From a bacterium (GTDB taxonomy: Bacteria; Sysuimicrobiota; Sysuimicrobiia; Sysuimicrobiales; Segetimicrobiaceae), in assembly GCA_035703895.1 (NCBI GenBank), contig DASSXJ010000107.1, positions 1 to 36,825 on the forward strand: DNA of 36,825 nt, read 5' to 3'. Below the pieces are notes generated by a model that ran no database searches, was not told where the DNA came from, and was given only the letters and a program-made list of their open reading frames with translations. The translations under genes were made by a program, and so were the position numbers. Of this stretch, positions 1 to 36,825 are shown piece after piece. The number at the start of each line of letters is the position of its first letter. Within the stretch, counting starts at the first letter, position 1.

Positions 1-554
1 CCGGCCCGCAGGCGCCCGATCGACGCCCCCAGCTCCCGCACCAGCAGCGGGGCCAGCCCCTCCGAGGGCTCATCCATCAGGAGCAGCCGGGGGTTGGTCG
101 TGAGCGCGCGGGCGATCGCCAGCATCTGTTGCTCGCCGCCGGAGAGCATGCTCCCTCGGTGGCCCTGCCGCTCCCGCAGCCGGGGGTATAGCTCGAGGAC
201 ACGCTCCGGCGTCCAGGCCGGAGCGTCCTGTGCGCCGTCGCGGCGCGCGGCAACGCTCAGATGCTCCAGCACCGTGAGCGAGGAAAAGATCCGCCGGCCC
301 TGCGGCACGAGCCCAATGCCGAGCCGGGCGATCTCGTGGCTCGGCAGGCGCGTAATCTCCCGATCTCCAAAGAGCACCTGCCCGCGGCGGGGCCGGGCGA
401 AGCCGATGATCGACCGGATGAGGGTGGTCTTGCCCATGCCGTTGCGCCCAAGCAGCGCCGCCACCGTCCCCGGGCGCACCTCGAGGCTGACGCCCTGCAG
501 AACGTGGGAATCGCCGTAGTAGGTATGGATATCGTCGACACGCAGCATGACCAT
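1..554 (-). CDS. livF: Branched-chain amino acid-type ABC transporter ATP-binding protein LivF (3' end cut by window edge)
   Basis: This is one of the two ATPases that drive a Liv/HAAT-type importer. About 184 residues are visible; the family usually has about 235, so the C-terminus lies outside the window. The reading frame shows Walker A GRNGMGKT (residues 36-43), then an ABC signature LSGGEQQ and Walker B LLLMDEP, all intact. The ATG at 554-552 follows the livG stop codon directly, and a second in-frame ATG lies two codons later (548). The gene is last in the visible order livH-livM-livK-livG-livF, so it is probably translated by coupling to livG. The ligand cannot be read from the ATPase. 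Confidence 0.93.
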   Translation of the reverse strand, partial: MVMLRVDDIHTYYGDSHVLQGVSLEVRPGTVAALLGRNGMGKTTLIRSIIGFARPRRGQVLFGDREITRLPSHEIARLGIGLVPQGRRIFSSLTVLEHLSVAARRDGAQDAPAWTPERVLELYPRLRERQGHRGSMLSGGEQQMLAIARALTTNPRLLLMDEPSEGLAPLLVRELGASIGRLRA

Positions 555-1340
555 CTACGGGCCACCACCCATGCCGTGTCCGGCGGGCCCCTGCTGGGCC
601 CCGAGATAGATCTCCTGCACCGACGGGTTCGCCCGCACCTCGTCCTTGGAGCCCTGCGCCACCACGCACCCGAAGTGCAGCACCGTGATCGTCTCGACAA
701 TTTCGAACGCCACGTCCATGTCGTGCTCGATCAGCAGAATCGTGAGCTGAGAATCCAGCCCTTTGATAAAACGCGCCATCTCCCGGCGCTCTCCCGGCGA
801 CAGCCCGGCGGCGGGCTCGTCAAGGAGCAAGAGGCGCGGATGCCCGGCCAGTGCAAGCAGCACTTCGAGATGTCGCTGCTCCCCGTAGGAGAGCGCCCGG
901 ACCTCCACGTCCCGCTTGGCCCACAACCCCGCGGGCTCCAGCAGGGCCCGTGCGCGCTCCTTGCTCGCGATATCGCGGCTCAGCGGACGGACCATCGCGT
1001 ACTTGGATGGCGAGAGGGCCTGCGCCGCGAGGAGCACGTTGTCCTCGACGGTGAGGGACCCGAAGAGGTTGGTGATCTGAAACGTCCGGCCCAGTCCCAT
1101 CGCCGCCCGCGCGTGTGCGGGCAGGCGTGTCACGTCCTGGCCGAACAGCCGGAGGCGGCCCGAGGTCGGCCCAATCTCTCCGGTGATGACGTTGAACAGG
1201 GTCGTCTTGCCGGCGCCGTTGGGCCCGATGATCGCCCGCCTCGTCCCGGCCGGGATCGACAACGACACATCTTTGAGCGCGGCGAGTCCGGCGAACTGCC
1301 GGCAGATCCCGTCTAACTCGAGGACCACCTGGGCTGTCAC
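555..1340 (-). CDS. livG: Branched-chain amino acid-type ABC transporter ATP-binding protein LivG
   Basis: This is the second ATPase of the Liv-type importer, 261 aa, close to the usual 250-260. Walker A GPNGAGKT is at residues 39-46, a Q-loop GRTFQ at 84-88, signature LSYGEQ at 150-155, Walker B LLLLDEP at 170-176, and the H-loop His at 206. The LivG-type insertion between Q-loop and signature (about 100-145) separates it from the shorter LivF. The start is GTG at 1340, with a purine-rich Shine-Dalgarno stretch upstream. A 12-bp perfect palindrome (1343-1354) sits between that stretch and the start codon and could fold in the mRNA. Confidence 0.95.
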   Translation of the reverse strand: MTAQVVLELDGICRQFAGLAALKDVSLSIPAGTRRAIIGPNGAGKTTLFNVITGEIGPTSGRLRLFGQDVTRLPAHARAAMGLGRTFQITNLFGSLTVEDNVLLAAQALSPSKYAMVRPLSRDIASKERARALLEPAGLWAKRDVEVRALSYGEQRHLEVLLALAGHPRLLLLDEPAAGLSPGERREMARFIKGLDSQLTILLIEHDMDVAFEIVETITVLHFGCVVAQGSKDEVRANPSVQEIYLGAQQGPAGHGMGGGP

Positions 1341-1342
1341 CG

Positions 1343-1354
1343 GGAGACGTCTCC
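1343..1354. repeat. 12-bp perfect palindrome in front of livG
   Basis: The sequence GGAGACGTCTCC is its own reverse complement and lies directly upstream of the livG GTG, between the GGGAGGAGG ribosome-binding region and the start codon. In RNA it could form only a tight hairpin or a dimer. It may tune livG translation or be fortuitous. Confidence 0.45.
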
Positions 1355-1372
1355 TCCCTCCTCCCGCCCGCG

Positions 1373-2695
1373 CTACCCGCAGAACTTGCAGGGCGGATAA
1401 TTCCGGTCATACACGGGCTGCTTCAGATACTCGTCGGGTTTGAATGTCCAGAACTGCGACACGTTGTGGAACGTGAAAACCACAGAGTTGACAAGCCCCC
1501 CGCTCTGGGCCGCGAAGGTCTGGGATGCGGGGCCGGTCAGACTTCCTGCTCGCTCCACCTTGCGCACGTAGACGTTCTCGATGGGGTTCTGGTACGCATC
1601 GAGCCGGATCGGCCCCCGCGGGGCATCCGGGAGTTGAAGGGACCGGAGCGCCAGCAGGAAAGCGTCACGTTCCTCGACCTTTCCCCCGATGTGGGTGGTC
1701 GCGACATCGATCCAGCGGCCGGCGGTGTAGCAGGCCTCCGCATAGTACGAGGGATCCTTCTGATATTTCGCGACGTAAGCGGCGACGAACTTTCTCGCCT
1801 CGGGGGTGCGCAGGGCCGCGCTCCAGTGCAGCGCGGTGACGACCCCCACCGCATCCTCCGGCACCATTCCTCGAAGCAGACTCTCGTCCATCAAGGTCCC
1901 CCCGCCGATCAGCGGAATCCGGTCCTTGAGCCCGTACTGGCGGTAGGCATGGGCGAAGCGGATCGCGTCGGCGCCCGCGGTCGTCGCGTAGATCGCGTCC
2001 ACGTCGCGGCGGAACTGCGTGACGTAGGGACTGAAATCCGGCGTGCCGAGCGGCGCCCAGAGTTTCTGCACGATTTGCCCGCCTTGCGCCTCGAACATTC
2101 GCTGGAAGCCCCCATTGACCTCATAGGGAAACGCGTAGTCGTTCCCGAGCATGGCGATTTTCCGGTATTTGAGGGTCGCGTACGCGTACTCTCCAAACGG
2201 ATGGGAGGGGAGACTGCTCGACCAACTGGTCCGGATCAGGTACGGGCTGCCCTTCCGTTGGGTCAGGTCGTCGGCGGAGACAACGGACAAGATGGTCGGG
2301 ACCTTGCGCTCTATCACGTAGTCCCGGATCGCGTACCCTTCGTTGGCGAGCAGCGGGCCAATCACGAGATGCACGCGGTCGCCTTCGACCAGCTTCCGCG
2401 TCTTCGTAAGCGTATTCGTAGGGTTGCCGCCCGTATCTTCGACGATCAGTTGCACAGGGCGGCCGCCGATCGTGGAGTTGTGCTGGTCTAGGTAGAGGGT
2501 CAGGCCGTCGAGCATGTCCCGGCCGCTCGGGGCCGCCGTCCCTGTGAGCGCCGGGAGGAACCCAATCCGGATCGGGGGCCGGTCCCCCTGCGCGTAGACG
2601 ACCGGGCTCAAGCGGTCCAGCGCTCCGGTCCCCGCCACGGCGGCAAGGGCCGCACCACCTTTCAGCAACGTTCGACGCGTGATGCGCTGTGCCAT
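1373..2695 (-). CDS. ABC transporter substrate-binding protein (LivK/Peripla_BP_6 type) with Tat-like signal
   Basis: Extracytoplasmic ligand-binding protein of the Liv-type importer, 440 aa from the chosen ATG. The N-terminus MAQRITRRTLLKGG has a twin-arginine motif followed by an Ala/Gly-rich hydrophobic stretch ending near VYAQG, so Tat export is likely. No lipobox is seen. The mature part begins with the family's typical segment (PIRIGFLPALTG) and continues through the two-lobed Peripla_BP_6 pattern. I prefer ATG 2695 because GGGGGGTG lies just upstream. A GTG at 2725 overlaps the livM stop and would add ten residues before the Tat signal. The protein ends with CKFCG, an unusual two-Cys tail. 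The ligand is unknown; neighbours suggest a carboxylate or peptide-like compound. Confidence 0.93.
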   Translation of the reverse strand: MAQRITRRTLLKGGAALAAVAGTGALDRLSPVVYAQGDRPPIRIGFLPALTGTAAPSGRDMLDGLTLYLDQHNSTIGGRPVQLIVEDTGGNPTNTLTKTRKLVEGDRVHLVIGPLLANEGYAIRDYVIERKVPTILSVVSADDLTQRKGSPYLIRTSWSSSLPSHPFGEYAYATLKYRKIAMLGNDYAFPYEVNGGFQRMFEAQGGQIVQKLWAPLGTPDFSPYVTQFRRDVDAIYATTAGADAIRFAHAYRQYGLKDRIPLIGGGTLMDESLLRGMVPEDAVGVVTALHWSAALRTPEARKFVAAYVAKYQKDPSYYAEACYTAGRWIDVATTHIGGKVEERDAFLLALRSLQLPDAPRGPIRLDAYQNPIENVYVRKVERAGSLTGPASQTFAAQSGGLVNSVVFTFHNVSQFWTFKPDEYLKQPVYDRNYPPCKFCG

Positions 2696-2721
2696 CTCAC
2701 TCACCCCCCGAGCGTCTCGCC

Positions 2722-3750
2722 TCACGATTTGGGACCGACCATCTCGCCGTCCTCGGCCGGCGCCGGGGCCGGCGCCGCGCCGTCTTGGGTGCGAGGTCTT
2801 GACGTCGCGCGTGCCAGGATCGCCCGCGCCGCGCCGACGATTCCGAGCGGAGCATACATCACCGACAGCACGAGGATGACGCCGAGGACCGTAAGCCAGC
2901 GCTGCGTGATGCCGCTGAGGAGGTTTTGGAGAAAGACCAGCAGGGCTGAACCCACGAGCGATCCGAACAACGTGCCCGCCCCGCCCAGGATCACCATCAG
3001 CAGCGCATTGGCGGAGGCCACGAGGTTGACATCGCCGGGTGAGACAAAGCTGTTGTAATAGACGTACAGGGTCCCGGCAAGACCGGAGAATAACCCGGCG
3101 ATCACAAAGACCAGGTACTTATGGAGAAATGTGTCGTACCCGAGGACCCGCATGCGCGACTCGCTTTCTCGGATGCCGCGCAGGCTCAGGCCGAACGGGG
3201 ACCTGACGAGTAGATACATGAGCCCGGTGGCGACGAGCGTCACGGCGAGGGCGAAGTAATAGAATTCCTGGATCCGCCCGAGGTTGAGCCCAAACCCCAG
3301 GAGCGGCCGCGGGATCCCGCGGAGGCCGTTGTCGCCCCCGGTCATCGACACCCACCGGTACGCGAGCCCCCAGATGACCTGCCCCAGAGCCAGCGTGATG
3401 ATCAGAAAGTACGGGCCGATGGCCCGGATCGCGAGCAGCCCGAAGACGGCGGCGGTGAGGGCCGCCGCCGCGATCCCGGTTCCCGCCGCCGCCCAGAACC
3501 CCCACCCGAACCGGGTGGCCAGGACGCCGGCGGTGTAGCCGGCAACGCCGAAATAGGCGGCGTGGCCGAACGACGAGAGCCCGGTGTAGCCCACAAGGAG
3601 GTCGAGGCTCATCGCCATGATCCCATAGCAGAACGTCAGGGTCAGTAGGTGCAGGTAATAGGTCGGGGCGACGGATGGGAGCATCGCGAGTCCCACGACA
3701 ATGACCGCGGCCGCCGCGGCGGGCCGGCTGTGGGCAACCGTCCACGACAT
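2722..3750 (-). CDS. livM: Branched-chain amino acid-type ABC transporter permease LivM
   Basis: Inner-membrane permease, 342 aa, with repeated hydrophobic segments from residue 12 to about 310 and a hydrophilic, Pro/Ala-rich tail of about 30 residues. The family pattern YxGLxSFGHAAYFGVAGYTA near residues 55-75 and the cytoplasmic loop LRGIRESESRMRVLGYD near 190-206 (contacts the ATPase) are typical of LivM. ATG start at 3750, four bases downstream of the livH stop, so it is clearly in the same transcript. It should pair with LivH as a heterodimeric channel. Confidence 0.95.
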   Translation of the reverse strand: MSWTVAHSRPAAAAAVIVVGLAMLPSVAPTYYLHLLTLTFCYGIMAMSLDLLVGYTGLSSFGHAAYFGVAGYTAGVLATRFGWGFWAAAGTGIAAAALTAAVFGLLAIRAIGPYFLIITLALGQVIWGLAYRWVSMTGGDNGLRGIPRPLLGFGLNLGRIQEFYYFALAVTLVATGLMYLLVRSPFGLSLRGIRESESRMRVLGYDTFLHKYLVFVIAGLFSGLAGTLYVYYNSFVSPGDVNLVASANALLMVILGGAGTLFGSLVGSALLVFLQNLLSGITQRWLTVLGVILVLSVMYAPLGIVGAARAILARATSRPRTQDGAAPAPAPAEDGEMVGPKS

Positions 3751-3754
3751 CCGT

Positions 3755-4615
3755 CTAGCCCTTCCCGAACAGGCCCGTGGGGCGGACCGCCAGAATCAGC
3801 GCCATCGGGGTGAACAACGTGAAGTAGGACAACTCGGGGAAGAGCGCCTTCCCGAAGTTGTCGAGCAGCCCGACCAGGAGGCTGCCAACCAGCGCGCCCT
3901 TGAGGCTGCCCAGACCGCCGATGATCACGACGACGAAGGCCAACGGCAGGACGTCGAAGTCGGCGCCGGGATAGATGGACAGGAACGCGCCGCCCATGAC
4001 CCCGCCCGCGGCGGCCAGGAAGGCACCGACCGCGAAGACACCGGTCATCACCTTCCACACGTTGATGCCCAACCCCCGGGCCATCTCCGCGTCGTCCACC
4101 GCCGCACGCACCATGGCCCCGACCCGGGTCCTCTCTTGAAGTGCCCACAGGCCGGCGTACACGAGCAGCCCCACGGCGATCACGAAGAGGCGGTACACGG
4201 GGAAGTAGATCGATCCCAGGACAAGTGTGCCCGAGAGGATGGACGGCACCGGAATGCTCTGTGGATCTCCCCCCCACAACACGAGGGCCTGATCCGAGAA
4301 CACGAACGCGAAGCCCATCGTCAGAAGCACCTGCGGCAGCGCCTGCTGGTGGAAGCGCGCCAGAAACCACCGCTGCATCATGACTCCGATCAGCGCGACG
4401 GCGGCCCCCCCGGCGGCGATCGCCAGGGGGAAGCTGTGGGTCCAATGCATGACCGAGAGCCCAACGTAGGCGCCGAGCAGATAATACGAGCCGTGTGTGA
4501 TGTTGGCGACCCGCATGAGGCCGAAGATGATGGTCAGCCCGCTCGCCAGAAGAAACAACAGCGAGCCGAACGAGAGACCGTTCAGTCCCTGCTGCAGATA
4601 AAATGACGCCCCCAT
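3755..4615 (-). CDS. livH: Branched-chain amino acid-type ABC transporter permease LivH
   Basis: Inner-membrane permease, 286 aa, the usual LivH length. The N-terminal pattern QQGLNGLSFGSLLFLLASGLT and the following RVANITHGSYYLLGAY (around residues 35-50) are characteristic of LivH. The coupling loop near ERTRVGAMVRAAVDDAEMARGLGIN (about 165-190) should contact the ATPases. The start is ATG 4615 with GGGAG about seven bases upstream. It follows the amidohydrolase gene by eleven bases, which places transport and catabolic genes in one operon. Confidence 0.95.
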   Translation of the reverse strand: MGASFYLQQGLNGLSFGSLLFLLASGLTIIFGLMRVANITHGSYYLLGAYVGLSVMHWTHSFPLAIAAGGAAVALIGVMMQRWFLARFHQQALPQVLLTMGFAFVFSDQALVLWGGDPQSIPVPSILSGTLVLGSIYFPVYRLFVIAVGLLVYAGLWALQERTRVGAMVRAAVDDAEMARGLGINVWKVMTGVFAVGAFLAAAGGVMGGAFLSIYPGADFDVLPLAFVVVIIGGLGSLKGALVGSLLVGLLDNFGKALFPELSYFTLFTPMALILAVRPTGLFGKG

Positions 4616-4626
4616 CCCCGCGCTCC

Positions 4627-5616
4627 CTATGCGTTGAGCCCGAGCAGCCGGGCGGCGTTCTGAGACTGGATCGCCTGTACCGTAGCGGCCGTCAATCCTA
4701 GCCGTCCGAGCCGTGCCAGCGGCTCGGGATCGGCCATGTCGTACGGCAGGTCCGTGCCGAGAAGCACCCGGTCGGCGCCGGCCGCCTCGATGAGAAACGC
4801 CAGCTGGCGGTCGCCGTGCGTGATCGTGTCCGCATAGACCCGCCGGAGATACGCCGACGGCGGCTGCGGGATCACGCCCCTGACTTCAGCACGCACGGTG
4901 AAGGTGTGATCCAGCCGCGCGGCAATAAATGGAAAGCTCCCGGCGCCGTGGGCCAGCACCAGCTGCAGGGCGGGGTACCGGTCGAGGACGCCTGCCAGGA
5001 TGAGGCGCGCCGCCGCCAGCGCCGTCTCCCCCGGATTGCCGACGGAGTTCCCCAGATGCCACCCGTCCATCCGATCCTCGCCCGCGTTGTTGAGCGGATG
5101 GGTAAAGACCGGCAGCTCGAGGCGCTCCGCGGATGCGAACACGGGCGCGAATTCGGGCGCGTCGAGGTAGCGGCCCTTGACGTTCGTGCCGATGTAGATC
5201 CCACGGCACCCGGCGCGGACGGCCCGTTCCAATTCCGCCACCGCCTCGCCCACGTCCTGGAGCGGGAGCGTGGCGAGCGCGACAAACCGGCTGGGATGGG
5301 CGCGGCAGATCGCCTCCACTTCCTCGTTGAAGATCCGCGCCAGGTCCCGGCCAAGCGCGGGCGGCGCCCAGTACAGCATCGGCGGCGACAAGGAGAGCGC
5401 CTGCAGGGTGATGCCCCAGCGCTCCATCGCCTCGAGCCGGGCGGCGACGTCGTAGAACACCGGGCCGATCCGGGCGGCCTGGTGCGGGCTGTTCCACAGG
5501 CGCCACTCCCCCTCATGTGCCTCCACGCGCACCCCGTGGGCCGGTCCCTCCCGCCTGAGCGCGCGCAGAAAACGGTCGGGGAAGACATGGCTGTGGACGT
5601 CTACGATCGGCGTCAC
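4627..5616 (-). CDS. Amidohydrolase family protein (ACMSD-like metal-dependent hydrolase or decarboxylase, COG2159)
   Basis: TIM-barrel metal-dependent hydrolase, 329 aa. Visible metal-ligand candidates are DVHSH (residues 6-10), the His in FTHPLNN (about 173), the His in LAHGAGSFP (about 222) and the Asp in LGTDLPYD (about 288). This is the pattern of aminocarboxymuconate-semialdehyde decarboxylase and related 2-hydroxy-acid or aromatic-acid decarboxylases and hydrolases; the substrate cannot be told. The start GTG at 5616 overlaps the stop of the upstream M24 gene (GTGA), so translation is coupled. Its place between two M24 genes and the importer suggests it acts on the imported compound or a product of it. 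Confidence 0.9.
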   Translation of the reverse strand: MTPIVDVHSHVFPDRFLRALRREGPAHGVRVEAHEGEWRLWNSPHQAARIGPVFYDVAARLEAMERWGITLQALSLSPPMLYWAPPALGRDLARIFNEEVEAICRAHPSRFVALATLPLQDVGEAVAELERAVRAGCRGIYIGTNVKGRYLDAPEFAPVFASAERLELPVFTHPLNNAGEDRMDGWHLGNSVGNPGETALAAARLILAGVLDRYPALQLVLAHGAGSFPFIAARLDHTFTVRAEVRGVIPQPPSAYLRRVYADTITHGDRQLAFLIEAAGADRVLLGTDLPYDMADPEPLARLGRLGLTAATVQAIQSQNAARLLGLNA

Positions 5617-6926
5617 TTCATCATGTCCTCTGCGTGCTCACAGAGCGTGAAGATCTCGTATCCGCGGTCGGTGACGACCACGTTTTCTTCGAGCCGGACG
5701 GTCTGCGCTAACCCGGGATGGCCGGCAAACGTCTCGATCGCAAAGTACATGTTCTGCTTGAGCTCGGCCGGATACTTGAGGGAATACGCGCGGGAGATCC
5801 ACATCCCCTCGTACAGGCTGAGCCCGATGCTGTGCGCAAACTGCTGGAGCGAGACGCTGCCGTATTTGTCGTCGTCGTACTCGGGGAAGTGCTTGGCGAC
5901 ATCGCCGGTCGTGGCGCCCGGACGGACCGCCGCGATCGCGGCGTAGAGCGAATCGTAGCATTCCTTATAGAGGTCCTTCTCCTTTTGCGTCGGCTTCTGG
6001 GCCACTTTCCAGCAGCGCACGAAGTCGATAAAGTACCCGCCCGGTCCGACGGCGTTGATATCGATGATCATCAGGTCGCCCTGCCGGATGATCTTGTCGG
6101 TGTGCCACCGGCGGTACGGGCTGGTGTTCCCGCCCGAGGCGACGATGATGTCGTAGACGAAGTCGAACCCGCTGCGGTACAGGAACTCGTTGACCTTGGC
6201 GCACACCTCCGCCTCGCGCACCCCCGGCTTCGCCCATTCGTGCTTGGCCATCCACATCGCGGCATCCCCGTGGGCCGCGGCGATCTTGTGACACTCCAAC
6301 TCGTCGATCGTCTTGACGACGCGGGCCTGGGACATCGCCGGCCAGCCGTTGACGATGTTCAAGCCTTCCTTCGTCAGCGCCTGATAGGCGACCATGTCCA
6401 TCACGTCGATCCCGATCTTCTCCTTGTCGACCTTCGCTTCGCGCAGCACCTCCGCGACCGACCGGGCCATCCGGGCGGCCATCTCGGGCTCCGCGCCCTC
6501 GGACCACTTCCACGTGATGGCAGGGCGGACGTCCTGCTTCAGCCAGGGGGCATCAATTTCCGCGTTCACCATGTCGCTGCCCACCGTTTCGAAGAGCACC
6601 GGTTCTCCCCCGCGAGGGAGGACCGCGTAGCGGATGAAGATGTTGTTCTTCCAGTTCCCCTGATAGACGCCCGTGACGTACCGGACGTTCTCCCCCACGA
6701 AGAGGATGAGTCCGCCCAGATCGTGCTTCTCCATCATCTCTCGGGCGCGCGCCAGCCGTTCCATCCGCAGCCGGTCGAAGTCGACCCGGCCCTGCCAGTC
6801 GGTGCCGGACGTGCTGAAGACCCGCCGGGGCTGGTACTCGTGGCGGCCGGCAAGAAATGGATGCTCTCTACGGCCGTTCCCGGCCTCGCGCGCCGTGCCT
6901 TTGCCCGTTCCTCGAACCTGTGCCAT
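5613..6926 (-). CDS. M24 family metallopeptidase-like protein, distantly DddP-like
   Basis: 437 aa, pita-bread fold family (Xaa-Pro peptidase, creatinase, DddP). The N-terminal domain includes GENVRYVTGVYQG. The C-terminal domain has the ligand set: Asp in IIDINAVGPGG and in YFIDFVRCW, His in FAHSIGL, Glu in FAIETFAG and Glu in VRLEENVVV. The extended spacing and an aromatic-rich segment after the His resemble DddP-type M24 proteins more than ordinary aminopeptidase P. However, the site where I recall DddP having a catalytic Asp (six residues after the His) reads Leu, so DMSP lyase activity is not claimed. ATG 6926 has GGGAGGAGG about seven bases upstream. It lies 20 bases after a second M24 gene. 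Confidence 0.88.
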   Translation of the reverse strand: MAQVRGTGKGTAREAGNGRREHPFLAGRHEYQPRRVFSTSGTDWQGRVDFDRLRMERLARAREMMEKHDLGGLILFVGENVRYVTGVYQGNWKNNIFIRYAVLPRGGEPVLFETVGSDMVNAEIDAPWLKQDVRPAITWKWSEGAEPEMAARMARSVAEVLREAKVDKEKIGIDVMDMVAYQALTKEGLNIVNGWPAMSQARVVKTIDELECHKIAAAHGDAAMWMAKHEWAKPGVREAEVCAKVNEFLYRSGFDFVYDIIVASGGNTSPYRRWHTDKIIRQGDLMIIDINAVGPGGYFIDFVRCWKVAQKPTQKEKDLYKECYDSLYAAIAAVRPGATTGDVAKHFPEYDDDKYGSVSLQQFAHSIGLSLYEGMWISRAYSLKYPAELKQNMYFAIETFAGHPGLAQTVRLEENVVVTDRGYEIFTLCEHAEDMMK

Positions 6927-6946
6927 CCTGGACCTCCTCCCTGTAT

Positions 6947-8185
6947 TCAGGCCAGCAGCGCCTCGGAGTACGGACTTCGGGAGATCCGCCTCGCGCCGCT
7001 GTCGGTCACCACCACCATATCCTCTAATCGCACCCCTCCGCCGCCGGGCACCCCGGGGAGCCAGATCAGCGGCTCGAGCGCAAACACCATCCCCGCCTCA
7101 AGCGTCACGGCGGCCGCCCCCGGGAAGGATTCGCCGATGTACGGAGGCTCGTTGGATCCGCAGCCGATTCCGTGGCCGATGAACAGGCTGAGAAAGTGGC
7201 TCGCCAGCCCGTGCGCCTCCGCGCGGGCGTGGATCGCACGCGCCACCTCGATGTTCGTCGCGCCCGGGCGCATCGCCGCGATCCCGTCACAGAGCGCCTC
7301 GTATACCGCGCGATAGATCCGCCGCTGCTCCGAGGAGGGAACGCCGCACACCACCGTCCGGCCGATGTCCCCAAAATACCCGTTGGCCATCGCGCCGATA
7401 TCGACGAACACGAGATCCCCCTCCCGGATCAGCTTGTCCGTCGCCAGTCGAGTGGGTGGCGCCATCCGTTCGCCGCTGGCGACGAACGGTGTGGTCACAT
7501 GCGGATACTCGCCGCCGAGGCGGAAGAGCGTCCGCAGCGCCTCCCCCGCCACCTCGCACTCCCGCGCTCCCGGCCGGGCGTGTGCCAGCGCCGTGGCCGT
7601 CACCGCCTCGGCGATCGCCGTCGCCTCCTCGATCAGGGCGAGCTCTTCAGCGGTCTTGATGCGCCGCGCGGCCTGCATCGCCGCATCGCCGTCGACCCAT
7701 CGAACGCCGGCGCAGAACTCGGGCAGCGCATCGGCGAGCATCTTGCTCGTCAGGTCGGTGCCGATCGTCCCGTGGGCCAGATCGTGGCGGGCCAGCACCC
7801 CCGGCACGATCTCAGACGCGAAGTGGCGTACCAGACCGGCCTCCTCCAAAATGGGGATGGGATGGAACTCCGCGATCCACGGCATCGTCGCCTCGGCCCG
7901 GTCCCGATCGCCCCCGGAGACGAACAAGATCGGGGGTCCCTGCCGTGGCAGCAACGCTCCGTTCAACACGCCGGTCTTGCCCGCGATCACTTGCGGGCGG
8001 AGGCTGGTGAGGTAGCGGACGTTCTCTTCCTTCCAGACCAAGACGGCGTCGAGCCCGGAGGCGGCCATGGCCTGGTGGGCGCGCGCCAGCCGCCCCGCGC
8101 GGAGCGCCCCCATGTCGACCCGCGCCTCGTAATCCACGCCGGCGGGGCCGCGCGCCCATCCCTCGTCTCGCCTTCCCGTGCTCAC
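6947..8185 (-). CDS. M24 family metallopeptidase (Xaa-Pro aminopeptidase/dipeptidase family)
   Basis: About 412 aa from GTG 8185. The creatinase-like N-terminal domain includes KEENVRYLTSLRPQ. The C-terminal catalytic domain has the full dimetal set: Asp in VDIGAMANG and GDIGRTV, His in GHGIGCG, Glu in ALEPLIW and Glu in VRLEDMVVV. It is thus a better candidate for a working peptidase than its downstream neighbour. GTG 8185 overlaps the stop of the upstream dehydrogenase (GTGA) and has GGAGGT about nine bases upstream; a GTG at 8209 in the same frame is less well placed. The substrate could be an Xaa-Pro peptide or a creatine-like amidine. The pair of M24 genes in one operon is unusual. Confidence 0.9.
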   Translation of the reverse strand: MSTGRRDEGWARGPAGVDYEARVDMGALRAGRLARAHQAMAASGLDAVLVWKEENVRYLTSLRPQVIAGKTGVLNGALLPRQGPPILFVSGGDRDRAEATMPWIAEFHPIPILEEAGLVRHFASEIVPGVLARHDLAHGTIGTDLTSKMLADALPEFCAGVRWVDGDAAMQAARRIKTAEELALIEEATAIAEAVTATALAHARPGARECEVAGEALRTLFRLGGEYPHVTTPFVASGERMAPPTRLATDKLIREGDLVFVDIGAMANGYFGDIGRTVVCGVPSSEQRRIYRAVYEALCDGIAAMRPGATNIEVARAIHARAEAHGLASHFLSLFIGHGIGCGSNEPPYIGESFPGAAAVTLEAGMVFALEPLIWLPGVPGGGGVRLEDMVVVTDSGARRISRSPYSEALLA

Positions 8186-9156
8186 CGAGCGTACACCTCC
8201 GGATTGCACACGTTGGGCGGTCGATCCCCGCGGGCAAACGCCAGGATGTTGTCCACGACGACGCCGGCGATCGTCTCGCGAGTCTCCCGTTCCGCGCTCC
8301 CGATGTGGGGCGTGAGGACCACGTTCTTGAGCCCGACCAGGCCCGCTGACACGCGCGGCTCATGCTCATAGACGTCCAGCCCCGCGCCGGCGATCCATCC
8401 CTCCGCCAGGGCGCGGAGGAGCGCCGCCTCATCGACCAGCGGGCCGCGCGACGTGTTGATGAGATACGCGGTGGGCTTCATCCGCCTGAGCTCCCGCTCA
8501 CCGATCAGGTGATGGGTCTCGGGAGTCTGGGGAGCGTGGATGGAGACCACATCCGCGTCCTCGAGCAGGCGGTCGAGCGGCACGAACGTCACCCCGAGAT
8601 CTCGCTCCACCGCCGCCGAGAGCCGGTGCCGCTTCGTATACAGCACGGGCATCCCGAACCCGCGCGCGCGCCGCGCCATCGCCGCCCCGATCCCGCCGAG
8701 CCCGACGATCCCGAGGACCTTGCCGTGCACGGTGCCGCCGACGAGGTACGACGACTGGGAGCCGGGAAAGACCCCGGAGCGAAGCAACCCGTCCGCCTCC
8801 ACCACGCGCCGGACCACAGCCAGCAGCAGCGCGAACGCCACGTCGGCGGTCGCCTCCGTGACCAGCGGAGGAATCACGGTGACCGGGATCCCCCTGGCAG
8901 TCGCCGCCGGCACGTCCACATTGGCCGGGTGGATGGCCATCGACGCGATGAGACGCAGCTCGGGGACGGCCTCCAGCACGCTGCCATCCACCCGATCGTG
9001 GAGGAGGCAGAACAGCACGTCCGACCGGCGGAGGCCTGCGACCAGCTCCTCCCTCGTTACCATGTGCAGGGGGTCGTCATTCATCGTCACCTCGGCGGCC
9101 TCTCGAAGTCGGGCCAGGGCGCCTTCGGCGATCGGCTGGGTGAGGTAGACGCGCAC
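8182..9156 (-). CDS. D-isomer-specific 2-hydroxyacid dehydrogenase family protein
   Basis: NAD(P)-dependent reductase of 2-keto acids, or oxidase of D-2-hydroxyacids, 324 aa, the usual length. The Rossmann motif is GLGGIG (VGLGGIGAAMARR, about residues 150-163). The catalytic set is visible: Arg in NTSRGPLVDE (about 234), Glu in YEHEP (about 263) and His in LTPHIGSAE (about 284). The GTG start at 9156 shares one base with the stop of the GntR gene (TAGTG), so regulator and enzyme are co-transcribed. A second family member stands on the other side of the regulator, so the pathway probably passes through more than one hydroxy- or keto-acid. Confidence 0.92.
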   Translation of the reverse strand: MRVYLTQPIAEGALARLREAAEVTMNDDPLHMVTREELVAGLRRSDVLFCLLHDRVDGSVLEAVPELRLIASMAIHPANVDVPAATARGIPVTVIPPLVTEATADVAFALLLAVVRRVVEADGLLRSGVFPGSQSSYLVGGTVHGKVLGIVGLGGIGAAMARRARGFGMPVLYTKRHRLSAAVERDLGVTFVPLDRLLEDADVVSIHAPQTPETHHLIGERELRRMKPTAYLINTSRGPLVDEAALLRALAEGWIAGAGLDVYEHEPRVSAGLVGLKNVVLTPHIGSAERETRETIAGVVVDNILAFARGDRPPNVCNPEVYAR

Positions 9157-9926
9157 TAGGGCACGACCGCGCGGTCGCGAAGAAACGCTTCGAGCTGGTC
9201 GACCGTCCCGCTGAGATGCAGGCGAAGCGCCTTCTTGGCCTCCGCGGCCTGCCCGCGGCGGCAGAACCTCAGAATGCGCCGGTGCTCGGCCTGCGCCTGT
9301 GCGCGACGCTCCACGGCCGCTACGTAAATCCGGAGGTACCGCTCGACGTTGCCACGGAGGGAGTCGATGAGGGCGCAGAGGCGGATGCGCCCGGACGCGC
9401 GATAGAGCGTGCCGTGAAATGCCCGGTTGAGGTCAAGCCACCGGCCGGGATCGGTCACCCGGTCCATTTGATCGAGCAGCACCCCGAGCCGGGCAAAATC
9501 TCTCATCGAGAGCCGCGAAACACCAAGATCGAGGGCCAGGATCTCAAGCGCGCTGCGGATTTCGTAGATCTCGCGCAGTTCCTGGGGAGACAGCGCCGCG
9601 ACCGAGACCCGGCGGTGCGGCGTGAACACGACCAACCCCTCCGACTCGAGCTGCCGCAGCGCTTCCCGAACCGGCATCCGGCTGACGCCGAGCTTCGACG
9701 CGATCCCGTCCTGGTGGAGCCGCGCGCCGCCCTTCAGGCGGCCCGTCACGATGGCGTCCCGCAACGCCTCCGCGACGATCTCCTGAATCGTCTGGCGCCC
9801 CCGCAGGACGTCCGGGACGAGGACGTCGAGGTCCGCATGCGGGATTTTTCGCTGCGTGAGGCCGCCCGTCTCCGGAGTCGAGGCGGAGACGTCTCGGTGG
9901 GGGAGCCGGAGCTGTCGGAGCACCAC
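9156..9926 (-). CDS. GntR family transcriptional regulator, FCD (FadR C-terminal) domain
   Basis: 256 aa. A winged helix-turn-helix (about 40-110) carries ASKLGVSRMPVREALRQLESEGLV, typical of GntR. An all-helical FCD effector domain (about 115-235) has the conserved His/Asp-rich positions LDLNRAFHGTLY, AQAEHRRIL and LRLHLSG, which usually bind a metal and a carboxylate ligand. The GTG start at 9926 has GAGG about seven bases upstream; the first 30 residues are variable, so a downstream start is possible. It heads the minus-strand operon and faces a divergent dehydrogenase, the usual arrangement for a local repressor of a carboxylate catabolic locus. Confidence 0.92.
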   Translation of the reverse strand: MVLRQLRLPHRDVSASTPETGGLTQRKIPHADLDVLVPDVLRGRQTIQEIVAEALRDAIVTGRLKGGARLHQDGIASKLGVSRMPVREALRQLESEGLVVFTPHRRVSVAALSPQELREIYEIRSALEILALDLGVSRLSMRDFARLGVLLDQMDRVTDPGRWLDLNRAFHGTLYRASGRIRLCALIDSLRGNVERYLRIYVAAVERRAQAQAEHRRILRFCRRGQAAEAKKALRLHLSGTVDQLEAFLRDRAVVP

Positions 9927-9944
9927 GGCGCGACCTCGCGGGAT

Positions 9945-9960
9945 ATTTTGGATACGAAAT
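9945..9960. promoter_or_regulatory. Predicted GntR/FCD operator
   Basis: The 16-bp imperfect palindrome ATTTTGGATACGAAAT matches its reverse complement at 12 of 16 positions, with an AT centre. FCD-type GntR regulators commonly bind short palindromes with a central TnGTnnnACnA-like core. It lies 18 bases upstream of the GntR start and about 50 upstream of the candidate -10 of the divergent gene, where one site could control both. Confidence 0.55.
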
Positions 9961-10006
9961 CCTGACTTCGGACCCTCGCGAGGGCATTCCTTCAGGTCCG
10001 GCGTTT

Positions 10007-10014
10007 GCTACAAT
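10007..10014 (+). promoter_or_regulatory. Candidate extended -10 promoter of the divergent dehydrogenase
   Basis: GCTACAAT preceded by T reads as an extended -10 (TGnTACAAT, 10006-10014). No good -35 lies 17 bases upstream, consistent with an extended -10 type. If used, transcription starts near 10021, so an ATG at 10013 could not be the translation start and GTG 10070 would be. Confidence 0.4.
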
Positions 10015-10069
10015 GGGAGCCGCGCAGCGGATCGTCCCGGCACGCCGTTCAAGGAGAGAGCCGCGGCCC

Positions 10070-11041
10070 GTGTATCGCGTCGTCATCACGGATCACGTGT
10101 TTGCGTCCCTGGCGATCGAGACGGCACTCCTCGGAGCCATTGGGGCCTCGATCACAACGCTGCAGGCGACCTCGGAGGCGGAGTTGCTGGACGCCGTCGC
10201 CGGGGCGGACGCGGTGCTGGTCTGCTACGCGCCCATCACCCGCCGGGTCATCGAGCGCATGGCGCGGTGCCGGATCATTGCCCGGTACGGGATTGGCGTC
10301 GACAACGTCGACCTCGAGGCGGCGTCGGCGAAGGGGATCGCCGTCACGAATGTCCCGGACTACTGTGTGGACGAGGTCAGCGACCACGCGCTGGCCTTCG
10401 TCCTCGCCTGCGCGCGCAGAGTGTCGATGCTCTCCGGCCGCGTCCGGACCGGACGGTGGGAGGCGAAAGATGCCGCGCCCATTCACCGGTTGCGCGGGCG
10501 GGTACTCGGACTCGTGGGGTTCGGAAAAATCCCCCGGCGGCTCGCGGAGAAGGCGGGACCGCTCGGGGTAACCCTCCTGGCATATGACCCTTACGTCGGC
10601 GACGAGGAGATGCGCGCGCGCGGCGTGCGCAAGGTGGAACTGGACACGCTGCTCGCGGAATCCGACTTCGTCTCCGTCCACGCGCCGCTGGTTCCCGAAA
10701 CGCGCGGGCTGATCGGCGAGCCCCAGCTTCGCGCCATGAAGCGGAGCGCGTACCTCATCAACACGGCGCGAGGTCCGTTGGTGGATGAAGCGGCGCTCGT
10801 CCGGGCCCTCGAGGAAGGCTGGATTGCGGGGGCGGCGCTGGATGTCCTGGAGCATGAGCCCCCCGGCCCGGACCATCCGCTTCACCGTTTCGACCACGTC
10901 ATCCTCACGCCGCACGTGGCCTTTTACTCCGAGGAATCCGTCCAGGAGCTGCAGCGGAAAGCCGCCGAGGAAGTCGTAAGAGCGCTCTCCGGGCAGCCTC
11001 CCCGCTCGCTCGTCAATACCCCGCGGACGGCGTCGCGGTAG
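10070..11041 (+). CDS. C-terminal-binding-protein-type D-2-hydroxyacid dehydrogenase
   Basis: NAD-dependent D-isomer 2-hydroxyacid dehydrogenase, 323 aa from GTG 10070 (342 from ATG 10013). Rossmann motif GFGKIPRRLAEKAG (about 150-163; the third Gly of GxGxxG is Pro here), and catalytic Arg in NTARGPLVDE, Glu in LEHEPP and His in LTPHVAFYSE are visible. GTG 10070 is preferred: AAGGAG precedes it, MYRVVITD is a normal family N-terminus, and a -10-like box overlaps the ATG at 10013. It is transcribed away from the GntR gene and followed after 14 bases by a VOC gene. It probably belongs to the same regulon as the minus-strand operon. Confidence 0.9.
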   Translation: MYRVVITDHVFASLAIETALLGAIGASITTLQATSEAELLDAVAGADAVLVCYAPITRRVIERMARCRIIARYGIGVDNVDLEAASAKGIAVTNVPDYCVDEVSDHALAFVLACARRVSMLSGRVRTGRWEAKDAAPIHRLRGRVLGLVGFGKIPRRLAEKAGPLGVTLLAYDPYVGDEEMRARGVRKVELDTLLAESDFVSVHAPLVPETRGLIGEPQLRAMKRSAYLINTARGPLVDEAALVRALEEGWIAGAALDVLEHEPPGPDHPLHRFDHVILTPHVAFYSEESVQELQRKAAEEVVRALSGQPPRSLVNTPRTASR

Positions 11042-11055
11042 CCCCACGCATCGAC

Positions 11056-11502
11056 GTGCCCGCCGACCGGCCCGCCGCGGCGCTTCCCGACATCCCGGGG
11101 GTCATCCGAGTCCACCACGTCGGCATTGTCGTGCGGGACGCGGAGGCGGCGGCGGAGACGTATCAGCGGGCACTCGGGCTCGATCCCGTCGCGCTCGAGG
11201 AATTCCGGGGCGCGGCCCGCGTGGTGTTCCTCCGCGCGGGAGAGACGCTGCTGGAATTCATTCAGCCGTTGCGCGACGACACGGTGTGGGCGTCGGCGCT
11301 GCGTGACCGGGGAGAGGGCACCCACCACTTCGCGCTCGAGGTGGCCGACCTCCGCGAAGCCGTCCGGGCGCTCGTCGCCTCGGGCGTGGACATGCTCGAC
11401 GTCCGCCCCCAACGCGCGCCCGGGAACACCCTCAGCGTGTTCGTCGATCCGGCGGCCACCGGTGGAACGCTGATCGAGTTGGTGCAGCAGATCCGGGTCT
11501 AG
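11056..11502 (+). CDS. VOC family protein, methylmalonyl-CoA epimerase-like
   Basis: 148 aa, one vicinal-oxygen-chelate unit made of two paired beta-alpha-beta-beta-beta modules. Metal-ligand candidates fit the epimerase pattern: His in VHHVGIVV (about 22), Glu in LLEFIQP (about 73), His in THHFALEV (about 96) and Glu in LIELVQQ (about 143). Length and the order GEGTHHFALEVADL resemble methylmalonyl-CoA epimerase, but no mutase is nearby, so it may be a different epimerase or lyase. Start GTG at 11056, 14 bases after the dehydrogenase stop. Its stop codon overlaps that of the convergent DUF815 gene. Confidence 0.85.
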   Translation: MPADRPAAALPDIPGVIRVHHVGIVVRDAEAAAETYQRALGLDPVALEEFRGAARVVFLRAGETLLEFIQPLRDDTVWASALRDRGEGTHHFALEVADLREAVRALVASGVDMLDVRPQRAPGNTLSVFVDPAATGGTLIELVQQIRV

Positions 11503-12839
11503 CGCGGGCGCCGCGCCCGGCCCAGCCGGACGGGACGCGATCCTCGAGGCGAGGATAACGCGAGCTCGCCGCGCAACGCGTCGACGAACTGGCGGGCGGT
11601 GCGGCACGAATGCCCGTTGTGCCAGTGGGACCACAGGAGCGCCCGGCGCCGGATCTCGTCGTGCGGCAGTCTGATCCCGTACCGCGCCGCGAGCGCCGTG
11701 GCAATCTCGAGGTACCGGTCCTGGTCGGGGATCAAAAATGGCACGTGAATCCCAAACCGGTCGGCGAGCGAGAGTTTTTCCTGCACGGTTTCTTCGACGT
11801 GCACGTCGTCGTCCTGGACCGGCCCCCTGCGGTCGCCGAACCGCTCTCTGACCAGACGCCGCCGGTTGCTGGTGGCATACAAGACCACGTTCTCTGCGTG
11901 AGCTTCTACACTCCCCTCAAGCGCCGCTTTGAGAGCCTTGTACTGCGTCTCGTGCTCCTCGAACGACAAGTCATCCACGAACAGGATGAATCGCTCCCGC
12001 CGGGTCCGGAGAGGCGCGACGATCTGGGGATACTCCGCGAGGTGCTCCTTCGCCACCTCGATCAGGCGGAGGCCCTGGTCCTGAAACTCCGTGAGCAACG
12101 CCTTCACGGTCGACGACTTCCCGGTGCCACGGTCCCCGTAGAGCAGCACGTTGTTCGCAGGGAGGCCGGCCACGAACTGCCGGGTGTTGTCCACGACGGG
12201 CTGCCGCTCCTCCTCGTACTCCACGAGGTCGTCGAGCCGCACGGGGTCCGGCTCGGCGACGCCCTCCAAGTGACCCCGACCGTCGCCGTCGTGGATCCAC
12301 CGAAATGCGCGGTACCACGCGAAGAGCCCGACCCCGTGCACCGCAAAATAGTCGGCGAGCTCACCTGCGATCCGGCTCCACCCGCGTGCCGCGGCGATGC
12401 GCCGCATCATCCGGCGACGGGCGGAGGGCGTTTCCCGTGTCGAGAGCGGGTGGAATCCCTTCCAGGACGGCGGGAGGGCCCCGGTGAGGCGGGCGACCCC
12501 GCGGGCGATCGCGGCCCCGTCCACACGATAACAGCGCTCGAGGGCGGCGAGATCCGCCTGGGTTTGCCTCAACAGCGCCGGCCCGATCGCGCGGCGCCCC
12601 GCCCGCTCCGCCTTCAGGCTGAACGGATTCTCGTCCCCGACCAGCCGCCCGAGCAGGTGATGTTGCCAGGCGTCTCCGACGAGCGGCTCCCTCGCCAGTT
12701 CGGCTTCGCCCGCGAGCAGTGTAAACAGCCGCCCAAACGCGCGCGCGACGCGCGCGCCGGACGGCGGCCGGGAGGCAAGCGCCTCCACCAGATCACGCCA
12801 CAGCCGCCCGGCCGGGGCATCGAGGACCCCGCGCAGCAC
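11499..12839 (-). CDS. DUF815 family AAA+ ATP-binding protein
   Basis: 446 aa. The N-terminal half (1-210) is helical and family-specific. The C-terminal half is an AAA+ domain with Walker A GDRGTGKSS (about 236-244), Walker B FILFVDDLSFEE (about 284-295), a sensor-like YATSNRRR (about 325) and a DRFGIHVPF segment. This is the DUF815 (PF05673) arrangement; its cellular role is not established. GTG 12839 is the first ATG, GTG or TTG in the frame, but the frame stays open and coding-like for about 30 more codons upstream (AAAESLS and before), so a rare start codon is possible. The gene is convergent with the VOC gene, and the cupin gene upstream is on the same strand. Confidence 0.88.
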   Translation of the reverse strand: MLRGVLDAPAGRLWRDLVEALASRPPSGARVARAFGRLFTLLAGEAELAREPLVGDAWQHHLLGRLVGDENPFSLKAERAGRRAIGPALLRQTQADLAALERCYRVDGAAIARGVARLTGALPPSWKGFHPLSTRETPSARRRMMRRIAAARGWSRIAGELADYFAVHGVGLFAWYRAFRWIHDGDGRGHLEGVAEPDPVRLDDLVEYEEERQPVVDNTRQFVAGLPANNVLLYGDRGTGKSSTVKALLTEFQDQGLRLIEVAKEHLAEYPQIVAPLRTRRERFILFVDDLSFEEHETQYKALKAALEGSVEAHAENVVLYATSNRRRLVRERFGDRRGPVQDDDVHVEETVQEKLSLADRFGIHVPFLIPDQDRYLEIATALAARYGIRLPHDEIRRRALLWSHWHNGHSCRTARQFVDALRGELALSSPRGSRPVRLGRARRPR

Positions 12840-12931
12840 AGACAGGGATTCCGCAGCTGCCCGCGCTTCGTCCCACGTCGGGGACGCGCGGTGGGCGTGG
12901 AGGCGCCGGAGCGGTCGAGGCGTGCGGTTGG

Positions 12932-13270
12932 CTATGGCTTCTTCGTGGGGATGCAGCAGATGAACTTCATCGGCGCTGCGCCGGTGTTCTTGATCGCATG
13001 CGGTTCATCAGGATTGACCCAGAGCACCGTGCCCGGAGAGAGCGCCTGCTCGCCCTGCGGCCCGACCGCCACTCCCTCCCCTTCGAGGAAGTACATCTCC
13101 TGCTCGTACCAGTGGTGATGGTACGGCGTGCTTGCCCCCGGGGCCACTTCAAAGACGCGCATCGCAAAATTCTCGGCGCCGCGACGTTTGTCGATGACCC
13201 AGTGGATCCGCACCCCCGGCATCCCTTCCGGCGTCTCCGGGGCGACCTCGTGCCACTTGAATCGCTCCAT
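12932..13270 (-). CDS. Cupin domain-containing protein
   Basis: 112 aa, one conserved beta-barrel. Cupin motif 1 is TPYHHHWYEQEMYFLEGEG (about 50-68) with the His/His/Glu metal set; motif 2 is NPDEPHAIKNTG (about 86-97) with the last His. Such small cupins bind a divalent metal and act as isomerases, dioxygenases or binding proteins; the substrate is not evident. ATG 13270 has GGGAGGG about nine bases upstream. It follows threonine synthase on the same strand with a 47-base gap. Confidence 0.88.
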   Translation of the reverse strand: MERFKWHEVAPETPEGMPGVRIHWVIDKRRGAENFAMRVFEVAPGASTPYHHHWYEQEMYFLEGEGVAVGPQGEQALSPGTVLWVNPDEPHAIKNTGAAPMKFICCIPTKKP

Positions 13271-13317
13271 CAGGACATCCCTCCCACGACGAGTTCGGCC
13301 CCACGCTGTGGGGTCCT

Positions 13318-14541
13318 TTACCTCCGGCCTCCCAGCACCGCCGGCGGATGTGCCGGCTCGAACGTAGGAAGCTCGGGCTTGATGAGGTCAACGTACTTGA
13401 GCCCGGCCCCGGTGTTGAACAGCACCACCCGTTCGTCGGGCGCCACCCGCCCTTCGCGGACCATCGCCCGGAGCGCGCCGTACGTCGCGGCGCCTTCCGG
13501 ACAGGCAAACAACCCCTCCGTCGCGGCGAGCTCGCGCATATCGGCCAGGATCTGCTCGTCGGTGAGCGCGTACGACGTCCCGCCGCTCTCGCGCACGGCT
13601 TGGAGGATCAGATAGTCCCCAATCGCCTCGGGCACGCGCAGGCCGGCGGCGATCGTGTGCGCGTGTTGCCAGGGCTCTGCGTGCTCGCTGCCGTTCTGAT
13701 GCGCGCGCACCATGGGGGCGCACCCGGCGGCCTGCACGATCACCATCCGCGGACGATGCTTGCCGATCCACCCGAGCGCTTCCATCTCGCTAAACGCCTT
13801 CCACATCCCCACGATGCCGGTCCCGCCTCCGGTGGGATAGATGACGACGTCGGGGAGGCTCCAGTTAAATTGCTCGGCCAGCTCGTACCCCATCGTCTTC
13901 TTGCCCTCGACGCGGTACGGCTCTTTCAGCGTCGACATATCGAACCAGCCCTCCGCCTTGCTCTGCTCGCGAAGGCTCCGGCCCGCGTCGTTGATCAGCC
14001 CGCGGATCAGATAGGTGTGCGCGCCATAGACGTCGCACTCCACCTGGTTCACGTGGGGCACGTCGGCCGGCATCACCAGGTACACTTCCATCCCTGCTCT
14101 GGCGCAGTACGCCGCCGCCGCGGACCCGGCGTTCCCCGCCGAGGGCATGGACGCCGTCCGGACTCCCAGTTCTTTCGCCTTGCTCACGGCGGCCGACAAC
14201 CCGCGGGCCTTGAACGAGCCGGTGGGATTCAACCCCTCCTCTTTCACGAACACGTGGCGGAGACCCAGCCGGCGCCCGATCTCCCGAAGGGGCAAGAGGG
14301 GCGTCATGCCCTCCCCGAGCGTCACGATGTTGGCCGGATTCTCGACCGGCATGACCTCACGGTACCGCCACATCGTGGCCTCGCGGGCTCCCAGGGCCGC
14401 ACGCGGCACATCGGCGCGCACCCGGTCGAGATCGTACCGGGCGAACAAGACCTTGCCACACACAGAACACAGGTTGTGGAGTTCGTTCGGGGAGTACCGC
14501 TCGCCGCACCGGGTGCACTCGAGATATTGAAGATATCCCAC
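13318..14541 (-). CDS. thrC: Threonine synthase (PLP-dependent, type with N-terminal zinc ribbon)
   Basis: Converts O-phosphohomoserine to threonine. 407 aa. A zinc ribbon at the N-terminus has Cys9/Cys12 and Cys25/Cys28. The fold-type II PLP domain has the cofactor lysine in GSFKARG (Lys111) and the phosphate-binding loop PTGGGTGIVGMW (about 231-242). The GTG start at 14541 has a run of Gs (GGGGGGG) about eight bases upstream; no ATG competes. The mRNA leader carries a strong hairpin with a U-tract (see separate entry). The closest alternatives are other fold-type II enzymes such as threonine dehydratase or cysteate synthase, but the zinc ribbon and length fit thrC. Confidence 0.9.
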   Translation of the reverse strand: MGYLQYLECTRCGERYSPNELHNLCSVCGKVLFARYDLDRVRADVPRAALGAREATMWRYREVMPVENPANIVTLGEGMTPLLPLREIGRRLGLRHVFVKEEGLNPTGSFKARGLSAAVSKAKELGVRTASMPSAGNAGSAAAAYCARAGMEVYLVMPADVPHVNQVECDVYGAHTYLIRGLINDAGRSLREQSKAEGWFDMSTLKEPYRVEGKKTMGYELAEQFNWSLPDVVIYPTGGGTGIVGMWKAFSEMEALGWIGKHRPRMVIVQAAGCAPMVRAHQNGSEHAEPWQHAHTIAAGLRVPEAIGDYLILQAVRESGGTSYALTDEQILADMRELAATEGLFACPEGAATYGALRAMVREGRVAPDERVVLFNTGAGLKYVDLIKPELPTFEPAHPPAVLGGRR

Positions 14542-14560
14542 GAGATCCCCCCCTCAAGCG

Positions 14561-14587
14561 AAAAGGCCCGCACCGGCGGTGCGGACC
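14561..14587 (-). terminator. Terminator-like hairpin upstream of thrC
   Basis: Read on the minus strand, GGTCCGCACC-GCC-GGTGCGGGCC forms a 10-bp stem (one G-U pair) with a 3-base loop, followed by TTTT. It has the shape of an intrinsic terminator. It could end the transcript of the upstream methyltransferase gene, or act within the short thrC leader. Confidence 0.7.
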
Positions 14588-14601
14588 ATCAACTAGCGGG
14601 T

Positions 14602-14610
14602 ATTATACCA
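14602..14610 (-). promoter_or_regulatory. Candidate extended -10 promoter for thrC
   Basis: The minus strand reads TGGTATAAT, a perfect TATAAT with an extended TGn. No convincing -35 is seen 17 bases upstream. Initiation would fall near 14595, immediately before the terminator-like hairpin, leaving a leader of about 54 bases before the thrC GTG. Confidence 0.45.
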
Positions 14611-14750
14611 CAGATCGCGAGCCAAAGGAAGAGGCAGATGACATCTATCCCGCGTGCAGATTTATTCCAGCTTAGGACCGCTTCGAGGGATGAATGGGGC
14701 GAATAGCGCCCAAAGGAACGAACCGGGAGGCGTTTGAGCGACCGATTTGG

Positions 14751-15656
14751 CTAGGCGGGCGCCCGAGCGATGAACTGGAGCCAGAAGCGGGGGACCCCGC
14801 CTGTAATCTTAGCGTCGTCCATCGCCCTGCGCACGGCTTGAGCCAGCGCGTCCGCCCCGATTTCGAGCGGGACCTGCGGGAGGGCGCCCTGAACGAATAG
14901 GGAAAATTGGCCGATATCCTCCAAGCTCTCCGGAGAGAGCGTCACCTCGTGAAGCCGCCACGACGTCTCCACGAAACCTGCCTGCCTCACGAGCGTTCCG
15001 TACTCCTCGGGCGTGACCCATTCCAAACTCTCCGCCCGATCGTTTCGCAGAACCGAGATCCCGCGTTCGCGGAGATACTGGGCGGCTCGCAGGATCCAGT
15101 AGCGATAGAACCGCTCGGTGCCCGTGGGATAGCAGCCCTTGAAGAACGTGGTGTTGAACGCCAACGTCCCTCCGGAGCGGAGCACCTTGTGGATCTCCGT
15201 CAGGACGTGACTCTTATCCCGGATCAGGTGAATCGCATTGCAAAAGACCACCACATCCACCTGCGGGACGAGGCGGCTGAGATTTTCTGCGCTGCCTTGG
15301 ATGAACTGCACGAGGCTGGACGTAATCCGTCGCCTGGCGCGGTCGAGCTCTGAGAGGGACGGATCGACGGCATAGATGAGGCCGCGGCGGCGGTCCCGCA
15401 TCGCCTGAACGATGAGCTCAGTCACGGCCCCCGGCCCGCACGCCAGGTCGACAAAGCGGGACCCAAGCGAGGCGACCCGCTCCACCAACCAGCGGTTCAC
15501 CTCTTCGAAGAACGGATGGCTGGCGAAGCGGGAGAAACCGAAGCGGTCGTTGTCGGGGTCGGACACTTGGATGTCCCCCCCTCGTTGTGACTCGTTCACG
15601 ACTCCACCTCCGGTCGGACCACCTAGGGGCTGCGTCGAGAGGATGTTGGCGACCAT
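14751..15656 (-). CDS. Class I SAM-dependent methyltransferase
   Basis: 301 aa from ATG 15656. The Rossmann core carries motif I VDLACGPGAVTE (about 68-79), motif II AVDPSLSELDRAR (about 95-107), a middle motif VDVVVFCNAIHLI (about 133-145) and post-motif GGTLAFNTTFFKG. The fold is clear but the substrate is not; the family resembles UbiE/Methyltransf_11 proteins. ATG 15656 has GGAGGAGGG about ten bases upstream. An in-frame GTG at 15599 also has GGAGGTG, so the first 19 residues are uncertain. The gene follows the DEAD-box-like gene by 21 bases on the same strand and is probably co-transcribed with it. Confidence 0.85.
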   Translation of the reverse strand: MVANILSTQPLGGPTGGGVVNESQRGGDIQVSDPDNDRFGFSRFASHPFFEEVNRWLVERVASLGSRFVDLACGPGAVTELIVQAMRDRRRGLIYAVDPSLSELDRARRRITSSLVQFIQGSAENLSRLVPQVDVVVFCNAIHLIRDKSHVLTEIHKVLRSGGTLAFNTTFFKGCYPTGTERFYRYWILRAAQYLRERGISVLRNDRAESLEWVTPEEYGTLVRQAGFVETSWRLHEVTLSPESLEDIGQFSLFVQGALPQVPLEIGADALAQAVRRAMDDAKITGGVPRFWLQFIARAPA

Positions 15657-15677
15657 CCCCCCCCAACCCTCCTCCGT

Positions 15678-16346
15678 CTACTCGCCTGTCGCGACCGCCC
15701 TGGTCTCTCGTGTCGTCAGCGCGACGTAGATGGGGTTCCGGAGATATCGCCCGACCATCGCCCGGACGGGGTCCGGGATCGTCGAAGCGAACAGCGCCGT
15801 CTGGCGTGTGGACGGGGTGCGGACGAGGATCTGTTCCACGTCGGACCGGAAACCCATCTCCAGCATCCGATCGGCGGCGTCCAGCACCAGAAGCGTCACG
15901 CTCCGCAGTGTCAGGGTGCCGCGTCCCAGGTGATCGAGGACCCGGCCCGGGGTCCCAACGACGATGTGGGGCTTGTCTCGGAGGTGGGCGACCTGTCGGG
16001 CCGAGGGTTCACCCTCTGAGATCGCTACGATCCGGAGGCGCGTGTAGGCTCCGAGCGTGCCAAGGTCGGCGGCCACTTTCTTCGCCAGATCCTTGCTTGG
16101 CACCAGCACGAGGCCCTGGACGGCTTTGCTGCGCGGATCCAATCGTTGCAGCATGGGGATCCCGAACGCGGCGGTGCGCGCGGAGCCGGCTTCGGCCCTC
16201 GCGACCAGGTCCCGTCCGGTCTTCAGCGAGGGGATGACCTGCGCCTGAATCGGAGTCGGGGCGGTCCAGCCAAGCTCGCGGACCGCCCGCTGAAGCCGTG
16301 GATCCACCAGACCATCGAAGCCCGCTGCCCGGGAGCCTCCCGCCAT
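15678..16346 (-). CDS. Single-domain, degenerate DEAD-box helicase-like protein
   Basis: About 222 aa from ATG 16346 (239 from GTG 16397). It is the N-terminal RecA domain of a DEAD-box protein; the second RecA domain is absent, whereas normal members exceed 370 residues. Motif order is kept: Q-motif region PTPIQAQVIP, motif Ia PSKDLA (usually PTRELA), Ib TPGR, III ASTIP (usually SATxP). Walker A reads AEAGSART instead of AxTGxGKT, so the Lys is lost, and motif II reads DAAD instead of DEAD. ATP hydrolysis is therefore unlikely. The frame is intact and has a good promoter, so it may be a maintained pseudo-enzyme rather than debris. SD-like GGTGGGTG precedes ATG 16346. Confidence 0.82.
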   Translation of the reverse strand: MAGGSRAAGFDGLVDPRLQRAVRELGWTAPTPIQAQVIPSLKTGRDLVARAEAGSARTAAFGIPMLQRLDPRSKAVQGLVLVPSKDLAKKVAADLGTLGAYTRLRIVAISEGEPSARQVAHLRDKPHIVVGTPGRVLDHLGRGTLTLRSVTLLVLDAADRMLEMGFRSDVEQILVRTPSTRQTALFASTIPDPVRAMVGRYLRNPIYVALTTRETRAVATGE

Positions 16347-16466
16347 CACACCCACCCACCGAGGTTTGCGCCGTGCGCACCCATGGGACACACACAACGG
16401 GAGAGCCCAGGCCCTCCCGCCGTCGACGAACGCGGTTTTGAGCTGGTCCGCATCTGAGGTCCTTCT

Positions 16467-16495
16467 ATTGTATTATAGAGGTGCGCCCCGGTCAA
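16467..16495 (-). promoter_or_regulatory. Sigma-70-type promoter for the DEAD-box-like gene
   Basis: On the minus strand, TTGACC (16495-16490) and TACAAT (16472-16467) are separated by exactly 17 bases, a near-consensus sigma-70 promoter. Initiation near 16460 leaves a leader of over 100 bases to ATG 16346 that contains an inverted repeat (CGGGAG/CTCCCG, 16387-16411). Confidence 0.65.
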
Positions 16496-16513
16496 TTGTT
16501 CGGAGGGATGATC

Positions 16514-16975
16514 GTGCCCACCGCCCGCAAACCGGAACCACCTCCGGCCGTCACGACAGACGGGCCTCGTCCCGAACCGCCGTCGGGGCCACTGCGCCTC
16601 GACGTTCGCGATCCCCGGGAAATCCGGCTCGACCTGCTCGAGACGTTTCCCTACGAGTACCCTAGATCCCCCGCGATCGTGGAGATCACGACCGACGAGT
16701 TCACCGCGGTCTGTCCTTGGTCGGGGCTCCCCGATTTTGGCACGGTCGTCGTCCGGTACCTGCCGAACACCCGGGTGCTCGAGCTCCGCTCGTTCAAGTA
16801 CTACCTGCTGTCCTACCGGAACGTGGGGATTTATCAGGAGCATGCGGCGAACAGGATCCTTGCAGATCTTGTTCGTGCGTGCGCCCCGCAATGGATGGAG
16901 CTCGAATTGGACTATCGCATCCGAGGGGGCGTCCACACGGTCGTTCGCACTCGGTGGCCCGCACCATCGTCGTGA
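16514..16975 (+). CDS. queF: NADPH-dependent 7-cyano-7-deazaguanine reductase QueF (type I)
   Basis: Reduces preQ0 to preQ1 in queuosine tRNA-modification synthesis. 153 aa from GTG 16514. The catalytic Cys67 (AVCPWSGLPDFG) and Asp74 keep the seven-residue spacing of the family, and ELRSFKYY matches the QueF NADPH-binding motif with Arg for Lys at the third position. GTG 16514 is chosen because CGGAGGG lies six bases upstream; ATG 16508 and GTG 16481 are also in frame. The other preQ0 genes (queC, queD, queE, folE) are not in the window. The stop overlaps the likely queT start. Confidence 0.93.
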   Translation: MPTARKPEPPPAVTTDGPRPEPPSGPLRLDVRDPREIRLDLLETFPYEYPRSPAIVEITTDEFTAVCPWSGLPDFGTVVVRYLPNTRVLELRSFKYYLLSYRNVGIYQEHAANRILADLVRACAPQWMELELDYRIRGGVHTVVRTRWPAPSS

Positions 16976-17472
16976 AGCGCGGGGCGGTGCGGATCGCGGA
17001 GATCGGCGTTGTGGCCGCGGCATACGCTGCGCTCACGGTCCTGCTGGCCCCGGCCTCCTACGGCCCGCTGCAGTTTCGGCTCGCCGAGAGCCTCAAGCCC
17101 CTCGTGATCTGGGAGCCCCACCTGATCCCGGCGTTCGTCCTCGGCAACTTTCTCAGCAACCTGCCGAGCCCGTTCGTGGGCCCATGGGAACTTGTGTGGA
17201 TGCCGTGCGCGAACCTCGTCGGCGCGTGGGCGTGTTGGCGCATCGGACGCATCAACGCGTATCTGGGAGCCGGTGTGTACGCGCTGATCATCGGGGGCGC
17301 CGTGGCGACGATGCTGTCCGTGCTGCTGCGGGCGCCCTTTCGGGTTCTCTTCCCATCCATTACCGCGAGCGAGGTCATCCTGCTCGTGCTGGGGGTCCCC
17401 GTGATGTACCCGGTGCACCTCGCGCTGCTGCGCCTCACCGGTGACCGGCCAGGGGCATCTGCCGCGCGATAG
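16972..17472 (+). CDS. queT: QueT family ECF-transporter S component (queuosine precursor uptake)
   Basis: Predicted substrate-binding membrane subunit for queuosine precursors, 166 aa, with about five hydrophobic segments. The family segment PLQFRLAESLKPLVI (about 36-50) and the following loop FLSNLPSPFVGPWELVW are typical of QueT. GTG 16972 overlaps the queF stop (GTGA); GTG 16954 would add six residues. S components need EcfT and two EcfA subunits; none are adjacent on this strand, but a complete set lies at 19752-22305 on the other strand. Linkage to queF supports a preQ0 or preQ1 ligand. Confidence 0.88.
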   Translation: MKRGAVRIAEIGVVAAAYAALTVLLAPASYGPLQFRLAESLKPLVIWEPHLIPAFVLGNFLSNLPSPFVGPWELVWMPCANLVGAWACWRIGRINAYLGAGVYALIIGGAVATMLSVLLRAPFRVLFPSITASEVILLVLGVPVMYPVHLALLRLTGDRPGASAAR

Positions 17473-17478
17473 CTCCGG

Positions 17479-18897
17479 TTAGATCCGCTCCGGAGGATCC
17501 GGAGGCCGCCGAGTATGCCACGGCGTCGCCTGTTCATAGGCATGCGCGATCGCCAGCACGGTTGGCTCATCCATGCCCCGCCCAACGACCTGCAGCCCCA
17601 CGGGCAGCCCGTCCGCCCCGAACCCGCACGGCACCGTAATCGCCGGAAGTCCCACAAAGTTGATCAGACGCACCAGCCGGGTGACGGCGCCTCGCGCGTC
17701 CCCGGGACGTCCTCCAAGGGTCACGGTGGGCTGACCGATCGCCGGCGCGACCAGGGGGATCGCGGGCAGCACGAGCGCCGCATACCGCCGAAGCAACATC
17801 CCCACCTCATTGACGACCAGGGTCCGCACGCGCTGCGCGCGGAGGTATTGGGTCGCCGTGATAAACTGCCCCTGCTGAAGCAGTGCACGGGTGTCGGCCC
17901 CGTAATCGGCGGCCCGGTCGTGGAGCCACCGCTCGTGGACACTCGCCGCTTCAGCAAACAACACCGTGGCCGCGGCTGTGCGCGCCTCGCTCGCGCGGGG
18001 AAACTCCACGTCTTCCAGATCGAGACCCCGCTCGGCCAGAACGTCGAGGGCCGCGCGGAACGCCGCCCGCACGTCGTCGGTCATCTCGCGATGGTACTCG
18101 TCGCTCAGCACGCCGACGCGGAGGCCGGTGATCGGGCCGGTCAGCCTCGAGGTGAACTCGGGCACCGTTTGACCGAGCGTCGACGGGTCGAGCGGATCGG
18201 GCCCCGCGATCGCCTGAAGGACCAGCGCGGCGTCCTCCACTGTGCGGGTCAGCGGGCCCACGTGGTCCAGGGACCATGACAACGGGAACACGCCGTGACG
18301 GCTGACGCGGCCGTATGTGGGCTTGAGTCCGACGGTGCCGCAGAGCGCCGCTGGGATGCGAATGCTGCCCCCGGTGTCGGTCCCGATCGACACGGGCCCG
18401 AGGCCCGCGGCGACCGCGGCCCCGGAACCCCCACTCGACCCCCCGGGGATGCGGTCGAGCCGCCAGGGATTGCGGGTCGGCCCGTAATGGGGATTGTTGG
18501 TGGTGATCCCGAAGGCGAACTCATGCAGAGTGTTCTTCCCCAACAGCACCGCCCCCGCGTGCTGCAGCCGCGCCACGACGGTGGCATCCTCGGCAGGGAT
18601 GTAGTCGGCAAAGATCCGGGAGCCGCGGGTTGTCCTGATCCCCTTCGTGTCGATGAGGTCCTTGAGCGAAACCGGGATGCCGTGCAGAGGACCCCGGTAC
18701 CGGCCGGCGTTGATCTCCCGCTCGGCCGATGCGGCCTGCGCGCGGGCCATATCGGCCGTCACCGTGATGAATGCATTGAGGGCCCGGCACCGTTCGGTGC
18801 GGGCCAGCAGGTCGTCGACTACCGCGACCGGGGACAGGTCCCGGGATCGAATGCGGACGGCTAGTTCCGAGACCGACGCGAACGCGAGCTCGTTCAC
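17479..18897 (-). CDS. Amidase-signature family protein (GatA/AtzE-like)
   Basis: Ser-cisSer-Lys amidase, 472 aa. The triad is complete: Lys79 in VSLKDLID, Ser154 in GGSSGGS and Ser178 in [11 protein letters not shown], at the same residue numbers I recall for Staphylococcus GatA. GTG 18897 overlaps the stop of the short GatC/AtzG-like gene; the frame stays open upstream but that part is a shadow. GatA would supply ammonia for transamidation of Glu-tRNA(Gln) or Asp-tRNA(Asn), but no gatB is present. The neighbours (ECF transporter, M20 deacylase, aldehyde dehydrogenase) suggest a catabolic amidase instead. It is last in the operon and convergent with queT, six bases away. Confidence 0.88.
17488..17504. 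repeat. Inverted repeat at the queT/gatA-like convergent junction
   Basis: CTCCGGA-GGA-TCCGGAG is a perfect 7-bp stem with a 3-base loop inside the last codons of the amidase gene. It lacks a U-tract on either strand, so it is at best a weak bidirectional terminator. Confidence 0.4.
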
Positions 18898-19079
18898 GGG
18901 ACGGCGGGGTCCAGCCGCGACGTAAACGCCGGCTCCAGATCCGCGATGGGCAGTGCCCGCAACCGGTCGAGATCGGCGTACAGGGTCTCGAGGGCCGGGG
19001 CCAGCCGCTCCACCTCCTCGGGGGACACAGACAGCCCCGCCAGATGGGCGATCCGCTTGAAGTCGTCGGTGGTCGCCAC
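18894..19079 (-). CDS. Short GatC/AtzG-like amidase partner
   Basis: 61 aa, starting at ATG 19079. The pattern IAHLAGLSVSPEEVERLAPALE and a C-terminal LEPAFTSRLDP matches GatC-type proteins, which wrap around GatA. It is much shorter than the usual GatC (about 95 aa), and the Pro-rich end also resembles AtzG, the small partner of the amidase AtzE. Its stop overlaps the amidase start, as expected for a 1:1 complex. I infer that it stabilises the downstream amidase. Whether the pair serves tRNA transamidation cannot be decided here. Confidence 0.72.
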   Translation of the reverse strand: MATTDDFKRIAHLAGLSVSPEEVERLAPALETLYADLDRLRALPIADLEPAFTSRLDPAVP

Positions 19080-19088
19080 TTCCCGCCG

Positions 19089-19640
19089 CTAGACGCGCGC
19101 CTTCGCCGGCCCGGTCTCGACGCGCTTCCAGAAGAGCAGCACAGCGAGGGAGATGATCACGGCGACGATGATCTCGGGAATGCCGTTGGCCAGGGCAATC
19201 TTGAAAGCCCGTCCACCCGGGATGTAGTGGCGGAGCACGCCGAACCCGAGCACGAGCACGGTGTTCGTCACCGTGCCGACGACGGCGGCCACGGCGATGG
19301 CCCACCACTCACCGGCGGGACGGGCCGCCGTATAGGCCCACGCGGCAAACACGCCGATGAAGATGCGGGGAATGATCGCGACAATCGGATCCTTGAAGAG
19401 CGGGATGGTGGCGTAGAAGAAGCTGTAGAGGCCGAAGATGGTCCCGATGAGGCCTCCGACGACCGGGCCTTCAAGAATGCCACCGATAATGGCTGGGACG
19501 TGCATGATCGTCGCATTCACGCCGGTCGGCATGGGGATGAACCCCAGACGACTGGCGCCCAGGAAAATCGCGATGGCCGCGAGGATCCCGGCCATGACAA
19601 TGCCGCGTGTCGAGAGTCCGCCCTGCCGTGTCTCCTGCAT
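19089..19640 (-). CDS. ECF transporter S component (PF12822-like), ligand unknown
   Basis: 183 aa, membrane protein with about five or six hydrophobic segments; GASRLGFIPMPTGVNATIMH (about 30-50) followed by HVPAIIGGILEGPVVGG is the typical N-terminal half of the ECF_trnsprt (FolT/PanT-like) S components. ATG 19640 has GGGGAGGGA about eight bases upstream, so a longer frame from 19685 is not used. It follows ecfT by 111 bases and precedes the GatC-like gene by nine bases, so it is the dedicated S subunit of this operon. The ligand cannot be assigned from sequence; pantothenate, folate-like or another amide-bearing vitamin would fit the neighbours. Confidence 0.85.
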   Translation of the reverse strand: MQETRQGGLSTRGIVMAGILAAIAIFLGASRLGFIPMPTGVNATIMHVPAIIGGILEGPVVGGLIGTIFGLYSFFYATIPLFKDPIVAIIPRIFIGVFAAWAYTAARPAGEWWAIAVAAVVGTVTNTVLVLGFGVLRHYIPGGRAFKIALANGIPEIIVAVIISLAVLLFWKRVETGPAKARV

Positions 19641-19686
19641 GCGCTGATCCCTCCCCGCTTGAGAAGTGCCGGTCCGGATCGCCATT

Positions 19687-19737
19687 CCCCATCGCGTCCC
19701 TTGTGCCCTGCTCCGAACGCCTGCCCGGTCGATGGGG
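19687..19737 (-). ncRNA. Possible structured leader between ecfT and the S component gene
   Basis: The 111-base gap contains a perfect 8-bp inverted repeat, CCCCATCG ... CGATGGGG, enclosing 35 bases. In a tightly packed operon such a gap is unusual. I did not recognise a THF, TPP, cobalamin or preQ1 riboswitch consensus, and there is no U-tract. It may be an RNA processing or stabilising element that sets S-component levels. Confidence 0.35.
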
Positions 19738-19751
19738 CTGCCAGCTGAGCG

Positions 19752-20591
19752 TCAGAATGGAAACGGCGCGCCGAGCATGGCGACGAGGAAGACGAAGGCC
19801 GCGATGGGGGCGAGCCAGTCGAGCGGAGTGGTCTGGAACTGCATATACGTGGTTCGCCCCTCACCCCCGGTGTACGCCCGAGATTCCATGGCCACGATGA
19901 GTTCCTCGCCGCGCTTGAGGGCAAAGGCAAAGAGAGGAACGAGGACGGGCAGCATCTGGCGGGCGCGTGCAATAAATCGCCAGCGACTCCCGCCGATCCG
20001 TCCTCCGCGCGACGCCTGCGCCTTGAGGAGGCGTTCGGCCTGCAGGGCCAGCGTTGGAACGAAGCGGATGGCGATCGTCACCACCAGCGCCAGTTCATGC
20101 GACGGCACACGGAGGCGGCGGAAGGGGCGGAGCAGGCTTTCGATGCCGTGCGTGAGCTCCGTGGTGCGTGTCGACAACGTGAAGACGCTCGTCACGATCA
20201 GCAATTCCACGAACCTCACCGCGGAGATCACCACCAAACGCGCGACGGCCTCCGTGACCACGACCCATCCCCACTGGAAGATGACGGGGCTCGCCGGATC
20301 GTAGCTCCGGCCAAAGAAGAGCAGCTGCAACAGGGCGAAGAACACGAGAAACGGGACCGCGGGGATCAAGCCGCGCAAGGCATAGGACAAGGGGATTCTC
20401 CCGAGCCACACGATCGCGAGACAGCCGGCGATCAGGCAGCCGTTGCCCAAGAGCGTGGGGGTAAAGCTCACAGCGCCGGTGACGAAGATCGCCGCGAGGA
20501 TCTTGGCCCGCGGATCGAGCCGGTGCAGGTACGATCCGGTGGGCAGATACTGCCCGATCGTAATGTTCCGGAGCAATTCGAATTCGCTCAT
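19752..20591 (-). CDS. ecfT: Energy-coupling factor transporter transmembrane protein EcfT
   Basis: Membrane scaffold of the ECF module, 279 aa, with about five hydrophobic segments. SYLHRLDPRAKILAA near residues 20-34 is the conserved N-terminal motif. The two cytoplasmic coupling motifs that dock on the EcfA ATPases are visible as AQASRGG (about 190) and AMESRAY (about 240). ATG 20591 overlaps the upstream ecfA stop (ATGA). It couples ATPases to the S component next door and possibly to QueT. Confidence 0.93.
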   Translation of the reverse strand: MSEFELLRNITIGQYLPTGSYLHRLDPRAKILAAIFVTGAVSFTPTLLGNGCLIAGCLAIVWLGRIPLSYALRGLIPAVPFLVFFALLQLLFFGRSYDPASPVIFQWGWVVVTEAVARLVVISAVRFVELLIVTSVFTLSTRTTELTHGIESLLRPFRRLRVPSHELALVVTIAIRFVPTLALQAERLLKAQASRGGRIGGSRWRFIARARQMLPVLVPLFAFALKRGEELIVAMESRAYTGGEGRTTYMQFQTTPLDWLAPIAAFVFLVAMLGAPFPF

Positions 20592-21460
20592 GCCGGGGCG
20601 CCGAGGAGGGTCGCGATCGCCCGCGCGGCCTCGTCCACGGTCAGCCCGTCGCCGGCGATGGGGTACCCGCGCTCGCGCAGCCGCTGGACCACCTGAGCCG
20701 GCACCGGCGGAGCCAGCCCCAGCTCGGCCAGCCGGGCGCGCTCGGAAAATACCTCCCGCGGTGTGCCGGCAATCGCGATCGTCCCATCGTGGAGCACATA
20801 CAGCCGGTCGCAGAGCCGGGCAATTTCGTCCATGTCGTGCGACACGAGCACCAGGGTCAGCCCCTCGCGCGCGCGAAACTCACCGATGCGTGCCCGCAGC
20901 TCCTCGCGAGAGCCGGGATCCAGCCCCGACGTCGGCTCGTCCAGCACCAGCACCCGGGGCCGCAGCGCGAGCACCCCCGCGAGGGCCGCTTTGCGGAGCT
21001 CCCCGCCACTCAGCGTAAACGTGTACCGATCCTTGAACGCGTCGAACGGAAGCCCGACGGTCTCCATCGCCCACCGAACGCGCTCCCGAATCTCCGCGAA
21101 TGGCAGCCCCAGTTGACGCGGACCGTAGGCGACGTCATCCCCGACGAGTCGCTCGAAGACCTGGTCCTCCGGGTCCTGAAAGACCAGTCCCACACACGTG
21201 CGCACGGCACCGATGTCGGCGTCCCGCGCGCCGAGGTTCTGCCCGGCCACGGTCACCCGCCCGCGCCCGGGTCGCAGCAATCCGTTGAAGTACTGGATCA
21301 GCGTGGACTTCCCTGACCCGGTCTGGCCGATGATGCCGACGATCTCCCCTTCGTGGATCTCAAGCGAGAGCCCGCGAAGCGCATGGTGCTCGAACGGGGT
21401 CCCCGCCATATACGTGTGCCACAGGTCCTCAACCACGATCAGCGATCCCGGCTCGGTCAT
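20588..21460 (-). CDS. ecfA2: Energy-coupling factor ATPase EcfA (second copy in operon)
   Basis: 290 aa ABC ATPase. Walker A GQTGSGKST (about 44-52), Q-loop VFQDPEDQVFE (about 93-103), signature LSGGELRK (about 148-155), Walker B VLVLDEPTSGLDP (about 168-180) and H-loop His in LVSHDMDE are intact. The QDPEDQ Q-loop is typical of cobalt/ECF ATPases. A C-terminal helical part (about 230-290) is family-typical. Start ATG overlaps the previous ecfA stop. Sequence differs from the upstream copy, as in heterodimeric EcfA/EcfA' modules. The 1/2 naming is by analogy only. Confidence 0.92.
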   Translation of the reverse strand: MTEPGSLIVVEDLWHTYMAGTPFEHHALRGLSLEIHEGEIVGIIGQTGSGKSTLIQYFNGLLRPGRGRVTVAGQNLGARDADIGAVRTCVGLVFQDPEDQVFERLVGDDVAYGPRQLGLPFAEIRERVRWAMETVGLPFDAFKDRYTFTLSGGELRKAALAGVLALRPRVLVLDEPTSGLDPGSREELRARIGEFRAREGLTLVLVSHDMDEIARLCDRLYVLHDGTIAIAGTPREVFSERARLAELGLAPPVPAQVVQRLRERGYPIAGDGLTVDEAARAIATLLGAPA

Positions 21461-22305
21461 CGCGTCACGGGGGCGCGGGCGGCAACCGCGTCGACGAGTT
21501 CGTCCACACCGAGCAACCCCGGGGGAAATGTGGGGAATTGCGCTCGAAGACGGTCCGCCAGCAGGGACACGACCGGGACCTCCAGGCCGATCTCACGCAA
21601 CATATCGGGGTGGGCGAATACGTCTCGTGGTGCGCCGGTCAGATACACCGTTCCCCGGTGGAGCACGATGACCCGATCCGCGGCCGCCGCTTCATTCATC
21701 AGGTGGGTGATGGAGACGATCGCCGTCCCGCGCCGCCGCAACTCGGCGACGACCTGCGCCACCTCGGTGCGCCCGCGTGGATCGAGCATTGACGTGGCTT
21801 CGTCCAACACGACGCAGACCGGCCGCATCGCCAGCACCCCGGCGATGGCGACCCGCTGCTTCTGGCCGGCCGAGAGCAGATGCGGCGGCCGATCGCGGGC
21901 CCCCCACATCCCGACGACGTCCAGTGCCTCGCGCACACGACTCCGCAATTCCGCCTGCGGCACGCCGAGGTTCTCGGGGCCAAACGCCACATCTTCCTCG
22001 ACGATGGTCGCCACCATCTGACTCTCGGGGTGCTGGAACACCATGCCCACGGTCCGGCGGATCGCGCGGGTGTGCGCGGGATCGCGCGTGTCCATCCCCC
22101 CCACGCGGACGGTGCCCGCGGTGGGCCGGAGCAGCCCGTTGAAATGTCGGGCCAGCGTGGATTTTCCGGAGCCGTTGGGGCCGATGATGGCGAGATGTTC
22201 ACCCGGATAGACCGCGAGCGAGACCCCGCAGAGTACGCGCTCGCTTGGGACCTGCGCAGCGTACGCAAACTCGACGCCGTCGCAGGAGATGAGCGGCTCG
22301 GGCAT
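21457..22305 (-). CDS. ecfA1: Energy-coupling factor ATPase EcfA (first copy in operon)
   Basis: 282 aa ABC ATPase, partner of the downstream EcfA. Walker A GPNGSGKST (about 42-50), Q-loop VFQHPESQMVA (about 90-100), signature LSAGQKQR (about 144-151), Walker B VVLDEATSMLDP (about 163-175) and H-loop His in SITHLMNE are present. The signature has Ala for the first Gly (LSAGQ), as in many EcfA1 chains. ATG 22305 overlaps the M20 stop (TGATG), which ties transporter and hydrolase genes into one translational unit. Confidence 0.92.
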   Translation of the reverse strand: MPEPLISCDGVEFAYAAQVPSERVLCGVSLAVYPGEHLAIIGPNGSGKSTLARHFNGLLRPTAGTVRVGGMDTRDPAHTRAIRRTVGMVFQHPESQMVATIVEEDVAFGPENLGVPQAELRSRVREALDVVGMWGARDRPPHLLSAGQKQRVAIAGVLAMRPVCVVLDEATSMLDPRGRTEVAQVVAELRRRGTAIVSITHLMNEAAAADRVIVLHRGTVYLTGAPRDVFAHPDMLREIGLEVPVVSLLADRLRAQFPTFPPGLLGVDELVDAVAARAPVTR

Positions 22306-23534
22306 CAGGTGGACGAGCCGAGGCAGTAGCAGGCGGCCGCCGCAAAGATCCGGGCGGCTTCGACCAGGTCGGCGACCCTGACGAATTCATCGACCTGGTG
22401 CGGAATGGTCACGTCCCCGGGCCCGATCGTGACGATCGGCACCCCGCCCCAGGCGTAGAGAAATGTTCCGTCCGTTGCACCGGGGACTCCCCTGCGCCGC
22501 GGCGGCCGGCCCCTGACACGCCGCACCCCCCGTTCGACCGCGGCCACGACGGCGGCCTCCGGGGGTGTCTCGGTCCAGGGACGCTCCTCGATGACGTCGA
22601 GCTCCCCGTGGCAACCGGGAACGCCCGACGCGGCGTCCGCCACAGCGTGGCGCAGGTCGTCGCGGATCACCGCGTGATCCTGCCCCGGAATGGTTCGGAC
22701 ATCGACCCCGACGACGGCTTCGGCCTGAATCACGTTGAGTTGCGCCAGGTCTCCCGCCTCCAGGACCGTCGGGGTCACGCTGGGCTCGCCCAGCAGCGTG
22801 TGGGCTCCATGGCGCATGACGTACCGGCGCTCGAGGGCCAGGAGGCTCTGGACAAACCCCGCGGATGCGGGAATCGGGTTAATCCCGCTCTTCGGCATCG
22901 CCCCGTGGGCCATCTTCCCCCGAAACCTGGCGATCGCCCGCAATGCCCCCTTCTGCACGAGGCACACCTCGTTGGCCTCGGGCTCGCAGATGATCGCACC
23001 GCAGGCATCTTTGGCCCAGCCGTTTCGGATGAAGGACTTGATCCCGACCATCATGCCTTCCTCATCCGCCACCACAGCGACGCGGATCCGCCCGGGCAAC
23101 TCGACCCGGGCGTCGCGGATCGCGCGGACCGCGGCGATCGCCGCTGCGACTCCGCCTTTCATATCCGCTGCGCCTCGCCCGTACAGACGTCCGTCCGCGA
23201 CGATGGCCCCGAAAGGCGGCACCGACCACGCGGCGGCGTCTCCCTCCGTCACCACGTCGCTGTGCCCTTCGACGATCAACAGCGGGCCTGGGCCTCGCCC
23301 GATCCAGTCCCCGATCACGTTGGGCCGGCCGGGGGCCGCGTCCTCGACGTGCACATCGAGCCCCAATTGCCGCAGTTCGGCGGCAATAAGTGCAGCGACC
23401 GCGGTCTCGTTTGCCTCCGGATCGGTGGGACGGTAGACGCTCGGGGTTCGGACGAGACGGCAGGCCAGATCGAGCGCGTACGCCTCGTCGACCGCCGCCA
23501 GGACGGCGTCGACGTTGGACTCGAGGTCGAGCAT
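22305..23534 (-). CDS. M20 family metallohydrolase (ArgE/DapE/carboxypeptidase G2-like)
   Basis: 409 aa, dinuclear zinc peptidase or deacylase. Metal ligands follow the M20 order: His in EGHSDVV (about 99), Asp in GAADMKGG (about 136), Glu-Glu in ADEEGMM (about 170), Glu in ICEPEANE (about 195) and His in IPHQVDEF (about 384). A dimerisation domain lies between about 205 and 320. It removes an N-acyl group or splits an amide or peptide bond; the exact substrate is not visible. ATG 23534 lies eight bases after the aldehyde dehydrogenase stop; the frame is open far upstream but there the other strand and frame are clearly the dehydrogenase. Confidence 0.9.
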   Translation of the reverse strand: MLDLESNVDAVLAAVDEAYALDLACRLVRTPSVYRPTDPEANETAVAALIAAELRQLGLDVHVEDAAPGRPNVIGDWIGRGPGPLLIVEGHSDVVTEGDAAAWSVPPFGAIVADGRLYGRGAADMKGGVAAAIAAVRAIRDARVELPGRIRVAVVADEEGMMVGIKSFIRNGWAKDACGAIICEPEANEVCLVQKGALRAIARFRGKMAHGAMPKSGINPIPASAGFVQSLLALERRYVMRHGAHTLLGEPSVTPTVLEAGDLAQLNVIQAEAVVGVDVRTIPGQDHAVIRDDLRHAVADAASGVPGCHGELDVIEERPWTETPPEAAVVAAVERGVRRVRGRPPRRRGVPGATDGTFLYAWGGVPIVTIGPGDVTIPHQVDEFVRVADLVEAARIFAAAACYCLGSST

Positions 23535-23542
23535 CGCGCGGT

Positions 23543-24991
23543 TCAGTAGAGGTTCGTCTGCCGGACCCGGCCGGTGTAGTCCCAGAATACGCTCTTCAGC
23601 TCGGTGAAGAACTCGAGCCCTTCCTCCGCCATCTCCCGGCCGCCCACCCCGCTCCACTTGATGCCGCCGAAAGGGATCTGCGCTTCGCCGCCCACCGTGG
23701 GCGAGTTCACGTGGACCATCCCGACCTCGACCCGATCGACGAACTGCATGATGGTGTTCGCGTCGGTCGCGTAGATCGAAGCGCTCAGTCCGTATCTGAG
23801 ACCGTTCGTCACGCGGAGGGCCTCGTCGACCGACCCGACCTCGATCACCGAGAGCACGGGCCCGAAGATCTCTTCCTGAGCGATGCGGTGCCCGGGATCG
23901 ACGTCGGTGAACACCGTCGGCTCGATGAAGAACCCCCGGGCGTACTCCCCGTCGGTGAGGCGCCGGCCGCCGCATGCCAGGCGCGCCCCCTCGTGCCGCC
24001 CGGCCTCGATATAACCCATCACCGTCGCCAGTTGCTTGGCATCCACAAGCGGGCCCATGGCCACGCCGTCCTCCAGGCCGTTCCCCACCCGGGTCGCCCG
24101 TGCCCGGTCGACGATCGCGTCGACGAGCCGGGCTTTCACGTCCTTGTGCACCACGCAGAGTCCGGTGGCGGTACAACGCTGGCCGGTACTCCCAAATGCG
24201 CCTTGGGCGGTCCCGGCCGCCGTCACGTCCAGGTCGGCATCGGGCATGACCACGACCGCATTCTTGCCGCCCATCTCGCACGAGACCTTCGCCAGGCGGC
24301 GGGCGGCGCTTGCGTAGACTCCGCTGCCGATCTCGCACGATCCGGTGAAGGAGACCGCCCGGATCATGGGATGGTTGACGAGCACGTCGCCGACCTCAGG
24401 ACCCGGGCCCACGGCCAGCGAGAGCACGCCTCTTGGGAGACCCGCCTCCTCAAGAATCTCCACATAGCGCTGGGCCACGAGTGGCGTCAGCGACGCCGGC
24501 TTGATGATGACCGTGTTGCCGGCTACGAGCGCCGGCGCAGCCTTCCACACCGGTTCGGCCCAGGGAAAATTCCAGGGGGTGATAATCGCCACGACCCCCA
24601 AGGGCTGTCGCAACGTGAACAGCATCGTCGTGGGCATTTCGGAGGGCCGGGTCTTCCCACCCATTCGGAAGCCTTCGCCCGAGTACCACTCCAGGAGATT
24701 GACCCCCCGCAGGATCTCGCCCCGCGCTTCGCTGAGGATCTTTCCTTCTTCTCTCGTGAGCAACCGGGCGAGCTCATCGACGCGGGATCGAGCGAGCTCC
24801 GCGGCCCGCGCCAGCACCCGCCCCCTGGTGGGCGCCGGCGTGTCGCGCCAGGCCGGGTACATCTCTTGGGCGCGTTCCACAGCGCGCGCAACGTCACTCG
24901 CGGTCTGCTGCGGGACATGGCCCAGGACGTCGGAGGCATCGGCCGGATTCGTGTCCACCAGCACACCGGTTGGGGACCCAATGGTGCTCAT
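23543..24991 (-). CDS. Aldehyde dehydrogenase family protein (semialdehyde-dehydrogenase-like)
   Basis: 482 aa NAD(P)-dependent aldehyde dehydrogenase. [19 protein letters not shown] (about 135-153), catalytic Glu in [10 protein letters not shown] (about 249) and the nucleophilic Cys in GQRCTATG (about 283) are intact, with EEIFGPV near 380. The GQRCTAT motif recalls 2-oxoglutarate-semialdehyde dehydrogenases, a family guess only. ATG 24991 is preferred over ATG 24997 because AAGGAGG lies six bases upstream of the former and abuts the latter. It is the first gene of the ALDH-M20-ECF-amidase operon and is divergent from an amidohydrolase gene. Confidence 0.92.
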
Positions 24992-25067
24992 GACCATCCT
25001 CCTTCAATAATAAATACCCGGCAGGCGGGACGACGGGGGCACTGTGCGCGGGCGTTGTTCAGTTTCG

Positions 25068-25111
25068 CAGGAGAAAAGTCCTGCCCCGGGAAACCTTGTG
25101 CGTCTCCGGGC
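25068..25111 (+). other. Two adjacent hairpins in the leader of the divergent amidohydrolase
   Basis: GCAGGA-gaaaag-TCCTGC (25068-25085) is a perfect 6-bp stem, followed directly by a CCCGG/CCGGG pair (about 87-91 and 107-111 of 25,000). There is no U-tract. They lie in the 167-base intergenic region between divergent genes, 50-90 bases before the GTG start. Confidence 0.35.
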
Positions 25112-25158
25112 GTTTGGCATTCTGGAGCGCCAGGGGCTGATCGGCAAGGAGGAGATGG

Positions 25159-26139
25159 GTGTACGGACAACCACTCAACGCCGCACGCGCGACCCATTTC
25201 GCATCCCCACCGCCGCGCAAGGTACAGGGCCCGATCGTCGACGTCCATACGCACGCCACCGAGCCGGCCACGAATCACGAGCTCATTGAGGCGGCGCGCA
25301 CGTACGGAATCGCGAGGGTGGTGGTGATCGCTCCCCTCGAAACAGGGCTGACGATACGCGGTCGCTACCCGCAGGAAGTCGTCCTGGCGGTCAGGCCGAT
25401 CCTGCACGAACCGAAACACCAGATCGCGTTGCTAGACCGGGCGGTGGAGAGCGTGCACCGGGCTCGCGAGAGCGGGGCCCCGCTCATCAAACTGTGGTTT
25501 GCCCCGAGGATTCGCGACCGCTTGGACTTCCTCCTCGACTCGCCTCGACTCGACCCGCTGTTCCACGCGATCGCAGAGGAGGGGCTGGGTGTCCTCGTCC
25601 ACGTCGCCGATCCCGACCGGTGGTTCGAGCGAAAGTACGATCCCATCAAGTATGGGACAAAGGCCGACCAATACCCCATGCTCGAGACGCGCCTCCGGCA
25701 GTTCCCCACGATCCCATTCCTTGCCGCGCACATGGGAGGCGATCCCGAGCACCTCGACCACCTCGCCGAGCTGCTGACGCGCTACCCGAACCTCCACCTC
25801 GACACCAGCGCAACCAAGTGGATCGTCCGAGAATTGGGACGGCAGCGAAACGCGGCCCGGGAGTTCTGCCGGCGGTGGGCGGGTCGGATCTGCTTTGGGA
25901 CCGATCAGGTCGTCTTCAAGGAGCCCGACCCCGTGCGATACACGATGCGCTATTGGGTTCACCAGATGTTTTGGGAAACGGACCTCGTCTGCCCGTCGCC
26001 AATCGCCGACCCCGACAGCGATGGCCCACCCTACATCAGGGGGCTCGATCTCCCGACAGACGTCCTGGAGCAGATCTACTGGAAGACCGCGGAACGGGCC
26101 TTCGGAATTCCGGCCCGCCCCGCAGCGAACGTGTCTTAG
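25159..26139 (+). CDS. Amidohydrolase family protein (amidohydrolase_2, TIM barrel)
   Basis: 326 aa metal-dependent hydrolase. Metal-binding positions appear as DVHTHA (about 28-33), His in LVHVADPDR (about 148), His in AAHMGGDPEHLD (about 192) and Asp in FGTDQVVF (about 253). It differs clearly from the amidohydrolase at 4627-5616, for example in the long WFERKYDPIKYG insertion. GTG 25159 has AAGGAGG eight bases upstream. It is divergent from the aldehyde dehydrogenase operon and may act in the same pathway. The hydrolysed bond is unknown. Confidence 0.87.
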   Translation: MYGQPLNAARATHFASPPPRKVQGPIVDVHTHATEPATNHELIEAARTYGIARVVVIAPLETGLTIRGRYPQEVVLAVRPILHEPKHQIALLDRAVESVHRARESGAPLIKLWFAPRIRDRLDFLLDSPRLDPLFHAIAEEGLGVLVHVADPDRWFERKYDPIKYGTKADQYPMLETRLRQFPTIPFLAAHMGGDPEHLDHLAELLTRYPNLHLDTSATKWIVRELGRQRNAAREFCRRWAGRICFGTDQVVFKEPDPVRYTMRYWVHQMFWETDLVCPSPIADPDSDGPPYIRGLDLPTDVLEQIYWKTAERAFGIPARPAANVS

Positions 26140-26166
26140 GCGAGACGGTGGTCCTGCGGCGGATGG

Positions 26167-26466
26167 TCAGGGCTGGAGCGCCTTCTCGACGTCCTGGCGA
26201 GTCAGATCCTCCCCGAGTTCTCCGGCCCACTGCATGACTGCCTGAATGACCTCTTCCTGCGTCATTCCTAGACTCGAGGTCATCTCCTGCACGCACATCT
26301 CCACAACGTACTCCAGCCGTCCGCTCCATCCGGCGTCCTTCGCTTCGGCGATCAGCGAAACAACGACACCGGCCAGCAAGGGTTCGGCCCAGGCACGGCG
26401 GTCCCGCGTCGCTTCGGAGACGGTCACGGTGCTCACCCCCTCGACCGTGCGGCCGTCATTTTCCAC
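26167..26466 (-). CDS. Small hypothetical protein
   Basis: 99 aa from GTG 26466, which has GGGGAGGT five bases upstream; an ATG at 26481 overlaps that Shine-Dalgarno stretch and is less likely. The protein is mostly helical by residue pattern, with an acidic C-terminal half (TQEEVIQAVMQWAGELGED). No signal peptide or membrane segment was recognised and I do not know the family. It is convergent with the amidohydrolase gene, 27 bases away. Confidence 0.65.
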   Translation of the reverse strand: MENDGRTVEGVSTVTVSEATRDRRAWAEPLLAGVVVSLIAEAKDAGWSGRLEYVVEMCVQEMTSSLGMTQEEVIQAVMQWAGELGEDLTRQDVEKALQP

Positions 26467-26538
26467 AACGCACCTCCCCATTCCATTCGGGCAGCCCCAC
26501 GCGCCCCCGCGGGGGCACCGTCGACCCGGCGGCGACCA

Positions 26539-27147
26539 CTAGCCGGCCCCCCCCGTACCGGGAACGAGTTCTCGCGCGAGAAAAAACAGTCCCACCGCGC
26601 CACCGGCGAGCCCCAGGTACCAGAGCGAGCGCCGCCTGACGATCGCAGCTACGGAGGAGACGACGATCCCGATTTGAAAGGATGCCACCGCCAGCGACAA
26701 CCGCTGGTAGCGGTCATCGAACCGTTGGGCCGCCGCCTTGGCCGCGTCTCGCTCGTGCTCCCGAGCCTTGGCATCCTTCATGATCTGGTCCTGCTCGGTC
26801 GCGTACCGCTTGATCTCTTTCTCGTACGCCGATGCCTGCCGGGCCGCGGCCGGGCTCGACTGCAGCCGCAACGCATCACGCTGCGTCTCGAACACGTGCC
26901 GCTTGATGCCTTTGGCTTGATAAAAGTTCCACTGATCCGAAGCCAGGTTTTGTGAGATCGCCGCCTCGTTGAGGTCCGCGAGGGAATGATGCGCGGCCCG
27001 GCCCGCGAGCTGGCTGCTGAGCGCCGCGCACACGGCCAGCACCGCCGTGGTGATGGCGATCGCCGTAATGAACCTATGCCCGGATGAACCCTCTGATGCT
27101 TTCTCGGCTGGTTCTAGGCGGGATTCGACCTCAAACTCTTCCTCCAT
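26539..27147 (-). CDS. DUF4337 domain-containing membrane protein
   Basis: 202 aa. A cytoplasmic acidic N-terminus (about 1-22) is followed by a membrane segment (ITAIAITTAVLAVCAALSS, about 27-45), then a long helical region that begins with the family motif ASDQWNFYQAKGIK (about 68-81) and runs as a probable coiled coil to about 150. Two more hydrophobic segments lie near 152-170 and 175-192. This is the DUF4337 pattern; function is not established. ATG start at 27147. Confidence 0.85.
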   Translation of the reverse strand: MEEEFEVESRLEPAEKASEGSSGHRFITAIAITTAVLAVCAALSSQLAGRAAHHSLADLNEAAISQNLASDQWNFYQAKGIKRHVFETQRDALRLQSSPAAARQASAYEKEIKRYATEQDQIMKDAKAREHERDAAKAAAQRFDDRYQRLSLAVASFQIGIVVSSVAAIVRRRSLWYLGLAGGAVGLFFLARELVPGTGGAG

Positions 27148-27206
27148 GAATTAGTGAGTTCGGGATCGCTCGTGCGCTCTCCTGCGCGGCCGGGCGCGGT
27201 CTCGTG

Positions 27207-28469
27207 TTACTGCGGCGGGGTAAACGCACCGGTCCAAACGGCCGTACGGTGGTGGAAGACGCCACCGATCGAGTACCGGAGCATTCCCCAGAGGCGGGCG
27301 AACATTCGAGCACGATCAACGTTGGCGGTGGCCACGAGCGGCGAGGTGACCAGCACGGCCGTCGGCGTCCGGATCGTGAGGGTGCCGACCTGCTGGCCTT
27401 TCCGAAACGGAGCGACGGGAGCGACGCTGACCTCTTCGGAAATGGTCAAGGGAGCACGATCGCCCTTCGGCAGCAGTACCTCAAGGGCACGCGGTGTCTC
27501 GAGCCCAAGTTGGCGCGCGTTCCCCCCGTACACGGTGAGGGCCGACGGGACGATCTGCTGCCAGGGTATCGGAACCAGAGCGTAGCGCGCGAACCCCAGG
27601 TTGAGCAACTGTTCGGCGATGCCGGTCCGTTCCTGGAGTTTGTGCGCCCCCATCACGACGGCAATGAGCCGCAGCCCTTCACGCCGCGCGCTCGCCACGA
27701 TGTGAAAGCCCGACTCGTTGGTGAACCCGGTCTTGAGGCCATCCACGCGGGGATCCCGGAACACCAGGTTGTTCCAATTGGCCTGCCGGATGCCGGCGTA
27801 GGTCTCGTAGTGCGGGCTGCTGTAGGTGATCGCCTCCGGAAATGTCACCAGGATCTGCCGGGCCAGCAGCCCCATGTCCCAAGCGCTCGTGTACTCCCCC
27901 GGATTCGGGAGCCCATGGGCGGTGACGAAGTGGGAATCGTGCATCCCCAGACGAGCGGCCGTCGCGTTCATCTCATCCACGAACTGGGAACCCGAGCCGG
28001 CCAGCGCCTCAGCGAGCACTTCGGCCGCATCATTGCCCGATGCAATCATCAGCCCGTACAACAACTGCTCGACCGTCACGGCGTCGCCCACGTTGAGAAA
28101 CATTCGACTGCTGCCCTTGATCCGGCCGATCCGCCAGGCGGTTTCACTCACCGTCACCTCGGTGGCGAGCGTCAGGCGATGGGTCCTGAGCGCGTCCAAG
28201 GTCAGATAGAAGGTCATCAGCTTGTCGAGACTGGCCGGGGGGAGACGCCGGTGCGGATCGGTGGACTCAAGCACCTGCCCGGTGGAGACTTCCATCAAAA
28301 GGGCGGACGGCGGACCGGAGGGGCCAGGCGGGTGGCCGGCGCTGGGCGCCGCCGTCGTCCTGTCCGGTCCGGCCGGCACGCGCGGCGCGGCGCCGACCGG
28401 CAGCGAGAACGTACCCAGGCATAGGCCGATCGCGATCCAGCGCACGGTGCTCCGCATCCTCTGCCTCAC
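27207..28469 (-). CDS. D-alanyl-D-alanine carboxypeptidase (PBP5/DacF family, S11)
   Basis: Secreted penicillin-binding protein that trims peptidoglycan pentapeptides. 420 aa. An N-terminal signal peptide (about 1-28) is followed by a Pro/Ser-rich linker, then the active-site set Ser80-x-x-Lys83 (ASLDKLM), SGN at 144-146 and KTG at 246-248, all intact. A C-terminal PBP5_C-like beta domain occupies about 310-400. GTG 28469 overlaps the alcohol dehydrogenase stop (GTGA); ATG 28457 would also give a good signal peptide. It shows that the host makes peptidoglycan. Confidence 0.92.
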   Translation of the reverse strand: MRQRMRSTVRWIAIGLCLGTFSLPVGAAPRVPAGPDRTTAAPSAGHPPGPSGPPSALLMEVSTGQVLESTDPHRRLPPASLDKLMTFYLTLDALRTHRLTLATEVTVSETAWRIGRIKGSSRMFLNVGDAVTVEQLLYGLMIASGNDAAEVLAEALAGSGSQFVDEMNATAARLGMHDSHFVTAHGLPNPGEYTSAWDMGLLARQILVTFPEAITYSSPHYETYAGIRQANWNNLVFRDPRVDGLKTGFTNESGFHIVASARREGLRLIAVVMGAHKLQERTGIAEQLLNLGFARYALVPIPWQQIVPSALTVYGGNARQLGLETPRALEVLLPKGDRAPLTISEEVSVAPVAPFRKGQQVGTLTIRTPTAVLVTSPLVATANVDRARMFARLWGMLRYSIGGVFHHRTAVWTGAFTPPQ

Positions 28470-29557
28470 GCCATCACCAGGAGACCGCGCAACCCGTCCC
28501 CTCGGTCGAGCGCGGCCACCGCATCGTTGACCCGGTCCAGGGGATAGGTGGCCGTCACCAGTTCATCCAGGAGCAGACGTTCGCCATAGTACAACTCCAG
28601 CAGGCGCGGGATATCGGCACGGAGGTGTGCCGATCCATAGAAACAGGCGCGCAGGGTCTTCTCGTTGAGCACGAACGCGGGACCCCCTACGGTGTACTCC
28701 TCCCGCGCCGGCGGGATGCCGACGGCAACCGCGACGCCGCCGCGGGCCAAGCACTCAACCGCCTGCCGGACGACGGCGGCGCGTCCGATCACCTCGAAGG
28801 CATAGTCGGTCCCGCCGCGGGTCAGGCTTTGAATCGCACGCACGGGGTCCTCCTCTTTGGCGTTGATCGTGTGCGTCGCCCCAAACCGCCGGGCGGCCTC
28901 GAGCCGGTGCTCGAGCAAGTCGACCGCGATGATCATCGCCGCCCCCGCGATCCGAGCTCCCTGTACCACATTAATGCCCACGCCGCCCGCGCCGAAGACC
29001 GCCACGCTGCTCCCGGGCCGCACCTGAGCGGTGTTGACCACGGCGCCGACCCCGGTCGTCACCGCGCACCCCAGCAGCGCCGCCACTGTCAGCGGCACCT
29101 CCTCGCTGATGCGCAGCACGCCCGACTCGGGGACTACCGCCATCTCCGCCCACGAAGAGACGCAGGTGAAGTGATGGAGCTCCTGCCCCTTCCACTTGAG
29201 CCGGGTAGAGCCGTCAGGCATCTTGCCCCGGACCCGGGACCGCCATTCGCACAGGTGCGGCCGCCCGGCGTCGCAGTACCGGCAGTGGCCGCAAGGCGGC
29301 GCGAACAGCATCACGACGTGGTCGCCCGGGTGGACGGAGTCCACTTCGGGCCCCACGGCCTCCACCACGCCGGCAGCCTCGTGCCCCAAGACCACCGGCA
29401 GCGGGAACGGCAGATCCCCTTTAATGTAGTGGAGATCGCTGTGGCACACGCCGGTGGCCGCGATCCGGACCGCGACCTCGTGAGGCCGCGGCTTCTCGAG
29501 GTCCACCGTCTCAACGGCCAGCGGTTTTCCGACCTCATGCAAGATGGCGGCGCGCAC
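28466..29557 (-). CDS. Zinc-dependent alcohol dehydrogenase (MDR superfamily, class III-like)
   Basis: 363 aa from GTG 29557, which gives the usual MRAAILHE start and has GGGGAGGT nine bases upstream. The frame is open 40 residues further but that part does not look like the family. Catalytic zinc ligands are Cys38 (GVCHSD), His59 (GHEAAG) and the Cys in LLGCAVTTG; structural zinc Cys89/92/95/103 (PPCGHCRYCDAGRPHLC). The Rossmann motif is GAGGVG. Alcohol or formaldehyde-adduct oxidation is typical; the substrate is open. Coupled to the D,D-carboxypeptidase gene. Confidence 0.92.
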   Translation of the reverse strand: MRAAILHEVGKPLAVETVDLEKPRPHEVAVRIAATGVCHSDLHYIKGDLPFPLPVVLGHEAAGVVEAVGPEVDSVHPGDHVVMLFAPPCGHCRYCDAGRPHLCEWRSRVRGKMPDGSTRLKWKGQELHHFTCVSSWAEMAVVPESGVLRISEEVPLTVAALLGCAVTTGVGAVVNTAQVRPGSSVAVFGAGGVGINVVQGARIAGAAMIIAVDLLEHRLEAARRFGATHTINAKEEDPVRAIQSLTRGGTDYAFEVIGRAAVVRQAVECLARGGVAVAVGIPPAREEYTVGGPAFVLNEKTLRACFYGSAHLRADIPRLLELYYGERLLLDELVTATYPLDRVNDAVAALDRGDGLRGLLVMA

Positions 29558-29690
29558 GTGACTCACACCTCCCCAGTCCCCCGTGTTGAACTGTTCCGCC
29601 TTGCCCTGGGGATTCCTCCGGGAGGACACCGTCCCCGTCCCGCGGGATCGAGTCACCGCGAAAAAATTTTGCGTCAAGTTCTTATGAAGG

Positions 29691-29715
29691 TGGCAGGAGA
29701 TCCTCCGCCACTTTT
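29691..29715 (+). terminator. Terminator-like hairpin upstream of a small orphan gene
   Basis: TGGC-(A)-GGAG-ATC-CTCCGCCA forms an 8-bp stem with one bulged base, followed by CTTTT on the plus strand. No plus-strand gene lies just upstream, so it may attenuate the small gene at 29797 or be fortuitous. The rest of 29558-29796 holds an A/T-rich spot at 29661-29670 and no clear promoter. Confidence 0.45.
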
Positions 29716-29796
29716 CGAACCTTGACCCGGAATCCCCGATCGCATGTGGACGTGAGTATTTCGTATTTGAAAGCCCGAAAGGGACGGAGGGGGAAC

Positions 29797-30000
29797 ATGG
29801 AACTGCGGGACTACGTGCACAAGCTCACCGACTTCATCTGGGACCGCGAGCACAGAAGCCAGAAGCCGGTGGACGCAGCCATTCTCAGTTATGTACAGGA
29901 CGCCGTGATCGCGGAGCTTGAGTACCGCCGGCGGATGTCCGATCTGGACCGCCGGATCGCCGAACTCGAGTCCCTAACGGGAGCAGGGGTACCTTCCTGA
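29797..30000 (+). CDS. Small hypothetical protein with C-terminal coiled coil
   Basis: 67 aa. ATG 29797 is chosen because GGAGGGGG lies a few bases upstream; the open frame from 29722 is not needed. The first half is mixed charged and aromatic (DYVHKLTDFIWDRE), and the second half has a heptad-like charged helix (YRRRMSDLDRRIAELESL) that could dimerise. No family was recognised. It is flanked by two stretches rich in hairpins. Confidence 0.6.
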   Translation: MELRDYVHKLTDFIWDREHRSQKPVDAAILSYVQDAVIAELEYRRRMSDLDRRIAELESLTGAGVPS

Positions 30001-30080
30001 TCGGTCCCCGGTAAGAAATCGCTGCGCACGCCAGGCCCGGGTCGCATACGGTCATCGTTTAGGTTGCTGACGTAAGGGCC

Positions 30081-30195
30081 ACAGGGCAAACGGTCACCTT
30101 AACCGGATGCCGCGTGTGTACGCTTGTGTATTGGAGAGGGTCGGCCTAGCGCCGTTGGATGCTCGCAACAGCATCCCGGCGTCGCGGTGGTTTTT
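30081..30195 (+). ncRNA. Structured untranslated region upstream of a secreted protein gene
   Basis: Within the 284-base gap 30001-30284 lies a strong hairpin: CGCCG-TT-GGATGCT-CGCAAC-AGCATCC-CGGCG (30150-30181), followed nine bases later by TTTTT (30191-30195). About 60 bases upstream is ACAGGGCAAAC (30081-30091), identical to the 5' core of the c-di-GMP-I riboswitch, and CGGCCTA (30142-30148) resembles a second core motif. The third core, GACGCAAAGC, is missing, and the spacing does not fit. A leader RNA is plausible; a known riboswitch is not established. Confidence 0.35.
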
Positions 30196-30284
30196 CACGG
30201 TGGAATAGTCTATCCCCGCCACAGAGTGGGCATTACACGAACGAGCAGAATTCTTCCAGCAAAACTCTGCGGTGGGGGCATGCC

Positions 30285-30836
30285 ATGCGCGACGCTCGTC
30301 TCGTCTCACGCTTCGTTGCCGTGACCCTCTTCTTCGCCACCGTCCTTGCACCCCAGACCGCCCCGTCGGCGATCATGCAGGTGGCGTCCGATCCAAATGG
30401 ACGGTTCAAGATCAGCTTTCCGGTTGAGTGGCAGGTCGTGAAAACAACGAGCGGGGCGTCAAGGGTGATCGGCTTCCGCCCCGCCGCCCGGGGGCAGTTC
30501 CGCGCCAACGTCAACGTGGTCGTGGAGGAGATCCCGGAACCGATCTCGGCGGCCCAGTATGCTCAGCTGGCCAAGCCCAAGATGGACGCGGTGTTCAACG
30601 ACTTCACGGTGCTCAAAGAGGGGTCGGCAACGATCGCCCGACGCCAAGCGTACTACCGGTACTATACATGGAGACCAAGGAACCAAGGGGAGCTGTATCA
30701 GGTCCAGGCCTACATCACAGTTGCGCGCATGGCATACGTTCTGACCGGCACGACGATGAACGATCCCGATCGTGTCAGGCGGGACATCCCGATCATGAGC
30801 CAAATCTTCGAGACCTTTGCGCCACGCGTCAAGTAG
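30285..30836 (+). CDS. Secreted PsbP/DcrB-like domain protein
   Basis: 183 aa from ATG 30285, with GGTGGGGG six bases upstream. A signal peptide covers about residues 1-30 (hydrophobic VAVTLFFATVLAP, cleavage near TAPSA). The rest is one compact alpha/beta domain beginning DPNGRFKISFPVEWQV, a pattern seen in PsbP-like and DcrB/DUF1795-type proteins. A binding or structural role outside the cytoplasm is likely; no catalytic residues are evident. The next gene is a secreted Kelch protein in a different frame just downstream. Confidence 0.75.
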   Translation: MRDARLVSRFVAVTLFFATVLAPQTAPSAIMQVASDPNGRFKISFPVEWQVVKTTSGASRVIGFRPAARGQFRANVNVVVEEIPEPISAAQYAQLAKPKMDAVFNDFTVLKEGSATIARRQAYYRYYTWRPRNQGELYQVQAYITVARMAYVLTGTTMNDPDRVRRDIPIMSQIFETFAPRVK

Positions 30837-30838
30837 AT

Positions 30839-31834
30839 TGGCGTAACCCCCTCTCGACTGCGTCTGCGAAGACGGCGAGCGCCCTGCTGCCGCTCATCTG
30901 CATTGCTGCGATCATTTCAGCCCTCGCCGCAAGCGCCGGGGGGGCTCCCTCCGATCCGGGGACGTGGGAGCGCCGGGCGTCGTCGGCCGTCACGCGCTCA
31001 GAAGTCGCCGCCGCCCCGATCGGCGACCGCATCTATGTGGTCGGCGGCCTGATCATTACCGGTCCAACGGACGCCGTCGAGGAGTACGATCCCGCCGGCG
31101 ATCGATGGCGCCCGCGTGCCCGGCTGCCACAACCGATGCATCACCCTGCCGCCGCGGCCCTTGGTGGGAGACTGTATGTGATCGGCGGCTTCGTGGCCCG
31201 GGGATTTTCAATCTGGCACGGCATCGCCGCCGTCTATGAGTATGACCCGGCGCAGAATGAGTGGCGGGGGCGCCCGGCGATGCCGACGGCGCGCGGCGCG
31301 CTGGCCGCGGTGGCGCTGGGAGGCCGGATCTACGCGGTCGGAGGCACCAATGGGACGGACACCGGAGCGCTCGAAGTCTACGACCCGCGGACGGACACCT
31401 GGCGGCGCCTGCGGCCAATGCCGACACCACGGAATCACATCGCCGCGGTGGCGGAAGGTGGCAGGCTCTACGTCTTCGGCGGCCGGGCGGCCGGCGTGCG
31501 CGGCAATATCGGCGCAACCGAGGTCTACGATCCAGCGAGCGATCGCTGGGAGACACGGGCGCCGATGCTGACCCCCCGCAGCGGCATCGGGGCCGCCGCA
31601 GTCAGGGGCAAGATATATGTGATGGGCGGCGAGCTCGGCAGACCGGATACGTACCCGGAAAACGAGGCGTACGATCCGGCATCGGACACCTGGACCCCGC
31701 GCGCGGACATGCCCACGCCCCGGCACGGCCTCGCCGTAGTCGAAGCCGGGGGGCGGATCTTCACTCTGAACGGGGGTCCCCACCCCGGCGGCACCTACAG
31801 CGCCGTCAACGAAGTGTACATCCCCCCGCAGTAG
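30839..31834 (+). CDS. Secreted Kelch-repeat protein, start codon unresolved
   Basis: About 330 residues. A Lys/Arg-containing N-terminus is followed by a hydrophobic run (LLPLICIAAIISALAAS) like a signal peptide. Six Kelch-type repeats follow, each with an Y-V/I-GG element and a downstream W (for example IYVVGG, LYVIGG, IYAVGG, LYVFGG, IYVMGG and FTLNGG), enough for a six-bladed propeller. Between the upstream stop at 30836 and the signal sequence no ATG, GTG or TTG is in frame. CTG 30884 is one candidate but would remove the basic n-region. The frame is open upstream through the preceding gene. Confidence 0.7.
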   Translation, partial: WRNPLSTASAKTASALLPLICIAAIISALAASAGGAPSDPGTWERRASSAVTRSEVAAAPIGDRIYVVGGLIITGPTDAVEEYDPAGDRWRPRARLPQPMHHPAAAALGGRLYVIGGFVARGFSIWHGIAAVYEYDPAQNEWRGRPAMPTARGALAAVALGGRIYAVGGTNGTDTGALEVYDPRTDTWRRLRPMPTPRNHIAAVAEGGRLYVFGGRAAGVRGNIGATEVYDPASDRWETRAPMLTPRSGIGAAAVRGKIYVMGGELGRPDTYPENEAYDPASDTWTPRADMPTPRHGLAVVEAGGRIFTLNGGPHPGGTYSAVNEVYIPPQ

Positions 31835-31989
31835 GACCTCCGCGCCAGCGTTCACTGGCTCGGGAATCTCTTGTGACGAACATCACGACCCCGGTGTGGA
31901 CCGGTGCATAGGGTTTGGCCTCCCCCGCTCGTACGATGGAACCATCGCAGGCGGAAACTTCGCTTGAGATTCAGGGAGGTGGAAGCGTC

Positions 31990-32193
31990 ATGGCCTGGTA
32001 CCAGTGCTCGTGCGGGGTTCTGAAGGAAATCAGTCCGCAGCTCGGCGAGACGGTTACGTCCGTCAACCACCTCCATCGATCCGCGCGGCTGGACGGGATG
32101 TCCACGATCATCCGGATGGAGGAGATTCGCCTCCCTATCGCTACGGGTGCGGGCGATCGGGACGAAACCGCTCCATACCAACCCGCCGCCTGA
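31990..32193 (+). CDS. Small hypothetical protein with N-terminal CxC motif
   Basis: 67 aa. ATG 31990 has GGGAGGTGG seven bases upstream, a strong ribosome site. The N-terminus MAWYQCSCGVLKEISP carries a CxC pair, but no second pair for a zinc ribbon is seen. The middle (LHRSARLDGMSTIIRMEEI) looks like a small beta/alpha unit. The family is unknown. It lies 155 bases after the Kelch gene and its stop overlaps another short ORF (TGATG). Confidence 0.6.
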   Translation: MAWYQCSCGVLKEISPQLGETVTSVNHLHRSARLDGMSTIIRMEEIRLPIATGAGDRDETAPYQPAA

Positions 32194-32354
32194 TGGACCT
32201 CGAGACTCGACCGATGCCCGCCGTCGGCGACAACCGGGAGCTCCTCGCGCACTTTCATGGAGGTTTCCTCCGCGCTTCTGATTCGCGCGCGCAAAGCCGG
32301 CCCGATAGATCCGAGGAGGAGACCCGAGCCATCGCGAACGTAGCCTCCGCATAG
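32193..32354 (+). CDS. Possible 53-residue coupled ORF
   Basis: ATG 32193 overlaps the stop of the preceding small gene (TGATG). The 53 aa product is hydrophilic with a charged C-terminal half (RSEEETRAIANVAS). No Shine-Dalgarno is needed if translation is coupled. No family or conserved motif was recognised, and codon usage is not decisive at this length. It may not be a real gene. Confidence 0.3.
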   Translation: MDLETRPMPAVGDNRELLAHFHGGFLRASDSRAQSRPDRSEEETRAIANVASA

Positions 32355-32385
32355 ACCGGTCGCTTTCCTCTCTCAGAGGAGCTGC

Positions 32386-35031
32386 ATGGCGGACCTACCG
32401 ACCGGAACGGTCACGTTTCTCTTCACGGACATCGAGGGGTCCACGAACCTCCTCCAGCGTATCGGCGCCCACCGCTACGCACAGGTTCTTGAAGATCACT
32501 GCGCACTGCTTAGGAGTGTCTTCCACGAAACGAACGGTCACGAGATCGGCCACCAGGGAGATGGCTTTCTGGCGGCGTTCGGCCAGGCCAGGCAGGCGGT
32601 GTCCGCGGCGATCGCCGCGCAGCGAGCGATGGCCACCCATCCGTGGCCGGAAGGGGTCACCATACGGGTCCGCATGGGACTCCATACCGGCGAGCCGCTT
32701 GACTCGCCGAGCGGCTATGTTGGCATGGATGTACATCGGGCCGCCCGGATCTGCTCCGCGGCACACGGGGGCCAGGTCCTCCTCTCCGAGGCAACACGGG
32801 GGCTTGTCGAGCATAACCTTCCAGAGGGTTTGGGCACCCTTGATCTGGGAGTGCATCGCCTGAAAGACTTAAAGGATCCTGTCAGGATCTTCCAGATCCT
32901 GGACCCCCGGGTGCCGGCCGAGTTCCCTCCACTCAGGAGTCTGAGCGTTCTGCCAAACAACCTGCCCATGCAACTGACTAGCTTCATCGGACGCGATAAA
33001 GAGCTGGCCGCAATCAAGCATCTATTGATGGCCAACCGGTTCCTCACCCTCACCGGCACAGGTGGCTGCGGAAAGACGCGACTCGCTCTCCAGGCCGCCG
33101 CCGATCTCTCGGATCAATTTCCGGACGGTGTGTGGTTGGTGGAGCTGGCGGCTCTTTCAGATACTTCTCTTGTCCCGCAAACCGTCGCGTCAACCTTGAA
33201 GCTCCCTGAGCAGTCCACCCGACCGTTGCCTGAATTGTTGGCCGACTATCTGCGGCCCAAATCTCTTTTGTTGGTGTTGGATAACTGTGAACAAGTGGTC
33301 AATGCGTGCGCCCATTTGGCTGAGCGGTTACTGCAGGTATGTCCTCGCCTTCGAATCTTGGCAACGAGTCAGGAGGGCCTAAACATCGCTGGAGAGGTCA
33401 CATTCCCCGTCCCTTCGCTGTCCGTGCCGGATCCTCAGCCGGCGCTTTCCGCCGAAGGACTCGTTCTGTGGGAAGCCGTGCGGTTGTTCGTGGATCGAGC
33501 GATGTTTGCCCAGCCAATGTTTAGGTTGACGAATCAGAACGCCACGTCGATCGTCGAAGTGTGCAGGCGGCTGGACGGGATGCCTCTAGCGATCGAGCTC
33601 GCAGCGGCGCGGGTGAGAGTGCTGTCAGTGGAGCAGATCGCTGCTCGCCTGAACGATAGGTTTCAGCTGCTCGTCACCGGAAGCCGGACCGCCCTACCCC
33701 GCCATCAAACGCTACGAGCCACGATGGACTGGAGCTATGACCTCCTATCAGAGAAGGAACGTGCCTTACTCTCACGACTCTCAGTCTTCTCGGGGGGATG
33801 GACGCTCGAAGCCGCAGAAGCGGTGTGCGTGGGGAACGGGGTTGACGAACGTGACGTCCTCGACCTACTCGCACGCCTGGCTGACAGGTCGCTCATCGTG
33901 GTTGAGGATCGAGGCGCCGAGATCCGCTATCGGCAGCTCGAGACGATCCGGCAGTATGGCCACGATCGGCTGCGCGAGTCAGGAGCAGCACCGAGCGTGC
34001 GGGGCCGACATCGCGATTGGTTTCTTCGTCTGGCGGAGCGGGCGGAGCCGGAACTCTTAGGAAAGCATCAAGCCAGGTGGTTCAATTTGCTGGAGGCCGA
34101 GCTCGACAATCTGAGATCTGCGCTCGGATGGTGCGTCGCCACCGGCGAGCTCGAGGCCGAGCTGCGGTTGGCCAGTGCGGTCACCCGATTCTGGCTTGCC
34201 CGTGGATACTCTGATGAAGGCCGCAGATGGCTGGATGCGGGGCTGGAGAGAGGTCGTGATGCGCCGGCAGCCTTGCGTGCCAAGGCGTTGAGTGCGGCTG
34301 GATATCTGGCCGTCCAGGGTCAGGGCGACTACAGCTCGGGGCGCTCGTTCTTTGATGAAAGCCTCGCGATCTGGCGGACCGTTGGTGACAAGAAGGGCAT
34401 CGCTGAATCGCTCCACAGGCTGGGGCTTGTCGCTACGCACCTAGGGGAGCTGAGCACAGCCCATTCACTGTACGAGGAAAGCCTTGTCGCACGGCAGGAG
34501 CTCGGGGACAAGGGGGATATTGCGCTTACTTTGCACAATCTAGGCATGGTCGCCTTCCTGCGAGGAGACCTTGCGGCGCGCTCCCTCTTCGAACAAGCGC
34601 TCGCCGTATGGCACGAGGTGGGAGACAAGCAGCACATCGCCATGGCACTGACCGGCCTGGGATACATCGCAGCGAGCCAGGACGATCTGAAGAAGGCACG
34701 CTCCCTGTACGAGGAGAGCCTTGCCATACGGCAGGAGCTTAGGGACAAGTGGGGAATCGCCTACTCCCTCGAAGGATTCGCAACCCTTGCGGCGCTTCAA
34801 GGGCTGGCGAATCGGGCGGCGCGCCTCCTTGGTGCGGTGGAGGCGTTGCGCGAGGCCATCAGGACCCCTCTACCCCTCTTCTACCGGAATAGTCGCGAGC
34901 GCACCGTCGCCGGGTTACGGGCCGGGTTGGGGGAGGCCGCCTTTGCAGCAGCATGCGAAAAGGGCAGAGCGATGACTCTCGAGCAGGCCATGAGCGAGGC
35001 GTTGAAGACCGAGAACGACGAGGACGATTGA
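32386..35031 (+). CDS. Class III cyclase-homology / NB-ARC-like ATPase / TPR signalling protein
   Basis: 881 aa, three parts. Residues 1-175 are a class III nucleotide-cyclase homology domain with metal Asp15 (TFLFTDIEGST) and Asp59 (HQGDGF). The usual Lys before the second Asp is absent and the Asn of VNxAAR is His117, with Arg121 kept, so cyclase activity is doubtful. Residues 190-470 are an NB-ARC/MalT-like STAND ATPase with Walker A GTGGCGKT (224-231) and Walker B LLLVLDNCEQ. Residues about 560-840 are TPR-like repeats (for example DKKGIAESLHRLGLVATHLG). ATG 32386 has GAGGAG just upstream. GC is visibly lower than in the metabolic regions. A Crp-type regulator follows. Confidence 0.9.
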   Translation: MADLPTGTVTFLFTDIEGSTNLLQRIGAHRYAQVLEDHCALLRSVFHETNGHEIGHQGDGFLAAFGQARQAVSAAIAAQRAMATHPWPEGVTIRVRMGLHTGEPLDSPSGYVGMDVHRAARICSAAHGGQVLLSEATRGLVEHNLPEGLGTLDLGVHRLKDLKDPVRIFQILDPRVPAEFPPLRSLSVLPNNLPMQLTSFIGRDKELAAIKHLLMANRFLTLTGTGGCGKTRLALQAAADLSDQFPDGVWLVELAALSDTSLVPQTVASTLKLPEQSTRPLPELLADYLRPKSLLLVLDNCEQVVNACAHLAERLLQVCPRLRILATSQEGLNIAGEVTFPVPSLSVPDPQPALSAEGLVLWEAVRLFVDRAMFAQPMFRLTNQNATSIVEVCRRLDGMPLAIELAAARVRVLSVEQIAARLNDRFQLLVTGSRTALPRHQTLRATMDWSYDLLSEKERALLSRLSVFSGGWTLEAAEAVCVGNGVDERDVLDLLARLADRSLIVVEDRGAEIRYRQLETIRQYGHDRLRESGAAPSVRGRHRDWFLRLAERAEPELLGKHQARWFNLLEAELDNLRSALGWCVATGELEAELRLASAVTRFWLARGYSDEGRRWLDAGLERGRDAPAALRAKALSAAGYLAVQGQGDYSSGRSFFDESLAIWRTVGDKKGIAESLHRLGLVATHLGELSTAHSLYEESLVARQELGDKGDIALTLHNLGMVAFLRGDLAARSLFEQALAVWHEVGDKQHIAMALTGLGYIAASQDDLKKARSLYEESLAIRQELRDKWGIAYSLEGFATLAALQGLANRAARLLGAVEALREAIRTPLPLFYRNSRERTVAGLRAGLGEAAFAAACEKGRAMTLEQAMSEALKTENDEDD

Positions 35032-35079
35032 GAGCTCTGGCATCAACCTAGTTTTCGACTTTTCTGGGGGGGTGAGTGT

Positions 35080-35304
35080 ATGGGCAGGTGGCTGAAGGTC
35101 GTGGTGGGACTTGCGCTACTTCTGCTCCCGGTGTCCCCAGCATGGGCGGAACCTGACATGGCCGTCGAAAGACTCGTGGCCTTCAATGGGTTGATCCTGT
35201 TCGCGGTCCTTGCAATCGTATTGGTGGCACTGGTTCTTGTGCTCGTAACCCTCGTCCTCGTGCTGCTGACGGTGTGGAGAAGCTGGAGCCGGACCGAGAA
35301 ATAA
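35080..35304 (+). CDS. Small membrane protein
   Basis: 74 aa from ATG 35080, with a GGGGGGGTGAG stretch upstream. An N-terminal hydrophobic segment ending PVSPAWAEP looks like a signal peptide (cleavage after AWA), followed by one long Leu/Val-rich membrane segment (about 38-66) and a short basic tail (WRSWSRTEK). No family is recognised. It lies between the cyclase-homology gene and a Crp-family gene and could be a membrane accessory of that pair. Confidence 0.65.
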   Translation: MGRWLKVVVGLALLLLPVSPAWAEPDMAVERLVAFNGLILFAVLAIVLVALVLVLVTLVLVLLTVWRSWSRTEK

Positions 35305-35340
35305 CGGCACACGCGCCAGAGTCGGTGCGGCAGGGCCGCC

Positions 35341-36012
35341 ATGCCGGACGATCTCGACACTCTGCTTGCCAAAGCCGAACTCTTCCAAGAGGTCCCCGCC
35401 GAGGTCCGACGGGAACTCGCCGCTAAGAGCGCCCGCCGAGTGTTCCTGAAGGGGGCAGTCATCTTCCACAAAGAGAGTGCCGATCGCACACTATACCTCA
35501 TCGCCTCAGGGCGCGTCCGCATCTACCTGAGTGGTGAGTCCGGGCGGGAAGTCACCCTCAACGTATGCGGGCCCGGGGAAACCATCGGGGAACTGGCGCT
35601 GCTCGACGGCCGATCTCGCTCGGCCTCTGCCGTGGCCCTTGACGACGTGGTTGCCTACGCGATACATCGCGAAGATTTCGTCCGGCTGCTCGACATCTCT
35701 CCGCTGGCGGCGTCGGTGATTCGAGTCCTTACCGCACGGATGCGGCGCGCCACCGACGACACAGAGAGCCTGGCGCTGTTCGACGTCTTCGGGCGCCTCG
35801 CACGCCGTCTCCTTGAGCTTGCCGATCGGTACGGGGGTGGGCAGGAGATCGACCTTGAGCTTAGCCAGGCGGACCTCGCGTCTCTCGTTGGGGCCACTCG
35901 CGAGACCGTGAACCGGGCGCTCGCCGCCTTTCGCCAGCAGGGTCTCATCAAGCAGCATGGTCACCGAATCGTCATCGTGCAGCCTGACCTCCTGCGACGG
36001 CGCATCCAATAA
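35341..36012 (+). CDS. Crp/Fnr family transcriptional regulator
   Basis: 223 aa. A cyclic-nucleotide-binding domain (about 10-120) has a phosphate-binding cassette GELALLDGRSRSAS (about 83-96), in which the Glu and the Arg-Ser pair that hold cAMP in Crp are kept. A winged helix-turn-helix (about 150-215) has ADLASLVGATRETVNRALAAFRQQGLI. No Cys cluster for an Fnr-type iron-sulfur centre is seen. ATG 35341 has a weak GGCAGGG upstream. It is the natural readout partner for the cyclase-homology protein upstream, though the small membrane gene lies between. Confidence 0.9.
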   Translation: MPDDLDTLLAKAELFQEVPAEVRRELAAKSARRVFLKGAVIFHKESADRTLYLIASGRVRIYLSGESGREVTLNVCGPGETIGELALLDGRSRSASAVALDDVVAYAIHREDFVRLLDISPLAASVIRVLTARMRRATDDTESLALFDVFGRLARRLLELADRYGGGQEIDLELSQADLASLVGATRETVNRALAAFRQQGLIKQHGHRIVIVQPDLLRRRIQ

Positions 36013-36091
36013 CCTTGACGCAGCGGCCCGCAGATTCTGCTCCAGGAGCGACTTGCGTTCCACTTCCCTTGAAGAGATGGGGGGCGATCAC

Positions 36092-36825
36092 ATGACGTTT
36101 CAGTATAAGTTCGGGAAACAGCCGGCGCGGTACGACGCGAGAACCTTGAGGCTCGCGGACTACCTCGAAGATCTCCCAGCTCCCATGCCTTCAGTGAACA
36201 ACGCTCGGCGGGTGAGGAACTGGCCCATGTACTCCAACAACACTCTTAATGATTGTACGTGTGCCGCAGCGGGGCATCTGATTCAAGATTGGACAGCGAT
36301 TGCCCATCGAGAGGTGACGCCCACCGAAAGCCAGATACTCGAGGCCTATGAAGCCGTCGCAGGGTACCGGCCCGGCGATCCTTCGACGGATAAGGGTGCC
36401 ACAAAGATTGCGGTTCTCAACTACTGGCGCAGGAAAGGGATTGCGGGCCACACGATCTGGGCGTACGTTGCGATTGAGCCCGGGAACCACGACCAGGTCA
36501 AGGATACCGTCCAGTATTTCGGAGGTGCCTATATTGGCCTGAAGCTGCCGATAAGTGCGCAGTACCAGCTCAGGGACCCTCTGAACCTGACCGTTTGGTC
36601 GGTTCCGTCCGGCGGCCCCGTGGGTCAAGGTCTACCAGGCTCTTGGGAGGGCCACTCTGTTCCGGTGGTTGCCTATGATCACCGCACCCTGACGGTGGTC
36701 TCCTGGGGCGACCTCTTGAAGATCACCTGGCAGTTCTTTGACGTGTACTGCGATGAGGCCTATGCCATTCTGGCGCACGAATGGATCGACGCGAAGGGGG
36801 GCCTGCCGCGCGGCTTCAAAAAAGT
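36092..36825 (+). CDS. Papain-fold-like protein (C1/C39-like), 3' end cut by window edge
   Basis: About 244 residues are visible from ATG 36092, which has GGGGGG a few bases upstream; no stop occurs before the window end. LNDCTCAAAGHLIQ (about 53-66) could supply a catalytic Cys, and EGHSVPVVAYD (about 188-198) with VVSWGD (about 204-209) the His and Asn/Asp of a papain-like fold. No signal peptide was seen. Peptidase or bacteriocin-processing-like activity is possible but not shown. GC is lower than in the metabolic genes, like its neighbours. Identification is from motif spacing only. Confidence 0.6.
   Translation, partial: MTFQYKFGKQPARYDARTLRLADYLEDLPAPMPSVNNARRVRNWPMYSNNTLNDCTCAAAGHLIQDWTAIAHREVTPTESQILEAYEAVAGYRPGDPSTDKGATKIAVLNYWRRKGIAGHTIWAYVAIEPGNHDQVKDTVQYFGGAYIGLKLPISAQYQLRDPLNLTVWSVPSGGPVGQGLPGSWEGHSVPVVAYDHRTLTVVSWGDLLKITWQFFDVYCDEAYAILAHEWIDAKGGLPRGFKK

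Follow-up and report, generated by a model that had tools for sequence, protein, structure and literature searches.

A one-domain DEAD-box protein lacking ATP-using residues in the Segetimicrobiaceae: a probable pseudohelicase under purifying selection

In the Segetimicrobiaceae (Sysuimicrobiota), a family of bacteria from soil and sediment that have not been cultured, a DEAD-box gene encodes a single RecA domain, has lost the residues that use ATP, and evolves under strong constraint. On balance, we think that its product is probably a catalytically dead pseudohelicase, maintained by purifying selection, that acts in the DeaD/CshA pathway by ATP-independent binding of RNA or of an RNP or protein partner. 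The gene lies in a stretch of 36,825 nucleotides (contig DASSXJ010000107.1, called the window here), and its locus contains the following features.

15678..16346, minus strand: pseudo-DEAD gene encoding 222 aa, with RecA1 as the sole domain; ATG at 16346, TAG at 15680-15678, frame intact.
16355..16447, minus strand: 5' leader of the pseudo-DEAD gene, laid out as three helices, P1/P2/P3; covariance model R2, for which this leader was one of the building sequences, matches it with an E value of 2e-22 in its own genome.
16396..16425, minus strand: P2 hairpin of the pseudo-DEAD leader, GACGGCGGGAGGGC-ctgg-GCTCTCCCGTTG.
16467..16495, minus strand: TTGACC-17-TACAAT, the promoter of the pseudo-DEAD gene; the orthologues are preceded by -35 and -10 elements like these.
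14751..15656, minus strand: class I methyltransferase (Methyltransf_11/UbiE-like); first ATG at 15656, likely start GTG at 15599.
16481..16975, plus strand: queF-like gene, divergent; a conserved neighbor of the family locus with an independent function.
16972-17472: queT, which follows the queF-like gene; also a conserved neighbor with an independent function.

An earlier note, made from the sequence alone, had described a DEAD-box gene of one RecA domain with an intact frame at 15678-16346 and had read its motifs as AEAGSART (Walker A), PSKDLA (Ia), and DAAD (II). The gene is exactly as described, all three readings are correct, and the sole Pfam match in the protein is PF00270 (DEAD; E value, 2e-37). 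The second RecA domain is indeed missing, as the note had claimed: there was no Pfam match to Helicase_C in the protein or in the flanking DNA, and no RecA2 remnant followed the gene in the window or in the 10 orthologous loci checked. Motif Ib reads TPGR; motif III is also changed (FAST versus FSAT), and the GG doublet has become EG. The best NCBIfam model for residues 15 to 215 is CshA, at 210.7 bits versus a cutoff of 646 bits. A functional DEAD-box RNA helicase has two RecA domains, a Walker A motif of the form GxGKT, and DEAD as motif II, none of which is found here. Three features of a pseudohelicase are found: DEAD-box fold and homology, loss of the catalytic residues in all orthologues, and maintenance by selection.

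Our sample of the phylum was 43 genomes of one order, and Sysuimicrobiota has been published as a phylum of one order (PMC11604079). Orthologues, 67 to 94% identical and with gene order kept, are present in 11 of the 12 genomes of the window's family; the one genome without the gene (G004) is 64% complete. All 10 family genomes that are at least 90% complete have an orthologue of 222 to 236 aa at the same locus. The 11th copy, from a genome that is 68% complete (G003), is disrupted out of frame near its C terminus (L006:1250-1320), with the usual tail ending readable in another frame; the assembly may be at fault, or the damage may be genuine. No such protein was found in the other families of the phylum in the 43-genome sample, where the DEAD-box proteins have their full length and normal motifs. 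A survey covered 386 genomes, of which 343 lie outside the phylum; among the matches listed, those outside the family have open frames of 310 aa or more, the sole shorter match in the phylum outside the family being partial (276 aa, in the fragmented genome G042). The earlier note held that close relatives with normal motifs and a second RecA domain would mark this copy as a decayed fragment. Full-length proteins of that kind, with normal motifs, do occur in the same family genomes, as a separate paralogue located elsewhere; no full DEAD-box RNA helicase other than one of the DeaD/CshA type was detected in them.

The alignment of homologs that the note had proposed shows the same catalytic positions lost in every orthologue, with the one-domain length common to them. 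We compared the 11 orthologues with 60 canonical RecA1 rows. G56 and K57 of Walker A and E157, the Glu of DEAD, are kept in 0 of the 11, versus 100% of the 60 canonical rows. The window's genus has R in place of K57, where the other three genera have T; position 157 is A or D, so motif II is DAAD in the window's genus and DDAD or DDTD elsewhere. In DEAD-box proteins, RecA2 carries arginine fingers. ATP chemistry has thus been lost twice over, and RecA2 is absent as well. A lone RecA1 domain of this kind would be expected neither to close on ATP, nor to hydrolyze it, nor to unwind RNA. These losses bear on the idea of a split helicase, in which RecA1 would work in trans with a RecA2 domain from another polypeptide. 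A single RecA1 with a conserved fold would suit such an arrangement, but no ATP chemistry is expected after loss of the Walker A Lys and the catalytic Glu, and stand-alone Helicase_C is not recurrent in the family (the few such open frames are short, and some lie at the ends of contigs). We give the split helicase almost no credence and rule it out for want of a recurrent RecA2 partner across the family.

The surface that would face RNA is kept in part. T58, D156, D159, G112, T132, P133, and R135 are kept in 11 of 11 orthologues, and T84, E86, L87, G111, G134, and A188 vary. Within the RNA-facing set, P83, the basic residue of motif Ia (K/R85), G112, and T132, P133, and R135 of motif Ib are kept, and T84, E86, L87, G111, and G134 are among the variable positions. 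The Gly that opens the GG doublet is Glu in the window's genus and Thr in one other genus; the Ib Gly is variable; and motif Ia erodes to PNRDAV or PTREQA in orthologues. Because GG, the Ib Gly, and Ia are not fully preserved, the canonical RNA-binding mode may be weakened; judged by the residues that are kept, RNA binding by the pseudo-DEAD protein is plausible.

The erosion of the GG doublet and motif Ia would also fit a protein that has lost RNA binding too, a fossil RecA1 domain serving as a scaffold that docks on DeaD, an RNase, or a ribosomal assembly factor. Many invariant residues specific to the pseudo-DEAD proteins belong to neither the ATP nor the RNA motifs (for example, at 67-78, 102-106, 113-117, 145-149, and 172-183), and docking would be via invariant stretches such as QRLDPRSKAVQG and VEQILVRTPSTRQT. 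However, none of the 11 orthologues has lost the Thr, Pro, or Arg of Ib or the basic residue of Ia, and we regard the pure scaffold as possible but rather unlikely. According to the pseudohelicase explanation that we favor, the retained RecA1 surface would hold RNA or an RNP or protein partner without ATP, and the protein would be an adaptor or competitor working beside or against the DeaD/CshA-type helicase. One genome that is 96% complete (G007; L007 and L036) has the pseudohelicase and no detectable deaD or deaD leader, so strict dependence on DeaD is not assured.

AlphaFold with a 71-row alignment predicted the RecA1 fold with a pLDDT of 90.5 and a pTM of 0.87 (superseding a run with a 10-row alignment, pLDDT of 59.7). 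Most of the rows are canonical and the confidence partly reflects them, so the result shows a sequence compatible with this fold. In Foldseek searches, the nearest structures were the RecA1 domains of Hera, CshA, DeaD, and eIF4A (TM, 0.83 to 0.90). The RecA1 domains of CshA, DeaD, and Hera (PDB 5ivl, 6aib, 5gju, and 2gxq) share this fold at 37 to 45% identity; unlike those helicases, the pseudo-DEAD protein is without RecA2, the Walker A Gly-Lys, and the DEAD Glu.

We calculated dN/dS, the other measurement that had been suggested, by the Nei-Gojobori method, using the same genome pairs for the pseudohelicase and the intact paralogue. Within genera, the values were 0.016 to 0.085 for the pseudohelicase, below the 0.11 to 0.24 for RecA1 of the intact paralogue; the methyltransferase gave 0.06 to 0.18. 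Between genera, the pseudohelicase values were 0.15 to 0.18, ratios that are less reliable with dS above 1 in most pairs. A useful nonenzymatic job is probable, because the ATP-using residues are lost in every relative yet constraint is tighter than on the working copy. The earlier note's proposal of a maintained pseudo-enzyme without ATPase function is thus borne out by the shared catalytic losses, the common one-domain length, and the very low dN/dS. The opposite proposal, a decaying fragment of a duplicated helicase, would account for the truncation, the lost motifs, and the disrupted C terminus in G003. But the frame is intact in 10 of 11 copies, promoter and leader are retained, synteny is conserved, and the gene evolves more slowly than its active paralogue. 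Decay has next to no probability, and we rule it out by dN/dS and conserved synteny.

In the phylogeny, the 11 pseudo-DEAD proteins form one clade (support, 100/99) with a long stem (0.58) and short inner branches, a shape that indicates a burst of change at the origin, followed by constraint. The pseudohelicase would descend from a full-length DEAD-box helicase through loss of RecA2, the Walker A Gly-Lys, and the DEAD Glu; this form was presumably fixed before the genera of the family split and then held by strong purifying selection. A recent duplication from deaD of the window's genus was rejected, that grouping being disfavored (AU test, P = 0.026). The nearest row in the tree is a full-length, active-looking DEAD protein from another family (G017; support of 75/61, not firm). 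This protein (L030:1027-2330) has intact motifs and a leader resembling the pseudohelicase leader, and it is possibly a relative of the pseudohelicase ancestor.

Across the family the gene order is queT-queF (divergent), pseudo-DEAD, methyltransferase, threonine synthase, and ATPase, with small local gains and losses. The earlier note had placed the methyltransferase 21 bases downstream; this holds with its first ATG (15656) and fails with the better start, GTG 15599, which leaves a gap of about 78 nt. Most methyltransferase orthologues align only from about residue 15, and the GTG has its own Shine-Dalgarno sequence. The note had also suggested that the pseudo-DEAD protein is an RNA-binding guide subunit of this enzyme, and the two genes do adjoin on the same strand in 11 of 11 loci. 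However, the methyltransferase (METHYLTRANSFERASE) is present in 35 of the 43 phylum genomes, including families without the pseudohelicase, where it lies at a distance from deaD or on a different contig. In 7 of the 11 family loci, namely, all 7 outside the window's genus, the gap holds an exact TATAAT together with a -35-like element; one locus of the window's genus has TATACT there. (An automatic promoter scan of one locus left out the intergenic TATAAT because of its stricter threshold.) The enzyme resembles small-molecule methyltransferases of the UbiE and BioC types, with all matches below curated cutoffs. The methyltransferase gene predates the pseudo-DEAD gene and can be separated from it. 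An operon-type tie is not supported: the enzyme also occurs in families that lack the pseudohelicase, and in most cases it has a TATAAT promoter of its own. The guide subunit is very unlikely.

The near-consensus promoter that the note had seen ahead of the pseudo-DEAD gene is real by count (1 match versus 0.1 expected in shuffled sequences) and is the only promoter-like site of the region. The pseudo-DEAD genes carry their own conserved leader, for which RNAalifold, run on the pseudo-DEAD leaders alone, gave the same P1/P2/P3 layout as the leader of deaD. The deaD leader is about 150 nt long and conserved across the phylum. It consists of GUCGUCAUA-UGCG, hairpin P2, GUGUGUC paired with GACACGC (P3), and a pseudoknot-type pairing; CCUUCUUCGUG pairs with the Shine-Dalgarno sequence CACGAAGGAGG to form a sequestering helix. 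With this structure, 89.9% of cells pair versus 38 to 54% when it is slid, although drawing it from one of the scored sequences gave it an advantage over the slid controls. Fifteen pairs are changed on both sides, a number reached by 1 of 500 shuffles, with most covariation in P2. Covariance model R1 of the deaD leader has one match per genome, only at deaD, in nearly all deaD-bearing genomes of the phylum (L002, L014-L032, L124-L136, and L172, 5' of deaD) and none in about 199 genomes outside it. An apparent second leader in G001 was discarded as a truncated duplicate at a contig end. Neither leader matched Rfam at gathering thresholds, and the deaD leader may represent a new class of cis-regulatory RNA.

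Model R2 of the pseudo-DEAD leader matches the pseudo-DEAD loci, including two genomes left out of model building (E value, 3e-7). R1 has no match to these leaders at genome scale and weak matches at the right place (L011, E value of 0.001; L007, 0.085); R2 likewise weakly matches deaD-side leaders at the right place (L030, 0.004; L015, 0.008; L014, 0.04). The two leaders are probably a shared, diverged regulatory element, and for the pseudo-DEAD gene the link to deaD through the leader is stronger than the link to the methyltransferase. Expression of the pseudohelicase is probably set by its structured leader. Because the leaders share a layout, we infer that deaD and the pseudohelicase gene may respond to a common signal, either cold or a load of RNA structure. 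That the pseudohelicase itself binds the P1/P2/P3 leaders of its own and deaD mRNA in trans, controlling sequestration of the deaD Shine-Dalgarno sequence, is improbable; if true, a helicase would have been turned into a sensor of mRNA structure.

In the literature searched, which left most subscription papers outside its scope, we found no earlier bacterial DEAD-box or RecA1-only pseudohelicase. Utp25/Def, a DEAD-box-derived pseudohelicase of the eukaryotic SSU processome that is essential in yeast, likewise keeps the DEAD-box fold, has lost the catalytic motifs, and is maintained, but it is eukaryotic, has both RecA domains and an N-terminal extension, and is far more divergent in sequence (PMC9539457). 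PriA of Deinococcus radiodurans is a bacterial helicase-family protein that has been called a pseudohelicase, but it is a DNA replication-restart helicase and not a DEAD-box RNA helicase (PMC4504706). The cspA mRNA thermosensor is analogous to the deaD leader in being a cis-acting structured 5' leader of a cold-shock-type gene that affects ribosome binding; the leaders here differ in having no Rfam family match (PMC9947658). The pseudohelicase is a clean natural experiment, half a helicase whose ATP chemistry is gone and whose constraint is tighter than that on the working enzyme of the same genomes, and from it one could learn how much a RecA1 domain by itself contributes to a cell.

The deaD leader joins Shine-Dalgarno sequestration with an apparent AUU or AUC start codon, which resembles infC, in most genomes, including all 11 deaD-bearing ones of the window's family. 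No alternative in-frame ATG, GTG, or TTG was found for deaD in L014, L023, L027, and L028. The AUU or AUC (e.g., in L014:1440-1475, L023, L027, L028, L002, and L124-L133) sits 8 to 10 nt after AAGGAGG, where the relatives L021 and L024 have ATG.
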